A stretch of DNA of 64,000 nt from Leptolyngbya sp. Prado105 (GTDB lineage: Bacteria > Cyanobacteriota > Cyanobacteriia > Leptolyngbyales > Leptolyngbyaceae), in contig JALOOO010000003.1 of the NCBI GenBank assembly GCA_025454375.1, positions 1 to 64,000 of the forward strand, in the 5' to 3' direction. A program made the position numbers and the translations under genes. Below the pieces are notes generated by a model. That model saw only the letters and a list, made by a program, of their open reading frames with translations, was not told where the DNA came from and ran no database searches. The number at the start of each line of letters is the position of its first letter. The stretch's first letter is position 1. Of this stretch, positions 1 through 64,000 are shown one piece after another.

Positions 1-105
1 GCACATTCATTGATTAGCCAGTCTGAGACATCTCTAGAGTCCTGAAGACCGGATATAAATCCGGTAGCTCGCTTATATCCCCCGCGTTTCAACCGGGGGT
101 TTTAC
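1..105 (+). mobile_element. Right end of an IS200/IS605-like element (partial)
   Basis: Two compact hairpins are visible: ACCGGAT-ATAA-ATCCGGT at 48-65, and CCCCCG/CGGGGG around a CGTTTCAAC loop at 79-99, followed by TTTTACG. A C-rich stem with a CGTTTCA loop at the very end is typical of right ends of cyanobacterial IS605-type TnpB elements, where the 3' structured region can act as an omega-RNA scaffold. The transposase or tnpB gene itself would lie left of the window, so this is inference from structure. The sequence passes straight into a truncated hsdS reading frame, which supports an insertion boundary near 100-110. An ordinary terminator is the alternative. Confidence 0.45.
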
Positions 106-106
106 G

Positions 107-385
107 CATTCACCCGATAAAGAAGTTCTAGATTTGACCTATCTTCTGCAAGTTTTTAGCATGACTTGTGCATTCGACAGTGTAAAGCATCTTGATTTGC
201 CATTTATTAATCAGCAAATGATTTTGCCTCTTCCGGTTCCAATTCCTCCGATCGAGCTTCAGCAAGAATTTGCTCGACGAGTAGACGCGATCGAACAACT
301 CAAAATCACACATCGCGAATCGATCGCCCAACTCGATGCCCTCTTCGCCTCGCTCCAACATCGCGCTTTTCGAGGCGAACTGTAG
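107..385 (+). pseudogene. hsdS: Type I restriction specificity subunit HsdS, C-terminal fragment
   Basis: The frame reads through to a TAG at 383-385 and carries the typical end of an HsdS second half: a target-recognition tail, the motif PIPPIELQQEF, then a long helix with RVDAIEQLK and ending LQHRAFRGEL. HsdS pairs with HsdM and HsdR and sets the DNA target of a type I restriction-modification enzyme. A full HsdS is about 400-450 residues; only about 90 remain. The only start codon in this frame is a TTG at 134, and an in-frame stop lies at 65-67 inside the IS605-like end, so the gene looks cut by insertion rather than merely split by the window edge. The stop codon lies in the target duplication of the next element. 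Confidence 0.75.
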
Positions 386-442
386 CGTAACCTGAATTCG
401 GGATAAGAAATAACGCGAATGGGGCATTTTTGTATCAGGAAT

Positions 443-526
443 GACACTTTTAATCCCGACCGCGATACTTTTAATCCCGACCGCGATACTTTTAATCCCA
501 ACCGCGATACTTTTAATCCCGACCGC
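443..526 (+). repeat. Four tandem 21-bp repeats
   Basis: Four consecutive units of the pattern GATACTTTTAATCCCGACCGC run head to tail; the first has GACAC for GATAC and the third has CCAACC for CCGACC. Because 21 is a multiple of three, each frame shows a seven-residue periodicity (for example DTFNPDR), but no frame has a credible start, ribosome binding site or conserved product. The array sits inside the MITE-like element. Confidence 0.9.
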
Positions 527-714
527 GACTCTCCAACGTTCAAGCCCGACTCTTTTAGTCCCGACCTCGAACTTCTGGATCTTCGACTTCGATACTTTTG
601 ATCTCGACTTCGATACTTTTAATCTCGACCGCGACTCTCCAACGTTCAAGCCCGACACTTTTAGTCCCGAAGTCGAACTTCTGGATCTCCGACCTCGACA
701 CTTTTGATCTCAAA
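521..714 (+). repeat. Two diverged ~90-bp copies in tandem, offset 106 bp
   Basis: The segment starting GACCGCGACTCTCCAACGTT at 521 recurs at 627 with scattered substitutions, continuing through ACTTCTGGATCT and CTTTTGATCTC. Shorter pieces of the 21-bp unit are embedded in both copies, so the block looks like a second-order duplication of the same repeat family inside the element. Confidence 0.75.
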
Positions 715-913
715 CTTTAAGCCTCTGAATCTCAACGCCGGGACTCAGAGGCTCAAAGACAGGAAGAATAGAACCGCGATCGCGAATCAACCTGCTTATC
801 CCGAACTCAGGTTAGCGTAGAATCCTCAGCATGACAAAAATACTCACAGACTATCAGGGGTGACAAATCCGTCTCACCAATGAACGAAGACAGCCCATCC
901 AGAAATGGAGCCA

Positions 914-957
914 GCGATCGAGCAACTCAAAGCTACACATCGCGAATCGATCGCTCA
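914..957 (+). pseudogene. Second hsdS scrap (duplicate of the coiled-coil segment)
   Basis: GCGATCGAGCAACTCAAAGC and the following bases match 287-330 of the hsdS fragment at about 39 of 44 positions, encoding AIEQLKATHRESIA. Homology stops abruptly at 957, where unrelated sequence (the sugar-binding protein remnant) begins. This is a leftover of a second or rearranged hsdS copy and cannot make a product. Confidence 0.65.
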
Positions 958-962
958 TCGAT

Positions 963-1328
963 CTACTGCTTTGTACTGGCAACATTACGACAGATTCCCG
1001 TCGTGTCACCCTTCAATCCATTACAAATCTGCTCCCTCGTTAGATATCCATCCGCAATCACAGTCTGCTGAACATTCGATCGATCCACCGCGATCGAATC
1101 TAACAATACCGATGCCAACTGTCCTCCCGACTTCAATGCCGTCTGCCCATTCACCAACGCTCCCGGATCAGTTCCATTGCTCAACGCCGCGACTAACTGC
1201 GCCGTCACTTGCGCCTCCTTCGCGATCGGCTTATAAACTGTCATCGCCTGATCACCTGTGAGAATGTTCTGAATTCCTGCGACAGTCGCATCTTGTCCCG
1301 TCACCAGCACCTTGTCATTTTTTTGCTG
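963..1328 (-). pseudogene. XylF-like sugar ABC transporter substrate-binding protein, C-terminal remnant
   Basis: The reverse-strand frame reads NDKVLVTGQDATVAGIQ followed by MTVYKPIAKEA, the typical C-terminal lobe of periplasmic xylose/multiple-sugar binding proteins of the XylF/ChvE group (type I periplasmic binding fold). Such proteins are about 330-370 residues; about 120 remain. A TGA lies immediately upstream in frame (1329-1331), the N-terminal lobe and signal peptide are missing, and no permease or ATPase gene is adjacent. It abuts the hsdS scrap, so it is judged a rearrangement remnant. The GTG at 1308-1310 is the only start offered and has no ribosome binding site. Confidence 0.7.
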
Positions 1329-1330
1329 TC

Positions 1331-1631
1331 AAGCCAAGAGCGTTGCTGATTGACAAAAGGCTTAAGTAATCATACTCAATCAATCAACGAATGTTAATCG
1401 AGTTGACTCTACTTCGTTGAGTGAGGGTCGAGACGTTCTTCAGATGTTTCTCAGAGGCGATCGCTCTAATCTAGAAACATAGAAGCAAAGCAGCTAAACC
1501 TTCTCGCCACAAGGAAACGACGCTTAATAGTTCAATGTCAATGTGAATCAGTCAGAAAACACACTTTCTCAAAGGACGGTAGCTTGTCGCTGTTGTTCGT
1601 TGTTCGCTATATTTCACCGAAGAGGTCAACC
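1331..1631. other. Intergenic region with a candidate promoter
   Basis: No gene was recognised in these 301 bases. A possible sigma-70 promoter for the downstream PfpI-like gene is TTGACA (1350-1355), a 17-base spacer and TACTCA (1373-1378). The -10 box is weak, and the implied leader of about 250 bases is long. Confidence 0.3.
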
Positions 1632-2324
1632 ATGTCTCAGAGACAAACTCCTTCCATTAAAATTGGCATGATGCTGTTTCCAAGTCTCAGTGAGATAGAG
1701 TTCATGGCTCCCTACGGAATCTTTTCGTATCTGCCAAATACTCAGATCTACCGCATCGCCCCAACGCTTGAGCCAATCTACTCTGACACCGGATTTCCGC
1801 TAATTCCGAATACATCCTTTGAAAAAGTGCCTGAGTTAGATGTCTTGTTTGTTCCGGGTGGTTTGGGGGTGACTGCCAAACTAGAAGATGCAGAATTTCT
1901 TCAGTTTTTGCAGCGACAGGGTGAACATGCTCGCTACATCACTTCAATTGGTAGCGGATCGCTGCTACTCGCAGCAGCTACCTTGCTGCGGGGGCATCGT
2001 GCGACTACAGATTGGTCTTCCCTAGAATTGCTAGCAATGCTTGGTGCAGAGCCTGTTGCAGACCGAATCGTAGTGGATTGTAATCGCATTACCGCAAGCA
2101 GCCCCACAGATGGACTTGCCTTAGGAAGCGCGATCGCACAAGCACTATTGGGAGACGCGATCGCACAAGAAACTCAGTTGCGACTCGACTATAATCCAAC
2201 CTTGTTCACCGCTGGCTTTCCAGAATTGCTGCCTGCGGAAACCTTTGCTAGAGTCCGGGCTGAACAGCAAACGCTATCAAGGGCAAGATTACAGATTATT
2301 CGGCGCATTACTTCTACCGTATAA
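1632..2324 (+). CDS. DJ-1/PfpI family protein, catalytic cysteine replaced
   Basis: A 230-residue protein of the DJ-1/PfpI superfamily (class I glutamine amidotransferase-like fold), closest in layout to isonitrile hydratase-type members: strand IKIGMMLFP with acidic EIEF (20-24), then VLFVPGG (71-77), then the nucleophile elbow and LLRGHRATTDW. In active relatives the elbow reads S-V-C-T-G; here it reads SIGSG (105-109), so Gly107 stands where the cysteine nucleophile should be. It may therefore be a non-catalytic binding or regulatory homologue. The ATG at 1632 was chosen because AGAGG lies 6 bases upstream; the ORF-track start at 1584 has no such site. The substrate is unknown. Confidence 0.85.
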   Translation: MSQRQTPSIKIGMMLFPSLSEIEFMAPYGIFSYLPNTQIYRIAPTLEPIYSDTGFPLIPNTSFEKVPELDVLFVPGGLGVTAKLEDAEFLQFLQRQGEHARYITSIGSGSLLLAAATLLRGHRATTDWSSLELLAMLGAEPVADRIVVDCNRITASSPTDGLALGSAIAQALLGDAIAQETQLRLDYNPTLFTAGFPELLPAETFARVRAEQQTLSRARLQIIRRITSTV

Positions 2325-2522
2325 GAACTCTGTCCGCTTCTGCAATGGATAGTGTCAGAATTTGCGAAATTGGTACAGAAACTATTTTGAAAATTGAACT
2401 ATTTTTATCGATCGCGCGTAAAACCCCTGTGCCTTGTGCCCTACTGTGTACACAATTCGGTAGGCTGTACATTATCTATCTTGTCGCACTACGATCGAGG
2501 TTGAACGATCTCAATTCTCAAA

Positions 2523-3653
2523 ATGCTTTGGCTTGAAATCCTGTTTACAATCCCAATTCTGGGATCAATCGTCTTTTATCTTGCCTGTATCTGGTTCACG
2601 CTACAGTTCTTCTCGGCTGTACAATCGAATCAACCCTCCTCAGAAGATCCTGTCACGATTCTCGTTCCTATTTGCGGACTAGACGAAGGTGCATTCGAGA
2701 ACTGGTCGTCACTTTGTACCCAGGACTATCCCACCTACGAAGTTCTGTTTGGAGTCGCGGATGAAACTGACCCTGCCGTTCCCGTTCTCAATCAGCTTAA
2801 GGCAATCTATCCCGATCGCGTTCGAGTCTTTGCAGGACTTCCTCCACGCGGTATCAACTTCAAAGACAGCACCTTAAGCTACCTGCTAGAACAGACAAAA
2901 TCCGAAACGCTCATCTTTGCCGACAGCGACATCCGGGTTGCGCCAGACTATATCCAGACGGTCACCGCACCCCTTGATCGCGCAGATGTCGTGACCTGCG
3001 GCTACATTGCACATCATCCTCAATTTTTCACCTCTGCGATCGCCTCGTTAGGTCGCTGCTGTGACTTTATTCCCAGTGCTTTAATTGCTCAATTCCTCGA
3101 TCGCGGCTTGAACTTCGCCATTGGGGTCACGATCGCCACTCGCAAATCCACCCTCGCCAACTTCGGCGGACTCCACCTCAACCGTATCGGTTCAGACTAC
3201 AACCTCGGCAAACGCGCTGCTCAAGCAGGCTACACCGTTGAACTCTCTCACTTAATTCTTGAATCCGATACTGGACAAGAAAGCATCCGCGACTTATTTC
3301 AACGAGAATTGCGCTGGTCAAGAACCATTCGATTCAATCGAGGTAAGATTTACTACACTATGATTTTTTGCTATGGAACTGTGCTATGTCTGCCCTTGCT
3401 TTTTGTCTCGGACTTCGCGACTTGGGCGATCGCTTTAACTGGACTCGTCTATGGACTTCGCTTTCTTCAAGCCGCGATCGCAGCACGACAAATGCAAGCT
3501 CCGAATCTCCTTCGTTGGCTATGGGCTTTACCATTTCGGGACGGATTGAGCTTTGTCATTTGGGCGATCGGTGGATTTGGACGAGAAGCCTACTGGCGTG
3601 GACGACGGCTGCGAATTGAAGGCGACGGTATTATCCAGCAAATCGATAGCTGA
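2523..3653 (+). CDS. Ceramide glucosyltransferase-like / HpnI-type glycosyltransferase (GT21)
   Basis: A 376-residue membrane glycosyltransferase of GT family 2/21. Residues 5-30 form an N-terminal membrane helix. The catalytic domain shows TILVPICG (45-52), the metal and nucleotide binding DSD (135-137, in FADSDIRV), a third acidic site GSDYNLG (223-229) and the (Q/R)xxRW product-binding motif in RELRWSR (261-267), which marks the ceramide glucosyltransferase/HpnI group. Two or three C-terminal helices follow from about 280. Family members glycosylate lipids at the membrane (ceramide in eukaryotes, hopanoid side chains for bacterial HpnI); the lipid acceptor here cannot be deduced. No other hopanoid gene is adjacent. 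Confidence 0.85.
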   Translation: MLWLEILFTIPILGSIVFYLACIWFTLQFFSAVQSNQPSSEDPVTILVPICGLDEGAFENWSSLCTQDYPTYEVLFGVADETDPAVPVLNQLKAIYPDRVRVFAGLPPRGINFKDSTLSYLLEQTKSETLIFADSDIRVAPDYIQTVTAPLDRADVVTCGYIAHHPQFFTSAIASLGRCCDFIPSALIAQFLDRGLNFAIGVTIATRKSTLANFGGLHLNRIGSDYNLGKRAAQAGYTVELSHLILESDTGQESIRDLFQRELRWSRTIRFNRGKIYYTMIFCYGTVLCLPLLFVSDFATWAIALTGLVYGLRFLQAAIAARQMQAPNLLRWLWALPFRDGLSFVIWAIGGFGREAYWRGRRLRIEGDGIIQQIDS

Positions 3654-3697
3654 TTACGATTTTGGATGGGTTTGGATAGGCGATTCCCCGACTCGCA

Positions 3698-3730
3698 AAG
3701 AAGCGTTCAGAAGTTTTGTGAGCGCTTCTT
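3698..3730. terminator. Possible hairpin terminator
   Basis: AAGAAGCG (3698-3705) and CGCTTCTT (3723-3730) form an 8-bp perfect stem downstream of the GT21 gene. There is no convincing T run after it, so termination is uncertain. Confidence 0.3.
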
Positions 3731-3854
3731 CTGCTAAAATCCAAAACTCTACTGAGATTTCCTTTGAAGCTTTCATCAAGAAGCAGAGAATTCACCGGAT
3801 TGTAGAGCCTGAGTGTGCTAGAAATTAACACATGTTGCCATTGGGAAAAGTGGA

Positions 3855-4580
3855 ATGTTTGGCTCAACGAAGTTCAACCTAACGAAATCACGGAAGATTG
3901 CACTTGGCGTTGCCGGGGTCGCTCTATCTGGAGTCATCATTGCGATCGCGACGCAAGCCAAAGCCCAATTTCGGATCTCCCAAATTGCGCCCGTTGCGCC
4001 TGTTGCTGCACCCGATGCCTTCGCAGCACCCAGCCAAATTGGTATCCCTGGCGCACCCCCTGCTAGAACCCCTACAACTCCTGCCGGAACTCGTCGCCCA
4101 AGTTCTCGCTTCGCACTTCCTCGGCGCATTCCCATTGACCCAGTGCCGATGCCTGGAGATTTCCGCACGCCACTTCCCGATCTCCCCCGCAGCCCAGATA
4201 TCCGCACGATTACCGGAACGCAACCGACTCCTATCAGCGGCATTTCCGCAAGGGTCACGCTCACGCCAATCTGTCCTGTTACAGCTTCCTCCGCATCTTG
4301 TCGGATTCGCCCCTATACAGGTCCGCTCAAAATTACAAGCGCTTCACGATCGCGTGTGATTCGCCTGAATAGCGACATCAATGGCTTCTTTCAAGTCCGC
4401 CTTGAACCCGGAATGTATGTCATCGAACCCGACTCCCCCAATTTCCCGATCGGAACGAGTCAAACCGTCACGATCATCAACAACGTCATCCGCCAAATGG
4501 AACTCAACTTCCAAGGAAGTCCCGAAGTCGGCGCACCGATCCCGCCTCCTACAGGCGCAACGCTTCCACCCCTTCGCTGA
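3855..4580 (+). CDS. Exported proline-rich protein with C-terminal prealbumin-like domain
   Basis: A 241-residue protein. Residues 1-37 form a signal sequence (basic start, hydrophobic ALGVAGVALSGVIIAIA, probable cleavage after AKA). A low-complexity linker rich in Pro, Ala and Arg runs to about residue 135. The C-terminal ~90 residues (ARVTLTPICPV, then a Cys-containing RIRPY segment, GFFQVRLEPGMYVIEP) look like a carboxypeptidase regulatory/prealbumin-like beta-sandwich, in which a GxFxVxLxPGxYxI strand pair is characteristic. It is likely periplasmic or surface-located. Two cysteines near the domain start could form a disulfide. No specific function can be named. Confidence 0.7.
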   Translation: MFGSTKFNLTKSRKIALGVAGVALSGVIIAIATQAKAQFRISQIAPVAPVAAPDAFAAPSQIGIPGAPPARTPTTPAGTRRPSSRFALPRRIPIDPVPMPGDFRTPLPDLPRSPDIRTITGTQPTPISGISARVTLTPICPVTASSASCRIRPYTGPLKITSASRSRVIRLNSDINGFFQVRLEPGMYVIEPDSPNFPIGTSQTVTIINNVIRQMELNFQGSPEVGAPIPPPTGATLPPLR

Positions 4581-4619
4581 ACCTGCAATAGGTGTCCTGC
4601 CTCGTTAATATTTGATCCA

Positions 4620-5192
4620 CTAGGGGTTTACGGATTCAACCCTCCAAGTTCCCTGGTTGAAGTGATACTGATGACGATTCTGAGGATCGCCTCGCAGTTC
4701 CAAATGATCGACAGCAATCGGCTCAAGCAACAGCAAGCAAAATTGCGGCAGCGGGTCAGACTGACTGGGTATCGGGGGCGAAAACGTCTCCAAATCGGCA
4801 CGGGCTTGTCCTGGAGATGCCCAGGCAAATTGAACGCGAGCAGCCTCTGACATATCTTGCCATGCCTGCTGTCTCGCTTTCTGCAACGTTTCGTCAGCAC
4901 GATCGACAATTTTCAATTTGCCTGCAATCCGAAATTGCTCTCGTGTATTTGGAAAATACCAGCACACTTCTCCCCAAGGGCAATCTGCAATCTGCTGCGT
5001 TTTTTCACTGCGATCGTCTGTGACAAACTTCAGGTGATCCGTTTCCTCTAAAAAACCGCGAAATACGATCGTTCGATTTGCAGGTTTTCCATCGGGACGG
5101 ACTGTTGCTAATTGAACATAACGGGCATAGGGCAGAGAGCGATTGCGATGGAGGGCACGTGCAATCAGAGAACGCCAAGGAGCTAGAGACAT
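4620..5192 (-). CDS. PPOX-type FMN-dependent flavoprotein (pyridoxamine 5'-phosphate oxidase family, Npun_F5749-like)
   Basis: A 190-residue soluble protein of the split-barrel FMN-binding family. The N-terminal half carries ARYVQLATVRPDGKPANRT and VFRGF, followed by KFVTDDRSEK; these strands form the FMN site in pyridoxamine-phosphate oxidase relatives. The C-terminal half has CLLLLEPIAVDHLEL and a short HQYHF tail, matching the cyanobacterial alr4036/Npun_F5749 group of unknown substrate. The ATG at 5192 (start MSLAPWRSLI) is preferred over the upstream in-frame start because family members begin there. It is transcribed convergently with the exported proline-rich gene. Confidence 0.8.
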   Translation of the reverse strand: MSLAPWRSLIARALHRNRSLPYARYVQLATVRPDGKPANRTIVFRGFLEETDHLKFVTDDRSEKTQQIADCPWGEVCWYFPNTREQFRIAGKLKIVDRADETLQKARQQAWQDMSEAARVQFAWASPGQARADLETFSPPIPSQSDPLPQFCLLLLEPIAVDHLELRGDPQNRHQYHFNQGTWRVESVNP

Positions 5193-5247
5193 AAACAGTA
5201 CGATCAAGAAATGCTTTACAATTCTACATAAACTGCTCTAGCCGCTT

Positions 5248-5949
5248 ATGCCCCTACCGACTGTAATTTTGCCCGGATATCTTGCAGGCGCGATCGACTA
5301 TCGCGACATGGAGAAAACGTTAATTGACCTTGGAATTCCAACTGTAACGGTTCCGTTAATGAAGCGAGATTGGTTTCCGACTTTGGGTGGTCGCTCTGTT
5401 TTGCCGATTTTGGAAATGCTCGATCGAACCGTACAGAACGTTCGGCAGACTTACAGCACAGAGAAGATTAATCTAGTCGGTCATTCTGCTGGAGGGTGGA
5501 TATCGCGGATTTATTTAGGTGAGAAGGCTTACGACGTGCATGGCATGACGAACGATCGCGTTTATCGCTGGCAAGCTCACGAATTCGTCTCCACTTTGAT
5601 CACACTCGGAACGCCTCAAACTAGCTATGAACGCTGGACATTGAAGAATTTGAATTTTGTGAATACGACGTATCCAGGTGCGTTTTATCCAGAAGTCAAA
5701 TATGTCTGTATTGCAGGTCAGTCCATCTTTGGATCGCGACGTTTAGGAAGCTGGTTGGCTTATAGTAGCTACCAACTCACGGGAGGCAGAGGTGAGACTT
5801 GGGGCGATGGCATTACCCCGATCGCAGCGGCTCACCTGGTCGGGGCAGAAAATTTGACTTATGAAAATGTTAGCCATTCTCCTCGATCGAAAGGGCAATG
5901 GTATGGTTCTACGGAAATTGTCAAACAATGGGCAACATATCTCAGCTAA
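5248..5949 (+). CDS. Alpha/beta-hydrolase, lipase-like (PGAP1/triacylglycerol lipase type)
   Basis: A 233-residue alpha/beta hydrolase. It starts VILPGYLAGA, the oxyanion-side strand of lipases, and has the nucleophile elbow GHSAGG with Ser80; Asp187 (WGDGITP) and His210 (NVSHSPR) complete a plausible triad in the correct order. LGTPQ after the elbow and the general spacing fit esterases of the PGAP1/lipase class 2 type that act on acyl lipids. No signal peptide is evident, so it is probably cytoplasmic or membrane-associated. It is a single-gene unit ending in a strong bidirectional hairpin that includes its own stop codon. Confidence 0.8.
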   Translation: MPLPTVILPGYLAGAIDYRDMEKTLIDLGIPTVTVPLMKRDWFPTLGGRSVLPILEMLDRTVQNVRQTYSTEKINLVGHSAGGWISRIYLGEKAYDVHGMTNDRVYRWQAHEFVSTLITLGTPQTSYERWTLKNLNFVNTTYPGAFYPEVKYVCIAGQSIFGSRRLGSWLAYSSYQLTGGRGETWGDGITPIAAAHLVGAENLTYENVSHSPRSKGQWYGSTEIVKQWATYLS

Positions 5950-5984
5950 GCAGTAGGGATGTTAAAGGCATCCCTACTGCTTAG
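5946..5984. terminator. Bidirectional hairpin between convergent genes
   Basis: CTAAGCAGTAGGGATG (5946-5961) and its exact complement CATCCCTACTGCTTAG (5969-5984) form a 16-bp perfect stem with the loop TTAAAGG. It includes the TAA of the lipase gene and lies just before the end of the convergent exported-protein gene, so it probably terminates both. No clear T run follows. Confidence 0.7.
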
Positions 5985-6001
5985 ACTGCTAATGCTTCAA
6001 A

Positions 6002-6787
6002 CTACCAAAGGGCACGAACCCCGCCAGAAGTTCCACTATCATCATCATCCGTGTTAGAAGGAGTCGTGGTTGAGTCTGGCGTTGTAGTTGAGTCTGGGGT
6101 TGTGGTCGAACCTGGTACTGTCGAATCTGGAGTTGTGGTCGAACCTGGTACTGTCGAATCTGGGGTTGTGGTCGAATCCGGTACTGTCGAATCTGGGGTT
6201 GTGGTCGAATCCGGTACTGTCGAATCTGGGGTTGTGGTCGAACCTGGTACTGTCGAATCTGGGGTTGTGGTCGAACCCGGTACAGTGCTTGGAGAAGACT
6301 GGGAAGGAGTGGTCGGAACAATCACATCACCAGACGGACTTGAAGGAGTCGTACTTGGTGAAGTTGGGCTAGAAGTCTCTGGAGTAATCGTCGAGGGAGT
6401 GCTGCTTGGAGAAGATTGAGTCGGGCTAGAAGTCCCTGAACCAGGTGAAGTTTGTGACATACTTCCTGAACTCGAAGAGTCTGCCGACGCTGAGGAAGCA
6501 CGATTGTAAGGCGCTTCGTTAAAAATGCTGGGATTTGGATTCACCTTCGCCAGCGAAGGAGTGGAATTGCGTGGGGCATCTGCACTTGGCGTACTAGAAG
6601 GCGCACTCATCATAGAATCGGGTGTCGCTTGAGCCAATGTGCGAGTATAGGGAGCTTCGCTAAAAACGCTCGGATTTGGATTCAACGGCGACTGTGCCAT
6701 TGCAGGTAGCGAGAGTAAAGAGCCAAAACTTGCAACTCCGATCGTGCCTGCTAACTTTTTGAGTGCATTTCTGTTCATTCCGTTCAT
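6002..6787 (-). CDS. Exported low-complexity Ser/Thr/Pro-rich repeat protein
   Basis: A 261-residue protein with a signal peptide (about 1-31, ending LSLPAMAQ). Two copies of a conserved cyanobacterial-looking motif follow: NPNPSVFSEAPYTR and NPNPSIFNEAPYNR, about 50 residues apart. The rest is almost entirely Ser, Thr, Pro and Gly, with about six 11-residue repeats of the form TVP(G/D)STTTPDS, then an acidic NTDDDD patch and the C-terminus GGVRALW. Such composition suggests an extended, possibly O-glycosylated, surface or periplasmic protein. An in-frame ATG two codons inside (MNRNALKK) could also be the start. The function is unknown. Confidence 0.7.
   Translation of the reverse strand: MNGMNRNALKKLAGTIGVASFGSLLSLPAMAQSPLNPNPSVFSEAPYTRTLAQATPDSMMSAPSSTPSADAPRNSTPSLAKVNPNPSIFNEAPYNRASSASADSSSSGSMSQTSPGSGTSSPTQSSPSSTPSTITPETSSPTSPSTTPSSPSGDVIVPTTPSQSSPSTVPGSTTTPDSTVPGSTTTPDSTVPDSTTTPDSTVPDSTTTPDSTVPGSTTTPDSTVPGSTTTPDSTTTPDSTTTPSNTDDDDSGTSGGVRALW
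6099..6290 (-). repeat. 33-bp tandem repeat array inside the exported-protein gene
   Basis: About 5.8 units of a 33-base repeat (plus-strand unit beginning GTTGTGGTCGAACCTGGTAC) start at 6099, 6132, 6165, 6198, 6231 and 6264. They encode the 11-residue TVP(G/D)STTTPDS units. The near identity of the copies suggests recent slippage or unequal recombination, so copy number may differ between strains. Confidence 0.9.
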
Positions 6788-6958
6788 TCGGTTTCTCCTG
6801 TTTCGCTAAAAGGGCTTTTGCAGATTGAAACTCACCGAGTTTGCGGAGATATGTTCTAACTCGGGATCATCACCACAGGTCGTAGTCTAATGAGTGCGGA
6901 CAGATAAGCTACTCTTCCTATGGTTTGATTTATCCGAGTCCGAAATTTATTACGGGGA

Positions 6959-7474
6959 TTAGTTCTTGACGATGACTTCTGTCCCTAGGCTGACTTTTCC
7001 AAAAAGTTCTTCGACATCGCGGTTATACATGCGAATGCAGCCATGCGACGCTGCCGTTCCGACCGATTCAGGATTGGGTGTACCATGAAAGCCAATCCAG
7101 TTCTTGCCATCTGTCCAGAATCCAATCCAATATCTTCCTAAGGGATTCTCAGGATCTCCACCTGGAATGGTGTATCCCTTCATCGGATGAATCCAAGCAG
7201 GATTACGAATCATTTGTCGAACTTTGTAAGTCCCTGTTGGCGTTTCCCATCCAGCACGCCCGACTGCGATCGGATAGCTTTTCACCTTAGCATCGCCTCG
7301 ATAAACGCTGACTCGTTTCTGCTTCAATCGAATTTCCAATCGCATTGCCTGCGCTTTGGGTTGAGTTTCCGTCACTGGCTGGATCGAGGTTGGTGCTGAG
7401 AAGCTAGGCTGTGGGATCAAAATCGTTACACAAGCGAGTAAAGTTCCTACACACCAGATTTTTTTTCGCTGCAT
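6959..7474 (-). CDS. L,D-transpeptidase (YkuD domain), exported
   Basis: A 171-residue protein with an N-terminal signal sequence (1-27, WCVGTLLACVTILI then SFSA) and a complete YkuD domain. It has the catalytic HxnSHGCxR signature: His130 (IGFHG), then SHGCIRM with Cys146. The N-terminal part of the domain, LEIRLKQKRVSVYRG with ETPTGTYKV, is typical. These enzymes act in the periplasm, making 3-3 crosslinks in peptidoglycan or attaching proteins to it. The gene lies upstream of, and on the same strand as, the Ser/Thr/Pro-rich exported protein, with a 171-base gap, so co-transcription is uncertain. Confidence 0.9.
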   Translation of the reverse strand: MQRKKIWCVGTLLACVTILIPQPSFSAPTSIQPVTETQPKAQAMRLEIRLKQKRVSVYRGDAKVKSYPIAVGRAGWETPTGTYKVRQMIRNPAWIHPMKGYTIPGGDPENPLGRYWIGFWTDGKNWIGFHGTPNPESVGTAASHGCIRMYNRDVEELFGKVSLGTEVIVKN

Positions 7475-7643
7475 CAGTTTTAAGAGGTGACCTACGCTTA
7501 AGACAGAATCAAATTCATGTCTATCGTTTCATCTGTCATTAGCAGGAATATTTGAGATCCGAAGTCACAGAATTTAGAACACTTTGACTTCGGGAGATTA
7601 CGACTTGCGATATCATCGGGATCGATGCAAGAAGAGAAAACTT

Positions 7644-7937
7644 ATGTCTGAATCCATCAGTGAAGCCTTTTCGCCTGCGATCAGCGATCGAATCTGCGGT
7701 CACATGAACAAAGATCATGGCGATGCGGTTCTGGTTTATGCACAGTATTTTGGCAAGGTCAGTGAGGCAACTGCGGCTGAAATGAAATCGATTGATGCAA
7801 AAGGCATGGATCTTTCGGCACAGATAAATGGCGAAACCGTTCCTGTTCGAGTCAATTTCGATCGCACTTTGAAAGATTCAAAAGAAGCGCATGTAATTCT
7901 CGTAGAAATGCTGAAACGAGTTCGACCGAGCGACTAG
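7644..7937 (+). CDS. DUF2470 (HugZ C-terminal-like) protein
   Basis: A 97-residue stand-alone DUF2470 domain: ICGHMNKDHGDAVLVYAQYF near the start and GMDLSAQ plus VRVNFDRTLKDSKEAH later. In HugZ-type haem oxygenases and pyridoxamine-oxidase-like flavoproteins this domain follows the split-barrel domain and the HMNxDH motif lies near the haem or cofactor. Stand-alone copies are common in cyanobacteria and plants; the role is unproven. The ATG at 7644 was chosen because GAAGAGAA precedes it; the ORF-track start at 7584 adds residues not typical of the family. A T-tailed hairpin at 8029-8053 probably ends the transcript. Confidence 0.85.
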   Translation: MSESISEAFSPAISDRICGHMNKDHGDAVLVYAQYFGKVSEATAAEMKSIDAKGMDLSAQINGETVPVRVNFDRTLKDSKEAHVILVEMLKRVRPSD

Positions 7938-8028
7938 CTGACGAATCATAAAAGCTGCTTGTTCCTGAAGTTGTTCGATCCTGCGGCAATTTTGGGTATT
8001 CAAAGGGAGGGTAATCTGATGCTCTTCT

Positions 8029-8053
8029 GGGCGGACTGCGGTTCGCCCTTTTT
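8029..8053 (+). terminator. Rho-independent terminator, abutting the next gene's start
   Basis: GGGCGGAC (8029-8036), loop TGCG, GTTCGCCC (8041-8048), then TTTTT. The 8-bp stem has one G-T pair. It would end the DUF2470 transcript, yet it lies only 8 bases before the ATG at 8061 of the next gene. Confidence 0.75.
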
Positions 8054-8060
8054 CCTGTTT

Positions 8061-9161
8061 ATGGCTCACCACGTTTTTATCTTTCTCGAAATTTTCTCCT
8101 GTGAAGGCGGCATTCAATCTTATGTCAAAGACATTTTGCAAGCCTATTCACAACTCGAAACCGCAGATGCTGACATTTTTATCCTACGAGATGGAGTAGA
8201 GTTTGAGACTCCATTCGATCCGGATCAAATGCGATTCCACTGTTTTAAGACAAATTCTGCAAAACTTGGACGAGCAAAACTCGCGATCGCACTCTTCACG
8301 CATCTTTTAAGCCATCGTCCCGATCGAGTCTTCTGCGGGCACATTCACCTCGCGCCACTGGTCGAACTGCTCTGCAAACCCTTCGGCATTCCCTATACCG
8401 TTTTGACTTACGGAAAAGAAGTTTGGGAACCGTTACCCACTCGAAAACAAAAAGCCCTGCAAAATGCTGATCGCATTTGGGCAATTAGCCGATACTCCCG
8501 CGATCGGGCTTGTGAAGCGAATGGAATTGACCCAGAGCGTGTCGATTTTCTCTTTTGTGCTGTAGATGGCAAAACGTTTCATCCGCAAGCAAAAAATCCA
8601 GACTTAATTCAACGCTATCAGCTTGGAAATCATAAAGTTCTGATGACGGTCGCGCGATTGTGGTCAGGCGATCCCTATAAAGGAGTCGATGTAACAATTC
8701 GCGCTTTACCTGACATTCTAAAATCTTGTCCTGAAGTCAAGTATTTAGTAATTGGACGAGGAGATGATCAGCCAAGATTGCAAAAGCTTTCAGAGGAATT
8801 GGGTATCCGCGATCGCGTGGTCTTTGCCGGATTTGTTTCTTCAGAGGAATTACCTAGGCATTATTGCATAGCAGATGCGTATGTGATGCCTTCACAAGAA
8901 GGATTTGGCATTGTGTACTTAGAAGCGATGGCCTGTGGCGTTCCGGTGCTGTCAGGCGACTCTGATGGGTCGTCTGATCCCTTACAAAATGGGCGATTTG
9001 GCTGGCGAGTGCCCCATCGTGATCCAGGTGAAGTCGCGATCGCTTGTATCGAGATGCTCAAAGGGGAAGATCAACGCTGTAACGGGCACTGGCTCAGGCA
9101 AGAGAGCCTTGCGCTCTTCGATAAATCTGCCTTTGCTGAGCGACTCAAAGCGCTCTTGTAA
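8061..9161 (+). CDS. Glycosyltransferase family 4
   Basis: A 366-residue retaining GT-B glycosyltransferase. The N-terminal domain opens HVFIFLEIFSCEGGIQSYV with the glycine loop (EGGI) of GT4 enzymes; the C-terminal domain has the phosphate-binding stretch and EGFGIVYLEAMACGVPV, the EX7E-type motif for nucleotide-sugar binding. The ATG at 8061 gives the usual family N-terminus; an ATG at 8019 has a better ribosome binding site (GGGAGG) but would put the terminator hairpin inside the coding region. The gene precedes an HpsE-like glycosyltransferase, suggesting a joint role in exopolysaccharide assembly; donor and acceptor are unknown. Confidence 0.85.
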   Translation: MAHHVFIFLEIFSCEGGIQSYVKDILQAYSQLETADADIFILRDGVEFETPFDPDQMRFHCFKTNSAKLGRAKLAIALFTHLLSHRPDRVFCGHIHLAPLVELLCKPFGIPYTVLTYGKEVWEPLPTRKQKALQNADRIWAISRYSRDRACEANGIDPERVDFLFCAVDGKTFHPQAKNPDLIQRYQLGNHKVLMTVARLWSGDPYKGVDVTIRALPDILKSCPEVKYLVIGRGDDQPRLQKLSEELGIRDRVVFAGFVSSEELPRHYCIADAYVMPSQEGFGIVYLEAMACGVPVLSGDSDGSSDPLQNGRFGWRVPHRDPGEVAIACIEMLKGEDQRCNGHWLRQESLALFDKSAFAERLKALL

Positions 9162-9388
9162 GAATTTGATAAAGCCAGGGATTTGCTCGTAGAAATACGG
9201 AAACAATCTAGTAAGTTGAATCATAATGCTGGAATCGATAGAGGCAGGTTGCCCCCCTTCAGCAATTTCTGTCGATCCATTCAGACATGATTTGCAGTGG
9301 AACTGAAAAATTGTGGTCTAATGAAGCACTTGTTTTTTGCGATCAATTTTTTTGACGCTCTTTTGCTGTCTTATCAACTTTGACTCCT

Positions 9389-10399
9389 ATGATTGACTTT
9401 ACGATCGCGATTCGTACCTACAATCGTGCGTCTAATTTGCCATTGCTACTTGAGCAGCTACAGACTCAAATGAAAATGCAAGGCATTCGCTGGGAGGTAT
9501 TAATCGTCAATAACAATAGCACCGACAATACCTCTGAAATTATTCAGCAGTACCAGCAAAAATGGCAGGGTGAGGCTCCGTTAAGATCCGTTCTAGAACT
9601 GCGCCAAGGTGCGGCAATTGCAAGACGACGCGCGATTGAAGAAGCGCGAGGAAAATGGGTTGGCTTTGTCGATGATGACGCAATTCCAACACCAACCTGG
9701 ATTCAAGATGCCTTTGAATTTGCAGAGTCGCGCCCTCAAATCGCCGCCTTTAGTGGACAGATTATTCCAGAGTATGAGAGTGACCCTTTGCCGTCGTTCG
9801 ATCGCATTGCCTATCACATGCCTGTGATGATGAATCCGGATCAATTTTGCTATCAGCAGCATCCAAAGTGGGGCTATCCCGAAGGTGTCGGTTTAGTGAT
9901 TCGACGAGAAGCTTGGCTCAAACATGTTCCGCCTTATCAAATGATTCAAGGACCAGTGAAATCAGGCTTCGCCCTCAAAGGCGAAGAAGTTGAAGCCCTC
10001 TCGCATCTTTACCAAACCGACTGGGAGATTTGGTATAACGGCAAAATGTCGATCGTGCATCGCATTCCCACAGAACGATTAGAGCGTAACTATTTGCTGA
10101 ATTTTTTCCGAGTAATTGGCTTGAGCCAGCACCGCTTTCGGATGTTACGCCTCAGACCTTGGGAACGCCCGTTCTTTTTCCCGCTGTTTATTGCCAATGA
10201 TCTGCGGCGAATTCTGATTCACTATCTCAAGTACCATCATCTATTCGGTGCAGATATTGCGGTGGATTGCGAGTGGCAGTTGGCAGTGCATCGATTGATT
10301 AGCCCGATCTATATTTGGTCGAATTTGCTGAAATATTGGACGTTAGTGCCCGAAGAGCGATCGTTACCGCAACCTACACAAGCGCCTTCGCATTCCTAA
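9389..10399 (+). CDS. GT2 glycosyltransferase, HpsE-like (hormogonium polysaccharide type)
   Basis: A 336-residue family 2 glycosyltransferase. The GT-A domain begins DFTIAIRTYNRASNLPLLL, has VNNNSTDNT for the nucleotide, the conserved QGAAIARRRAI stretch, and the metal-binding FVDDDAIP. The later GYPEGVGLVIRREAW and GEEVEAL positions fit the acceptor and base region. Overall it resembles HpsE, a glycosyltransferase of the hormogonium polysaccharide locus in filamentous cyanobacteria; that name is by resemblance only. The ATG at 9389 is preferred over a TTG at 9380. No other hps gene is adjacent except the GT4 gene upstream. Confidence 0.8.
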   Translation: MIDFTIAIRTYNRASNLPLLLEQLQTQMKMQGIRWEVLIVNNNSTDNTSEIIQQYQQKWQGEAPLRSVLELRQGAAIARRRAIEEARGKWVGFVDDDAIPTPTWIQDAFEFAESRPQIAAFSGQIIPEYESDPLPSFDRIAYHMPVMMNPDQFCYQQHPKWGYPEGVGLVIRREAWLKHVPPYQMIQGPVKSGFALKGEEVEALSHLYQTDWEIWYNGKMSIVHRIPTERLERNYLLNFFRVIGLSQHRFRMLRLRPWERPFFFPLFIANDLRRILIHYLKYHHLFGADIAVDCEWQLAVHRLISPIYIWSNLLKYWTLVPEERSLPQPTQAPSHS

Positions 10400-10415
10400 A
10401 CTGACTCGATAAAAA

Positions 10416-10445
10416 CGCCCCTGACTTTAATCAAAGCCAGGGGCG
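10416..10445. terminator. Bidirectional terminator between the HpsE-like gene and gap2
   Basis: CGCCCCTGACTTT (10416-10428) pairs with AAAGCCAGGGGCG (10433-10445) with one mismatch and loop AATC. It is preceded on the plus strand by AAAAA, which becomes a T run for the minus-strand gap2 transcript. Confidence 0.8.
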
Positions 10446-10469
10446 AATCAAATCAGAAAAAGGAATATC

Positions 10470-11483
10470 TTACTTTTTCCAGTTCTTCGCAACAACTTCC
10501 GCTAGGTCTACAACGCGCTGAGAATAGCCCCACTCGTTGTCATACCAAGCGACAACTTTCACCATATCGCCGCCCATGACCATCGTCAAAGCAGCATCAA
10601 TGATCGAAGATTCATCGGTTCCAGCGTGATCACTCGACACCAAAGGCAGATCGCAATACTTGAGAACGCCTTTCATCGTCGTCTCAGCCGCTTCCTTCAT
10701 TACCGAATTTACTTGTTCTGCGATCGTATTTTTCTCAACTTGCACCACCAAGTCCACAACTGACACATTCGGAGTCGGAACCCGCAACGCAATCCCGTTC
10801 AGCTTGCCCGCCAATTCAGGGAGAACCAACGCGACCGCTTTTGCAGCACCCGTCGAAGTTGGCACAATATTAATGGCTGCTGCGCGCGCGCGACGCAAAT
10901 CCCGGTGACTGGCATCGAGAATCCGCTGATCCCCGGTGTAGCTGTGGGTCGTGGTCATCGTGCCCTTGATAATGCCAAAATTGTCATTCAGCACTTTCGC
11001 GATCGGAGCCAAACAGTTTGTCGTGCAACTCGCGTTACTAATGATGTTGTGTTTGTCGTGATCATACTCGTGATCATTCACACCCACGACGAAGGTTCCA
11101 TCTTCGTTCTTTCCGGGAGCAGTGATCAGAACCTTTTTTGCACCCGCATTCAGGTGTTTCGTTGCACCCTCTTTCGAGATAAATACGCCCGTCGATTCAA
11201 TGATCAAATCGATGTCCCATTCTCCCCAAGGAAGATTTTCAGGATTGCGATCGGACGTACATTTAATCACGTTCCCATTCACCGTGATGGTGTTTTCGTC
11301 TGCGCTCACATCGCCAGAAAACTTGCCCAGCATGGAATCATACTTGATCAAATGAGCGTTGGTTCTGGGATCGGACGTGTCATTGATTGCGACCAATTCT
11401 AGTCCTGTCGTTTGCCGCCCTGCCCAGCACCGCAAAAAGTTGCGTCCAATGCGTCCAAAGCCGTTGATCGCTACTCTAACCAC
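10470..11483 (-). CDS. gap2: Glyceraldehyde-3-phosphate dehydrogenase, photosynthetic type (Gap2)
   Basis: A 337-residue type I GAPDH. It has the Rossmann start [13 protein letters not shown] (7-19), the catalytic [10 protein letters not shown] with Cys153, and the [10 protein letters not shown]-terminal motif. Length and sequence match cyanobacterial Gap2, the NADP(H)/NAD(H)-using homotetramer that reduces 1,3-bisphosphoglycerate in the Calvin cycle and gluconeogenesis. It starts at GTG (11481-11483), with GAGGG about 9 bases upstream, giving [10 protein letters not shown] as in relatives. A large 818-bp intergenic space separates it from the divergent murC gene, leaving room for light or redox regulation that I cannot read directly. 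Confidence 0.97.
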
Positions 11484-12301
11484 TGCGTCTTGCCCTCTGA
11501 ATATAAATACCTATTGATGCAGACATCATACCGTAAAAGATTGCGCTCAACTCAACTCAAAATCAATCTGGGATCAAGAGAGGGGGACAGGGGGAACGGA
11601 GGCAGTGGCGACGATTGACCTTCAACTTCAGAATAGGGGAGCGCGCACTCCCGCCCCTCCTTGTCAAATCCGTAACCGGAAGAATACTTCTAAATGAAAG
11701 GGAGAGTCCCTTCATGCTTTTGGGATCGTTACTGGCTCAAGCAGCAGTTGGAATCTCAGTATTTAACGAAGGATATGTTCCTTTTGATATCCGGGCAATT
11801 GAAGCGAATAAAAAAGGAGATGCCAATTCAAAATAGTTGTGGCAGAATTTGTAGCGACTCTTCCAATGTAATTTGGTGAAAAATTTGGGAAATGAAGGCA
11901 AATCTAAGAAAAAGGTACAAAATTAAATCACGATCGAGTCGAGAATCAATGTGGATTCGCGCTAAATAAGTTGAGCATATTTATTTCAAAGGTTTAGCGA
12001 CTTAGAGACAGAGATTAACGCTTGAATTCATTGACAGATTGCAGGCTGCAATTCAATTATTAAAAAGTTGTTTTTTGTCAGGAATCAAAGCTGGTCGGCT
12101 TGTATCTCGTTGATTACAGCTTGTTTTCATAGCAGACTCTCCAATTAAGAGCGTTCAGACTAAAATTATTTTGAACTGTTCTAAAGGGTCAGAATTTAGA
12201 TAAGCGAATTTGCTATCAAAATGTTTTCTATTACCGTATCGGTAAAAGAAGATCCTTGATATGATAGCGCGTGACATTGGTGTGGTGTTTAAGGAGCAAA
12301 A
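11484..12301. other. Long divergent intergenic region, gap2-murC
   Basis: No credible gene was found in these 818 bases; the track's ORFs here lack ribosome binding sites and recognisable motifs. Visible structure: a possible gap2 -10 box TATGAT on the minus strand (11525-11530); an imperfect hairpin ATGAAAGGGA-GAG-TCCCTTCAT near 11693-11714; a G-rich run AGAGAGGGGGACAGGGGG near 11578; and the TTACCGTATCGGTAA dyad upstream of murC. Most of 11840-12230 is AT-rich with no pattern I can name. An unannotated small RNA is possible but not shown. Confidence 0.5.
12231..12265 (+). promoter_or_regulatory. Candidate murC promoter with a dyad operator-like site
   Basis: TATGAT (12260-12265) is a good -10 hexamer 37 bases before the murC ATG. 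Where a -35 box would sit there is instead a palindrome, TTACCG-TAT-CGGTAA (12231-12245), six-base arms around a three-base centre. A symmetric site at that distance suggests a dimeric regulator. The ribosome binding site AAGGAG follows at about 12290. Confidence 0.4.
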
Positions 12302-13795
12302 ATGCTGAGTTCCGTTGACTTCAGCGGCAGACCATTTCATTTCATCGGCATTGGTGGAATCGGAATGTCAGCCCTAGCTTATGTCTTGTTAGACCGTGAG
12401 TTACCTGTTTCTGGTTCAGATCTACGATCGAGCCACATTACTGAACGACTGCGAAGCTTGGGCGCGCAGATTTTCATCGGACAAGATGCCTCAAATTTAG
12501 AGTCCTATCGCGTGCGATCGCAGGTTGCACAGCCCGTTGCAGCAGGAGCAAACGTAGTAACATTGCCTCCCCTAGTGCATCAAGATTTAGGGCATCAAGA
12601 TTTGCCACAGGTAATTTGCTCGACTGCGATCAATTCGGCGAATCCTGAATATCGCGCTGCATTAGAGTTAGGGTGTACGATTTTTCACCGCTCTGATCTG
12701 CTTGCTGCATTGATTCGAGAGTATCGTAGCATCGCTGTTGCCGGAACGCATGGAAAGACCACGACGAGCAGCATGATCAGCTATATGCTGTACAACGCGA
12801 ATCTCGATCCGACAGTGATTGTGGGAGGAGAGGTCAAGGCGTGGCAAGGAAATGCTCGCATCGGACATGGCGAATATTTAGTGGCTGAAGCGGATGAATC
12901 TGACGGCTCACTCGTCAAATTTGCACCTTATATTGGCATTGTTACGAATGCGGAGTTAGACCACCCCGATCACTACAGCAATTTGGATCAAGTGGTTGAG
13001 ACCTTCCAGACTTTCGCCAATCAGTGTCAAGTGACGATCGGATCGATCGATTGCGAAACGGTTCGCGATCGCATTAAACCTAGCATTACTTATAGTCTCG
13101 ATCCTACTACCCAAGCAGACTACACCGTTGATCAAATTCACTATCAGGGCGATGGAACCACTGCGAGAGTTTGGGAACGCGGACAGGTGCTAGGAGAAAT
13201 CAACCTCCAGGTTTTGGGACAGCACAATCTGAGTAATGCACTGGCAGCGATTGCGGTCGGGCGGTTGATTGGCTTAGAGTTTAGTACCATTGCAAGCACG
13301 ATCGCTCCATTTGAAGGAGCGCGACGGCGATTTGAGCATCGCGGCAATTTTAACGACATTTTATTTATTGATGACTACGCGCATCATCCGAGCGAGTTGC
13401 GGGTCACACTAGAGGCAGCAAGATTACAAGCAAGCAAGCAAGTTCCTCATCGCCGAGTCGTCGCCATCTTTCAACCCCACCGCTACAGCCGCACCCAAAC
13501 ATTTTTAGCAGAATTTGCGGAGTCCTTTGGGTATGCTGATGTAGTTATTCTCAGTGATATTTACAGCGCTGGAGAAGCGAATCCAGGCGACATTAGCGGG
13601 CAGATCCTTGCTGATCTTGTCGCAACTTATCATTCATGTGTGCATTACCAACCGTCACTCTCCGCGATGGGAGATTTCCTAAATAAACTCCTTATGCCGG
13701 GAGATTTAGCGATTTTTCTAGGGGCTGGAAATTTGAATCAAATTATTCCAGACGTGATGGCGGCTCAACAACGAGTTGAAAAGGCGGCTTCCTAG
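12302..13795 (+). CDS. murC: UDP-N-acetylmuramate--L-alanine ligase
   Basis: A 497-residue Mur ligase that adds L-alanine to UDP-MurNAc using ATP, the first amino acid step of peptidoglycan synthesis in the cytoplasm. The N-terminal UDP-binding domain has GIGGIGMSALA (16-26); the ATPase loop is GTHGKTTT (148-155); DDYAHHPSE and QPHRYSRT mark the C-terminal domain. It is slightly longer than E. coli MurC (491), with an apparent insertion around residues 70-103 in the first domain. AAGGAG precedes the ATG by about 7 bases. murB follows 113 bases later on the same strand, as in many cyanobacteria. Confidence 0.97.
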   Translation: MLSSVDFSGRPFHFIGIGGIGMSALAYVLLDRELPVSGSDLRSSHITERLRSLGAQIFIGQDASNLESYRVRSQVAQPVAAGANVVTLPPLVHQDLGHQDLPQVICSTAINSANPEYRAALELGCTIFHRSDLLAALIREYRSIAVAGTHGKTTTSSMISYMLYNANLDPTVIVGGEVKAWQGNARIGHGEYLVAEADESDGSLVKFAPYIGIVTNAELDHPDHYSNLDQVVETFQTFANQCQVTIGSIDCETVRDRIKPSITYSLDPTTQADYTVDQIHYQGDGTTARVWERGQVLGEINLQVLGQHNLSNALAAIAVGRLIGLEFSTIASTIAPFEGARRRFEHRGNFNDILFIDDYAHHPSELRVTLEAARLQASKQVPHRRVVAIFQPHRYSRTQTFLAEFAESFGYADVVILSDIYSAGEANPGDISGQILADLVATYHSCVHYQPSLSAMGDFLNKLLMPGDLAIFLGAGNLNQIIPDVMAAQQRVEKAAS

Positions 13796-13908
13796 AAACT
13801 TCTTTTTTTGTGTTGAATGCGATGTGAGATCTGAACCGTGATTTCTAATGACATTTCTAATGACATTGCGGTGAGGATCTCAGGTTAAAGCTTACCTGTA
13901 GCAATGTT

Positions 13909-14907
13909 ATGACACTCTCTATTGATTCCCGGACGATTCATTCACCTGTGATTTCGGATTTCTCTCGCAAGTCTGCTTTGGCTCCGGCTAAAACTGCCCG
14001 TAAGATACTCACTCTTCCGCTTCCTGGTACTGGCGCTGTGTTGAAAGCCAATGTTCCCCTCGCCTCGCTCACTTCTTTCCGGGTTGGTGGTCCTGCCGAA
14101 TGGTATGCCGCTCCCCGCACGACGGAAGAATTACAGGCGAGTTTAGCATGGGCACATTCTCAAGGCGTTCCCGTTACAATGCTGGGGGCTGGCTCGAATT
14201 TACTGGTGAGTGATGCTGGATTGCCGGGACTTGTGATTTCGACTCGACATTTGAGACTCTCTAAGTTTGATGATGCAACGGGTCAGGCGACGGTTGGAGC
14301 GGGTGAACCGCTGCCGAGACTTGCCTGGAAACTCGCCGATCGAGGATGGCAAGGATTTGAATGGGCGGTTGGCATTCCAGGAACGGTGGGCGGGGCTGTG
14401 GTGATGAATGCAGGCGCTCACAGTAGCAGCATTTCAGATATCTTAGTGAATGCCACGATCGTACTTCCGAATGGTGAGATCCAGATGCTCACGCCTGAAG
14501 CGTTGCAGTATGAATATCGCACTTCAGCGCTGCAAGGAAGCGCGCGCTATGTCACGCATGCAACTTTCCAATTGAAGCCGGGAGCCGATCCAACCGCCGT
14601 AAATGCGGTCACTGCAAGCCATAAGCAGCAGCGGCAAAATAGTCAGCCGTATCACTTACCAAGTTGCGGAAGTGTTTTTCGCAATCCAGATGCTTACAAA
14701 GCAGGTTGGCTCATTGAGCAGGTGGGACTGAAGGGACACCAGATTGGCGGCGCTCAAGTGGCTCAGCGACATGCAAATTTCATCCTGAATTGCGGCGGCG
14801 CAACTGCTTCTGATATTTTCGAGTTAATTCATCATGTCCAGCAATGCGTGCATCAAGAATGGTCACTCTTGCTTGAACCAGAAGTAAAAATGCTGGGTGA
14901 GTTCTAA
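13909..14907 (+). CDS. murB: UDP-N-acetylenolpyruvoylglucosamine reductase
   Basis: A 332-residue FAD enzyme that reduces UDP-GlcNAc-enolpyruvate to UDP-MurNAc with NADPH. It has the FAD-binding PCMH core: TSFRVGGPAEWYA, LGAGSNLLVSDAGLPGLVI, and GIPGTVGGAVVMNAGAH. The catalytic region SCGSVFRNP (serine proton donor) and GLKGHQIGGAQVA identify a type II MurB. The N-terminus carries about 40 extra residues before the core, which look poorly conserved; an internal start is possible but no better ribosome binding site was seen. It lies downstream of murC, the next enzyme in the pathway, and ends at a T-tailed terminator. Confidence 0.96.
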   Translation: MTLSIDSRTIHSPVISDFSRKSALAPAKTARKILTLPLPGTGAVLKANVPLASLTSFRVGGPAEWYAAPRTTEELQASLAWAHSQGVPVTMLGAGSNLLVSDAGLPGLVISTRHLRLSKFDDATGQATVGAGEPLPRLAWKLADRGWQGFEWAVGIPGTVGGAVVMNAGAHSSSISDILVNATIVLPNGEIQMLTPEALQYEYRTSALQGSARYVTHATFQLKPGADPTAVNAVTASHKQQRQNSQPYHLPSCGSVFRNPDAYKAGWLIEQVGLKGHQIGGAQVAQRHANFILNCGGATASDIFELIHHVQQCVHQEWSLLLEPEVKMLGEF

Positions 14908-14930
14908 CCCATTTTTCGATCCAACCTTTG

Positions 14931-14966
14931 AATCCCCTAACTCTTCAGAGTCAGGGGATTTTTATT
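14931..14966 (+). terminator. Rho-independent terminator after murB
   Basis: AATCCCCTAACTC (14931-14943), loop TTCA, GAGTCAGGGGATT (14948-14960) with one mismatch, then TTTATTT. Confidence 0.85.
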
Positions 14967-14988
14967 TGCTTCAAAAAATTAGCTGACC

Positions 14989-15174
14989 CTAGACATCTGC
15001 TGCCCCTTCTGAGACGCGGGTATCGCCTTCAGCGTTCCCGTCGCTCTCATCGCGGTTCCCATCCCGTCTGCCTCGATTTCCGAAGCGACCTGTATTCGTG
15101 CGCTTACGGAACTTCCGCGCGTAAGCTTGGTTACGCAGAGCTTTCTCTTTCTTTTGGTTGCGGCGCTTAGCCAT
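14989..15174 (-). CDS. Small highly basic conserved-type protein
   Basis: A 61-residue protein starting MAKRRNQKKEKALRNQAYARKFRKR, with about half of the first 25 residues Lys or Arg, then a Gly/Asn/Arg segment and an acidic tail (DESDGNAEGD). The basic start suggests RNA or ribosome binding, but I do not recognise a named family. On the minus strand the ATG is preceded by GGGG about 5 bases upstream. It ends just after the murB terminator, convergent with murB, and is likely a single-gene unit. Confidence 0.65.
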   Translation of the reverse strand: MAKRRNQKKEKALRNQAYARKFRKRTNTGRFGNRGRRDGNRDESDGNAEGDTRVSEGAADV

Positions 15175-15345
15175 TGTTTACCCCTTAACTTGACACGTTC
15201 TTTGCTGTAAATAAATGAGACGCAGTTGACGATTATATTCCATTATTGGAGGCTTTTTCTAGTCTCCGAAACGGTTTTCTTTAAATCGAAACCGTAATCC
15301 AGACTACAGCTTAGCTCGAATATTGCAATTGTGAAGATGAAAAAT

Positions 15346-16644
15346 TTACAGCAAAGCCTTTGCAAACGCTAATGCTTCTTCACGGTTTGAGACTTTACCC
15401 TCGGCTCGTGCAAGCTGCAAGGCTGCTAATAATCGCCCAATCTGCGGACTCGGCGGAATCTGCAAGCCTATCATCAAATCCTGACCCGTCAAAATCGGAT
15501 GCGGATGTGCCACTGGATCGCTTGGATCTAAAAAGCGATCGACCCAGTGTTTTACCATCTCGACCGGAAGCTGAATCGCAAGGCTCAACAGTGCGATCGC
15601 TGGAAATACCGCCCCAACCGACTGAAAGAAGCGGTATTGTTCTGCGAGTGACCCGTTAGAAATTTCGGGCGATCTCACTTGTGGCAAGGATTTGACCACC
15701 GTACTGACGGCTTGAATCTCAGCGCGACTATATTTGAGCCGCCAGAGTTGGGCTTCTGCCAAAGTGGGATCTTCGGGGAGCAAACTGGCAAGTTTCGCGA
15801 TCGTTACCCAAGTCCGCACCGAGCCTTTTGCTTCAGATCCTTGAGGTGTTCCGCGCACGGTTCGACTCAGTTCTGACCAAAATTCTGTCCAGTTTTCCTG
15901 GATATGAACGGTGACATCATCGATCGCTTCAACTTGAATCAAATGCTCGATCGTGGCGCTCGGCAACCAATCTTGCAATAATCCATCCTCGCAAGCCGTT
16001 TTAATCCAACTCGTACCGCGCGATGATCCCAACAGATAATTTAGTTCAGACTGCACTCGCTCTGCTGCAATTTTGCTGAGGTTTGGGGCGAGGTGACGAA
16101 TGGCTTGCTGAGTTTCTGGTGCAAGTGAGAATCCAAGCTGTGCCGCTTGTCGATAAGCCCGCAACAATCGCAGCGGATCTTCTGCCAAATTCTCGATCGA
16201 CACCATTCTCAAGCGTTTTCGCTGGAGATCCTCATATCCAGCTAAAGGATCGAGCAAATCTTTTGTATGCGGGTTATACGCGATCGCATTGACTGTAAAA
16301 TCGCGCCGCCGCAGATCATCTTCTAGGGTCGCACCCACTTGCCGAGCAAAATCTGCTGTTCCCTGTTCAAAGACCACTCGTGCGATCTGTCGTTCTGAAT
16401 CCAGGACAACAAATCCTGCCCGGTAGTGCCGTGCGATCGCCTGTGCCGTCTCAACCGCATCGCTCGGGAGGACAAAATCCAAGTCAAGATACTCGGAATG
16501 GCGATCGAGCAACGCATCTCGCACCGTTCCTCCGACTAAACATGCCGATTTTGGCAGCCACTTTAGACTAAAGGGCCACGTTTCTGGAGAGAGAGCCGAG
16601 GAAACCAATGCCACGTTGCGATAATGTTCTAACTGCAAATTCAC
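15346..16644 (-). CDS. CCA tRNA nucleotidyltransferase / poly(A) polymerase family protein
   Basis: A 432-residue class II nucleotidyltransferase. The head domain has CLVGGTVRDALL (GG at 38-39) and the catalytic DLD (54-56); RRRDFTVNAIAYN and AEDPLRLLRAYRQAAQLGF follow, the standard motifs of CCA-adding enzymes. It would add or repair the 3' CCA of tRNAs, which fits the tRNA-Leu in this window whose gene lacks CCA. Some bacteria split C- and A-addition between two paralogues, and I cannot tell CCA-adding from A-adding here. It is a single-gene unit divergent from ycf34. Confidence 0.9.
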   Translation of the reverse strand: MNLQLEHYRNVALVSSALSPETWPFSLKWLPKSACLVGGTVRDALLDRHSEYLDLDFVLPSDAVETAQAIARHYRAGFVVLDSERQIARVVFEQGTADFARQVGATLEDDLRRRDFTVNAIAYNPHTKDLLDPLAGYEDLQRKRLRMVSIENLAEDPLRLLRAYRQAAQLGFSLAPETQQAIRHLAPNLSKIAAERVQSELNYLLGSSRGTSWIKTACEDGLLQDWLPSATIEHLIQVEAIDDVTVHIQENWTEFWSELSRTVRGTPQGSEAKGSVRTWVTIAKLASLLPEDPTLAEAQLWRLKYSRAEIQAVSTVVKSLPQVRSPEISNGSLAEQYRFFQSVGAVFPAIALLSLAIQLPVEMVKHWVDRFLDPSDPVAHPHPILTGQDLMIGLQIPPSPQIGRLLAALQLARAEGKVSNREEALAFAKALL

Positions 16645-16817
16645 TGCGTTCAGTCAACCTAAATCCAAATCGAATAAAAACGAACCAGAGAAAAGCTTTC
16701 AGCTTTTCACACGCAACATAAATCAACCTAGAATTAGATGAAGAATTGGATGCGCCTGAGTTAGAGTAACAGAAAATCTTGCTTGAAATGCTGTCCACTC
16801 TATTGTGAAGCAGAGTT

Positions 16818-17066
16818 ATGTGTATTTGCATCAATTGCCACTACGTCGATCGCTGCACGACCTACAATGCAGTCGAAACTCAACATGAACAAGCCCACTT
16901 AACAGAAACGCCTGATTTTGAGGCAACGGAACCGACGATTAATGTGAATATTCGCGATCGTGGGGATCACATTGAAATGGAATGGGATGTCGTGGGATGT
17001 CTCAGCTTTAAGGAAGAAAAAGGGAAGTGGGCGAAACTCAGACCCGGAGAATTAATCCCAACCTAA
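16818..17066 (+). CDS. ycf34: Ycf34 family protein
   Basis: An 82-residue protein matching Ycf34 of cyanobacteria and red-algal plastids end to end: MCICINCHYVDRCTTY at the start and VVGCLSFKEEKGKWAKLRP at the end. Cys2, Cys4, Cys7 and Cys13 sit at the N-terminus; Ycf34 is reported to bind an iron-sulfur cluster and to affect photosynthetic electron transport. GAAGCAGAG upstream of the ATG can act as ribosome binding site. The TPR gene follows 103 bases downstream. Confidence 0.95.
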   Translation: MCICINCHYVDRCTTYNAVETQHEQAHLTETPDFEATEPTINVNIRDRGDHIEMEWDVVGCLSFKEEKGKWAKLRPGELIPT

Positions 17067-17169
17067 CAAAAACTTCCGTAAATGCCGAATTGCATTTGTC
17101 ATGTGAATCCTGGTTTGAGGGAATGCTAGGCGCAAAGACCTTACTCCGCGAGAACCAGGTTTCAAGCTT

Positions 17170-18591
17170 ATGCGTTTCATTCGTCGTACTTCGTCTCATG
17201 TCACTGCTGCAATCGCCGCATTCGGGTTAATGACGTGTTCCGCTTTTGCTCAGGACACAAAGCCCGATGCGCCGAAGCCTACGCCTGAAGTGGCGAAACA
17301 ACTTCAGGAGGCACAGAATTATTTCAATCAGGGTGAGGGTCGCGCTCGCGATGCCAAATACCGTGAAGCGCTCGAATCTTTCAATCAAGCGATCCAACTC
17401 AATCCAACCTGGGGCACGCCTTATGTGGGTCGGGGTGCCATTCGATCGAAGTTGGGGGACTATTCGGGTGCGCTGCAAGATTTTGATCAAGCCTTGATGC
17501 TGAATCCAATGGATGCGGTTGTCTATGCACATCGGGGTAGCGCTCAGTTTGCCAATGGCGATATGTCCTCGGCACTGAATGACCTGGATAGAGCAATTTC
17601 ATTAAATCCGAATCTGGCAGTGGCTTATGTGAATCGCGGTTATATTCGCGCTCAGAGCCAAAATTGGGAGTCGGCGATCGCGGATTTTGATCAAGCGCTG
17701 CGAGTCGAACCGAAATTTGCCCCGGCTCTCGTGAATCGTGGATTTGCAAAATTGCAGCAGGGAGATCGTCAAGCGGCGCTCAATGATCTCAATGAAGCGA
17801 TTAAACTTCAACCCAAGTCTGCTGAGGCTTTGATCGCACGCGGTGCAATCCATCATGAAATTGGCGAATCAAAGGCTGCGATAGCAGATTTCTCTCAAGC
17901 GATTCAGATTAAACCAACTGCGGCTGAAGCCTTTTACAATCGCGCTCAAGTCAATGCAAGATTGGGCTATCTTGAAGCCGCAGAGGCTGATTTGACGAAG
18001 ATGGCAACTTTGAATCCCGATCGTGCCGCTGTGTTTCATCAGCGCGGCATGATTCGTGCAGTATTGGAGAATCACGAAGGGGCTGAGGCAGATTACAATC
18101 AAGCCCTCAAACTTGACCCGAATTTTGCGGCGGCAATTAAGAGCCGAGGGGATCTGCGGGCAACGATGGGCGATAAACAGGGAGCAATCGCGGATTATTC
18201 TCAGGCGGTGCAAATTCAGCCGAATTTTGCTGGCGCATTGTCTCAAAGAGCGGCAGTGCGATCGCAATTAGGCGATCGATCTGGCGCGACTCAGGATCTC
18301 AGCGCGGCGATTGCAGCCGATAGCAATAATCCTGATGTCTATGAAGATCGAGGTGCGGCACGGATGGAATCGGGCGATTTGCAAGGTGCGGTCGAGGATT
18401 TTAGTAGAGCGATCAGTCTTGATTCGAGCCGAGTGGATGCGTTTTATCAGCGTGGGATTTTGATGGGTCGCCTGGGCAATCGTCAAAGTGCAATGGCTGA
18501 TTTGCAGCGGGCATCTGATCTGTATCTTCAGAAAGGAGATGCGGAGGGGTATCGCAATACGTTGAATACACTTCGACAATTGCAAGGCTAG
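17170..18591 (+). CDS. Exported TPR-repeat protein
   Basis: A 473-residue protein with a signal peptide (RFIRRTSSHVTAAIAAFGLMTCSAFA, about 1-28) followed by about 12 tetratricopeptide repeats of 34 residues from roughly residue 45 to the end. Units such as ALESFNQAIQLNPTWGTPYVG and AIADFSQAIQIKPTAAEAFYN show the canonical spacing with Pro at the helix end. TPR superhelices are scaffolds for protein complexes; the export signal places this one in the periplasm or thylakoid lumen. No enzymatic domain is present and the partner is unknown. Confidence 0.85.
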   Translation: MRFIRRTSSHVTAAIAAFGLMTCSAFAQDTKPDAPKPTPEVAKQLQEAQNYFNQGEGRARDAKYREALESFNQAIQLNPTWGTPYVGRGAIRSKLGDYSGALQDFDQALMLNPMDAVVYAHRGSAQFANGDMSSALNDLDRAISLNPNLAVAYVNRGYIRAQSQNWESAIADFDQALRVEPKFAPALVNRGFAKLQQGDRQAALNDLNEAIKLQPKSAEALIARGAIHHEIGESKAAIADFSQAIQIKPTAAEAFYNRAQVNARLGYLEAAEADLTKMATLNPDRAAVFHQRGMIRAVLENHEGAEADYNQALKLDPNFAAAIKSRGDLRATMGDKQGAIADYSQAVQIQPNFAGALSQRAAVRSQLGDRSGATQDLSAAIAADSNNPDVYEDRGAARMESGDLQGAVEDFSRAISLDSSRVDAFYQRGILMGRLGNRQSAMADLQRASDLYLQKGDAEGYRNTLNTLRQLQG

Positions 18592-18617
18592 CAATTTTTG
18601 ATTTCGATCAAATCGCA

Positions 18618-18661
18618 ATGGGAGCAAGAATAAGATTACGATCTCCATTTCTTGCTCCCAT
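18618..18661. terminator. Bidirectional hairpin terminator
   Basis: ATGGGAGCAAGAA (18618-18630) and TTCTTGCTCCCAT (18649-18661) form a 13-bp perfect stem around an 18-base loop, between the convergent TPR gene and gloB. Confidence 0.65.
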
Positions 18662-18702
18662 CTGCTTTAAACATCCACGTAGATGCAACAGCAAAGCCGA
18701 GC

Positions 18703-19467
18703 TTAGAACCGATCCTTTTTCTGACGGAGCAGAGCAAACGTTTCAACTGCCCCGGTCTTTCCCATTGTGTTCTGAATCTCTGGGGTATCCCATCGCAGAA
18801 ATGGATTCGTGCGTTTTTCCAATCCTAAGTCTGCGGGGATGGTCGGCTGGCTGCCGAGCGATCGCACTTCCGCTAATCGTGCCTGCAATTCAGGATTTTC
18901 TCGATCGACGGTTACTGCAAATTCCAGATTTGCCAAGGTATATTCATGCGCACACCAGACCCGGGTCTGATCTGGCAATGCTCGAATCTGTCTTAGCGAA
19001 TCGACCATCTCAGCAGGTGTGCCTTCCTTTAATCGCCCACACCCGGCTGAAAACAAAACATCCCCGCAAAACAACTCGCCCGCCTCCTGCCCAACAGGTG
19101 CAAAATAATATGCAATATGTCCGTGCGTGTGCCCCGGCAGAAACAAAACCTCCGCCTCTCGATCACCAAACTTCACCCGATCACCCGCATCCAACTCCAC
19201 CTGTAACCCTGGAATTCTGCCGCGATCTCGCCGCCCTGCGTACACAACTGCATTCGGAAAGCGCTGCAACACCTGCAAATTTCCATCCACATGATCCCAG
19301 TGATGATGCGTATTCAAGATGGCAACGACCTCTACGCCTAATTCCTCGACCTTCTTCAAAACAGAATTTGCTTCACCGGGATCGACGATCGCCGCAATCT
19401 GCTGAATCGCATCGTAAAGCAAAAAGATATAGTTGCTAGAAAGTGCTGAAATCCGATAGATTTGCAT
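18703..19467 (-). CDS. gloB: Hydroxyacylglutathione hydrolase (glyoxalase II)
   Basis: A 254-residue metallo-beta-lactamase-fold enzyme that hydrolyses S-lactoylglutathione to lactate and glutathione, the second step of methylglyoxal detoxification. The metal-binding motif THHHWDH is at 53-59; further ligands are in PGHTHGH and FCGDVLF, and the C-terminal glutathione-binding part has CAHEYTLANLEFA and the RTNPFLR segment. These features separate glyoxalase II from other beta-lactamase-fold hydrolases. It is a single-gene unit ending at a shared hairpin. Confidence 0.94.
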   Translation of the reverse strand: MQIYRISALSSNYIFLLYDAIQQIAAIVDPGEANSVLKKVEELGVEVVAILNTHHHWDHVDGNLQVLQRFPNAVVYAGRRDRGRIPGLQVELDAGDRVKFGDREAEVLFLPGHTHGHIAYYFAPVGQEAGELFCGDVLFSAGCGRLKEGTPAEMVDSLRQIRALPDQTRVWCAHEYTLANLEFAVTVDRENPELQARLAEVRSLGSQPTIPADLGLEKRTNPFLRWDTPEIQNTMGKTGAVETFALLRQKKDRF

Positions 19468-19686
19468 ATAGCTAAAGAAATTGTCTCTGTGTTTGTTCTG
19501 AACCTGAAATCGTCAATACTAGTGAGAACTTCCAAGATTTTACAAAGTCTTGATGGAATTCTCATCTGACCTTTGTGTGTCCCCCGCAAAAACGCGTAAC
19601 AGTAGAAGAGGATCAAAGTCATCGTACTTTTGTCCCATTTTGACTTGTGTTTGACGTGCCCCAGTTAGACAGCAAAGCGACGACTT

Positions 19687-19911
19687 ATGGTAAGAACAGT
19701 CCAAAATCTATCCAATTTGCCCACGCAGCGAATTCTCGATCGCATTCTGCAACTTCAGAAGATCAACCGACACGAGCATTTACACCTCGCGTCAGCGATT
19801 CTCGCCAATCAACGCCTTACGCCCGAAGAGCGGCGACAAATTAACCAAATTTTTGATCATATCCAGTCGGGTCAGATCAAACTTGTAGACGAAGGATTCT
19901 CTCCCGCATGA
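19687..19911 (+). CDS. Small helical protein, translationally coupled to a glycosyltransferase
   Basis: A 74-residue protein, mainly alpha-helical by composition (QRILDRILQLQKINRHEHLHL, then LTPEERRQINQIFDHIQSG). I do not recognise the family. Its TGA overlaps the ATG of the next glycosyltransferase gene (ATGA at 19908-19911), which indicates translational coupling and a possible regulatory or partner role in the polysaccharide operon. It heads the 19.7-28.2 kb gene string. No signal peptide or membrane segment is present. Confidence 0.65.
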   Translation: MVRTVQNLSNLPTQRILDRILQLQKINRHEHLHLASAILANQRLTPEERRQINQIFDHIQSGQIKLVDEGFSPA

Positions 19912-21209
19912 ACGTGATTCAAGCTAGTGCTTGGTTTCCGCCGGATTCGTTTGGTGGGGTTGAGGTCTATCTCGAAGGTCTGATTCAAGATCTCCAAGCC
20001 CTTGGCTTGCATTCTAAAGTGGCAGCGGCTCGATCGAGGGATAAGACCTCGATCGAGTCGTATCACGATACCGAAGTCTATCGCTATCCCACTGAGGATT
20101 TTAAGGCGTTTCAGACTTGGCTCGTCAGCAATCAGAGCGAAATTTACCATCAACATACGCTGCGTCCCGGCTGTGGCATTCCGCATTTATGCTATGCGAA
20201 GCAATTGGGGATGAAGACGGTGATGACGGTTCACATGCCTGATTTGGCGTGTTTACGCGGAACAATGATGCAGGGCGGTCATTCTGCTTGTGATGGCAAA
20301 ATTGATATTGCTCGGTGTAGTACTTGTTTGGGGGTTTCTAAACGAGTGCCGACTTGGGTAGCTGAAGGGTTGAGTGCTTTACCCAGTCCGATCGCGCTTC
20401 GGGTTCGGGATCGCTTACGTCAACATCCGGATCTGCGATTTCGCCAATTAGGAACGACGATCGCGACTCCCATGCAAGTGCGTGCCCAGCGTCAGCAGTT
20501 TGATCAACTGGTGGAATTGAGTGATCGAATTGTGGTGGTTTGCCAATGGCTTTACGATGCGTTTGTGCTAAATGGTGTGCCTGAGTCTCAACTTGTTCTC
20601 AGTCGTCACGGCGTTGCGATCGAGAATCGACCCGATTCAAGCGACAATCTCGCATCGATCTTACGTCCGATTCGGATTGGGTTTCTCGGTCGGTGGCAGG
20701 AGACAAAAGGCGTTCAGATTTTAGTCGAGGCGCTGCAATTGATTCCGAATGCTCCGGTGGAATTGATCATTCACGCGACTCATGCAGATTCTCATGGCGC
20801 AGCAAATCGCGATCGGGTTCATGCAATCGCGCAGCAAGATGCTCGAATTCAGATCAAACCGCCTTTAGCTCGAACTGATATTAGTCATGCGATCGCGGGG
20901 TTTGATCTGCTGGCAGTTCCTTCGCAGTGGTTAGAAACTGGACCTTTAGTGGTGCTGGAAGCTTTTGCGGTCGGAACGCCTGTGATTGGGTCTAATCTGG
21001 GTGGAATTGCAGAATTGGTCAGTCATGATGTGGATGGTTGGCTTGTCCCTGCAACAGATTGCACCGCTTGGGCAGGTGCGATCGCGAATTTGGCAGAACA
21101 TCCAGAGATGATCTTGCAACTGAAGCAAAACATTCCCCCTGTAAAAACACGGCAAGCGGTAGCTCAAGAGATGTTGCAGCTTTATCAAAGCTTGATGCGG
21201 GAACACTAG
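19908..21209 (+). CDS. Glycosyltransferase family 4
   Basis: A 433-residue GT-B glycosyltransferase. The N-terminal domain starts VIQASAWFPPDSFGGVEVYLEGL, with the glycine loop FGGVE; YHQHTLRPGCG and a CDGKIDIARCSTC cysteine cluster (a common insertion in GT4 polysaccharide enzymes) follow. The C-terminal domain has IGFLGRWQETKGVQILVEAL and ETGPLVVLEAFAVGTPVIGS, the donor-binding EX7E region. It overlaps the small upstream gene by 4 bases and is followed 29 bases later by another GT4 gene, so all three are probably one operon. The sugar donor is unknown. Confidence 0.87.
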   Translation: MNVIQASAWFPPDSFGGVEVYLEGLIQDLQALGLHSKVAAARSRDKTSIESYHDTEVYRYPTEDFKAFQTWLVSNQSEIYHQHTLRPGCGIPHLCYAKQLGMKTVMTVHMPDLACLRGTMMQGGHSACDGKIDIARCSTCLGVSKRVPTWVAEGLSALPSPIALRVRDRLRQHPDLRFRQLGTTIATPMQVRAQRQQFDQLVELSDRIVVVCQWLYDAFVLNGVPESQLVLSRHGVAIENRPDSSDNLASILRPIRIGFLGRWQETKGVQILVEALQLIPNAPVELIIHATHADSHGAANRDRVHAIAQQDARIQIKPPLARTDISHAIAGFDLLAVPSQWLETGPLVVLEAFAVGTPVIGSNLGGIAELVSHDVDGWLVPATDCTAWAGAIANLAEHPEMILQLKQNIPPVKTRQAVAQEMLQLYQSLMREH

Positions 21210-21238
21210 CTTTCAGTAGACTGCCTCCTGTCTTGACT

Positions 21239-22405
21239 ATGAAAGTTTCTATTCTCACGCCGAATTTTTCTAAAGGGGGAGTCGATCGGGCTTATCTCCT
21301 GGCTCAAGTTCTAAAAAAGCTGAATCACGATGTGGAAATTCTCGGATTTCTATTTGGTGAAAAAATCTATCCCGAACCGCCTACGGATCTGCCGATTGTT
21401 TGTTTACCGGGCTGTCAGTATCCGCAGTTTTTCCGTTCTGCGGCGCAGCTTGTCGATCGAATTGATGGCGATCTTATCTATGCCGTAAAGCCTAGACCGA
21501 CTAGCTTCGGGGTAGGGTTATTGAAAAAAATGCGATCTAAAACTCCAGTCCTGCTGGATATTGATGACTGGGAACTGAGTTGGGTTGGAGACAAGCCTTA
21601 TCGACCGGGACTGAGGCAATTTGGACGAGATGTTCTGAAAAAAGATGGTGCTTTGCGATCGCCGGATCATTCTCTCTATCTAAAATGGATGGAGCAGCAT
21701 CTCTGCCGAGCCGATGGGATGACGATCGACACAAATTTCTTGCAGAAGCGCTTTGGCGGAACTTATCTCCCGAACGGCAAGGATACAGATATGTTTGATC
21801 CGAGTCGGTTTAGTCCTGAGGCGAGTCGGCAAAAGTATGGCTTAGCAGAGTATCGAGTGCTGATGTTTCCGGGTGCATCGCGTCCGCATAAAGGATTAGA
21901 AGATGTGCTAGCTGCTTTGAAGACATTGAATCAGCCTGATTTGCGCTTAGTGATTGTTGGGGGGAGTCCTTATGATGACTACGATCGACATCTGATTGAG
22001 ACTTGGGGCAAATGGGTGATCAAACTGCCGCCTGCTCCGTTTTGGCAGATGCCTGAAATCGTTGCAGCGGCTCATGTCATTGTTGTGCCGCAACGAGATA
22101 CAGTCACGGCTCAAGCTCAATTTCCAATCAAGCTCACTGAAGGGATGTCGATGGCGAAACCGATTTTGGCGACTCGGGTTGGAGACATTCCAGAGATTCT
22201 AGGTGGAACGGGCTTTCTTGTTGATCCCGAATCTCCGGATCAAATTGCTGAGCGGCTGAATGAAATTTTCCAAGACTGGGATGCGGCGCAAGTTCGAGGA
22301 ACTCAAGCGAGAGAGAGATGCTTAGCTCATTACAGTGTTGAAGCAATGGCTCCGATCGTGAAAAAGTTACTTTTGCAGATTTGTCAATCAAACCAACCTA
22401 CTTAG
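21239..22405 (+). CDS. Glycosyltransferase family 4
   Basis: A 388-residue GT-B glycosyltransferase beginning MKVSILTPNFSKGGVDRAYL. Distinctive parts are LLDIDDWELSWVGDKPYRPG in the N-terminal domain, PHKGLEDVLAALKTL at the donor domain entry and LTEGMSMAKPILATRVGDIPE with GTGFLV at the nucleotide-sugar site. The ATG at 21239 gives the standard N-terminus; the ORF-track start at 21038 runs back through the preceding gene in another frame and is rejected. It is the third gene of the polysaccharide operon. Confidence 0.87.
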   Translation: MKVSILTPNFSKGGVDRAYLLAQVLKKLNHDVEILGFLFGEKIYPEPPTDLPIVCLPGCQYPQFFRSAAQLVDRIDGDLIYAVKPRPTSFGVGLLKKMRSKTPVLLDIDDWELSWVGDKPYRPGLRQFGRDVLKKDGALRSPDHSLYLKWMEQHLCRADGMTIDTNFLQKRFGGTYLPNGKDTDMFDPSRFSPEASRQKYGLAEYRVLMFPGASRPHKGLEDVLAALKTLNQPDLRLVIVGGSPYDDYDRHLIETWGKWVIKLPPAPFWQMPEIVAAAHVIVVPQRDTVTAQAQFPIKLTEGMSMAKPILATRVGDIPEILGGTGFLVDPESPDQIAERLNEIFQDWDAAQVRGTQARERCLAHYSVEAMAPIVKKLLLQICQSNQPT

Positions 22406-22524
22406 CAATTCAAAATCCAAGACTGCTCTGTTGTCTGTCCTGACCTTACGGGATAACTAGAAGCAGTTCTTCATCTGTTCTTGATGATCGACAGTTTCGA
22501 TTTATTGTTTGCCCAAAACGATCT

Positions 22525-24327
22525 ATGTTGCCCAATCAATTGCTGCTTAAGTTTGCGCTGCGTCATCCGCTGCCATTAATTGGCACGATTGCTCTCGGAT
22601 TTTCGGGAGCTTTATTCAATGGCGTTAGCACAATGCTGATGATTCCAGTTGTATTGGGATTGCTCGGTCAAGAGATTAACTTAAAAGGTGCGCCGCCGCT
22701 CTTACAACAGGCGTTTGCAAGTTTTGAGCATCTTGCTGGGGATGCGCGATTTCTGACGATGATGGCATGTGTTCTCGTTGCCATTTTCCTGAAGAATCTG
22801 ACGAGCTATGCCAGTACATTAACTTCTGGACATTTATCGCGATCGCTCGTCAGTGACATTCGCAAAGAAGGATTGAGATTGCTGCTTGATGTTGATCTGG
22901 AGTTTTATGTCAAAGCCAAAGTTGGAGATCTGCTGAATCAATTGGGGGGGGAAGTAGGCGCGACTGCAATGGCAATTCGGACAGCCGTAAATATGCTGTC
23001 TACGGTCATTACTATTTTTGTTTTTTTGATTATTTTAATTTCTATTTCCTGGCAGCTTACTTTAGTTTCTACTTTGCTCCTAGCGATCGCTTCTCTGTCG
23101 AATAGCTTTTTTGTCAGTCGAGCCAAGAAATTTGGGCAACAACTTTCTGACCAATCGCGGGATTACTCGGTTTCAGTCTTGGAGATGCTGTCTGGGATTC
23201 GACTTGTCAAGGCAACGGCAAGCGAGCCTTATGAGTATCAAAAATTAGAAAAGTTGATTCACGATCGAGAGAACGCCGATTTTCGATCGCAGGCGAATTC
23301 ATCTCTGATTCCACCTGTAAATGAGATGATTGGAATCATTGTGGTGGTTACGATTTTACTTCTCGGTCGAGCTTTCTTTAGAGGGCAACTCGAAGCACTT
23401 TCGACCGTTCTGCTGACCTACCTGTTGATTTTGTTCCGAATGCTGCCGTTTGTCGGACAGTTGAACAATGCAAGAGGCTCTTTTGCGAATCTAGCTCCCA
23501 GTGTGTCTGTAGTGAATGAATTTCTTCAGCGGGACAACAAGCCTTTCATGTCGAGAGGGTCTATCCCTTACACGACAATGAGCGAAGGGATTCGATTTGA
23601 GAACTTATCTTTTACTTATCCAGGGCACGATCGACAGGTTCTCAATCAAGTGAATCTCTGGTTGCCGAAAGGGACAACTTTAGCCTTGGTTGGCTCATCG
23701 GGTGCTGGTAAATCGACGTTAGCAGATTTACTGCCGCGACTTTATGACCCGACCGCAGGCAGGATTTTGATTGACGATCGCGATTTGAAAGACTTTGAAC
23801 TGCATACCTTGCGACGGTCGATGGGAATTGTCAGCCAAGATACGTTCTTGTTTAATGATTCGGTTCGCAACAATCTCGCTTATGCGCGTCGAGATGCGAC
23901 GGATGATCAAATTATTGAGGCAGCGAAGCGTGCGAATGCTTACGAATTCATTGTGAAACTGCCGCAAGGATTTGAAACATTGATTGGCGATCGCGGGGTG
24001 ATGCTCTCCGGTGGGCAAAGACAAAGACTGGCGATCGCGAGAGCTTTACTGCGTGATCCAGAGATTCTGATACTTGATGAAGCGACTTCTGCACTTGATA
24101 CTGTTTCGGAACGGTTGGTGCAGGGTGCGATTGATGAGTTAAGCCGCGATCGGACGACTTTAGTGATCGCGCATCGCTTGTCTACTGTGCAAAAAGCAGA
24201 CCAGATTGCGGTGCTAGATAAAGGGCAAGTTGTCGAACTTGGGACGCATTCCGAACTGTTGAAGCAGGGTGGATTATACGCTCAGCTTCATGCAATGCAA
24301 TTTTCAGAAGAACCTCAGACCGTTTAG
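22525..24327 (+). CDS. ABC exporter, fused permease-ATPase (MsbA/HepA-like)
   Basis: A 600-residue half-transporter. Six transmembrane helices lie in residues 15-320 (for example LIGTIALGFSGALF, VITIFVFLIILIS, IIVVVTILLLG). The ATPase has Walker A GSSGAGKST (390-398), the signature LSGGQRQR near 499, Walker B ILILDEATSALD and the H-loop IAHRLST. It works as a homodimer. The family includes MsbA (lipid A flippase) and HepA (heterocyst envelope polysaccharide); placed among glycosyltransferases, export of a lipid-linked glycan or glycolipid is the likely role. The substrate is inference. Confidence 0.88.
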   Translation: MLPNQLLLKFALRHPLPLIGTIALGFSGALFNGVSTMLMIPVVLGLLGQEINLKGAPPLLQQAFASFEHLAGDARFLTMMACVLVAIFLKNLTSYASTLTSGHLSRSLVSDIRKEGLRLLLDVDLEFYVKAKVGDLLNQLGGEVGATAMAIRTAVNMLSTVITIFVFLIILISISWQLTLVSTLLLAIASLSNSFFVSRAKKFGQQLSDQSRDYSVSVLEMLSGIRLVKATASEPYEYQKLEKLIHDRENADFRSQANSSLIPPVNEMIGIIVVVTILLLGRAFFRGQLEALSTVLLTYLLILFRMLPFVGQLNNARGSFANLAPSVSVVNEFLQRDNKPFMSRGSIPYTTMSEGIRFENLSFTYPGHDRQVLNQVNLWLPKGTTLALVGSSGAGKSTLADLLPRLYDPTAGRILIDDRDLKDFELHTLRRSMGIVSQDTFLFNDSVRNNLAYARRDATDDQIIEAAKRANAYEFIVKLPQGFETLIGDRGVMLSGGQRQRLAIARALLRDPEILILDEATSALDTVSERLVQGAIDELSRDRTTLVIAHRLSTVQKADQIAVLDKGQVVELGTHSELLKQGGLYAQLHAMQFSEEPQTV

Positions 24328-24338
24328 GACATAAGACG

Positions 24339-25301
24339 ATGGCAAAAGCAGTGATAGGAATGGCAAGTAGTTATGTCGGGTTAAAGCCTAGCCCGACGGA
24401 TTGGTTGTGGCAGCAGTCGCCCTATCCTTTTGGGCAGTGGGGAAATATTCGACTGGATGCGTCTGCTGAAACGCCAGATTTTTTACTGTTGTATCAGTTT
24501 GACTTTCCGCGTCGTAAGGTTGATCGCTCGTGGCGAGCTAAATTTCGTAAACCTCAGCCTTTGCCAGAGGTGACTCCACAGTTTCGAGGTGTTGCAAAAG
24601 AGCGGATGATCTATCTCTTGCGGGAACCCCCGCTTGATGAAATTGTCAATATTACAAAACAGAACTACGAGAAGGCAAGTCAATACTGCGCTTATGTTTC
24701 AGGCCCAGACGACTTTGCCCCGAAGCCAGACTATATGCCTGCAATCTGGTATTTAGATAATTCGTTCCGCGAATTGAACGATATGCCGCCGCCTGAGAAG
24801 GTTCGGACTTGTAGTTGGATTACTTCAGGGATTAGTAGAACTGAGAATCATCGGAAGCGACTGGCATTTCTCAGACTGCTGCAAGAGAATGAACTCGATT
24901 TTGATCTCTACGGTCGCGATCTACCCGATTGGGCAAAAACAACGGGACGAATTGGCAGTAAGTGGTATGGCATGGCTCCTTATTACTATAATTTATCGAT
25001 CGAGAACTATGCAGACAATGATTGGTATGTAACAGAGAAGCTTTGGGATGCGCTTCTGTCCTGGTGTTTACCCATTTACTACGGCGGTTCTGCGGCGGAT
25101 AAATTACTTCCTCCGGGTAGTTTTCTGCGACTGCCCAGCATGGATGAGAAAGGCTTGAAATACATTCAAGAAGTAAGCGCGACTCCAGATGCTTGGTTTG
25201 AAGCGAGATCTGCGATCGCAGAAGCTCGACAAATCATTCTGCACAAGCTCAATCTTGTGAACTGGCTCTCTGAATACGTTGAACGGGTATCATCGTCATG
25301 A
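24339..25301 (+). CDS. GT10 fucosyltransferase-like glycosyltransferase
   Basis: A 320-residue protein with the C-terminal signature of family 10 alpha-1,3/1,4-fucosyltransferases: YNLSIENYADNDWYVTEKLW followed by CLPIYYGG, matching the FxxxFENS..DYVTEK..A..PV..G pattern that binds GDP-fucose. The middle has RTCSWITSGISRTENHRKRL and DLYGRDLP, the usual GT10 region with the R-x6-L stretch. The first ATG lies 12 bases after the exporter stop, and the stop overlaps the next ATG (ATGA), so it is in the same operon. The donor being GDP-fucose is inferred from the family. Confidence 0.8.
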   Translation: MAKAVIGMASSYVGLKPSPTDWLWQQSPYPFGQWGNIRLDASAETPDFLLLYQFDFPRRKVDRSWRAKFRKPQPLPEVTPQFRGVAKERMIYLLREPPLDEIVNITKQNYEKASQYCAYVSGPDDFAPKPDYMPAIWYLDNSFRELNDMPPPEKVRTCSWITSGISRTENHRKRLAFLRLLQENELDFDLYGRDLPDWAKTTGRIGSKWYGMAPYYYNLSIENYADNDWYVTEKLWDALLSWCLPIYYGGSAADKLLPPGSFLRLPSMDEKGLKYIQEVSATPDAWFEARSAIAEARQIILHKLNLVNWLSEYVERVSSS

Positions 25302-26254
25302 ATGGAATCTGCACGCTAGCAAACGATCGCGTTTTTGATCAACTTGTTGCTCTACTCAATAGCATTGACGCAAATATTGGGCGCGCGACTCCGGTTTGTA
25401 TCTATCCTTTTGATGATCAATTGGATCGAATTCGGGCTGAGATTCAAAATCGTCCGAATGTCACGCTGTATAACGATGAAGCGTCGATGCGGCAGTGGGA
25501 TGAATTCATGCAGCGAATTGATCCTGAAAAGCTCGATCAAAAGAAGCGGTTGTATGGGGCACATCGTCGATTTTGTGCGTTTGATGCGCCGTTCGATCGC
25601 TTTATCTATATGGATGCAGATACATTGGCAATGAGTTCAATGCGTCACATCTTTGAGCAACTAGATGATCACGATTGGGTAGTTTACGATTTTCAGTTTC
25701 TCGATCCGAGTAAGATTTACAATCTCGCGTCTCCTAAGCTGCATGAGGTTTTTTCTGCGGAGCGCATTGGCAAGGAGATCTTCTGCTCCGGCTTTTATGC
25801 CAGTAAGCGCGGACTCTTTGGTGCTGCACAGCGCGAGGAGTTGATTGCAGCATTGCAAGCAGGCGATCGTGAGATTCTCTATGGGGGGGCTGGAGAACAG
25901 CCTGTGATCAATTACATGGTGATGAAGTCTGGAATTAAAAGCTGTAATTTAGCTCATCTTTTACCTTATGGAGAATCGACGGGTTGCTCTGTGACCTCGA
26001 AGCATTTTGAAGAAAAAGATCATGTTTTATACGATCGCGATCGTCCATTGACTTACTTGCACTATATCGGCATCCAGCCGCAGCGAATGGAGCGGGTCTG
26101 CCAGGGCGAAAATGTTGCCTTTCCGTATCGAGATCTGTTCTTGTATTACCGATTTTTGCATCAGCCGGAGAAGCGTCCAGTCTTGAGCGAATTGCCTGCT
26201 TACTCCAAGCCTACCTTAGTTGAGAAAGTTCTACAGAAGTTGAGAAGAGCATGA
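25298..26254 (+). CDS. GT-A fold glycosyltransferase-like protein, paralogue 1 (Npun_R2821/R2822-like)
   Basis: A 318-residue protein of the GT8-like nucleotide-diphospho-sugar transferase fold. It starts NGICTLANDRVFDQLVALLN, has the metal site DAD in FIYMDADTLA, FCSGFYASKRG in the acceptor region, and a late YLHYIGI segment with the Tyr-Leu-His seen in GT8 enzymes. The sequence fits a cyanobacterial family named after Npun_R2821/Npun_R2822 of Nostoc punctiforme; its donor and product are not known to me. It overlaps its neighbours by ATGA at both ends, and its closest relative is paralogue 3 (27199-28203). Confidence 0.8.
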   Translation: MNGICTLANDRVFDQLVALLNSIDANIGRATPVCIYPFDDQLDRIRAEIQNRPNVTLYNDEASMRQWDEFMQRIDPEKLDQKKRLYGAHRRFCAFDAPFDRFIYMDADTLAMSSMRHIFEQLDDHDWVVYDFQFLDPSKIYNLASPKLHEVFSAERIGKEIFCSGFYASKRGLFGAAQREELIAALQAGDREILYGGAGEQPVINYMVMKSGIKSCNLAHLLPYGESTGCSVTSKHFEEKDHVLYDRDRPLTYLHYIGIQPQRMERVCQGENVAFPYRDLFLYYRFLHQPEKRPVLSELPAYSKPTLVEKVLQKLRRA

Positions 26255-27126
26255 AACGAGGAATTTATATTGTCGCAAATGACAAAGTTACCGAAAATGC
26301 GATCGCGCTTCTCAACAGCATTCGATTGTTTGACCCAGAGATTCCGGTGTATTTGATCCCGTTTAACGATGAGTATCATTACGTTCTGGAAGTTCTGAAT
26401 CGATTGCATCGAGTCGAGCTATTTCCGGATATGGCACTGCTAGAGCGCTTGACGAGTCGGGTGGGAGAAATCTTCGAGCGAGATTTCCTCAAGCTGCCAA
26501 ACAAGATGAGAAAGCTAGCTGCTTGGTTTGGGATCTTGGATGAATTCATTTATATCGATACCGATATTGTCGTGTTCGATCGCATTGCAGAGACGCTGAA
26601 CTATTTGTCTCGGTGTGATTTTTTCTGCTGTGATTATCACTATGCGAGCGAAGGGTTAAGTAATATCTTCTCGCCGATGGTGAGAGACAATATTTTTACC
26701 CGTGAAGCATTGCAAGATGTTTTTAACAGTGGGTTTTGGGGATCGAGAAAAGGGGTAATTTGCGAGGAGCAGCTTTACGAGGTGCTAAAAGATTGCGCTC
26801 AACACCCTGAGTACTTTGATTTTACTCAAGGGGTAACGGATCAGCCGATTTTGAACTATCTCGTTTTAAAGTGCTTTGATCGGCGGATGAATCTGGTCAA
26901 ACCGCCCGAAAATGCTCCCGGAAGCTGGGCAGGCTCGAAGCATTTTGAGCATCGGCAGTATGTTTTATACGATCGAGGTCAGAAGCTGAACTATCTGCAC
27001 TGGGCAGGAATTTCGATTCGCCCTGGTGCCCCCTATTGGGAGGTGTGGGAGCATTATCGTCATTTACATGAACCGGAAACGACGTTTTGGCGCAAATTGT
27101 CGCGGTTGATGCCTTTTGCCAATTAA
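26251..27126 (+). CDS. GT-A fold glycosyltransferase-like protein, paralogue 2
   Basis: A 291-residue protein related to its neighbours but more diverged: RGIYIVANDKVTENAIALLN at the start, the metal site DTD in FIYIDTDIVVFD, FNSGFWGSRKGV, then QPILNYLVLK and a YLHWAGI end motif. It lacks the internal insertion seen between the start and the DxD in paralogue 3. The ATG overlaps the previous stop (ATGA at 26251-26254). A perfect 26-bp palindrome follows the gene. The function is inferred only from the fold and context: sugar transfer in surface glycan assembly. Confidence 0.8.
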   Translation: MKRGIYIVANDKVTENAIALLNSIRLFDPEIPVYLIPFNDEYHYVLEVLNRLHRVELFPDMALLERLTSRVGEIFERDFLKLPNKMRKLAAWFGILDEFIYIDTDIVVFDRIAETLNYLSRCDFFCCDYHYASEGLSNIFSPMVRDNIFTREALQDVFNSGFWGSRKGVICEEQLYEVLKDCAQHPEYFDFTQGVTDQPILNYLVLKCFDRRMNLVKPPENAPGSWAGSKHFEHRQYVLYDRGQKLNYLHWAGISIRPGAPYWEVWEHYRHLHEPETTFWRKLSRLMPFAN

Positions 27127-27135
27127 CATCGCCCC

Positions 27136-27161
27136 GAGAGACGCGATCGATCGCGTCTCTC
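27136..27161. repeat. 26-bp perfect palindrome between GT paralogues
   Basis: GAGAGACGCGATC followed directly by its complement GATCGCGTCTCTC; it includes a HIP1-like core (GCGATCGATCGC). It lies between the second and third GT-A paralogues. No T run follows, so it may be a repeat or an mRNA-stabilising hairpin rather than a terminator. Confidence 0.8.
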
Positions 27162-27198
27162 CACGTTTCCAACTCAAAAAATCAAAACGGCATGACTT

Positions 27199-28203
27199 AT
27201 GAATGGAATCTACATTCTGGCAAATGACTACGTTTACGATCAGCTTGTCGCACTCCTCAATAGCATTGAGACGAATATTAGTACTACTATTCCGATTTGT
27301 ATTCTTCCGTATGACGATCGCCTAGACAAAGTGCGATCAGAGATTGCGAAGCGTCCGCAGGTGTCTTTGTTTGAGAATGCTGACTCGATTCAACGCTGGG
27401 AGAAATTTGCAACTCAGGCTTGGAAATCTCACGATCGCGCTCAAAAAACCTGGCGCGCTCAGAGCTTTCCAGAAGTCTACCGCTTGCAAATGCACCGCAA
27501 ACTCTGCTGTTTTGATGGCGAGTTTGAAAAATTTGTTTATTTTGATGCGGATACGCTAGCACTCGGCTCGATCGCCCCGATTTTTCAAAAGCTGGATGAC
27601 TATGATTGGGTAGCAAACGATTATCAATATTCTTCTGACATCAAATACATCTTCGATCGACCGGAAGCAGAATTGCTCAAAGTATTTCAGCCTGAGACAT
27701 TAAAGAATATCTTCTGTGCGGGCTGGTTTGCTTCTAAGAAAGGCATATTCATTGATGAGCGGTTGAGATCGTTACTAGACTCGCTTCAGTCTGGAGAAGC
27801 TGACCTCATGGCATTGGGCGGTCCAGATCAATCGCTGATGAATTATATGGTGCTTCGGGGCAATATTTCTTACTACAACTTTGCAGCAACGGGCACGGCA
27901 CCGGGTTCGCACTGGTCATCGACCTTTGAGGAAAAAGAGCATACGCTTTACGACAAAGGGCAAAGACTGATGTATTTGCACTACATGAGTATTGCAACAT
28001 CTGCGTTTAATCGGCTGTGCCAGGGTGAGAATGTTGCAATTCCCTATCGTGATCTCTTCCTGCATTATCGCTATCTGAATCAGCCTGAACTGCGCCCTGC
28101 GATCTTTGCTGCGCCAAAGCAACCTCATGTTGTCAGTCAATTTGTGCAGCGGAAGATCGGTAATCTTAAATATCGATGGCGGCGACTGATTAATATTTCA
28201 TAG
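27199..28203 (+). CDS. GT-A fold glycosyltransferase-like protein, paralogue 3 (Npun_R2821/R2822-like)
   Basis: A 334-residue protein closely similar to paralogue 1: NGIYILANDYVYDQLVALLN, metal site DAD in FVYFDADTLA, FCAGWFASKKGIF, QSLMNYMVLRG and YLHYMSI, then CQGENVAIPYRDLFLHYRYL, almost identical to paralogue 1's CQGENVAFPYRDLFLYYRFL. It carries a longer loop (about 75-115) before the DxD. The gene ends with TAG at 28201-28203, and its last 6 bases overlap the end of the convergent gene. Tandem duplication followed by divergence is the likely origin. Confidence 0.8.
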   Translation: MNGIYILANDYVYDQLVALLNSIETNISTTIPICILPYDDRLDKVRSEIAKRPQVSLFENADSIQRWEKFATQAWKSHDRAQKTWRAQSFPEVYRLQMHRKLCCFDGEFEKFVYFDADTLALGSIAPIFQKLDDYDWVANDYQYSSDIKYIFDRPEAELLKVFQPETLKNIFCAGWFASKKGIFIDERLRSLLDSLQSGEADLMALGGPDQSLMNYMVLRGNISYYNFAATGTAPGSHWSSTFEEKEHTLYDKGQRLMYLHYMSIATSAFNRLCQGENVAIPYRDLFLHYRYLNQPELRPAIFAAPKQPHVVSQFVQRKIGNLKYRWRRLINIS

Positions 28204-29013
28204 ATGCCGGAGTTTGAGTTTGCCAAGTCGGTAGAGATGAGCGATCGTTTTGGTCGATTTTTCATAGACCTTGCGGGGTAGCGATCGTTGAGGAAACTCG
28301 ATTTGTTTTTGGATATCAAAGTAGAGTCGCTTGTCTTCTAAGCTAGATTGCTGGTTCTGGATGCGGACTTGCTCGATCTTGTCTTTAAAGAAGGGAAATC
28401 GATCGTAAAATTCGATCTGAAAATCAAAGCCAGATTGTGCTAGTGCTAGCGCGATGACATTCGCTTCGTAGTTATAAAATCCTTGTAGTTCAAAGTCCTC
28501 TGCAAGTTCAGCCCAGAGGTTGAGAAAAATCTTTTCGATGCCATTCTGGCGAGTCACGACAAACATGAACTCATGAAACCAATCCACCTGGTCTAGATCG
28601 ATCTGACGATCTTTTGCAGTTTGCTGAATCAGTGCAATCAAGTCTGGATAGCCAGCATTCTGTTTGAGAATATTACAGCCAGTTCTGGCAGTGAGTCCTG
28701 GTGCAAATTCCATCTTCGTGGGCACGGCTCCTAGAATTCGCATATCTGAATCGAGAAAAATACAGCTTTCAGCAAAGCTGAGTGCTTTTTCAATGACAAA
28801 GCGTTTATCGTGATAGCCCCCGACACTCTGGAGTCGATGCAAAAATGCCTTGGTATTATATTGCTGCTGAAAAGCTTGCGGTTTATCAGTTAGTACAATG
28901 AATGGAGTATTTGGCGAGTAGCGTTCTAAATCTGCTGCAAGTAATAAGGCATGTTGCCGATAGCGGTTTCCGATCGCAAGAGTGCAGAAACAGAAATTAG
29001 GAATTGTTTGCAT
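28198..29013 (-). CDS. GT-A fold glycosyltransferase-like protein
   Basis: A 271-residue protein with the layout of a small GT-A enzyme: an N-terminal strand FCFCTLAIGNRYRQHALLLA, FIVLTDKP, and a metal-binding DSD in CIFLDSDMRILG, then a WFHEFMFVV acceptor segment and DFQIEFYDRFPF. It is clearly not one of the three neighbouring paralogues but shares their general fold. It is transcribed against them, and the two stop codons overlap by 6 bases. The sugar and acceptor are unknown. Confidence 0.7.
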   Translation of the reverse strand: MQTIPNFCFCTLAIGNRYRQHALLLAADLERYSPNTPFIVLTDKPQAFQQQYNTKAFLHRLQSVGGYHDKRFVIEKALSFAESCIFLDSDMRILGAVPTKMEFAPGLTARTGCNILKQNAGYPDLIALIQQTAKDRQIDLDQVDWFHEFMFVVTRQNGIEKIFLNLWAELAEDFELQGFYNYEANVIALALAQSGFDFQIEFYDRFPFFKDKIEQVRIQNQQSSLEDKRLYFDIQKQIEFPQRSLPRKVYEKSTKTIAHLYRLGKLKLRHL

Positions 29014-29147
29014 GAGAAAACATTACTCGAAGTGACATCTCCAGTGTGGACAAAAAGCGATTTGCACTAACGAAACCCAGATGGAACAAAGTCTGATGTA
29101 CCGCAATCAGGTACAATCAGCACTTTACCCATTGTAGAACTTCAGAT

Positions 29148-30098
29148 ATGCAGACGAGCGTAGTGACCGGAGCGGCGGGATTTATTGGCTCTCATCTTGT
29201 AGAAGCTTTGCTTGAGCGCGGCGATCGCGTGATTGGGGTCGATCAATTCAACGACTACTACGATACGGCGCTGAAATGGAAAAATCTTGCTGTAAGTTTG
29301 CAGCACCCAAATTTTAAGCTGATTGAAGCAGATATTCAGGGATTAGACTGGAATCAACTACTCACCGATGTTGAGGTCGTCTATCACCAGGCGGCGCAAG
29401 CAGGTGTGAGATCGAGTTGGGGAACTGGATTTCGCAGCTATACTGAGCAGAATATTAACGCGACTCAGATTTTGCTGGAAGCTGCCAAAACGGCAAAGCA
29501 GCTTCAGCGATTTATTTACGCTTCGAGTTCCTCGATTTACGGAAATGCAGAAGCACTACCGACGGCTGAAACGATCTGCCCTCAGCCTGTTTCACCTTAC
29601 GGGATTACAAAACTAGCAGCCGAGCAGCTTTGCGGACTGTATCATCAGAACTTTGGCGTACCAACTTGCTCACTGCGCTACTTCACGGTCTATGGAGCGC
29701 GACAGCGCCCGGACATGGGATTTCACAAATTTCTCAAAGCAGCGCTGCAAGATGATGCGATCGTCATTTACGGCGACGGGCAGCAAACTCGTGATTTTAC
29801 AAACGTCAATGACGCGATCGCAGCTAATCTAGCCGCTGCCACTACTCCTGAAGCTGTTGGAGAAGTTTTTAATATCGGGGGAGGCAGTCGGGTAGTGCTG
29901 AGTGATGTGATTGTCACAATGGAGACGATTTTAGGTAGACCGATTCGCAAGAAATTTATCGAAAATGCGATCGGGGATGCAAGACATACTGCTGCCGATG
30001 TGACAAAAGCAAAGAAAATTTTGGGATATCACCCTCAAGTTTCTTTACAAGATGGGTTGGCTCAGGAATGGGAGTGGATTCGATCTCTTTATCAATAA
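29148..30098 (+). CDS. NAD-dependent sugar-nucleotide epimerase/dehydratase (extended SDR)
   Basis: A 316-residue extended short-chain dehydrogenase. The NAD site is VTGAAGFIGSHLVEALLERG (6-25); catalytic residues are the serine cluster YASSSSIYG and Tyr-x3-Lys in SPYGITKLAAE; RYFTVYGARQRPDMGFHKF is the substrate loop typical of UDP-glucuronate or UDP-glucose 4-epimerases. The exact substrate cannot be set from sequence reading; a UDP-glucuronate 4-epimerase-like role is plausible. Placed beside the glycosyltransferase island, it likely supplies a nucleotide sugar. It is divergent from the preceding minus-strand gene. Confidence 0.88.
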   Translation: MQTSVVTGAAGFIGSHLVEALLERGDRVIGVDQFNDYYDTALKWKNLAVSLQHPNFKLIEADIQGLDWNQLLTDVEVVYHQAAQAGVRSSWGTGFRSYTEQNINATQILLEAAKTAKQLQRFIYASSSSIYGNAEALPTAETICPQPVSPYGITKLAAEQLCGLYHQNFGVPTCSLRYFTVYGARQRPDMGFHKFLKAALQDDAIVIYGDGQQTRDFTNVNDAIAANLAAATTPEAVGEVFNIGGGSRVVLSDVIVTMETILGRPIRKKFIENAIGDARHTAADVTKAKKILGYHPQVSLQDGLAQEWEWIRSLYQ

Positions 30099-30269
30099 AC
30101 TCTTTCTCCATAAGGGTTTTAGTAGCTAGCTAGCTGATTTCTAGCAGCGAGATCGAATCCTTGCCTAGAACTCCCCAGTAGCTTCTACAAACAATTTAGA
30201 GCTAAGTTGATCTAAAAGTGGCAGAGGGAACTACAATCTACTTACATCACTTTATTTCAGGAAAATATC

Positions 30270-30830
30270 GTGTCATCCATTCTAACTAAAGACCTGAAAT
30301 CCAATTTGGAGGAGACTCGCTCTCGCTTACTAAGCGAACGCGATTCTCTTATTCAGGCAGCTCAATCCGAAGCAGAAGCAGAACTCGATCAAACGTTGCA
30401 ATATATTGAGCAACTTTTGGATGCCAGCGGTGCTAGCGCACCGAGTCCGCCAGCAGTAGCCAGCAAAGCGAGTGCGAGTCCAGCTAAAACCCCTGCAAGC
30501 CCAGCGAAGGGTAAAGGCAAAGGTAAAGCAAAAGCAGCCCCAGCCGAACCTCAGAAAGCCAAAGGTCGCAAGTCATCTAAGTCTTTCGATGCCTCAGTTT
30601 TAAAATCTGAGTTCAAGTCGATGAAGGCAATGGAAGCGATCGTGCAAGTTTTGAGTTCTGCGAAAGAACCGATGTCGATCGATGATTTGATCGCACGGAT
30701 TTACGATCCGTTTGATGAGGCAGAAATGTCGAAAGCTCGGATGAGTGTTGCAATTACAACCAAACATGCCGAGCGTCGTGGACTGCTCAAGAAGGTTCAG
30801 GACAATCCTTCTCGATTTGTGGCAGCCTAA
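30270..30830 (+). CDS. Coiled-coil protein with histone-H1-like linker and winged-helix-like C-terminus
   Basis: A 186-residue protein in three parts. Residues 5-50 form an amphipathic coiled coil (LEETRSRLLSERDSLIQAAQ). Residues 55-110 form an Ala/Pro/Lys-rich linker (SPAKTPASPAKGKGKGKAKA) like the tails of histone H1 or bacterial H1-like proteins. Residues 115-186 look like a winged helix of the HARE-HTH type: AMEAIVQVLSSAKEPMSIDD, then ARMSVAITTKHAERRGLLKK. The GTG start at 30270 has CAGGAA about 8 bases upstream. DNA binding and a nucleoid or transcription role are inference. Confidence 0.65.
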   Translation: MSSILTKDLKSNLEETRSRLLSERDSLIQAAQSEAEAELDQTLQYIEQLLDASGASAPSPPAVASKASASPAKTPASPAKGKGKGKAKAAPAEPQKAKGRKSSKSFDASVLKSEFKSMKAMEAIVQVLSSAKEPMSIDDLIARIYDPFDEAEMSKARMSVAITTKHAERRGLLKKVQDNPSRFVAA

Positions 30831-30840
30831 AATACCTGGG

Positions 30841-32238
30841 TTACTTGCGGTTTTTTTCCGGTAAGTTTCTTGCTGGAATCCGCACTCCTTGGTAAAACTT
30901 GCGCTCTAAACGATGGAGCGTCACCCAAATGGAACCTGTAATCAGAGGAACGATCGCGGCAAAAATTGCGATCGTGGTAGACGAGGGCTGAACGGCTAGC
31001 GATAGCAACGGTAACGCTGCCCAAGCAAATCCTCCAATGATTGCGGTTCCAATTTTTATGGCTTGAATTCGGGCGAGTGCAGTTCGACAGCTAGAACAGT
31101 GAATCGTATGAGAGTGATAGCGATCGAGGAGTTGCTCGATCGAACTGAGTGGCGGTAGAGTCTCGCCTGGGAACGGGTCAGCTTCAAACTCATTCACCCA
31201 CTTTCGCAGACCTGATACAAACGCATCAGCACGGGTTGGCAAGTAGAACGCTTTAGCAAAATTAGCACTTCCTCCTTTCTGGGTGAGGTATCGCTCTTGG
31301 TAGTGCAAAAAGATCTGGTCGTCTTCTAGTACGGTATTGTTGCTCAGGTGTGAGTACCAGCGCGGTGTCAATTTGATGAATGTTTTAGGCAGCTTGGAAG
31401 CAAATTTGAAGGGGAACCGGGCAAAGACGCGACATTCGCCTTTTCTTATCGGGGTTGCATAGACGACAGTGAGGGTGCGTCCGAATTGTTTTGAAGTCAG
31501 ATCGTGCCACATTAAAGCAGGCGCGATAAAAGTGGTGTGCTGCGAACCCAGGGTGCCTTTGCGCGGTCCTTCTTGCCAGAAGCCTGTAAAACCTTGTTTG
31601 CTCGATTCTAGAATTTCGAGTTCGACGGGGGCAGCATTTGATCGATTGCCAACGGATTTGTGGTGAGTAAAGGGAACGTGACTTGCATCCAGTACATTTT
31701 CTAGCAAGGTCAACGCATCGTAAGGTAAATCGCGAAAGGTGTTCAAGCAAACCCATTCGTCGGGCGTTTCTGCCATCGGTTCGATGATGGGGATTTTGAC
31801 TTGTTCTGGGTTGTTTTCGCCGGGATAGATGAAGAGTAAGCCTTGGCGTTCTGCGGTGGCATAGGATGCGACACAGGCGCGTTTGGATTCGTTGGCAAGC
31901 AGTCCTTCGGGTTGTTGAGGAATGCGATCGCAGGTGCCATCGCCTTGAAATGCCCAGCCGTGGTAGGGGCATTCTAAGAGTCCGTCTTCTGCAATTCTGC
32001 CTTCTGAAAGCGGTGCTAGACGATGGGGACATTGATCGTTAAAGGCTCGCCAGGTTTGAGCCACAGTATCCCACCAAATGACTAAATCCTCCCCTAGGAG
32101 CGTAAATTTAGTAAGTTTAGTTTTGTCAAGGTCTTGGACATAGTGAACGGGATACCAGGCTTCTTTCCAGTCGAAGCGAGTCGGTTCGGTTCCTCCGGCT
32201 GGGAGATTTGGGGTTGCGGTACGTTCATCAGTCAGCAT
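30841..32238 (-). CDS. Rieske oxygenase, pheophorbide a oxygenase/Tic55-like
   Basis: A 465-residue non-haem iron oxygenase. The Rieske [2Fe-2S] site is CPHRLAPLSEG and CPYHGWAF in residues 68-98; the mononuclear iron site shows NVLDASHVPFTHH. The C-terminus has a CxxC motif (HCSSCRTAL) and two membrane helices (IGTAIIGGFAWAALPLLSLA; IAIFAAIVPLITGSIWV). The CxxC plus C-terminal membrane anchor is the mark of the PaO/Tic55/chlorophyllide-oxygenase-like group, so it likely sits on the thylakoid or plasma membrane. The ring substrate is unknown. It is divergent from a small DUF4870 gene. Confidence 0.88.
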   Translation of the reverse strand: MLTDERTATPNLPAGGTEPTRFDWKEAWYPVHYVQDLDKTKLTKFTLLGEDLVIWWDTVAQTWRAFNDQCPHRLAPLSEGRIAEDGLLECPYHGWAFQGDGTCDRIPQQPEGLLANESKRACVASYATAERQGLLFIYPGENNPEQVKIPIIEPMAETPDEWVCLNTFRDLPYDALTLLENVLDASHVPFTHHKSVGNRSNAAPVELEILESSKQGFTGFWQEGPRKGTLGSQHTTFIAPALMWHDLTSKQFGRTLTVVYATPIRKGECRVFARFPFKFASKLPKTFIKLTPRWYSHLSNNTVLEDDQIFLHYQERYLTQKGGSANFAKAFYLPTRADAFVSGLRKWVNEFEADPFPGETLPPLSSIEQLLDRYHSHTIHCSSCRTALARIQAIKIGTAIIGGFAWAALPLLSLAVQPSSTTIAIFAAIVPLITGSIWVTLHRLERKFYQGVRIPARNLPEKNRK

Positions 32239-32342
32239 GAGACAGCCCTTTGGAATTCTTCTTTACGATTCTTAATATAGCTTGCTTTCCTGCCTGTGAA
32301 GAAACCTACAGTTGCAATGGATTTAGTAAATGCAGTGTCATA

Positions 32343-32819
32343 ATGAAGCCCGACGATCGAATTTTTGCAATGGATGAATCTTTGGAAGCCTCAGTCCGAC
32401 GGTGGGGAAGTGGATGTCATTTAGTCGGATTGTTCTCGATTGTGCTGTGTGCGTTCCTGCCGATTCCATTTTTGGGAGCGTTGCCGCCTTATGTGGTTTG
32501 GCGCATGGGGCGCGATCGACATTCATTCATTGATGAGCAAGGACGAGAGGCGATTAACTTTCAGATTTCAATGACGATCTATTTGTTAGTTGCTGTCATT
32601 TTATGGATATTTTTGGCATTTACAACCTGTATTGCTGCGATTTCAGGAGTGAATGCGGCACAAAATGCTCTGAGTGCGCTATTTTCTTGGATTCTATGGG
32701 CTGGATTAGCAATTGCAGTCCTTTTCGGATTGTTTATGATGGCTGTGATTTTCTTTGGTGCAGTGAAAGCGAGTCGGGGACAATCTTACCGCTATCCTTT
32801 TACAATAAGATTTTTGTAA
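32343..32819 (+). CDS. DUF4870 family membrane protein
   Basis: A 158-residue membrane protein with the DUF4870 layout: a helix around HLVGLFSIVLCAFLPIPFLG, the conserved FIDEQGREAINFQISMTIYL, then two or three more helices and the short polar end KASRGQSYRYPF. DUF4870 is a Tic20-like family of unknown function. The ATG at 32343 or the one at 32370 is more likely than the ORF-track start, which adds a non-family leader overlapping the promoter region. The dehydrogenase gene follows 13 bases later, so they are probably co-transcribed. Confidence 0.8.
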   Translation: MKPDDRIFAMDESLEASVRRWGSGCHLVGLFSIVLCAFLPIPFLGALPPYVVWRMGRDRHSFIDEQGREAINFQISMTIYLLVAVILWIFLAFTTCIAAISGVNAAQNALSALFSWILWAGLAIAVLFGLFMMAVIFFGAVKASRGQSYRYPFTIRFL

Positions 32820-32832
32820 TAGAGAGACAGCT

Positions 32833-33924
32833 ATGACGGGTTCTAAAATTGGTGTGGCAGTGGTTGGAACGGGTTTTGGGCAGAAGGTTCATATTCCTGG
32901 ATTGCAGGCACATCCGCGCACTGAAGTCGTTGCTGTCTATCATCGTGACTTGCAGAAAGCGGAAGCGATCGCACAATCGCACCATATTCCTCAAGCTTGC
33001 TCCACGATCGAGGAAATTCTATCGCTTCCCAATGTTGATGCGGTGAGCGTTTCGACTCCTCCATTTCTGCATTATGAAATGGCGAAATCTGTTCTCAATG
33101 CTGGGAAACATTTATTACTGGAAAAACCAACTGCTTTAAGTGTCGAGGAAGCCAAAGAACTCTATCGTCGCTCGCTCGATAAACGAGTCGTGACGAGTAT
33201 GAATTTTGAGTTTCGCTTTGTGCCAGCTTGGCAACATTTTGCGGATTTACTTGCGTCTAATTACGTTGGACAACCGCGACTGATTAAAATTGATTGGTTA
33301 GTCTCAAGCCGTGCGGATGCTTCTCGTCCCTGGAATTGGTACGCCCGCAAAGAGCAAGGCGGCGGCGCATTGGGCGCACTTGCTTCGCATACTTTTGATT
33401 ATGTGGCTTGGTTGTTTGGAGAAGTCGATCGCTTAACAGCACGACTTAGCACCGCGATTCCGAGCCGTCATGATCCGAGTACGGGTGAATTGAAACCTGT
33501 GGATTCTGATGATACTTGTACTCTGACGCTAGAACTAAGCGATGGAACACCCTGTCAGATTTGTATTAGCTCTGTGACGATGCAGGGGCGGGGGCATTGG
33601 GTGGAAGTGTATGGCGATCGCGCAACGCTCGTGCTGGGCAGTGACAATCAGAAGGACTATGTGCATGGATTTAAGCTCTGGGGTGCGCCGATTGGACAGG
33701 AGTTAGCTGAATTAGAGATTCCCAAGCCGTTTGGATTTGAGCAGGTGTTTGCAGATGGGCGGATTGCGCCGTTTATCAGGGTTGTGGATCAGTGGGTGTT
33801 AGGAATCGATCGCCAAGAGTCGCTATCGCCATCGCTAAAGGAAGGAGTCTACTCGCAACTTTTGATGGATCTCGCGCATGAATCGAATGAGACAGGAACC
33901 TGGGTAACTGTTCCAAAGTGGTAG
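32833..33924 (+). CDS. Gfo/Idh/MocA family oxidoreductase
   Basis: A 363-residue NAD(P)-dependent dehydrogenase. The Rossmann domain has GVAVVGTGFGQKVHIPGLQ (7-25) and VSTPPFLHYEMA; the catalytic EKP lies in HLLLEKPTALS (about 95-105), with GGALGALASHTFDYVAWLFG providing the conserved histidine of the C-terminal alpha/beta domain. Members oxidise or reduce sugars, inositols or bilins; no specific substrate can be assigned. It follows the DUF4870 gene by 13 bases. Confidence 0.88.
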   Translation: MTGSKIGVAVVGTGFGQKVHIPGLQAHPRTEVVAVYHRDLQKAEAIAQSHHIPQACSTIEEILSLPNVDAVSVSTPPFLHYEMAKSVLNAGKHLLLEKPTALSVEEAKELYRRSLDKRVVTSMNFEFRFVPAWQHFADLLASNYVGQPRLIKIDWLVSSRADASRPWNWYARKEQGGGALGALASHTFDYVAWLFGEVDRLTARLSTAIPSRHDPSTGELKPVDSDDTCTLTLELSDGTPCQICISSVTMQGRGHWVEVYGDRATLVLGSDNQKDYVHGFKLWGAPIGQELAELEIPKPFGFEQVFADGRIAPFIRVVDQWVLGIDRQESLSPSLKEGVYSQLLMDLAHESNETGTWVTVPKW

Positions 33925-34135
33925 ACCTGTAGCCCTGAGATTTCAAGCTGCAAATGAAAAACGGCAGCCTGTTGCATCTTTCATAATTGGTTTAAACTAG
34001 CTTCAGTGAGGGATCACTGCAATCATCATCCGAGTTTACCTCTCAATCTCCACACTGCTTGCTTTGAGGGGGAGAACTCGTCTGATGCAGTCGTCAATTG
34101 CTGAGAGCGCGTTCAGCAGTGGCTTATGAGGGAGC

Positions 34136-36943
34136 ATGACTAATATGTCATTTTTTAGTGGAGTGGGTATACCTCATTCCTACTCTGATTTGAGGGCAAT
34201 TTCGTCTGATCTAGATGAAATTCTCGATCGTGCGCCTTTTACAGTGACGCAGCACACCCTAATGAGTCAGGCAATTGCACATCTCGATTCATCAGGCTGT
34301 GTGTTGGTGGTTGAAGCACTCTGTCCGATTGGGATTGTGACGGCACGGGATGTGATTCGATGCGCGATCGAGGGAGTCAACTGCTCTGAGGTAGAAATCT
34401 CCCAAGTCATGACGACCCCGCTGATTACTTTGACTGACACGCCTCAAGCGATTGATTCAGCACTCACGCTCTTTGGGCAGCACTCGATCAATCATCTACC
34501 TGTAGTCGATAATCGAGGGAAATTGCTTGGAGTTGTAACACGAATGGCGGTGGAGCAACAGCGATACAAAGCCACTTTACAAGCAAGTCAGCAGCAACTC
34601 CAAGCAGCTTATGACGAACTGGAACAGCAAGCAGAGATTGACTTACAGCAGAGTGAGTCTAAGTTTTATCATTTTTCTGAGAACAGTCATGCTGGGATTT
34701 GGCTCGCTCAGCCGAACTCACTCGAAAATATGTACATTAGTCCTGCTTATGAGAAGATTTGGGGTCGATCGCGTCAGAGTTTGCTAGAGCAACCTGAATC
34801 CTGGCTTGAAGCGATTCATCCTGACGATCGTGAACAGATTCGGCTCAAAATTGAACAGCAGCGGCAGGGAGAATTTAGCGATCTCGAATACCGGATTGTG
34901 CGACCCGACGGCTCAATTCGCTGGATCTGGGATTGGGGATTTCCGATTCGGAATGATGCAGGACAGGTCGAGAGTTTTGGAGGCATTGCAGAAGATATTA
35001 CCGATCGTAAGCAGACTGAACTGCAACTGAGAGAGATGAGTGCGGCTCTCGGGAATGCGGTCGAAGGGATTTCACGCTTAGATGAGCAGGGATACTATGT
35101 TGCGGTGAATGAGGCTTATGCGAGTGCCATTGGCTATACGCCAGAAGAAATGATTGGGATGAGTTGGCAGACAACCGTTCATGCGGAGGATCTGACTTCT
35201 GTTGTCGCAGCCTATCACCAGATGGTGGAGACTGGGAAAGTAGAACTTGAGGCAAGAGGCATTCGCAAAGATGGTTCTCTCTTCTATAAACAGTTATATA
35301 TGATTAGTGCTTATGATCAGCAGCATCGATTTACTGGGCATCACTGCTTTATGAAGGATATTACTGAGCGAAAACGCTTAGAAGCAGAGCGCAAGCAAGC
35401 AGAGGAGGAGTTAAAGCAGAGTGAACAGAAATTGCGGGCGGTTTTTGATAGTACTTTTCAATTTATTGGCGTTTTAACCCCGGATGGAATTGTCCTGGAT
35501 GCAAATCGTACCGCTTTTGATGTGGTTGCGGCTCAACGGTCTGACGTAATTGGGAAACCTTTCTGGGAAACGCCTTGGTGGACTGCTTTTCCGGAGCAGC
35601 AACAAGAGTTACAGCAGGCGATCGTGCGATCGCGCAAGGGTGAGTTTGTGCGGTTTGAGTCGAGACATATCTGGGCGGATGGAACGCTTGCTTTTGCAGA
35701 CTTTTCTCTCAAGCCTATCTTTGATGAGCAGGGGCATGTCATTATGCTGATTCCTGAAGCGCGAGACATTACTGAAAAGAAACAGCTTGAGGCTCAGTTT
35801 CTTCGCGCTCAGCGGCTCGAAAGTATTGGGACGCTTGCTAGTGGAATTGCACATGATTTGAACAATATTTTAACGCCAGTCTTAGCAGCGACTCAGTTGT
35901 TGCCCTATAAGCTCCCTGATGCGGATGACGCGACAAAACGCTTGCTAGAGATTTTAGAAGTCAATGTAAAACGAGGGGGCAATCTCGTCAAACAGGTTTT
36001 AGCTTTTGCTCGGGGAGATGATAGTCAACGCGCTCCCCTGCAAGCTGGACATTTACTGATTGAGGTGAGTCATATTGCTCAGCAGACTTTTCCCAAGTCG
36101 ATCCAGATTCAGACTCATGTGGCGACGAGCAATCTTTGGCTGGTGCAAGCCGATGCGACGCAGCTTCATCAGGTGATTATGAATCTCTGTGTGAATGCGC
36201 GGGATGCCATGCCGAATGGTGGCACTTTGACGATCTCGGGTGAGAACTGTCTGCTTGATGACTCGATTGCGCGATTGCATCTAGATGCAATCGCGGGTTC
36301 TTACCTAAAGATGACGATTTCAGATACGGGAACTGGAATTAAGCCCGAGGTTCTCGATCGAATTTTTGATCCTTTCTTTAGTACTAAAGAGCAGGGTAAG
36401 GGGACGGGTTTAGGACTTTCAACGGTGCTAGCGATTGTCAAAAATCATGGCGGATTCCTTGATGTGCAGACTGAAGTGGGGCGAGGGAGTAGTTTTAATA
36501 TCTATCTTCCGGCTTTAAAGCAAGGTCAAGTTTCAGAGAGCGTGATGCCAGAGTACTTAGAAGGCAATCAGGAATTGATTTTGGTTGTGGATGATGAATT
36601 GGACATTGGGGAGACGGTGAAAGCGATTTTAGAAGCTCATCGTTATCGGGTGCTTGTCGCGCAGGATGGTATTGCAGCGATCGCGCTTTATGCTCAACAT
36701 CAGCAGGAGATTGATCTCGTTTTACTAGATTTGATGATGCCTGAATTTGATGGCTTTATGTTGATTGAGACGTTGCCGAAATTTAATCCTCAAGTGCAAA
36801 TGATAGCGATGAGTGGGTTAGCTTCGCATCAAGCACGAGCGACTGAATCCGATCGAGTTCAGGCTTTTCTTGCTAAACCGTTTACATCGGAGGAGTTGAT
36901 CGGAGCGATCGCTCGGATTGTGACAAGGTTGAACTCGCATTAA
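34136..36943 (+). CDS. Hybrid sensor histidine kinase: 2xCBS - 3xPAS - HisKA - HATPase - REC
   Basis: A 935-residue soluble hybrid kinase. N-terminal tandem CBS domains (about 25-140, ending INHLPVVDNRGKLLGVVTR) may sense adenosine nucleotides. A coiled coil leads to PAS1 (about 175-295), PAS2 (about 300-420, with PAC end ERKRL) and PAS3 (about 435-560). The kinase has the phospho-acceptor GIAHDLNNILTP, N box NLCVNARDAMP, G1 DTGTG and G2 GKGTGLGLS. The C-terminal receiver has VVDDE, the aspartate in LLDLMMP and the lysine in FLAKPF. No membrane segment is present. GAGGGA precedes the ATG. No cognate response regulator lies nearby, so it is an orphan. Confidence 0.92.
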   Translation: MTNMSFFSGVGIPHSYSDLRAISSDLDEILDRAPFTVTQHTLMSQAIAHLDSSGCVLVVEALCPIGIVTARDVIRCAIEGVNCSEVEISQVMTTPLITLTDTPQAIDSALTLFGQHSINHLPVVDNRGKLLGVVTRMAVEQQRYKATLQASQQQLQAAYDELEQQAEIDLQQSESKFYHFSENSHAGIWLAQPNSLENMYISPAYEKIWGRSRQSLLEQPESWLEAIHPDDREQIRLKIEQQRQGEFSDLEYRIVRPDGSIRWIWDWGFPIRNDAGQVESFGGIAEDITDRKQTELQLREMSAALGNAVEGISRLDEQGYYVAVNEAYASAIGYTPEEMIGMSWQTTVHAEDLTSVVAAYHQMVETGKVELEARGIRKDGSLFYKQLYMISAYDQQHRFTGHHCFMKDITERKRLEAERKQAEEELKQSEQKLRAVFDSTFQFIGVLTPDGIVLDANRTAFDVVAAQRSDVIGKPFWETPWWTAFPEQQQELQQAIVRSRKGEFVRFESRHIWADGTLAFADFSLKPIFDEQGHVIMLIPEARDITEKKQLEAQFLRAQRLESIGTLASGIAHDLNNILTPVLAATQLLPYKLPDADDATKRLLEILEVNVKRGGNLVKQVLAFARGDDSQRAPLQAGHLLIEVSHIAQQTFPKSIQIQTHVATSNLWLVQADATQLHQVIMNLCVNARDAMPNGGTLTISGENCLLDDSIARLHLDAIAGSYLKMTISDTGTGIKPEVLDRIFDPFFSTKEQGKGTGLGLSTVLAIVKNHGGFLDVQTEVGRGSSFNIYLPALKQGQVSESVMPEYLEGNQELILVVDDELDIGETVKAILEAHRYRVLVAQDGIAAIALYAQHQQEIDLVLLDLMMPEFDGFMLIETLPKFNPQVQMIAMSGLASHQARATESDRVQAFLAKPFTSEELIGAIARIVTRLNSH

Positions 36944-36970
36944 CATCCTCTGGCGTACTGGGTTGAGTGT

Positions 36971-37327
36971 TTAACCAAACCAATGTGAAACAGATGGGTC
37001 AGAATCTTCTGCTGAGGGGATTTCGTGGGCAAGTTCTGTTTTGTCGTTAGATAGAATCTCTTGGATGCCTTGACGAATAATATATTCCAGGCAAGATTGC
37101 TGGTCATGACAATAGGGCGCGTAGTTGGGATGAACGATCGCAGCATTGGTGTCTTCAGCGACAATAAAGAGATTTGGAACGCGGTTTAAAACCCAGGCAA
37201 TGAGTTGCTGATGTCGAGCTGGATGAGCAAAGGCTTGCTGATAGGGGTGATCTGGGTATTGTTCTAAGATTTGCTCGATTGCTTGCAGGATTGGATATTG
37301 CGTGACATTAATCATCGTTTTCAACAT
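36971..37327 (-). CDS. Small conserved-type protein, possibly ComFB-like
   Basis: A 118-residue protein. LEQYPDHPYQQAFAHPARHQ followed by IAWVLNRVPNLFIVAED resembles the ALNRLPxxYV end of late-competence ComFB-type proteins, which are widespread in cyanobacteria, but the cysteines of classical ComFB are absent or shifted and I give this only as a possibility. The start at 37327 is supported by AAGGAG 8 bases upstream on the minus strand. It is convergent with the hybrid kinase, with a 27-base gap. Confidence 0.65.
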   Translation of the reverse strand: MLKTMINVTQYPILQAIEQILEQYPDHPYQQAFAHPARHQQLIAWVLNRVPNLFIVAEDTNAAIVHPNYAPYCHDQQSCLEYIIRQGIQEILSNDKTELAHEIPSAEDSDPSVSHWFG

Positions 37328-37637
37328 AGGAACTCTCCTTATCTGAAGTTAAAACAGGATTTAGCTTGTAGTCTGGTACACACTCAGACTTAAAACGATC
37401 CAGTGCTTAGTTCTCAGAATAAGCTGTAATTATGAGGAACTTGTGAGGGGCAAAACTGGATTTGAATAGCAATTGCTCAATCGTCTCGATACTTAATTCG
37501 ACTGCAGATTATCTTGCTGCCCAACGCAGTCTAAGCAGTGCCGAAAAGTTTCTGAGCGGCATTAATTCAACTCTTCAGCGGACGGAAGCGACTGGTTGCG
37601 ATACACTTGAGCCTGTATCACATCTCGATGGTGAGTT
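37328..37637. other. Intergenic region
   Basis: 310 bases between divergent genes. A weak ORF (37462-37701) has no start context or motif and runs into the next gene. No promoter could be set with confidence, and I see no RNA gene. Confidence 0.4.
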
Positions 37638-38063
37638 ATGGGAATGCGATCGATTGTTGCAATTATCCTTTCAGTGTTCATTTGGTTGTCCGGAACGATG
37701 AATGCCTGGGCATTAGTGCAAATTAAACTCTCAGATGTGTCCTATCGGGAATGTCCAGAAGATTTAGCATTGGGAGCAGTTACAGCAGGCGGTGTGCCTC
37801 AATCAGCCCGATGCTTTATCGTGTTTGGCAAAGCAACGAACCCGACGAATAAACAGATCGTCAATGCCGACATCTTTGGGCGAATCTACGATGCCAATGA
37901 TGATCCAATTATCGAAAACCGCAATCGCCTCGGATCGATCGCAGAAGTTCCACCCGGAGTCAGTGAGTTTGAATTTCAAATTAATGTGCCTGAAAGTCAG
38001 CCTTTACCGCTACAACTGCTGCAATTTAAAGCGGCAGGATTCACTGGAACTGTTCGACGCTAA
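37638..38063 (+). CDS. Exported hypothetical protein
   Basis: A 141-residue protein with a signal peptide (RSIVAIILSVFIWLSGTMNAWA, about 3-25). The mature part is beta-rich: CFIVFGKATNPTNKQIVNAD, then IFGRIYDANDDP, then EVPPGVSEFEFQINVPESQP. This layout resembles the small immunoglobulin-like FxLYD-type domains in which related strands recur, but no family is certain. Two cysteines (in YRECPED and ARCFIVF) could form a disulfide in the periplasm or lumen. An ATG at 37644 is an equally good start. The bestrophin gene follows 41 bases later and may be co-transcribed. Confidence 0.65.
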   Translation: MGMRSIVAIILSVFIWLSGTMNAWALVQIKLSDVSYRECPEDLALGAVTAGGVPQSARCFIVFGKATNPTNKQIVNADIFGRIYDANDDPIIENRNRLGSIAEVPPGVSEFEFQINVPESQPLPLQLLQFKAAGFTGTVRR

Positions 38064-38104
38064 AAAATTTCGTATTATAGAGCGGTTGTAATGCGATCGA
38101 ATGT

Positions 38105-39046
38105 ATGAGTTTTGAGAAAAGCCGTTGGCTGCGAACTGCACTTCAACTGAAAGGATCAGTCGTTTTAGATGTTTTGCCACGATCGCTTTTTTGTGGTTTC
38201 TTTGGGCTGATTATCTCTACCGCATTTGATCGAGGAATTCCTGTCTCAGTTCCCGCTCTTGCCAGTTTGATTCCAAATATTGTGCTGGGGTTGCTTTTAG
38301 TCTTTCGTACGAATACAGCCTACGATCGCTTCTGGGAAGGTCGGAAAGCTTGGGGAAAATTGGTCAACGATTCGCGCAATTTAGCTCGGCAAATTTGGGT
38401 GACGATTCGCGAGAAAACCGAGAGCGATCGTCAAGAAAAAATCGAAGCTCTGCATCTACTGGTTGCATTTGCGATCACAACAAAAGCACATTTGAGACAG
38501 GAAATTGTTGATGCAGAGTTAGAAAATCTGATCACGCCTGAGCATATTTCAAAATTGAAACTCGTCACGAACCCTCCTTTGAGAATTGCTTTTTGGATTG
38601 GGGACTATTTGCAGCTACAACATCAGCGCGATCGCATTAAAATTCACCAACTTATTGAAATGCAGGTTCTACTCAATGGATTAGTAGACTGCTTAGGAGC
38701 CTGTGAGCGGATTCTCAAAACCCCAATGCCGATTGCTTATGCAATTCATCTCAAGCAATTGATTTTGCTATATTGCTTATCTTTGCCGTTTCAAATGGTG
38801 GGAAATCTTGGCTGGTGGACGACTCCCGTTGTCGTTTTGATTAGCTTTACGTTGTTTGGAATTGAAGCGATCGGGATTGAAATCGAGAACCCATTTGGAC
38901 GCGATCCGAATGATTTACCTCTCGATCTAATCTGCGAAACTATGTTCAAAAACATTTGCGATTTAACCAGCTTAGAACCTAGCATCAATCCGCAAGATCT
39001 ATCCCTGGTTACGACTTATGAAGAGCAGCAAAATCGCAGTTCCTAG
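38105..39046 (+). CDS. Bestrophin-family anion channel
   Basis: A 313-residue membrane protein of the bestrophin/UPF0187 family, which forms pentameric anion channels. The signature VFRTNTAYDRFWEGRKAWGK lies at about 68-87 and the C-terminal ENPFGRDPNDLPLD is present; hydrophobic stretches occur near 25-45, 50-67 and 220-260. In photosynthetic organisms bestrophins conduct chloride or bicarbonate in thylakoids; which ion applies here is unknown. The last 48 bases overlap the end of the convergent lnt gene. Confidence 0.88.
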   Translation: MSFEKSRWLRTALQLKGSVVLDVLPRSLFCGFFGLIISTAFDRGIPVSVPALASLIPNIVLGLLLVFRTNTAYDRFWEGRKAWGKLVNDSRNLARQIWVTIREKTESDRQEKIEALHLLVAFAITTKAHLRQEIVDAELENLITPEHISKLKLVTNPPLRIAFWIGDYLQLQHQRDRIKIHQLIEMQVLLNGLVDCLGACERILKTPMPIAYAIHLKQLILLYCLSLPFQMVGNLGWWTTPVVVLISFTLFGIEAIGIEIENPFGRDPNDLPLDLICETMFKNICDLTSLEPSINPQDLSLVTTYEEQQNRSS

Positions 39047-40465
39047 CAAAACTGGAGTCAGCCAATTTCCCCATTTCACATACAATGTCTCAGTTTGCTG
39101 ACGGTAAATCGTATCGGCATGAATTTGATATTGATTGGGAGTCGATCGCCATTTCACTTGACCATGCGGATTCACGATTCCTGAATAGCCTGTATTCGTC
39201 ACCCGCACTGCCCAGCGATCGGTTTCAATCGATCGAATCACATCATGCGCCTCATGCTGCGCCATTAACACGGTGCTGTAAGGATCTAAATTCGAGGCAG
39301 TAATCAGAAACTGTGCGCCTCTTGCAACCTGACGGCGAAATACTTCTGAAAAAGCAGAATCAAAGCAAATCCCGATCGCGATCCGTCCTAAAGCTGTTTC
39401 AAACTGTTGATTAAAATCTCCAGGAGTCATGGAAGATTGAATCGGAGATAACCGTCCTAGTACTTCTTCAAACGGCATATATTCGCCTAGCGGCACAAGC
39501 TTAATCTTGTTGTATCGAGCGATCGTCTTTCCGTCCGAAATCGCAATTAAGCTCTGGGTATAGCGCCTTCCTTCTGGGAAAAATGTTCCGACGAATGCAA
39601 GGGTTTTCTTCTCAGAAATGGCTAAATTCACTGAGTTTGTTAAATTCGGAGCTTGCCATAGAAAGGGTAATGCACCTTCTGGCATGACCACAAAATCTAC
39701 GTTCTGATCAGAAAGCGATCGATAGCCAGAGGAATATCCATCTAATGCCTTTTTCAAGCCTTCTGCAAATAGTTTGATCCGAGTTGGAACATTCCCTTGC
39801 ACAATCCCTGCGGTGAGTTTTACTTCAGGATTTTGAGTGATCGCACTTTGATAGAACCCAAATCCGATCAGATGCAGCACTACAAAACTCATGAGTGCAA
39901 TTGCCCCAAATCGTTTTTCTTTTGCTAACCAAGCTTCTGCAAGCAATCCATTGACCAGAACGATCGCTGCCGTAACGGTTAAAGCCCCCGAAATTCTACT
40001 CAAATGCAGAATGACTAAATTTCCTGGACTCTGCGTATAAGCAAGCGATGTCCAATCTAATGCGCTCCACTGCCGCACCATTTCTGATCCGCACCAAAGC
40101 GCAACCCCGATCAGAATTCTCACGATTGGAGATTTTACCAATCGCAGACCCCACGCCCACGCCGCGACACAGATCACCCCCCATAGTGTGATAAATGCCC
40201 AAGCAACCGCCACGATCGCTACGCTCGCAATCCAGGGAATCCCTAACCACATCAGCGGATGCAACCCGGTAATCCAGTGCAGCGCAAACCCGTGATAAAC
40301 AATGCCCCAGACGATCGCAGGCTTGCTCGATCGCGTTTTGATCGTCACTACCCAAAGGGGCGCTAATGCAACCCAAGCCAATCCCCAAACCCCAGTCGGC
40401 GCAGGTGCAAGTCCCATCAACACAGCGCTGAAAAGTGCAATCCCCAAAGCCGTTTTCAGCTTCAT
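38999..40465 (-). CDS. lnt: Apolipoprotein N-acyltransferase
   Basis: A 488-residue integral membrane enzyme that transfers a third acyl chain to the N-terminal cysteine of lipoproteins. The N-terminal half has about seven membrane helices; the C-terminal half is a nitrilase-like domain with the catalytic Glu in VVMPEGALPFLW, Lys in YNKIKLVPLGEYMPF and Cys in IGICFDSAF. A final helix (LTPVLLGTAILLLFIS) closes the protein. The ATG at 40465 (MKLKTALG) is preferred over the one four codons upstream. Its 3' end overlaps the bestrophin gene by 48 bases. Confidence 0.93.
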   Translation of the reverse strand: MKLKTALGIALFSAVLMGLAPAPTGVWGLAWVALAPLWVVTIKTRSSKPAIVWGIVYHGFALHWITGLHPLMWLGIPWIASVAIVAVAWAFITLWGVICVAAWAWGLRLVKSPIVRILIGVALWCGSEMVRQWSALDWTSLAYTQSPGNLVILHLSRISGALTVTAAIVLVNGLLAEAWLAKEKRFGAIALMSFVVLHLIGFGFYQSAITQNPEVKLTAGIVQGNVPTRIKLFAEGLKKALDGYSSGYRSLSDQNVDFVVMPEGALPFLWQAPNLTNSVNLAISEKKTLAFVGTFFPEGRRYTQSLIAISDGKTIARYNKIKLVPLGEYMPFEEVLGRLSPIQSSMTPGDFNQQFETALGRIAIGICFDSAFSEVFRRQVARGAQFLITASNLDPYSTVLMAQHEAHDVIRSIETDRWAVRVTNTGYSGIVNPHGQVKWRSTPNQYQIHADTIYRQQTETLYVKWGNWLTPVLLGTAILLLFISRNQG

Positions 40466-40638
40466 AAAACACAACACAAACTCCAGTGCGATCGATACTA
40501 CCAGTTAACCTGCAACCTCTGACTTCTTCAAATCGATGTGAACTTTAGTAAGCAACCGTCTCATTCTGTTGCTGCCCCGCCGCAATCGCCTGAGATCGCT
40601 CTATCCTAAAGGAAATCTTAAGGATTAGAAGACCCTGC

Positions 40639-41511
40639 ATGGAAATCAGCGAGTTACTGCGACGATATGAACATGGCGATCGTGATTTTTCTGGAGTCAA
40701 TCTCAGCAATGCAGACCTCAGCAATCTTACTCTCGTCAATATCAATCTGGAAAACGCCAACCTTACAGGCGTAAACTTCAGTCGATCGTTCTTGATGAAA
40801 GCCAATTTTCGGGGTGCTTTTCTCAACTGGGCAAATTTCCAATTCGTCAAACTAACCGAAGGAAATTTTATCGATACTGATCTGACGAAAGCTCGATTGA
40901 ATGGAGCCTTTCTGGTCAAATCGAACTTTACGCGATCGCGGCTCAGTGGAGCGGATCTGAGTTACGCCAATCTACGTAGTGCCACGTTAGAGCGAGCCAA
41001 TCTCTGCGGCACGAAAATGCTCGGAGTCAATCTTCGCAGTGCCAACCTCACAGGCGCAAATCTAAACTGGGCGAATCTTCAGGGGGCAAGACTCAGCGGA
41101 GCCACCTTGAAAGACGCTTTCTTCAGTGAAACGAATCTCTCTGAAGCCTTTCTCAATGGAGTCGATCTTCGAGGCACTGACTTAAGCGGAATCAACCTCA
41201 GCGAAGCTAAACTGAATGGAGCAAACTTGGAGGGTGCGGCGTTATCGCGCTCAAATTTTAAGAATGCTCGTCTGCATAGCGCAAATTTATCCAGAGCAAA
41301 TTTGACTGACGCAAATCTAGAAGCTGCCTTTCTCTTTGGCGCAAACTTGCAGTGGACAAATCTCAGCCGCGCGAATCTCACGCGATCGAATCTCAGCAGT
41401 GCCCGAATCCTCGGCATCAAACTTGAAGAAACCATCCTCTCAGAGACCGTCTTGTCAGATCTCGCCCGTCGCTACGTCGCTTTGGCTGAGCAATCTCTGC
41501 CACTCGCGTAA
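40639..41511 (+). CDS. Pentapeptide-repeat protein
   Basis: A 290-residue protein made almost wholly of pentapeptide repeats with the consensus A(D/N)Lxx, from about residue 15 to 275: NLSNADLSNLTLVNINLENA, GANLNWANLQGARLSGATLK and so on, about 50 units. This folds as a right-handed quadrilateral beta-helix. There is no signal peptide, membrane helix or fused enzyme domain. Cyanobacteria carry many such proteins; most have no known function, although some mimic DNA (as in MfpA/Qnr). The stop lies 5 bases from the end of a truncated gene on the other strand. Confidence 0.85.
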   Translation: MEISELLRRYEHGDRDFSGVNLSNADLSNLTLVNINLENANLTGVNFSRSFLMKANFRGAFLNWANFQFVKLTEGNFIDTDLTKARLNGAFLVKSNFTRSRLSGADLSYANLRSATLERANLCGTKMLGVNLRSANLTGANLNWANLQGARLSGATLKDAFFSETNLSEAFLNGVDLRGTDLSGINLSEAKLNGANLEGAALSRSNFKNARLHSANLSRANLTDANLEAAFLFGANLQWTNLSRANLTRSNLSSARILGIKLEETILSETVLSDLARRYVALAEQSLPLA

Positions 41512-41516
41512 ATTGC

Positions 41517-41918
41517 TCACTCGCCCCAGTGTCGCCTGTAAAATTGCTGTCGTCGCAAATGCGAGAACCCAATTCCGACAAGATTCTCCCCGGTTCCCAT
41601 CTGAGGTAAATAGGCTTGCTTTAGAGCCTCATTCTCACTTTTTGATAAAATTTCTCCGGCACTTTGATGTTGTGTTTGCAGAAAAGCCAATGCTTCAGAA
41701 AACCGAGCCGTTTGTTCTTGAAATTGATCGAAAAGCGGATTGTCCAATTCTGCCCCGTGATAGGCTTTCGGAATTCGCAACCCAAGCAGATTGAGATCGC
41801 CTAATCCTTGTAATGCCGATCGTAATGCTTCTGCATCTTCATCCAGTTGATTGGCAATTGGCGCGATCGTTTCTCGAAGATAAATATCCGCGATTTCCAG
41901 AAGAGATGAAGTTTGCAT
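41517..41918 (-). pseudogene. Truncated acyl-CoA dehydrogenase (N-terminal domain only)
   Basis: The 133-residue frame begins like a full acyl-CoA dehydrogenase family protein: LRETIAPIANQLDEDAEALR, GDLNLLGLRIPKAYHGAELD, then YLPQMGTGENLVGIGFSHLR. A complete enzyme is about 370-400 residues with a flavin-binding barrel and a C-terminal helix bundle; here homology stops at SHLRRQ, and eleven further residues (QFYRRHWGE region) lead to a stop. The cut falls exactly where the pentapeptide-repeat gene ends, suggesting a deletion or rearrangement joined the two. It probably yields no active flavoprotein. Confidence 0.75.
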
Positions 41919-41962
41919 GTATAAAAGTTTGGATATGAGAATTTGTCACTCTTGATTTGTGT

Positions 41963-42592
41963 ATGAGCGATCTGAGCCAAACTGCGGTGCTGAACTGGGT
42001 AAATCAAGCCAGAATCTTAGGATATTTAGTCCTGATTGCCTGGATTGTATCAGTGCTAAATTTTGGCGTTTTAGCAAAGTCATTGAATGGATTCGGGATT
42101 CGTCCGCGCCAGTTAGCAGGTTTATGGGGCGTTTTGTTTGCGCCTTTTTTGCATGGCAGTTGGCGACATTTAGAAGGCAATACGCTTGCGTTTCTCACCT
42201 ATGGCGGACTGATTATGTTGCAAAACCCGGCAAATTTTGGAGCGGTTACAGCAACCGTTGCTTTGACAAGCGGATTCGGAACCTGGCTACTGGGACGCGA
42301 TCGTACTGTTCATATCGGCGCAAGTGGGGTTACTTTCGGCTATTTAGGATTTTTAATGTTTCTCGCTTTTTTCGATCGCAACATTCCGACGGTGCTGCTG
42401 CTTGTCTTTACCGCCTTTTTTCACAGCAAATATCTCTGGGGACTGCTCCCGATCAATCAACGTATCTCTTGGGAGGAGCATCTTTTTGGCTTTGTCGGCG
42501 GCATCTTTGCAGCGCGATATCTCCCACAGCTTCGAGAAAATTTCGCTCAAGTTCTCGCCGTTCTGCAACAACTTGAAGCCTGGATTAGATGA
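41963..42592 (+). CDS. Rhomboid-family intramembrane serine protease
   Basis: A 209-residue polytopic membrane protein. The catalytic serine is in HIGASGVTFG (G-x-S-G-type motif) and the catalytic histidine in EEHLFGFVGG; WRHLEGNTLAFLTYG is the usual HxxxN segment of helix 2. Five or six membrane helices can be counted. Rhomboids cleave membrane-protein segments within the bilayer; the targets here are unknown. The ATG at 41963 (MSDLSQ) is chosen; the in-frame start two codons earlier is possible. It is divergent from the truncated dehydrogenase and convergent with the TIR-GUN4 gene. Confidence 0.88.
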   Translation: MSDLSQTAVLNWVNQARILGYLVLIAWIVSVLNFGVLAKSLNGFGIRPRQLAGLWGVLFAPFLHGSWRHLEGNTLAFLTYGGLIMLQNPANFGAVTATVALTSGFGTWLLGRDRTVHIGASGVTFGYLGFLMFLAFFDRNIPTVLLLVFTAFFHSKYLWGLLPINQRISWEEHLFGFVGGIFAARYLPQLRENFAQVLAVLQQLEAWIR

Positions 42593-42616
42593 TCGTATCG
42601 CTTAAATTCGACAATT

Positions 42617-43549
42617 TTACAGTGCTGAAAAAATCATCCCTCCCCATCCATTGACCCAACCGACGCTATATCGGCAAAAGGCAGGCAAATGTCCCACGGG
42701 AGCCGCGATCGTAAAAGTAAGTTGGTCATATGCGATCGACTCGCCGTTCACAATCCATTCAACTCGACTGCAAAGCGCTTCCCACGCCTCGCGGTAATGA
42801 TCCTGCCCATCCGGTTGACCGCCAAAATTCAGATACAGTTGCTTCTGCACACTAAACCCAAACCGTCCGCCGCTATAGCGTATCCATAGATCATTAATCG
42901 TGCGCAAATCAGCACAGGGGAAATTCAGCAAATCCTGCTCCTGCATCTCACTTCCCTGTTGCTTCCCCACAGCCTGCCGGATAACTAGATAAGTTTCGTA
43001 GTCTGCCTCTTTCCACTGCTGCGCTTTGAGAAGATCTCGCAGTTTTGTATAGTCAACTCCTTTCGCAGATCTGAGATCATCCCCTTTCTGTTGGCGTTCT
43101 TTGAATAAATCCTCGATCGCAGCTTTAATATTCAACGCAATATCGGCAAATGCTTCATGCTGATCTGCCCAGCTTGTCACAGGTTTGGCATCTCTTGGTA
43201 ATGCCTGCAACTTCCCAAAAACCGTATCTTGCCAATCTACAGGACGCAAAATAACCGGAATTACGCGAGCTTCCCCAGCTTCATGGCGCTGCATAGCGAG
43301 TTCTAGCTCAATATCCCAACAGTAATCAGAATTGAGAAAGTAAGCACTGACGAGCAGCAAAATGATGTCTGCGGTTTTCAAATGTCGATCGATTTCATTT
43401 TTCCATTCTGTTCCCGCACTGATTCGGCGATCATGCCAACTCGAAATCAGTCCACGTCGCTCTAAAGATTTCAAGTGCATTGCTAGCTCATCTCGCAATG
43501 CTTCATCTCGATGAGAATAGGAGAAAAATAGCTCAGTTGAATTCTGCAT
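42617..43549 (-). CDS. TIR-GUN4 fusion protein
   Basis: A 310-residue two-domain protein. Residues 1-148 form a TIR (TIR_2-like) domain: ELFFSYSHRDEALRDEL, LISSWHDRRISAG, ADIILLLVSAYFLNSDYCW, with Glu81 or Glu83 after CWDIELELAM as the candidate catalytic glutamate of NAD-cleaving TIRs, and ARVIPVILRPVDW. Residues 166-297 form a GUN4 domain: YTKLRDLLKAQQWKEADYET, LLNFPCADLRTINDLWIRYS, GRFGFSVQKQ and APVGHLPAF. GUN4 binds porphyrins and stimulates magnesium chelatase. No signal peptide or membrane part is present. The fusion suggests tetrapyrrole-dependent signalling or a defence-type NADase with a porphyrin sensor; both are inference. Confidence 0.9.
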   Translation of the reverse strand: MQNSTELFFSYSHRDEALRDELAMHLKSLERRGLISSWHDRRISAGTEWKNEIDRHLKTADIILLLVSAYFLNSDYCWDIELELAMQRHEAGEARVIPVILRPVDWQDTVFGKLQALPRDAKPVTSWADQHEAFADIALNIKAAIEDLFKERQQKGDDLRSAKGVDYTKLRDLLKAQQWKEADYETYLVIRQAVGKQQGSEMQEQDLLNFPCADLRTINDLWIRYSGGRFGFSVQKQLYLNFGGQPDGQDHYREAWEALCSRVEWIVNGESIAYDQLTFTIAAPVGHLPAFCRYSVGWVNGWGGMIFSAL

Positions 43550-43650
43550 CGTTACAACCGGGAATTTTTTCCTTTTATGATAAGCGATCGCTTACAATCT
43601 CACGCTTGCGCTAGGGTTTGCATCCAGTGCGCAGCATAAATTCTCGATCG

Positions 43651-44220
43651 CTAAAACTTCACTTTCTTATAAATCGCTGAAATCGGCATTTGAAACGGAA
43701 TCGAAGAAAACACTAAAGTGTCATTCTCGTCTTCATACTCACTGAGCAACCATTTCCGTTTTCCTGTCTTCGAGAACTGCTCCACATGAATTTCGGATTG
43801 ATCAATCAGAATGTATTCTTGAAAACTCTCTAACGTTCGATAGGATCTGAATTTTCCATCGCGATCGTAGTTCTGTATTGATTCTGAAAGCACTTCAACA
43901 ATGACCACAGGATTCGTAACCGTATCAACGCGCCCCTCAAGCAGCTTTACTTCTCCTTGCACCACCATCACATCTGGATAGGTAAAAATCTTCTTCTTCG
44001 GAATCCATAACCGCAAATCGGTCACAAACGCTTCATAATCTTGATCTTCAAGCGCTAGATTTAAAGTTGCATAAATATTTCCTGCAATTCGATTATGATT
44101 TGGGGTTCCGCCTGTCATTGGGATGATCTCACCATCAATGTAGTCACTTCTAAACTCAGACTGAGTTTCTAGCTCCAAATACTCTTGCGGTGAGTATCGT
44201 CGATCTTGTGCTTGCACCAT
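43651..44220 (-). CDS. Uma2 family (DUF820) nuclease-like protein
   Basis: A 189-residue protein of the Uma2/DUF820 family with the PD-(D/E)XK-like core: FRSDYIDGEIIPMTGGTPNH near the start, FTYPDVMVVQGE (conserved PD) and VVIVEVLSESIQNYDRDGKF (E-V-L-S) in the centre, then EYILIDQSE. It is a very common and often multicopy family in cyanobacteria, annotated as endonuclease from fold similarity; no biological target is known. The gene ends 102 bases upstream of the TIR-GUN4 gene on the same strand, so the two could share a transcript. Confidence 0.88.
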   Translation of the reverse strand: MVQAQDRRYSPQEYLELETQSEFRSDYIDGEIIPMTGGTPNHNRIAGNIYATLNLALEDQDYEAFVTDLRLWIPKKKIFTYPDVMVVQGEVKLLEGRVDTVTNPVVIVEVLSESIQNYDRDGKFRSYRTLESFQEYILIDQSEIHVEQFSKTGKRKWLLSEYEDENDTLVFSSIPFQMPISAIYKKVKF

Positions 44221-44484
44221 AGAACCTCCAAGTTCTGACTTTAGTTTAATAAAACCCAGAAAAAATTCTGCGAAACCGAGCGATTTTCTCCTGAAGTTTT
44301 TAGACTAGAAGAGGCTGTGTGATTTGCATACTCGGCAAGGTTCGATCCTACAAAAACTTGAGTCGGATCGCCCCGCAGTGCAAACCATCGCGCAAACGAT
44401 ACGGAAGTGCTGCAAAATTAAACCTGTAGGCTAACGTATAAGCAACGGCAACTGAACTCTAAGAAACGCCAGAAGGAAAGAACT

Positions 44485-45258
44485 ATGGGATTATTTGACC
44501 GCATAAGCCGAGTTGTCCGATCCAATGTCAACGACATGGTGAGCAAGGCAGAAGATCCAGAGAAAATTTTGGAGCAAGCCGTCATCGACATGCAGGAGGA
44601 TCTGATTCAGCTTCGTCAAGCCGTGGCGCAAGCGATCGCTTCTCAGAAACGGACGCAACAGCAATACACCCAAGCCCAAACTGAATCCAATAATTGGCAA
44701 CAGCGGGCACAACTCGCCTTGCAAAAAGGTGATGAAGGATTAGCACGTGAAGCGTTGAGTCGTAAAAAAACTTACACCGAAACAGCAACCTCCCTCAAAA
44801 CTCAACTGGATACCCAAACTGGGCAAGTTGATACCCTCAAGCGCAGTCTGATCGCCCTCGAAGGCAAAATTTCCGAGGCGAAGACCAAGAAAGACATGCT
44901 CAAAGCCCGTGCCAGTGCCGCCAAAGCGCAAGAGCAACTGCAAGGCATGGTCAACAACATGGGAACCAACACCGCCATGGCTGCCTTCGAGCGCATGGAA
45001 GATAAAGTTCTGCAACTCGAAGCGCGATCGCAAGCCGCCTCAGAACTCGCTGGAGCCGATTTAGAATCTCAATTTCGTGCCCTCGAATCAGGCGATGTCG
45101 ATCTCGAACTCGAAGCGATGAAGCAGCAAATGCTCGCAGGCTCTGCCCCATCTCAGCAATCGCTTCCCGGAACGGCAACCCCGCAAACCCAAGCACCGAA
45201 AGATGCAGCAGTTGATGCAGAGTTGGAAGACCTGAAGAAGCAGTTGGATAATCTCTAG
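44485..45258 (+). CDS. vipp1: Vipp1 (IM30), thylakoid membrane ESCRT-III/PspA-family protein
   Basis: A 257-residue, almost wholly alpha-helical PspA/IM30 protein. The N-terminal amphipathic helix MGLFDRISRVVRSNVNDMV binds membranes; AEDPEKILEQAVIDMQEDLI follows, then long coiled coils. The C-terminal extension after residue 220 (PGTATPQTQAPKDAAVDAEL and EDLKKQLDNL) is the extra helix that separates Vipp1 from PspA. It oligomerises into rings and rods and maintains thylakoid membranes. AGAAGGAAAG lies before the ATG. The Hsp33 gene follows after 163 bases. Confidence 0.95.
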   Translation: MGLFDRISRVVRSNVNDMVSKAEDPEKILEQAVIDMQEDLIQLRQAVAQAIASQKRTQQQYTQAQTESNNWQQRAQLALQKGDEGLAREALSRKKTYTETATSLKTQLDTQTGQVDTLKRSLIALEGKISEAKTKKDMLKARASAAKAQEQLQGMVNNMGTNTAMAAFERMEDKVLQLEARSQAASELAGADLESQFRALESGDVDLELEAMKQQMLAGSAPSQQSLPGTATPQTQAPKDAAVDAELEDLKKQLDNL

Positions 45259-45372
45259 GTAAAAAGTGGGGAGTAGAGCGTGAAGAGAATATCCGCTTCG
45301 TCCCAAACGAGAAGCTAACATTCCCACTCTCAAATCTCCCCACTCCCTACCCCCCACCCTTTTCCCTTCATC

Positions 45373-45412
45373 TTTCGTTACAATTAGAAAAAGCATCAAG
45401 ATTGTAACGAAA
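45373..45412 (+). promoter_or_regulatory. Perfect 12-bp inverted repeat abutting the hslO ribosome binding site
   Basis: TTTCGTTACAAT (45373-45384) and ATTGTAACGAAA (45401-45412) are exact complements around a 16-base loop. The right arm runs into the hslO Shine-Dalgarno (AAGGA, 45412-45416), 5 bases before the ATG. In RNA this hairpin would crowd or mask the ribosome binding site; in DNA the left arm contains a -10-like TACAAT. It could be an RNA thermometer-type switch, an operator, or a promoter with incidental symmetry. Confidence 0.5.
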
Positions 45413-45421
45413 AGGATTTTC

Positions 45422-46318
45422 ATGGCTGACCAGTTAATACGTGCAACTGCCGCAGACGGTGGAATTCGAGCAGTTGGAGTGATTACGAATCGTCTTTGTG
45501 AAGAAGCGAGACAGCGCCACAACCTCTCGTATGTCGCGACCGCAGCATTAGGCAGAACCATGTCAGCAGGACTCTTGCTGGCATCCAGTATGAAAAGACC
45601 CGAATCGCGAGTGAATATCCGCATTCGCGGCAATGGTCCGATGGGCGGTCTGATGGTCGATGCGGGACTTAATGGAACCGTGCGCGGTTATGTAGACCAT
45701 CCAGAAGTCGAACTGCCCCCCAACGAAATCGGCAAACTCGATGTCGGAGGCGCGATCGGAAAAGAGGGCTATGTCTATGTCGTCCGAGATGTCGGATACG
45801 GTTACCCTTACAGCAGTACCGTCCAACTTGTTTCTGGTGAAATCGGCGATGACTTGACCCATTACTTAGTCACGTCTGAGCAAACCCCTTCCGCCCTGAT
45901 GCTGGGCGTATTTGTCAATGGGGATGGTGTGCAAGCAGCAGGCGGATTACTGATTCAAATCCTCCCGAAAGCAGCAAGCGATCCCGAACTCGTCGCACTT
46001 CTAGAATCGCGACTCTCGACCCTGCAAGGATTTACTCCCTTACTGCAAGCAGGCAAAACCTTACCGATGATTCTTGAAGAACTCCTCGGAGACATCGGCT
46101 TAGAAATATTCCCGGAAACGCAGCTTGTCAGGTTTCATTGTGGCTGCTCCTTCGATCGCGTCATGGGCGCACTCAAACTTTTAGGCGAAGCCGAACTGCG
46201 AGACATGATCGAAAAAGACAAAGGAGCCGAAGCGACCTGTCATTTTTGTAATCAAGTTTACAAAGCAAACATCGACCAACTAGAGCAGTTGATCGATGAA
46301 CTCAAACAAGCAAATTAG
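45422..46318 (+). CDS. hslO: 33 kDa chaperonin Hsp33, redox-regulated
   Basis: A 298-residue holdase chaperone activated by oxidation. The core domain has RATAADGGIRAVGVITNRL, GNGPMGGLMVDAG and VRGYVDHPEVELPP. The C-terminal zinc switch is complete: HCGCSF at about 239 and CHFCNQ at about 272 (a CxC...CxxC arrangement), so disulfide formation on oxidative stress can release zinc and unfold the linker. The Shine-Dalgarno AAGGA is partly within a hairpin arm just upstream. No signal peptide; it acts in the cytoplasm. Confidence 0.96.
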   Translation: MADQLIRATAADGGIRAVGVITNRLCEEARQRHNLSYVATAALGRTMSAGLLLASSMKRPESRVNIRIRGNGPMGGLMVDAGLNGTVRGYVDHPEVELPPNEIGKLDVGGAIGKEGYVYVVRDVGYGYPYSSTVQLVSGEIGDDLTHYLVTSEQTPSALMLGVFVNGDGVQAAGGLLIQILPKAASDPELVALLESRLSTLQGFTPLLQAGKTLPMILEELLGDIGLEIFPETQLVRFHCGCSFDRVMGALKLLGEAELRDMIEKDKGAEATCHFCNQVYKANIDQLEQLIDELKQAN

Positions 46319-46342
46319 ATTTTTGCCAAACCTTAAAATCGA

Positions 46343-46966
46343 CTAGCCTCTTCCTTGTTCTGCATACATGGCTCGAAGCACCAGTGCAGGATCGACCCAT
46401 TGGCTAGAGTATTTCAGACCCCAATGTAAATGCGGCCCGGTCGTGCGTCCGGTCATCCCGACCCGACCAATTCGTTCACCTGCTGGAATCGTCTGACCGT
46501 CATAAATTCGCACATCTCCAGATTGAATATATCTGCCTTGAGCGTCACGACCTGCCGATCCCTGCATATGACAGTAAATATGCTCCCATTCGCCAGATTC
46601 GACGACAACAGAAGTCCCACAGGCACTATTGTCTGAAACCTCGACGACTTTACCCGTCCACCAACTGCGGATATAGCTGCCTTCTGGGGCTGCCATATCC
46701 AAACCGCGATGGAATTCACGGTTATAAGACCCATCAGGAGACATGCGATAGCCGAAAGGTGACGTGTACCCTTGGAAATTTTCGACGGGGAAAGATGCTC
46801 CTTGCCAGCTATTACCTGTCGCTTGCAGATTCGCCTCGATCGCAAGGAGTCCGTGCTGACTCCAAGAGAGAACGATCGCTCCCAAAAATCCCAAAACCAG
46901 AACCACCCAAAATCGTCTCAATGCGAACCTTGAGAGAACAAGTAAAGACCTCCATACTTGTGTCAT
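46343..46966 (-). CDS. M23 family (LytM-type) peptidase, exported or membrane-anchored
   Basis: A 207-residue protein. An N-terminal hydrophobic segment (FWVVLVLGFLGAIVLSW, 19-35) is a signal anchor. The lysostaphin/LytM domain shows zinc ligands H86 and D90 in FHRGLDMA and H181 in GPHLHWGL, with H133 and H179 as the further catalytic histidines, so it should be an active peptidoglycan endopeptidase. AAGGAGA lies 6 bases before the ATG on the minus strand. It is convergent with hslO, only 24 bases away. Confidence 0.9.
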   Translation of the reverse strand: MTQVWRSLLVLSRFALRRFWVVLVLGFLGAIVLSWSQHGLLAIEANLQATGNSWQGASFPVENFQGYTSPFGYRMSPDGSYNREFHRGLDMAAPEGSYIRSWWTGKVVEVSDNSACGTSVVVESGEWEHIYCHMQGSAGRDAQGRYIQSGDVRIYDGQTIPAGERIGRVGMTGRTTGPHLHWGLKYSSQWVDPALVLRAMYAEQGRG

Positions 46967-47465
46967 TCTTTTCTCCTTGTGTGTGAAGAGCGTTCGGTAG
47001 ATGCAATCCGAATCCGATTTTTGCTAACCTGCGAAACCTTGCCTTAGCAAAAATCGGTCAAGGTCATTTAATCACAAAAAATCTTCACAAACCTCGTATA
47101 TTCCTGCAAAAGTGCGTGAAATTTCTCCGTTATATTGCGGTTGCCTCATCAAATCTTTATCTTTCACAAAATTTATATTGATTCACCAGGACGCGATCGT
47201 ATAGGAGTACCGCAAAATTTCGCGATCGACTTCACTGAACCTGATTTTTCGGATGCTTCTTAGTCAGAACTTGCGAGTTTGTACTGAGATCAAAATTAAT
47301 CCGCAACTTTACCCATTTCCGTATCTAGTCTTTCAATAGATCCGTATTTTTACCAATGCTTGATGTGATTTTATACATACTTCACTTCTAAGCTCGAAAC
47401 TCTAACCTTATGATGAGCCAGGAGTGACTCGATAGCTCAGTTTTAATCGAGGTAAAAAAGATTTT
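46967..47465. other. Divergent intergenic region with no gene recognised
   Basis: 499 bases between the M23 gene (minus) and the repeat-protein gene (plus). Apart from the 47014-47057 inverted repeat, I see AT-rich sequence, HIP1-like GCGATCG sites and no ORF with start context. GAGGTAAAAAAG before the ATG at 47466 is a possible ribosome binding site. Confidence 0.5.
47014..47057. repeat. 14-bp perfect inverted repeat upstream of the M23 peptidase gene
   Basis: CCGATTTTTGCTAA (47014-47027) and TTAGCAAAAATCGG (47044-47057) are exact complements with a 16-base loop. It lies 48 bases before the M23 start, in the likely leader or promoter region. Confidence 0.8.
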
Positions 47466-49235
47466 ATGGCAACATCAGATGCGACCACATCACTAATTGA
47501 CGCAACGTCTCTAAAAACACCTTCAGATGCGTCTGGACTCACCGTCGATGCCCCGAAAGCTGCATGGCATGACAGCAGATCGAGCGCCTTAATCTGGCGC
47601 AATCAAGCCACTGACCAAACGGCTGCTTGGGGAATTCAAGGCACAACCTATCAAAATAGTTCACTTTTTCAAAGCACCCCTCCACTCGGTGCGAATTCTC
47701 CCTGGCAATTAGTGGATGCGGGCGGATTTGAAGAGGATGAAAACATCTTACTCTGGCGCAATCAATCGAGTGACCAAACGGCGATTTGGACATTCAACGG
47801 TACGACCTACGGGGGAGGCGCACTCATATCAGGTGCGCCTCCTTTGGGCAGCAATTCGCCTTGGAGACTGGTCGGAGGAGTGACACTTGATGAGACTGCA
47901 ACTTTGGTTTGGCGTAATCAAGCCACGGATCAAACTGCAATTTGGTCGCTGAGTGACGATGGTGTATTTCAGTCTGGAACTTTATTAAGCGGAACTCCAA
48001 CGCTGGGCGCAAACTCTCCCTGGAGACTCGTCGATGCAGTCGGCGATGGCGAGGAATTAGAACTGCTCTGGCGCAATCAAGCAACCGATCAAACTGCGAT
48101 CTGGAATTTCGAGGGGTCAACGTTCGTTTCGGGTGAGATCGTCACTAGCACTCCCTCGCTCGGCAGTAATTCTCCCTGGGAATTAACTAAATTTGTCGAT
48201 GTCGATGGCAATGACAGCGCAGATTTGATCTGGCAGAATCGCACAAGTGGTCAGCAAGCGATTTGGTTCCTCAATGACTCACAGTTTGCATCTGGGGAAC
48301 TGATTGGGAATGCCCCGAATCCGGGTGCAAGTTGGCAAATTGTTGGCATGATTTCCGTTGATACTTCTACGATCGCTGATCTCGAAGGACTCGTGACTCC
48401 ACCTGCTGCGGCTGTGACTGAGCTTCCAGCAACCAATAATCTGATCTGGGCAAATGATATCAACGATCAAAGTGCTGCTTGGGAGATCAATACTGACGAC
48501 CAAGGCGCAGTCTTTGTCGATGGAACCTTGATTCAAGGCGCTCCTGATTTAGGACTGAATTCACCTTGGAAACTGATCGATGCGATCGCCAAACCAAATG
48601 GCGGGACGCAATATCTCTGGCGCAATCCGGTCAGTGATCAAACAGCAGTTTGGGAGATTGAGAGCAATACGTTTGTGTCGAGTACCATTCTTGGGAATGC
48701 ACCCACTCTAGGGAGCAATTCTCAGTGGGAACTGATCGCGAATGTCTTCCTGGGTAGTTCTGATCAAACGACTTTGGTATGGCGCAATCAAGCCACGGAT
48801 CAAACCGCAGTTTGGACGTTTGATGCGAACTACCAGTTCGTTTCTGGGGAACTCATTACGGATGCACCAATTTTAGGCGCAAATTCGCAGTGGAAACTGG
48901 TGGATGCAGTCGATAGCTTCGGCAAACTAGACTTAGTATGGCGCAATGAAGCGATCGATTCTTCTGGGTTCTGGATCGTGGATGGCAATGAATTCTCCTC
49001 GAGCGGTGTGATTCAAAACGCACCCACGGTCGGGATCAATTCTGCCTGGAAATTGCTGAAAGCGGAAGATGTCGATGGCGATCTCAGTCCTGATTTGATC
49101 TGGCAAAATTCTGCCACGGGTCAGCAAGCAATCTGGTATCTTGATGACTTTGCTTTCACCTCTGGAGCAATTTTAGCAGACGCACCCAATCCTGGTGCAA
49201 ATTGGAGAATTGTTGGTGCAGTTGAACTTGACTGA
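47466..49235 (+). CDS. Ten-repeat beta-propeller-like protein (FG-GAP/VCBS-type), two blocks of five
   Basis: A 589-residue protein of ten ~50-residue repeats with the consensus LxWRNQATDQTAxW, SGxLIxxAPxLGxNSPWxLVDA. Repeats 5 and 10 differ together: they start DLIWQN after DVDGxxSxD, have TGQQAIW and end PNPGA(S/N)WxIVG, and only the sequences leading into them carry the DxDGxxxxD calcium-type loop of FG-GAP repeats. A Pro/Ala linker (LVTPPAAAVTELP) joins the blocks. Each block may form a separate propeller or one protein may form a ten-blade structure. There is no N-terminal signal peptide, so export, if any, would use another route. Function unknown. Confidence 0.8.
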   Translation: MATSDATTSLIDATSLKTPSDASGLTVDAPKAAWHDSRSSALIWRNQATDQTAAWGIQGTTYQNSSLFQSTPPLGANSPWQLVDAGGFEEDENILLWRNQSSDQTAIWTFNGTTYGGGALISGAPPLGSNSPWRLVGGVTLDETATLVWRNQATDQTAIWSLSDDGVFQSGTLLSGTPTLGANSPWRLVDAVGDGEELELLWRNQATDQTAIWNFEGSTFVSGEIVTSTPSLGSNSPWELTKFVDVDGNDSADLIWQNRTSGQQAIWFLNDSQFASGELIGNAPNPGASWQIVGMISVDTSTIADLEGLVTPPAAAVTELPATNNLIWANDINDQSAAWEINTDDQGAVFVDGTLIQGAPDLGLNSPWKLIDAIAKPNGGTQYLWRNPVSDQTAVWEIESNTFVSSTILGNAPTLGSNSQWELIANVFLGSSDQTTLVWRNQATDQTAVWTFDANYQFVSGELITDAPILGANSQWKLVDAVDSFGKLDLVWRNEAIDSSGFWIVDGNEFSSSGVIQNAPTVGINSAWKLLKAEDVDGDLSPDLIWQNSATGQQAIWYLDDFAFTSGAILADAPNPGANWRIVGAVELD

Positions 49236-49339
49236 GGTAGGGTAATCGTTTCAGGGTTCTCGTATTGAGATTAAAGGATCGACTAAACTTCGGTTGATTT
49301 TTCTATCACAATTTTTCTACCACAATAAATGAATCAGGA

Positions 49340-49383
49340 AGAGTGTTTGCTACGAGGTTCGCTCGATCGCAGACACTCTTTTT
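49340..49383 (+). terminator. Rho-independent terminator after the repeat-protein gene
   Basis: AGAGTGTTTGC (49340-49350) pairs with GCAGACACTCT (49369-49379), with one G-T pair, followed by TTTT. The loop contains a smaller CGAG/CTCG stem. Confidence 0.65.
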
Positions 49384-49482
49384 GCGATCGAGATGATTGT
49401 TTGCATTAAAACAATTCCTGTGTTATTCTAATTTCATATAGTACGAATCCAAACAATCTAAATTCAAACTTTAGGAGGATTT

Positions 49483-50181
49483 ATGATTACGCTTCGCAGA
49501 GCAACCGATCGTGGACATGCAGATCACGGCTGGTTGAATTCGTATCACACGTTTTCGTTTGCGAACTACTACGATCCGGCGCACATAGGTTTCCGCAAGC
49601 TGCGCGTGATCAATGAAGACCGGGTCGCTGGTGGCGGGGGGTTTTCACCTCATTCTCATCGAGACATGGAGATTATTTCCTATGTTTTAGAAGGCGCATT
49701 AGAACATCAAGACAGCATGGGGACTCGTTCTGTCATTCGTCCGGGAGAAGTGCAACGCATGAGTGCTGGAACGGGTGTGACACATAGTGAGTACAACGCT
49801 TCAAAGACGGATACGGTTCACTTTCTGCAAATCTGGGTGATTCCAGAACAAGCAGGGTTAGAACCTGGATATGAGCAGAAGTTCTACACGCCAGAAGAAA
49901 AGCGTGGACAGCTTCGCCTGATTGCTTCTCAAGAGGGGCGAGATCGCTCAGTGACCGTGCATCAAGACCTGAATCTCTATGCCACGATCCTGGGTGAAGG
50001 TGAATCTTTGCAGCATGAACTGAACCTCGATCGACATCTCTGGGTGCAAGTGGTGCGCGGTCGTGCGATCGTCAATGGGGAAGTTCTGAATGCAGGAGAT
50101 GCTGTTTCGATCTCAGACGAATCGAAACTGGAATTAGTCGGGCAAGACTTGGCTGAAATTCTAGTGTTTGATTTGGCTTAG
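49483..50181 (+). CDS. Pirin family protein (YhhW-like)
   Basis: A 232-residue bicupin. The N-terminal cupin has the metal-binding region FSPHSHRDMEIISYVLEGAL, giving two His and one Glu, and GTGVTHSEYNAS completes the site. The second cupin (LYATILGEGESLQHEL) lacks the histidines, as usual for pirins. Bacterial pirins of this type (YhhW in E. coli) oxidise quercetin in vitro; physiological roles are varied. A very good Shine-Dalgarno, AGGAGG, precedes the ATG by about 5 bases. Confidence 0.92.
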   Translation: MITLRRATDRGHADHGWLNSYHTFSFANYYDPAHIGFRKLRVINEDRVAGGGGFSPHSHRDMEIISYVLEGALEHQDSMGTRSVIRPGEVQRMSAGTGVTHSEYNASKTDTVHFLQIWVIPEQAGLEPGYEQKFYTPEEKRGQLRLIASQEGRDRSVTVHQDLNLYATILGEGESLQHELNLDRHLWVQVVRGRAIVNGEVLNAGDAVSISDESKLELVGQDLAEILVFDLA

Positions 50182-50269
50182 TGCTAGTACCAGAGTGATC
50201 CCGTGATGGCAAGGGGAAAGCTGGGACATTAGGGATGTCTAGCCTCCGTTAAATTTGGGACTGCGATCC

Positions 50270-50623
50270 TTACTTCGATCTCACAAGCACTAACCCAAGA
50301 CTCAAGACAATTAAGGCAACTAAAGCAAGCCAACCCGCATTCCGTCGAATCCAAACGCCGGACTGCATCTCGTATCGAGTCGGAGTACTGACGATCGGCA
50401 TCGTGACATTGTGATACATCGTGCATTCTCGTGCATCGGGTCGCTGGGGATAGTTACAAGAATCATCCGCATCATAAATACAGGTTTTGCAGAGCGATTC
50501 TTCTCCCGTTGCCCGATGCAGGACAATGCCGGGATGCCCGTATGCCTTGAGTGGAGTGCGACAGCGAGGACAGGCGATCGCATTGGATTGAATTGTTTGA
50601 CCACAGCGGGGACAATTTGCCAT
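50270..50623 (-). CDS. Zinc-ribbon protein with C-terminal membrane helix
   Basis: A 117-residue protein. The N-terminus has a double zinc ribbon: NCPRCGQTIQ and IACPRCRTPLKAYG. A second Cys set follows (LCKTCIYDADDSCNYPQRP and ECTMYHN), which may bind another metal. Residues 94-114 (AGWLALVALIVLSLGLVLV) are a membrane helix and the protein ends in a short basic tail. The ATG at 50623 is chosen because MANCPRCG is the natural ribbon start; the ORF-track leader is spurious. It lies 2 bases after the stop of the TIGR03792-type gene, so the two are one operon. No known function. Confidence 0.8.
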   Translation of the reverse strand: MANCPRCGQTIQSNAIACPRCRTPLKAYGHPGIVLHRATGEESLCKTCIYDADDSCNYPQRPDARECTMYHNVTMPIVSTPTRYEMQSGVWIRRNAGWLALVALIVLSLGLVLVRSK

Positions 50624-50625
50624 CG

Positions 50626-50934
50626 TTACCGACCGTTGAATTTGCGAACTTGATATTCTTTTTGTTCTAGAAATGAGAAGCTCTGTCCCATTGCTTTGAC
50701 GAATCGTTGTTCTGTCTGTTCTAAAACCGAAGCTGGAACACTTTTCCAAGCTTCTTTCGTTTCCCAGTGAATGACCATTATAAGTTCCGATTCATCGTCA
50801 GGATTGAACCAGATTTCTTTTCCAACATAGCCCGGATAAGCTGAAAGTGTCGCTGTCCAAATTTCGGTATCTTTCTGAATATAAGTTTCTCTCAGTTCGA
50901 TCGGAACTTTCACTTTCAACCATTCGATTACCAT
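50626..50934 (-). CDS. TIGR03792 family protein (ABM-like)
   Basis: A 102-residue protein matching the cyanobacterial TIGR03792 family, a ferredoxin-like/antibiotic biosynthesis monooxygenase-type fold: MVIEWLKVKVPIELRETYIQ, EIWTATLSAYPGYVGKEIW, then MVIHWETKEAWKSVP and EYQVRKFNGR at the end. Catalytic activity has not been established for this family. The ATG at 50934 is preferred to the ORF-track start at 50964. The zinc-ribbon gene is immediately downstream. Confidence 0.85.
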   Translation of the reverse strand: MVIEWLKVKVPIELRETYIQKDTEIWTATLSAYPGYVGKEIWFNPDDESELIMVIHWETKEAWKSVPASVLEQTEQRFVKAMGQSFSFLEQKEYQVRKFNGR

Positions 50935-51015
50935 AGTTCTACCCGCAGGGGAATGACACAACATTACCGTCCAAACTAGCTTAGATTCTAACGCTTTCGG
51001 GATGAGTGAGTGCGG

Positions 51016-51855
51016 ATGAAGATGCAGGTTGGGGAGCAGTGGAAAACTGAGTTTACGGATTTAGTCCGAGGTGCATCCGGTGGCTTTTTATTCGGAATTC
51101 CGTTGCTCTACACGATGGAAGTTTGGTGGATTGGCTCCTATATCGGTCCGTTGAGAATGCTGTTGGCGCTCGTATTCACATTCTTAATTGTGTTTCTATT
51201 AAATCAATCGTTCGGTTTTAGATATGATACGGGCACAAAAACCTTCGATGCGGTCAAAGATGCGATCGAGGCTTTAGCGATCGGGATTGTCTGTAGTGGC
51301 TTGACTCTGATTTTACTGCAAGAAATCACGCTGAATGTTTCACTTTCAGGAGCGATTGGAAAGCTGATTTACGAAAGTGTGCCGTTTACGTTTGGGGTGG
51401 CGTTGGCAAATCAGTTGTTGGGCAGGGACGAATCGCGATCGGGCAATTCCAAGCATGGCAGTGCCACACTCTCAGACATTAGTGCAACCTTGATCGGGGC
51501 TATGATCATTGCGTTCAATATTGCACCGACTGATGAAATTCCGATGCTTGCTTCGGCAGTTACCGGAGGCTGGTTACTTGCCACGATGGGTGCTTCACTG
51601 TTGATTTCATACTGCATTGTATTTGCGGCGGGGTTTGGTCGGCAGACGCAACGATATCAGCATCAGGGTGTCTTTCAGCGTCCATGGGGAGAAACGATCG
51701 CGGCTTACCTCGTGTCGTTGTTTGCTGCAATGTTAATGCTCGCGTTCTTTCAAAAGCTGCATTTTGATGATCCGTGGCAGCTTTGGCTGAGATATACGAT
51801 TTTGTTGGGGTTACCTGCTTCCGTCGGCGGAGCAGCGGGACGGTTAGCGGCTTAG
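51016..51855 (+). CDS. TIGR02587/DUF2391 family membrane protein
   Basis: A 279-residue integral membrane protein, with about seven or eight helices, of the TIGR02587 family: LVRGASGGFLFGIPLLYTME, LLLALVFTF-like helices, DAIEALAIGIVCSGLTLILL, and the C-terminal WLRYTILLGLPASVGGAAGR. The start is uncertain: GTG at 51010, ATG at 51016 or ATG at 51022 are in frame; 51016 is used. Members are often followed by a TIGR02588 gene, as here (9-base gap), so the two products probably work together. No function is known. Confidence 0.85.
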   Translation: MKMQVGEQWKTEFTDLVRGASGGFLFGIPLLYTMEVWWIGSYIGPLRMLLALVFTFLIVFLLNQSFGFRYDTGTKTFDAVKDAIEALAIGIVCSGLTLILLQEITLNVSLSGAIGKLIYESVPFTFGVALANQLLGRDESRSGNSKHGSATLSDISATLIGAMIIAFNIAPTDEIPMLASAVTGGWLLATMGASLLISYCIVFAAGFGRQTQRYQHQGVFQRPWGETIAAYLVSLFAAMLMLAFFQKLHFDDPWQLWLRYTILLGLPASVGGAAGRLAA

Positions 51856-51864
51856 GAGATTGAG

Positions 51865-52254
51865 ATGAAGGAAAAAACGCCACGATCGTGGGCTGAATGG
51901 GTGACGCTTGGCATTGCAAGTTCGATTTTGAGCGCAATTGCAGGCTTAGTGATTTATGTGTGGATGAGCGATCTCTATGAGCCACCTGCAATTGCCTTAG
52001 AACAAAATCTTGAGATTCGACAGACGGATGGCAAGTTCTATGTTCCCTTTGAGGTGACAAATACGGGTGGGGAAACCGTAGAATCGTTGCAGGTGATTGC
52101 CGAATTGAGGATCAACGACCAGATTGTTGAATCGGGAGATCAACAGTTTGATTTTTTGTCTAAGGATGAGAAGGAAGAAGGAGCATTTGTGTTTCAACGC
52201 GATCCGCGTCTAGGAAACTTGACGGTGAGAGTGGCAAGCTACAAAATTCCTTAG
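51865..52254 (+). CDS. TIGR02588 family protein
   Basis: A 129-residue protein with one N-terminal membrane helix (LGIASSILSAIAGLVIYVW, 15-33) and an exported beta-sandwich domain (FYVPFEVTNTGGETVESLQV, then DFLSKDEKEEGAFVF and the end LTVRVASYKIP), an immunoglobulin-like shape. It pairs with the TIGR02587 gene just upstream, and GGAGA lies about 8 bases before the ATG. The pair is a recurrent unit of unknown function. It is convergent with the RNA methyltransferase gene, with 24 bases between. Confidence 0.85.
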   Translation: MKEKTPRSWAEWVTLGIASSILSAIAGLVIYVWMSDLYEPPAIALEQNLEIRQTDGKFYVPFEVTNTGGETVESLQVIAELRINDQIVESGDQQFDFLSKDEKEEGAFVFQRDPRLGNLTVRVASYKIP

Positions 52255-52278
52255 CACGATCGCGCATTGCATTGAATA

Positions 52279-53403
52279 CTAGTACAGTTCGTATTTCATT
52301 AACTGACAAGGCAGCGTCCCATTGTAAACGGCAAATCTTTGTGCCGATCGCAGTCCGATCGAGTGAGCAAGCTCTTTATTTCCACTCAGCACGAACGCAG
52401 TCCATCCTTTAAATTGCTGCTTCATGACATTGCCAAGCTGTTTGTAAAATGCACCCAGATCGCTATCGCGTCCGAGCCTTTCCCCATAAGGTGGATTGCA
52501 AAACAACACTCCGCTATCAGAAGGGGCGACCACCTCTTCTAAGCTAATCGTAGAGAAATACACGTGATTGGACACGCCGCAGTTTGTCGCATTGACGATC
52601 GCTTGTTCGATTACTTCTGGACTGCGATCGCTGCCCCAGATCGGCGCGGGGAGATTCTCTTGCTGGCTAGCTTCTGCAACCTCAATCAAGTTCTCAAGCA
52701 GAGGCAGATCTGCGTCTAGCCAAGTCTCAAAGCCAAATCGCTCCCGAAACAATCCTGGAGCAACATTCAGTGCTTTCAAACTCGCTTCTAATGGGAGCGT
52801 TCCAGACCCACAGAGCGGATCATAAAACATCTGCTCTGGTTGCCAGCCTGAGAGTTGAATCAATGCCGCCGCTAAAGATTCTTTCAGGGGAGCCGCCCCG
52901 ACTGCTGGGCGATATCCTCGACGATGCAAACTCTCACCTGAGCTATCGAGGCTAACCGTACATCTCTCTGGATCGATATGCACAGTAATCTGAAGATCAG
53001 GCGATTGAAGTTCGACATTGGAGCGATCGCCGAATCGATCTTGCTGCTGATCGACGATCGCATTTTTGACCTGAAGTGCTGTGAAATGTGTGTGATTGAG
53101 TGGCTTACTTTTCCCGGTTGCCTTCACCGCTAAAGTCATATCAGGTGTTAAATACAGCGACCAATCGATCGATTGCACTCCCTGATAGAGATCTTCTGCA
53201 TCCTCACAAGGAAACTCATGCAGCTTCATCAGAATCCGAAACGGCAATCTTGCCCAAAGATTGACCCGGTAGAGCAGCGTCAGATCGCCCACAAACGAAA
53301 CGCCACAAAATCCCGGCTCGATCGAGCTTGCACCCAACTGCTCTAATTCTTGTGCGGCAAGTGTTTCTAATCCGCGTGCGACGGTGGCAAAATATTGATT
53401 CAT
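52279..53403 (-). CDS. THUMP-domain class I RNA methyltransferase (RlmL/RlmK N-terminal type)
   Basis: A 374-residue protein. The N-terminal THUMP domain (about 5-155) binds RNA; the class I SAM-dependent methyltransferase follows with YDPLCGSGTLPLEASL at motif I and the catalytic NPPYGERLG at motif IV, which marks N-methyltransferases acting on guanine or adenine. Relatives methylate 23S rRNA G2445 (RlmL) or tRNA guanine; the exact base is unknown. Its ATG lies 4 bases after the murG stop, so it is co-transcribed with murG. Confidence 0.92.
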   Translation of the reverse strand: MNQYFATVARGLETLAAQELEQLGASSIEPGFCGVSFVGDLTLLYRVNLWARLPFRILMKLHEFPCEDAEDLYQGVQSIDWSLYLTPDMTLAVKATGKSKPLNHTHFTALQVKNAIVDQQQDRFGDRSNVELQSPDLQITVHIDPERCTVSLDSSGESLHRRGYRPAVGAAPLKESLAAALIQLSGWQPEQMFYDPLCGSGTLPLEASLKALNVAPGLFRERFGFETWLDADLPLLENLIEVAEASQQENLPAPIWGSDRSPEVIEQAIVNATNCGVSNHVYFSTISLEEVVAPSDSGVLFCNPPYGERLGRDSDLGAFYKQLGNVMKQQFKGWTAFVLSGNKELAHSIGLRSAQRFAVYNGTLPCQLMKYELY

Positions 53404-53407
53404 TTGT

Positions 53408-54493
53408 TTAGAGCGCTTCTCTTACTAGCTGTGCCGTTCGCTCTGCACTATCAATGATCGCGATCGACGAGGCTTGCTGGCTCATTTTCTCTAAGCGATC
53501 GCGATCGTTCAAGAGTTCAAGGACAGATCTTTGAAGCTGCTCGGCACTGAGTTCGGCTTGTCGAAACATTTCACCTGCACCCGCTTTGACCATGACCATG
53601 GCATTAAAAGCCTGATGATCTTCTGCGGCAAATGGATAAGGAATCAAAATTGCAGGCGTTCCTGTGACGAGTAGTTCGGTCACCGTTCCAGCACCCGATC
53701 GACTAATGGCTAAATCGGCTCGTTGAAACAATGCCGCCATATTTTGATAAAACGGTAAGGCTAAATATTGGGGATGCTGCAAGCGCTTAACCTCAGGATC
53801 ATTTTCCCCAGTCAAATGCACGACCCAAGCTCCTTGCTCAAACCAGGCAAGCGCTGCTTCGCGCACCAGTTTGTTCATCCCGACTGCTCCTTGACTGCCT
53901 CCGACGACGACAATCAGCGGCACACCCTCAGGAATCGGTAAGTCAGAGAGTTCTGAATTTGTAAGAGATGCTCGAAACTGCGATCGTACAGGCGTTCCCA
54001 CCACAACGGTTTTTGCTTTGGGTAATGATTTGGCGGCGGCATCAAACCCGATCGCGACAACGCTACACCAGGGCGCAAAGAATCGTGTGACTTTACCCGG
54101 TAGCGCATTGGATTCATGCAAGATCACAGGCAACCCGAGCGATCGCGCAGCAATAATTGCAGGAGCAGAAATGTAGCCGCCTGTCGTCACAACGCCTGCA
54201 AATTTGCCGCGCTGAATGATTTGGCGGACTTGGCGAATCGAGTTGATCAAGCGAAATAAGATTTTGAACGTTCCGAAACCTAATTTTTGCTGGAAGCCTG
54301 CGACTGCAATTTTGTGCATCGGATAGCGATCGCCCACAAGCTGCGACTCTAAGCGATCGGGAACGCCCAACCATTCGATCTCGAATTCTGACAATTGTTC
54401 GGCGATCGCGAGTGCCGGAAAGACATGTCCTCCTGTCCCACTAGCAGCAATCAGAAGGCGGCGCGATTTTGACTGATTTGAAGAGGATTCCAC
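53408..54493 (-). CDS. murG: UDP-GlcNAc:lipid I N-acetylglucosaminyltransferase
   Basis: A 361-residue GT28 enzyme that adds GlcNAc to lipid I to make lipid II on the inner face of the membrane. The first domain has ASGTGGHVFPALAIAEQL (G loop 1) and the second has VVVGGSQGAVGMN (G loop 2); ISRSGAGTVTELL and PYPFAAEDHQAFNA bind the donor UDP-GlcNAc. Together with murC and murB elsewhere in the window, it places several peptidoglycan steps in this chromosome section, though not in one operon. The RNA methyltransferase gene follows directly. Confidence 0.97.
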   Translation of the reverse strand: MESSSNQSKSRRLLIAASGTGGHVFPALAIAEQLSEFEIEWLGVPDRLESQLVGDRYPMHKIAVAGFQQKLGFGTFKILFRLINSIRQVRQIIQRGKFAGVVTTGGYISAPAIIAARSLGLPVILHESNALPGKVTRFFAPWCSVVAIGFDAAAKSLPKAKTVVVGTPVRSQFRASLTNSELSDLPIPEGVPLIVVVGGSQGAVGMNKLVREAALAWFEQGAWVVHLTGENDPEVKRLQHPQYLALPFYQNMAALFQRADLAISRSGAGTVTELLVTGTPAILIPYPFAAEDHQAFNAMVMVKAGAGEMFRQAELSAEQLQRSVLELLNDRDRLEKMSQQASSIAIIDSAERTAQLVREAL

Positions 54494-54565
54494 GGCAAAA
54501 TTAGGCAGATCACGAAGGGGATTTTACCGCACTGTGAGGGGAAAGGATGAATTAATTTAGTGAAC

Positions 54566-55138
54566 CTATTCTTCTTTCCCTTCAGACGGCAACCTCCGCC
54601 CCCGACGCTTCCGCGCTTCCATCGCTCGCTCTAAGAGCGTTAATAACCCAGGAGACTCTTCTTGAAGTGCCAGCAGTAACCGCTCTCCTTCCTCAACATC
54701 GCCCGGATCTTCACCCGTTTCCATCACGGTTTTCAACCGAGGCAGAGCTAGCTCATCGACGAGTTCTACTAAGCTATGCAAACAGCGATTAAACTGACGC
54801 TCGGTTAAAACTGCATCTTCTAGCGGAAACTCAATGATGGCGCGAATTTCACCGTCGGAGGGATCATACTCCCACTGCAACATTTTAGTTTCCCAGGAAA
54901 TGGCTAACATTGTTTGCAGAATGGCGGTCTTGTGCGGATGTTCCTGAACTCCAGCTAACACTCGTGGCGCAAACATCTCAAAGAATTCGCCCTCTTCGTC
55001 AAGCTGAATCACAATTAAAAAATCTTCTAAGTTTGAGCCAAATACCCCTGTCAGAATTCGACAGCCCTCTTCATCGATTCGGTATTTCCAGCCTTTTGTA
55101 TCGAGATAGCCTGCAATTTGTTTTAGAGTCGCTGCCAT
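54566..55138 (-). CDS. YbjN-like / type III secretion chaperone-like domain protein
   Basis: A 190-residue cytoplasmic protein. The N-terminal 130 residues resemble the YbjN/SRCR-like sensory chaperone fold: ATLKQIAGYLDTKGWKYRID, EFFEMFAPRVLAGVQEHPHK, MLAISWETKMLQWEYDPSDG. The C-terminus is acidic then basic (EARKRRGRRLPSEGKEE). The fold is that of small chaperones, but no client is known. The ATG at 55138 is preferred over the track's upstream one. It lies downstream of coaE, with a 58-base gap. Confidence 0.75.
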   Translation of the reverse strand: MAATLKQIAGYLDTKGWKYRIDEEGCRILTGVFGSNLEDFLIVIQLDEEGEFFEMFAPRVLAGVQEHPHKTAILQTMLAISWETKMLQWEYDPSDGEIRAIIEFPLEDAVLTERQFNRCLHSLVELVDELALPRLKTVMETGEDPGDVEEGERLLLALQEESPGLLTLLERAMEARKRRGRRLPSEGKEE

Positions 55139-55196
55139 AATAAATTCGTCTGAGGAGTTAACCTTGCTCAGTCTAGCGGGCAACGATACTCCCTTG

Positions 55197-55778
55197 TCAA
55201 CTTTGTCGATCGACGGCTTGATCGACTTGGTTTAATAATGCTTCAAGGCTAGTGGAATTTTCTAAAACAACATCGGCACGATCGCGTTTTTCTTGAATCG
55301 GCATTTGACTTTGAATTCTGGCTTCAGCCTGCTCTCGACTCAATTTTTCTCGCTGCATCAGGCGCTGAAGTTGCTGCTGCTCTGAACAAGAAATCACCCA
55401 AATTTCTGTCACCAAATCGGTCATTTCTGCTTCAAATAAGAGCGGAATTACAAAGACACTAGGGACAGTTGCTCGCAATCGCTCTGTTTCAAACACATGC
55501 CGCACATGGGGATGAATTTGCTGCTCTAACCAAGCTCGTTCAGCCGCATCCGAGAAAATAATTGTGCCTAAGCGCGATCGATCCAACGTTCCGTCGAGTC
55601 GAATCAGTTTAGAGCCGTAGCGATCAACAATTTGAGACAAAATCGGAGATCCGATAGCAACCGCATCTCTGGCGATCAGATCGGCATCGACGATCGGAAA
55701 ATGATGTGTGGTTGCAAGGTAATTTGAAACGGTCGTTTTGCCCATTCCAATCCCGCCTGTAATCCCAATCAGCCGCAT
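55197..55778 (-). CDS. coaE: Dephospho-CoA kinase
   Basis: A 193-residue P-loop kinase catalysing the last step of coenzyme A synthesis (dephospho-CoA + ATP). The P-loop GGIGMGKTTV is at 8-17; DADLIARDAV (VDAD) contains the conserved aspartate, and FVIPLLFEAEMTDLV is the CoA-domain signature. The length matches the family. It is the first gene of the minus-strand run 55778-54566. Confidence 0.96.
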   Translation of the reverse strand: MRLIGITGGIGMGKTTVSNYLATTHHFPIVDADLIARDAVAIGSPILSQIVDRYGSKLIRLDGTLDRSRLGTIIFSDAAERAWLEQQIHPHVRHVFETERLRATVPSVFVIPLLFEAEMTDLVTEIWVISCSEQQQLQRLMQREKLSREQAEARIQSQMPIQEKRDRADVVLENSTSLEALLNQVDQAVDRQS

Positions 55779-55869
55779 CTGTCTTTCTCCTAGATCTCGA
55801 TTTTAGTGTAATCTTCAGGCTGAAGTTTCGATCGTTTTCTCTTGAAACCGTTTTCTCTTGAAACATTGG

Positions 55870-57483
55870 ATGAGTCTGATTGCGGTTCTGATTGTGGGTG
55901 GGGTTTTGAGATTTTGGAACCTCGACTTGAAGCCGCTGTGGATGGATGAAGTGATTACTGCAATTTTTAGCTTTGGGCGGAATTATGGTGAGATTCCACT
56001 GGAGCAATTTTTTCGTGTTTCTGCGTTAGATCAGGTTTTTCAGTTGAAGGCGACAAGCTGCGCCAATATTGCTCAGACGGTTTCGACGCAATCTGTCCAT
56101 CCGCCTCTGTTTTTTTGCTGGATGCACCAGTGGTTGCAGATTGCGCCCGGAAATTGGATTTGGAAATTGCGATCGCTGAGCGCTCTTGCAGGCGTTGCCG
56201 CTATTTTTGGCATGTATTGGCTCAATCGTCTTGCATTCTCAGCCTCGGCAGGCGTTGCGGCAGGGTTGACGATGGCTGTCTCGCCGTTTGCGGTCTATCT
56301 GTCTCAGGAGGCGCGTCACTATACGGTTCCGATGCTGTTTGTGATTGTGGGATTGATGGGACTCGTCCGGATTGGGCAGGATTTGGTGCAGCAACGACGC
56401 GATCCGAAGATTTGGATGGGCTGGGTCTTGGCAAATGCGATCGGATTTTATGTGCATTACTTTTTGCTGTTAGCGATCGGGGCTGAGTTTTTTGCTTTGG
56501 CTGTGCTGCAAATGCGATTGCGTCCTGCGACAAAGTTTTGGTGGCGAACTTGGGGGGCAATTTTAGCCGCAGGGCTTGGAATCATTGCAATCTGTTTGCC
56601 CTGGTTGCCGACTTTTATCAGTCATATGACCCGACCAGAAACAGATTGGCTAGAAACTTCGCCCTCGGCATGGTGGAGTTTTTTAGCGCCTCTGTATCAG
56701 CTTGCAGCAGGATGGGTCGTGATGTTTGTCTCGTTTCCGGTTGAGTTTCAGCCGACTTGGATGATTGTGCTGTCTGCGCTATTGATGCTGAGCTTCAGTG
56801 GATGGTTGATTTACTGCGTTCTGCGAGGTTTAAAACGGCTGTGGCAGGAGGCGAACTGGGAAACGCTGATTTTGCTGAGCTTTGTCGGTGGGGTATTGCT
56901 GGAATTTTTAGCGATCGTCTATGTGCTAGGTAAGGATTTGACGCAAGTGCCACGATATAACTTTATTTACTATCCTGCGGTTTGTGCGTTGGTTGGGGCG
57001 AGTTTTTGGCGGCAGAGAGCTTCCTCGAAATGGATTTTATATAGTGTGGGTGCGCTAAGCTGTGTGTTTGTTATCTCGAACGTGGCTTTTCTCAAGCCTT
57101 ATACGCCCGATCGAGTTGCACAAAATATTGTGACGGGGACAGACTGCCGTGCGATCGTCATGAGCTACAACGATTTTCAGGATATTGCGTTGGGGATAGG
57201 ATTTGCCTTGGCAGTGCGATCAACTGAAACGCGATCGCCACAAATTTGCCCGCCTGCTCAGTTTGCATTTTTGTCTAAAACTCAATCAGACCCTGATATT
57301 TGGAACCGCTTATCAAATTTGCCTGCTGCAAAAGTGGGACAGGTTTGGGCGATTATGCCGGGTTTAAGACGAGCAGATTTCCCAAAAACGTTGAAGGTGC
57401 AGAATTCGGTCTGTACGCTGAATCCGGACTGGCAATATCGGATCGGGTTGCCTTATTCGGGATATCAATGTCGCAATCTCTAA
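55870..57483 (+). CDS. GT39/ArnT-like integral membrane glycosyltransferase
   Basis: A 537-residue polytopic protein with about 11-13 helices. The N-terminal LIAVLIVGGVLRFWNLDLKP followed by LWMDEV (metal-binding acidic site in the first external loop) and VHPPLFFCWMH match the family 39/83 glycosyltransferases, which use polyprenyl-phosphate sugars on the periplasmic side. SQEARHYTVPMLFV is the typical second loop. The C-terminal ~100 residues are a soluble domain with several Cys. The ATG at 55870 is chosen over TTG at 55858. A 16-base tandem duplication lies just before the start. Confidence 0.85.
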   Translation: MSLIAVLIVGGVLRFWNLDLKPLWMDEVITAIFSFGRNYGEIPLEQFFRVSALDQVFQLKATSCANIAQTVSTQSVHPPLFFCWMHQWLQIAPGNWIWKLRSLSALAGVAAIFGMYWLNRLAFSASAGVAAGLTMAVSPFAVYLSQEARHYTVPMLFVIVGLMGLVRIGQDLVQQRRDPKIWMGWVLANAIGFYVHYFLLLAIGAEFFALAVLQMRLRPATKFWWRTWGAILAAGLGIIAICLPWLPTFISHMTRPETDWLETSPSAWWSFLAPLYQLAAGWVVMFVSFPVEFQPTWMIVLSALLMLSFSGWLIYCVLRGLKRLWQEANWETLILLSFVGGVLLEFLAIVYVLGKDLTQVPRYNFIYYPAVCALVGASFWRQRASSKWILYSVGALSCVFVISNVAFLKPYTPDRVAQNIVTGTDCRAIVMSYNDFQDIALGIGFALAVRSTETRSPQICPPAQFAFLSKTQSDPDIWNRLSNLPAAKVGQVWAIMPGLRRADFPKTLKVQNSVCTLNPDWQYRIGLPYSGYQCRNL

Positions 57484-57525
57484 ATTGACTCAGTATCCGG
57501 GTCAATGCCAGACGATCGTCATTTT

Positions 57526-57690
57526 TCAGCGAAGACTTGCGATCGCTCGAAGCTGTTCCTCTGCCTGGATTGCGCGTTGTGTTGCGGCGGCTTCGGGGAG
57601 CGAGGGGATAATCCTCGTGGTTTGTGAGTGAGGTCTGAGGCGGGTAAAGAAGGCAGCAGTTTCCAATGACGATTTCGTTCGATCCTGGCT
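57526..57690 (-). pseudogene. Possible C-terminal gene remnant
   Basis: One minus-strand frame is open for 54 codons after an upstream stop and ends in TGA, reading SLETAAFFTRLRPHSQTTRI and ATQRAIQAEEQLRAIASLR. The composition and helical end look protein-like, but no start codon with a ribosome binding site is visible and I do not recognise a family. It may be the tail of a lost gene. An alternative is random open frame. Confidence 0.25.
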
Positions 57691-57768
57691 CTATTGCGCG
57701 ATTCTGAATCTTTTTCAAAATCTTTGTCGCCGAATTCGCACTTGTCTGCTATTCTAGGTAAGGCTTAG

Positions 57769-57849
57769 GCGGATGTGGCGGAATTGGTATACGCGCACGC
57801 TTGAGGTGCGTGTGGCATTGCCTTGCGAGTTCGAGTCTCGCCATCCGCA
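57769..57849 (+). tRNA. tRNA-Leu (anticodon GAG)
   Basis: The acceptor stem GCGGATG (57769-57775) pairs with CATCCGC (57842-57848), discriminator A at 57849. The D-loop contains AATTGGTATA; the anticodon stem CACGC/GCGTG encloses the loop TTGAGGT, giving anticodon GAG at 57803-57805, which reads CUC and CUU. The long variable arm (between GCGTG and the TTCGA of the T-loop) is as expected for tRNA-Leu. CCA is not encoded. A strong terminator follows immediately. Confidence 0.96.
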
Positions 57850-57859
57850 TGACAAGAAG

Positions 57860-57894
57860 AGAAGGAAGAGCCACATATCTTCCTTCTTTTTTTT
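57860..57894 (+). terminator. Rho-independent terminator after tRNA-Leu
   Basis: AGAAGGAAGA (57860-57869), loop GCCACATA, TCTTCCTTCT (57878-57887), ending in eight T residues. Confidence 0.93.
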
Positions 57895-57948
57895 GCAAAT
57901 TTTTCTAATTAGAATGAAAAGTGCAAGACTTTAGTCCCTTTTTTTCAG

Positions 57949-59262
57949 ATGACCCTCAAAGCTTTTCGTAGTGCTTGCCTTGATTTTGTTGCTAATCCTT
58001 TCTATGTGCCTGAATCGCGATCTGTCCGCTACATTGCTGATGCACTGCTGGTCTTAGAAGATGGCAAGGTCAAAGAACTGGGAGACTATGCCCAACTCAA
58101 AGACAGCTACCCAGAAATCGCGATCGAGTCCTACCCAAACTACTTACTTCTGCCCGGTTTTATTGACATTCACATCCATTTTCCTCAGACCGAAATGATT
58201 GCAGCTTACGGAGCGCAACTGCTGGAATGGTTGGAGAAATATACATTTCCGACAGAGCGACAGTTTAAGGACAAGTCTTACGCGGATACAATTGCGCCGC
58301 TGTTTGTCGATGAGCTTTTACGCAATGGCACAACGACTGCTGTTGTGCTAGCAGCGGTGTTTCCAGAATCAGCGGAGGCTTTGTTTGAAGAGTGCGATCG
58401 GCGAAACATGCGTATGATCATTGGCAAAGTGATGATGGATCGCAATGCGCCTGATTTTCTTCGGGATACGGCTGAATCATCTTATGCCGATAGTAAAGCG
58501 CTGATTGAGAAATGGCACAACAAAGGTCGCGCGCTCTACGCAGTCACGCCGCGATTTGCACCGACCTCGACTCCTGAGCAATTGACTTATGCAGGTCAGC
58601 TTTTAGCAGAATTTCCCGATGTTTACTTGCACACGCATCTTTCTGAAAATGTCAATGAGATTGCTTGGGTCAAAGAACTGTTTCCAGAGAACCAGACCTA
58701 TCTAGATGTCTATGATCAGTTTGGACTCGTGCGAGAACGATCGATATTTGCGCATTGCATTCATCTGAACTCAGCCGAATTTGAGCGCTTAGCAGCAGCA
58801 AAATCGACGATCGCATTTTGTCCGACCTCGAATACATTTCTAGGGAGCGGATTGTTCGATATTGAACGCACGATCGAGCAAAACGTGAAAATCGGCTTAG
58901 CAACCGATGTCGGTGGCGGTACAAGCTTTTCAATGCTCAAAACAGCGAGTGAAGCTTACAAAATTGCTCAACTCAAACAGCAAAAGCTTTCACCTTTTCA
59001 AGCCATTTACTTAGCAACCTTGGGAGGGGCAAAATCTCTCTGTTTAGACGACCGGATTGGTAGCTTTGAGGTCGGAAAAGAAGCCGATTTTATTTTAGTA
59101 GATCCGCGATCAACAAACATCATGGCACTTCGCAACCCTGAAACAGTGCCAACCAGCTTAGAAGAACTCTCAGATCGGCTCTTTAGCTTAATCATCATGG
59201 GAGACGATCGAGCCATTCATTCAACTTACATTTTGGGCGAACTTGCGCATCGAAGAAGCTGA
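57949..59262 (+). CDS. guaD: Guanine deaminase
   Basis: A 437-residue amidohydrolase converting guanine to xanthine. The metal site is PGFIDIHIHFPQ with H75 and H77; LHTHLSENVNEI, IFAHCIHL, FCPTSNTFLGSGLF and ATDVGGGTSFSML supply the later His, Cys and Asp ligands and the catalytic loop of the zinc guanine deaminases. It belongs to purine salvage, as does the GuaB3 gene 3 kb further on, but they are not in one operon. Its last 42 bases overlap the convergent RarD gene. Confidence 0.93.
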   Translation: MTLKAFRSACLDFVANPFYVPESRSVRYIADALLVLEDGKVKELGDYAQLKDSYPEIAIESYPNYLLLPGFIDIHIHFPQTEMIAAYGAQLLEWLEKYTFPTERQFKDKSYADTIAPLFVDELLRNGTTTAVVLAAVFPESAEALFEECDRRNMRMIIGKVMMDRNAPDFLRDTAESSYADSKALIEKWHNKGRALYAVTPRFAPTSTPEQLTYAGQLLAEFPDVYLHTHLSENVNEIAWVKELFPENQTYLDVYDQFGLVRERSIFAHCIHLNSAEFERLAAAKSTIAFCPTSNTFLGSGLFDIERTIEQNVKIGLATDVGGGTSFSMLKTASEAYKIAQLKQQKLSPFQAIYLATLGGAKSLCLDDRIGSFEVGKEADFILVDPRSTNIMALRNPETVPTSLEELSDRLFSLIIMGDDRAIHSTYILGELAHRRS

Positions 59263-60105
59263 ATATAGCGCGATCGCAGCCCAAATCAACGTAAAAGTCG
59301 CCGCATGAATCGCAGTAAATGGCTCACGATAGAACAATACACCTAATGCAAGCTGAATACTCGGTGCAAGGTACTGAAAAAATCCCATCGTTGAAAGTCT
59401 CAATCGCTTAGCAGCATTGTTAAACCAGAGCAGCGGCAATGCCGTCACAATCCCACAGCCCATCAATAAGAGCGTGACATTCAAAGTCGTACCAAAGAAG
59501 CCCGTTTCTGCGACAAACCCATGCCCAACCCAGGCGAACGCGATAGGCAGTGCCAGTAATGTCTCGATTGTTAATCCAACAATTGGCGAAACGGTGATCA
59601 GCTTACGCAGCAAGCCATACATTGCAAACGAAAAAGCGAGAAAAAGGGCAATCCAAGGAACCTGTCCGAAATGCCAGACAAAATTACTGACTGCGATCGC
59701 TGCGATGAGAACAGCAAGCTTTTGACCTTGGTTTAACCGCTCTTTTAGGATCGCTGCTCCTAGAAGCACGCTGACTAGAGGGTTAATGTAATATCCCAAA
59801 CTCGTTTCAACGATGCGACTTGTATTGACCCCATAGATATACACGCCCCAATTGCAGGCGATCATCACAGTCGTAAGTAACAACGAAGCAATCAATTTTG
59901 GTGACTTCCAAACCTGCCAAAACTCTCGTTGTTGTTGTTGTATCCAAAGCAATCCCAATAGAAAAATCGCCGACCAAATAATCCGATGGCTGACCAATTC
60001 CACCGCAGGCACTTGAGTTAAAAATTTCCAATACACTGGAAACAATCCCCAAGCTGAATAGGCAAAGATTGCATAGATCACCCCAGTTTTCTCAGACTTG
60101 TTCAC
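59221..60105 (-). CDS. rarD: RarD-like EamA/DMT superfamily transporter
   Basis: A 294-residue membrane protein with ten predicted helices arranged as two EamA repeats. The start VIYAIFAYSAWGLFPVYWKF and the following VELVSHRIIWSAIFL are the RarD signatures (chloramphenicol-sensitivity protein). SLGYYINPLVSVLLGAAILKERL and TMGFFQYLAPSIQLALGVLF match the end of each repeat. The exported substrate is unknown. It is downstream of, and on the same strand as, the dehydrogenase gene (73-base gap). Confidence 0.9.
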   Translation of the reverse strand: MNKSEKTGVIYAIFAYSAWGLFPVYWKFLTQVPAVELVSHRIIWSAIFLLGLLWIQQQQREFWQVWKSPKLIASLLLTTVMIACNWGVYIYGVNTSRIVETSLGYYINPLVSVLLGAAILKERLNQGQKLAVLIAAIAVSNFVWHFGQVPWIALFLAFSFAMYGLLRKLITVSPIVGLTIETLLALPIAFAWVGHGFVAETGFFGTTLNVTLLLMGCGIVTALPLLWFNNAAKRLRLSTMGFFQYLAPSIQLALGVLFYREPFTAIHAATFTLIWAAIALYSASSMRKFAQNVS

Positions 60106-60178
60106 AGATCAAAACAGGTAACAGTAGGGTCATTATAACGATCGTGCTTTATCCTCAAGCTTCTATATTGGTACAGTC

Positions 60179-61345
60179 CTATTGAGCAATCTCGCCCATC
60201 TCGCACGATCGCTGAATTTCTTCAATCTCACTTCGGATTGTTGAGCTTGGAGCCGTGGTCGAAACCATTGCTGCCATTAGCTGACTCGGCGCGACATGAA
60301 AGGGCAATCGATGAATATCAGAATTCTCTGAGCAAGCCACTTCCGCCGCATGTTGAAGTTGAGCGATCGACACTTCACCCAATCCCAAATCAGAGAGCGT
60401 CTTCGGCAAGCCAATCTCATCGTAAAACTTCAGCAATTGCTGTCTCGATGTCACTGCTAGTAAATTCCCTTGCAGCATCTCTTCTAGCCGAAGCTGCACC
60501 AAAATTCCAAAAGCCACTTTCTCACCATGCAAAGCGTGATGACTTTCAAGCAAATGCGTCAATCCATTGTGAACCGCATGAGCCGCAACCGTTCGGCACT
60601 GCGCTCCACCGATACCCCCAATGACTCCCGCCATCAAGACCGAAGCATCCACAACTTCTTGCCAATCTGATCCCAGAGGATTTTGCAATGCAGATTTAGA
60701 CTTTTGGAACAGAATATCCCTCAGCACCCTAGCTTGCTGAACTGCGGCAATGAGTAAAGTCTTATCAGAATGCCCGCTACTGACTGAAGCTTCATACCAT
60801 TTCGCGATCGCATCTCCAATTCCGGCAACCAAAGTTCTCTGCGGGGCAGTCGCGATTAGATCGTAGTCCAGAATTAAAAGCTCAGGACAGCGTGCTAGTC
60901 CAACATCATAGAGAAACGCATGTTGGTCAGAATAGACATTGGATAAGGCTGTCCAAGCTGCACAAGTTGCCGCAGAAGTGGGAACCGTCACGATCGGTAA
61001 ATTGCACTGATACGCAACTAGCTTCGCAGTATCTAGCGCTTTCCCGCCTCCAACTCCAATGATCAAATCAGCTTGATGCTCTGCAACCGACACTTTTAAA
61101 TTTGCCAAGGTCACTTCGCTGCAATCTCGACCATAGGAAGCCTTTGCAGCCTGGAGCGAGTGAGATTTGAAAACAGACTTGAACCGAGATTTGACCACAT
61201 CAAGGGATCGCTCCCCGCCAATCATTAGAGGACGACGACCAAGACGTGCAATCTGATCACCAACCTGTTCAATCGCACCAAAGCCTCGAACAACTTGAGC
61301 AGGTGCGATCGACAATGAAACAATCGGATTCAATTGGGTAGGCAT
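60179..61345 (-). CDS. Iron-containing alcohol dehydrogenase family protein (glycerol dehydrogenase-like)
   Basis: A 388-residue group III-type dehydrogenase. NAD binding is through IGVGGGKALDTAKLVA (about 95-110); VPTSAATCAAWTALSNVY follows; metal ligands are in ILDYDLI-type Asp, GIGDAIAKWYEA, AAHAVHNGLTHLLESHHALH (two His). The overall pattern is GldA-like (glycerol to dihydroxyacetone), but the substrate is unproven and glycerol-1-phosphate or other polyol activity is possible. It follows ycf51 by 24 bases on the same strand. Confidence 0.87.
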   Translation of the reverse strand: MPTQLNPIVSLSIAPAQVVRGFGAIEQVGDQIARLGRRPLMIGGERSLDVVKSRFKSVFKSHSLQAAKASYGRDCSEVTLANLKVSVAEHQADLIIGVGGGKALDTAKLVAYQCNLPIVTVPTSAATCAAWTALSNVYSDQHAFLYDVGLARCPELLILDYDLIATAPQRTLVAGIGDAIAKWYEASVSSGHSDKTLLIAAVQQARVLRDILFQKSKSALQNPLGSDWQEVVDASVLMAGVIGGIGGAQCRTVAAHAVHNGLTHLLESHHALHGEKVAFGILVQLRLEEMLQGNLLAVTSRQQLLKFYDEIGLPKTLSDLGLGEVSIAQLQHAAEVACSENSDIHRLPFHVAPSQLMAAMVSTTAPSSTIRSEIEEIQRSCEMGEIAQ

Positions 61346-61369
61346 GTTCTAAAGATGAGAAACGAACTT

Positions 61370-61888
61370 TTACGCAGTCGGCTTAGGAAGTTGTGCCAAG
61401 CTTTCACGATACAACTTGATCGTAGCGTTTTCATCTTCGCGGATCGCCAGTGATCGCCGAACTTCACCTAAATATAAGGGTTGTGAAACGCCCGGTTCTG
61501 GATGTAAAACCGTCCGCAACCGAATCGTCATCTGATCCGAACCTTGAGAAAGACGACCCGGAGAGAAAATATCGATCGCGGCTTGCTTTAAGGTCGCTTC
61601 GACCTGCGATTCGGTGATGCTCGGCGGTACAGCAATCACGACTTGCGCCGCTCCTGCATCAAAGACTCGTGAATAATGCAATGAATCTGGAATTTGCGGA
61701 CGAGTATAAAGTCCCAAGCTAAGTGCAAATACGCCACCTGTCAGCACTGCCATAAATCCGGTGACTCCGACTAAGCGAAATCGAATTCCCCATTTGAATA
61801 GAAATCCAACGATCGCAAGAACTCCAAACGCGATCGTCCCAATTCCTAAGTACTGAGCATTTTGAATTAATTGTGCAGTGTCAAACAT
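61370..61888 (-). CDS. ycf51: Ycf51 family protein (DUF2518)
   Basis: A 172-residue membrane-anchored protein matching Ycf51 of cyanobacteria and some plastids. Two helices near the start (YLGIGTIAFGVLAIVGFLF and LVGVTGFMAVLTGGVFALSL) precede a soluble domain: AAQVVIAVPPSITESQVEAT, IDIFSPGRLSQG, QPLYLGEVRRSLAIREDENA. The function is unknown. It heads a probable minus-strand unit with the dehydrogenase and RarD genes. Confidence 0.88.
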   Translation of the reverse strand: MFDTAQLIQNAQYLGIGTIAFGVLAIVGFLFKWGIRFRLVGVTGFMAVLTGGVFALSLGLYTRPQIPDSLHYSRVFDAGAAQVVIAVPPSITESQVEATLKQAAIDIFSPGRLSQGSDQMTIRLRTVLHPEPGVSQPLYLGEVRRSLAIREDENATIKLYRESLAQLPKPTA

Positions 61889-62339
61889 GATGAAGAAAAA
61901 TGAAGCTTATAAGCCAACTTTAGCAGCATGTTTGCACTCTTCGCTTTAGTTCTGTTTCCGGTTTCTCAAGGATTCGTCGATCGCTGCGCCAAAATCATCC
62001 CTAGATCCGTAAGTCTGTGAGAGGGGGTTCTCTGCTCGACACTCAAAGTCTAATCTTCCACCTGGTTTCGTTTCACTACTAATCTCTTCGCCCGACCAGA
62101 TGACTCGTAACAAACTTGAATGCAAAATCTTGCTTGCGCTGTTGTAGAGATCAAGCGTCATTTATACTTTCGCTAGAGCAAAGATACTCGATCGAGCAAT
62201 GTCATAGCACCTCACACTCCACAGCCCATTTCTAAAATCTGTATCCCAAATCACCCCTTATTTTTTCCATTCTCTTTTCTGACACAATCCGGATTGAAAT
62301 TTGATACTCTTATCCAATTAGTTCTTGGGGAACATTGGC
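61889..62339. other. Divergent intergenic region, ycf51-guaB3
   Basis: 451 bases with no gene I can support. A 71-codon minus-strand ORF (61946-62161) has no ribosome binding site and no familiar motif. The guaB3 promoter probably lies in 62200-62320, where AT-rich blocks occur (for example TTGAAATTTGATACTCTTATC near 62293), but no clear -10/-35 pair can be set. Confidence 0.4.
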
Positions 62340-63503
62340 GTGGATATTCAAATCGGTAGAGGTAAAACGGCTCGCAGAGCTTACGGGTTCGATGAAATCG
62401 CACTTTCTCCAGGAAATCGGACACTCGATCCGAAACTGGCAGATACTCGCTGGACAATCGGCGGCATCGATCGCGAAATTCCCATCATCGCCTCCGCAAT
62501 GGATGGAGTCGTCGATGTCGGCATGGCAGTCAAGCTCTCTCAACTTGGAGCCTTGGGCGTAATCAACTTAGAAGGGGTTCAAACTCGTTACGAAGACCCC
62601 AACCCGATTCTCGATCGCATTGCATCAGTCGGACCAACAGAGTTCGTTCCGTTAATGCAAGAACTCTATTCCCAACCGATCAAGCCAGAATTGATCGAAA
62701 AGCGCATCAAAGAAATTAAAGCTCAAGGCGGAATCGCAGCCGTCAGTGCAACTCCCGCAGGTGCAAGTCAGTTTGGACTAACGGCAGCAAAGGCTGGAGC
62801 AGATTTGTTCTTCATTCAAGCGACCGTCGTTTCGACGGCTCATTTGTCACCCGAATCGGTTTCACCCCTCGATCTCGCAAAATTCTGTGAAGAAATGCCG
62901 ATCCCCGTGATTCTCGGAAACTGTGTCACCTATGAAGTGACGCTGAATCTGATGAAAGCAGGAGCCGCAGCCGTTCTGGTTGGAATTGGACCGGGTGCAG
63001 CCTGTACTTCTCGCGGCGTACTTGGTGTAGGCGTACCTCAAGCGACTGCGGTTGCAGACTGTGCCGCAGCCCGCGATGATTTCTACCGTGAGACAGGTAA
63101 ATATGTGCCTGTGATCGCAGATGGTGGATTGATCACAGGAGGCGATATCTGCAAATGTATTGCTTGCGGTGCGGATGCGGTGATGATCGGGTCGCCGTTT
63201 GCTCGGGCAAAAGAAGCGCCTGGTCGCGGATTTCACTGGGGGATGGCAACCCCAAGTCCCGTTTTACCGAGAGGAACCCGGATTCGAGTCGGAACTACTG
63301 GAACCCTGGAACAAATTCTCCGGGGACCCGCTCAATTAGATGATGGGACGCATAACCTACTGGGTGCATTGCAGACCAGTATGGGAACGTTAGGCGCGAA
63401 AGACATTAAGGAAATGCAACAAGTTGACGTGGTGATCGCCCCTTCGTTGTTAACTGAAGGAAAGGTCTACCAAAAGGCTCAACAATTGGGCATGGGCAAA
63501 TAG
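62340..63503 (+). CDS. guaB3: IMP dehydrogenase-family protein GuaB3
   Basis: A 387-residue (beta/alpha)8-barrel protein of the GuaB3 branch of the IMP dehydrogenase/GMP reductase family: IGRGKTARRAYGFDEIALSP at the start, IASAMDGVVDVGMAVKLSQLG, then the active-site loop GPGAACTSRGVLGVGVPQ with the cysteine nucleophile, and VIADGGLITGGDICKCIACG. GuaB3 lacks the CBS pair of GuaB. Work on cyanobacterial GuaB3 suggests GMP reductase-type activity; either way it is a purine-nucleotide enzyme. GTG at 62340 gives the normal N-terminus, with GGGGAAC about 8 bases upstream. Yfr1 follows, as expected for cyanobacteria. Confidence 0.9.
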   Translation: MDIQIGRGKTARRAYGFDEIALSPGNRTLDPKLADTRWTIGGIDREIPIIASAMDGVVDVGMAVKLSQLGALGVINLEGVQTRYEDPNPILDRIASVGPTEFVPLMQELYSQPIKPELIEKRIKEIKAQGGIAAVSATPAGASQFGLTAAKAGADLFFIQATVVSTAHLSPESVSPLDLAKFCEEMPIPVILGNCVTYEVTLNLMKAGAAAVLVGIGPGAACTSRGVLGVGVPQATAVADCAAARDDFYRETGKYVPVIADGGLITGGDICKCIACGADAVMIGSPFARAKEAPGRGFHWGMATPSPVLPRGTRIRVGTTGTLEQILRGPAQLDDGTHNLLGALQTSMGTLGAKDIKEMQQVDVVIAPSLLTEGKVYQKAQQLGMGK

Positions 63504-63601
63504 GAAAGACATTGAAGAAATGCGCGATCGTGTTCGTTCAACTAACAGGTTGCGTCACAGATTGCAAAGTCTTCAATAATCTTTTGAACAAATCTTTAAG
63601 A

Positions 63602-63655
63602 GTTTTACCAGGAGTTGCAAGATTGCCTGGTAAAACAGATTCTGTCGTCTACAAT
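63602..63655 (+). promoter_or_regulatory. Yfr1 promoter region with a 11-bp perfect dyad
   Basis: GTTTTACCAGG (63602-63612) and CCTGGTAAAAC (63626-63636) are exact complements around a 13-base loop. TACAAT (63650-63655) is the -10 box, 6-8 bases before the presumed yfr1 start. The dyad sits over the -35 position, so it could be an operator, or alternatively a terminator or RNA-end hairpin of the guaB3 transcript. Confidence 0.6.
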
Positions 63656-63660
63656 AAAGG

Positions 63661-63736
63661 AAGCGGAGACGCATGTTTCCGTTCACTCCTCACACCACAC
63701 TCCGCCTGAACTACGGTTTAGGCGGTTCCTTATTTT
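63661..63736 (+). ncRNA. yfr1: Yfr1 small regulatory RNA
   Basis: The ultraconserved single-stranded motif ACTCCTCACACC of Yfr1 is present (63684-63695), flanked by a 5' hairpin (GCGGA...TCCGT) and a 3' hairpin CCGCCTGAAC-TACG-GTTTAGGCGG (63702-63725) ending in TTCCTTATTTTT, a terminator. Length (about 75) and order match known cyanobacterial Yfr1, and it lies directly after guaB3, its usual place (usually between guaB and trxA). Yfr1 pairs through the conserved motif with target mRNAs, including porin-type outer membrane protein messages in Prochlorococcus. A trxA gene is not seen after it here. Confidence 0.9.
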
Positions 63737-63745
63737 TAGGGCAAT

Positions 63746-64000
63746 CTATTTTGCGCGTTGCCATCGTTTTGCTAAGTTCCACCCTTCAAAAACATCGATC
63801 ACTTCATAGTTCAGGTTAGGCGTTTTGGCGAGATTGGGATCGATCCAGGCATAATTTGTCTTAGATAGAATTTTAGGATTCTCGATTTCTTGTCCAATTG
63901 CAGGCGTGTAGAAATTGAGTAAGAGTTGCGTTTTGCGATCGTCGCGACTCAAGGCTGCTTCATTGACGATAAAGCTCACTGTCTGCGATCGTAAAATCTC
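63746..64000 (-). CDS. Hypothetical protein, C-terminal part (runs off the window)
   Basis: The minus-strand frame stays open to the right window edge, so this is the last 84 residues of a longer protein whose start lies beyond 64000. The end reads TQLLLNFYTPAIGQEIENPK, then ILSKTNYAWIDPNLAKTPNL and VFEGWNLAKRWQRAK. I do not recognise a family. The stop is 10 bases after the yfr1 terminator, so the two are convergent. The GTG that the ORF track uses as a start is only an internal codon. Confidence 0.55.
   Translation of the reverse strand, partial: EILRSQTVSFIVNEAALSRDDRKTQLLLNFYTPAIGQEIENPKILSKTNYAWIDPNLAKTPNLNYEVIDVFEGWNLAKRWQRAK

What the first reader, a model, noticed from the sequence alone, without database searches (positions are those of the whole stretch)
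390..812. MITE-like element with 18-bp TIRs, 7-bp TSD and an internal tandem-repeat cargo
Inverted ends ACCTGAATTCGGGATAAG and CTTATCCCGAACTCAGGT match at 17 of 18 positions and are flanked by TAGCGTA direct repeats at 383-389 and 813-819. The interior is tandem repeats with no transposase gene. The end sequence resembles IS982-type termini (inference). The insertion restored the hsdS stop codon through the duplication.
Basis: partly seen in the sequence, partly recalled or inferred. Interest (0 to 1): 0.6.

Follow-up and report, generated by a model that had tools for sequence, protein, structure and literature searches.

The report
IS982-type MITE carrying a minisatellite
A 423-base piece of DNA with the ends of a common bacterial jumping gene (IS982 family), but no jumping enzyme of its own, sits just behind a broken gene in a cyanobacterium and carries a run of 21-base repeats of a type found elsewhere in related genomes; it is a well-formed but fairly ordinary non-autonomous mobile element.

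Summary
Window 390-812 is a 423-bp element with inverted ends matching at 17 of 18 bases, flanked by perfect TAGCGTA duplications. It holds no transposase, only a degenerate 21-bp tandem array plus a hairpin. Of 27 pairs with 6-7-bp TSDs, 23 read TA...A.

In the window's own draft assembly the ends occur only here and no IS982 transposase was found, so it is an orphan needing a transposase in trans. The cargo is not IS sequence: similar 21-bp arrays without IS982 ends lie elsewhere in this genome and in relatives. The visible novelty is an IS982-ended MITE that has taken in such an array; MITE plus minisatellite (BrickBuilt) and IS982-derived MITEs (MITECca01) are both described.

The stop-codon remark is wrong: TAG is the native hsdS stop, the hsdS is a 3' remnant, and nothing was restored. 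Empty-site proof was not obtainable.

The parts
383..389 (.). left target-site duplication TAGCGTA; its TAG is the native stop codon of the hsdS remnant
390..407 (+). left terminal inverted repeat ACCTGAATTCGGGATAAG
408..442 (.). left subterminal stretch; its inner part, TTTTGTATCAGGAATGACAC, matches the border of a TIR-less array in congener contig G023:C44
443..709 (.). degenerate minisatellite, 21-bp unit (GACACTTTTAATCCCGACCGC), 12.6 copies, higher-order period 106
   Evidence: similar arrays
715..758 (-). hairpin; on the minus strand it precedes the array, and a hairpin in the same place, still pairing, stands beside the array at G000:C112
759..794 (.). right subterminal stretch of unknown origin
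795..812 (-). right terminal inverted repeat (ACCTGAGTTCGGGATAAG on the minus strand)
813..819 (.). right target-site duplication TAGCGTA

Best explanation
This is a non-autonomous IS982-family element (MITE-like, 423 bp). Shown: IS982-type ends, an exact 7-bp TSD of the IS982 TA...A form, no transposase, and an interior made of a 21-bp minisatellite whose relatives lie elsewhere without such ends. Inferred: an IS982 transposase acting in trans inserted the element into TAGCGTA, at the stop codon of a decayed hsdS 3' fragment. The array module got between two IS982 ends earlier, by deletion or recombination or by insertion into a smaller MITE, and rode along. No host function for the array is shown.
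For: Ends, TSD and array. Autonomous elements with the same ends: G020:C6:119723-120700, 978 bp, TSD TAAGTTA, 315-aa ORF hitting NF033520 IS982 at 252 bits (cut-off 130) and PF13612 at 240 bits, plus L005, L007, L014, L115, L166, L171 and a frameshifted L058. Ends with at most 1 mismatch in 21 of 42 genomes of the order, no match to the reversed control pattern. Of 54 distinct paired elements, 27 have 6-7-bp TSDs and 23 of these read TA...A. TIR-less arrays: G000:C112:26576-26742 (70% over 168 nt, E 1e-10, with hairpin), G023:C44 (E 6.8e-6, border homology), more found with a congener array in eight genomes of two genera.
Against: Single copy: ends and element occur once in the 5.69-Mb, 383-contig, 93%-complete assembly, and no IS982 transposase is detected there, so neither amplification nor present mobility is shown. 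No empty site. Both ends are of the GGGATAAG type, whereas the cyanobacterial IS copies examined pair one GGGATAAG with one GGGTTAAG end, so the immediate parent is not identified.
Confidence: 0.88

Rival explanations
1. The element is an internally deleted IS982 copy whose leftover internal sequence expanded into a tandem array; the array is then IS-derived, not captured DNA of the host lineage.
For: IS-derived MITEs commonly arise by internal deletion (MITECca01); the left end keeps a GGGGCA motif at about the same offset as IS982 5' ends.
Against: Similar 21-bp arrays, with matching border and hairpin, occur without IS982 ends in this genome and in congeners; none of the other 53 paired IS982-end elements holds such an array.
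Confidence: 0.08
2. Two separate IS982-type end remnants happen to flank a native intergenic array, with no single transposition event for the whole 423 bp.
For: The array class is common; G000 has no autonomous IS982 copy in its assembly.
Against: The exact 7-bp TSD of family-typical form directly outside both TIRs is what one event over the whole unit leaves.
Confidence: 0.04

Closest known systems
MITECca01 (Cardinium, derived from ISCca4, IS982 family; PMC9769881)
   Same: Transposase-less element of a few hundred bp with IS982-type inverted ends, thought to depend on a parental IS982 element.
   Different: MITECca01 is about 240 bp, multi-copy, with an intact parent in the same genome, and no minisatellite is described; here one copy, 423 bp, no parent in the assembly, interior a 21-bp array.
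BrickBuilt MITE (Porphyromonas gingivalis; PMC4596501)
   Same: A MITE whose interior is a minisatellite (23-bp units) between leader and tail with inverted ends.
   Different: BrickBuilt has IS5-family-like 12-bp ends (ISPg1/ISPg9), 19 copies, variable or doubtful TSDs; here IS982 ends, one copy, clear 7-bp TSD, different unit.
IS982-family insertion sequences (NF033520) of cyanobacteria, e.g. G020:C6:119723-120700
   Same: Same 18-bp ends within 1-2 bases and the same TSD form.
   Different: About 0.96-0.98 kb with a ~300-aa DDE transposase; no tandem array; one A-type and one T-type end.

Membership tests
MITE (non-autonomous IS derivative) | terminal inverted repeats | tested here: met
   17/18
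MITE (non-autonomous IS derivative) | target-site duplication | tested here: met
   TAGCGTA twice, exact
MITE (non-autonomous IS derivative) | no transposase of its own | tested here: met
   no IS982 protein match in this genome
MITE (non-autonomous IS derivative) | multiple copies in the genome | tested here: not met
   one copy in the draft assembly, hence 'MITE-like'; a 383-contig draft could hide further copies
IS982 family (ends) | ends shared with elements that encode IS982-family transposase | tested here: met
IS982 family (ends) | TSD length and sequence like those of IS982-ended elements | tested here: met
   6-7 bp, TA...A in 23 of 27
IS982 family (autonomous IS) | encodes an IS982 transposase | tested here: not met
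   no such ORF in the element; a non-autonomous relative only
BrickBuilt-type MITE | IS5-like ends (GAGACC...) and 23-bp unit | tested here: not met
   ends ACCTGA..., 21-bp unit; built alike but not a member

The most novel reading that the evidence does not exclude
The 21-bp arrays, two helical turns per unit and found outside large ORFs in two genera with strongly drifting sequence but a kept period, are functional chromosomal sites (for instance for a DNA-binding protein or for control of transcription read-through). The IS982-ended element would then be a way in which such a site moves to a new place.
Probability: 0.08. Interest if true: 0.55.

Novelty: new member of a known kind. Interest (0 to 1): 0.27.

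Why it matters
It is a clean example, in a cyanobacterium, of an IS982-ended non-autonomous element that carries a minisatellite of the host lineage, and so one plausible route by which dispersed tandem arrays spread. The wider point, that 21-bp-period arrays recur across this group with fast-drifting sequence but constant period, is more interesting than the element itself and can be tested.

Tried and rejected
Plasmid collection, distant blastn of 383-819: no match. Rfam over 1-3000: none. Search of 386 genomes across the phylum with the interior: only the window's own genome. Own-genome search for an IS982 transposase by protein and by NF033520: none, while all 7 congeners give matches and 5 of them pass the cut-off. 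Empty site in the genus: flanks match only as separate pieces. RNA fold of the element: the minus strand is more stable than shuffles (z -8.5), but TIR pairing and the hairpin account for much of it, and what remains folds only somewhat better than simple shuffles, so I make no RNA claim. Promoter/terminator scan: one promoter-like site inside the element (441-469), no terminator; consensus matches only. Dyad symmetry of the 21-bp unit: not significant for this array (p 0.12); about half of the other arrays give p below 0.05.

Full report
Observation. The element lies at 390-812 as stated. The 18-bp ends match at 17 positions and are flanked by exact TAGCGTA copies at 383-389 and 813-819. The interior is a degenerate tandem array at 443-709, period 21, about 12.6 copies, with a higher-order period of 106, followed by a hairpin at 715-758. 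There is no transposase gene. By simple arithmetic the joint occurrence of the ends and the 7-bp duplication is far beyond chance (about 3e-6 for the window).

Which family. A search for the end sequence with at most one mismatch in 42 genomes of the order found it in 21, with no match to the reversed control pattern. Pairing the ends gives two classes: elements of about 0.96-0.98 kb, and shorter ones of about 70-350 bp. The long element in congener G020 (C6:119723-120700, 978 bp, TSD TAAGTTA) encodes a 315-aa protein that matches NCBIfam NF033520, IS982 family transposase, at 252 bits (cut-off 130), and Pfam PF13612. Of 54 distinct paired elements, 27 carry 6-7-bp duplications and 23 of these read TA...A. 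TAGCGTA fits.

State in this genome. In the window's assembly (5.69 Mb, 383 contigs, 93% complete) the ends occur only here and no IS982 transposase is found by protein or by family model, while all seven congeners give matches to the same model and five pass its cut-off. Either the parent was lost, or it is missing from the draft. Both ends here are of the GGGATAAG type, whereas cyanobacterial IS copies combine one GGGATAAG and one GGGTTAAG end, so the immediate parent is not identified. The left end has a GGGGCA motif near the offset where IS982 5' ends have it; this is a weak hint only.

The cargo. The interior matches, at 70% over 168 nt (E 1e-10), an array at the end of contig C112 of the same genome, which has the same hairpin in the same place, still paired though its sequence has changed, and no IS982 end in sight. 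That contig stops inside the array, so its far border is unseen. A second relative, G023:C44:207-297 (E 6.8e-6), matches also beyond the repeats, at the border GTGYCATYCCTGATACAAAA, and has no IS982 ends on either side. A pattern search led to a similar array in G021:C68, and this array finds further ones in eight genomes of two genera. The 20 loci fetched for them (some overlapping) all show a 21-bp period, most arrays appear to lie outside large ORFs, and none has IS982 ends nearby. In about 550 kb sampled from this genome, lag 21 was the commonest best period among arrays of 100 bp or more (3 of 15), and at least one of these besides C112, at C40:7038-7320, has the same look. So the array is a repeat type of this lineage that was taken between IS982 ends; the capture step itself is inferred. 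Among the 54 paired IS982-end elements only this one holds such an array.

The target. The hsdS frame at 134-385 is a 3' remnant: it is closed by stops upstream, and the contig begins at window base 1. The full-length paralogue on C155 ends with the same ...GAGGCGAACTGTAG. TAG is thus native, the TSD simply includes it, and nothing was restored. No held relative has this junction, so there is no empty site; the two flanks match other places only separately.

Mechanism and standing. The best reading is transposition in trans, by an IS982 transposase, of a transposase-less element carrying a captured minisatellite. Two published cases bracket it: MITECca01, an IS982-derived MITE (PMC9769881), and BrickBuilt, a MITE with a minisatellite inside but IS5-like ends (PMC4596501). 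The combination here is a new member of a known kind. Present mobility, amplification and any function of the array are not shown.

Noticed in passing
G000:C112 (L004 1511-1725), G023:C44 (L155 138-297), G021:C68 (L208 1505-1750), L209-L227, G000:C40:7038-7320 (L261): Degenerate 21-bp-period tandem arrays, about 150-370 bp, recur in at least two related cyanobacterial genera; the period is kept while the sequence drifts, often with alternating GAGT/ACTC motifs. Function unknown.
   Followed up: partly
window 914-957; G000:C155:17632-17732; G019:C2:299666-299759: Short fragments of the hsdS 3' end lie downstream of hsdS genes or remnants in this genome and in a congener (about 89-91% identical).
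   Followed up: partly
window 6087-6286: 33-bp tandem repeat, 6 copies, 94% match, within the minus-strand ORF at 6002-6787 (repeats of the type PDSTVPGSTTT).
   Followed up: no
window 963-1310 (minus strand): Open frame of 115 aa that reads like the C-terminal part of a periplasmic sugar-binding protein (impression only), apparently lacking its N-terminal part.
   Followed up: no
loci, e.g. L069, L106, L055, L034, L030, L064: Transposase-less elements with nearly identical IS982 ends and recurring lengths (101, 122, 194, 204, 224 bp) occur in several phyla, i.e. the end sequence is highly conserved across distant hosts.
   Followed up: partly
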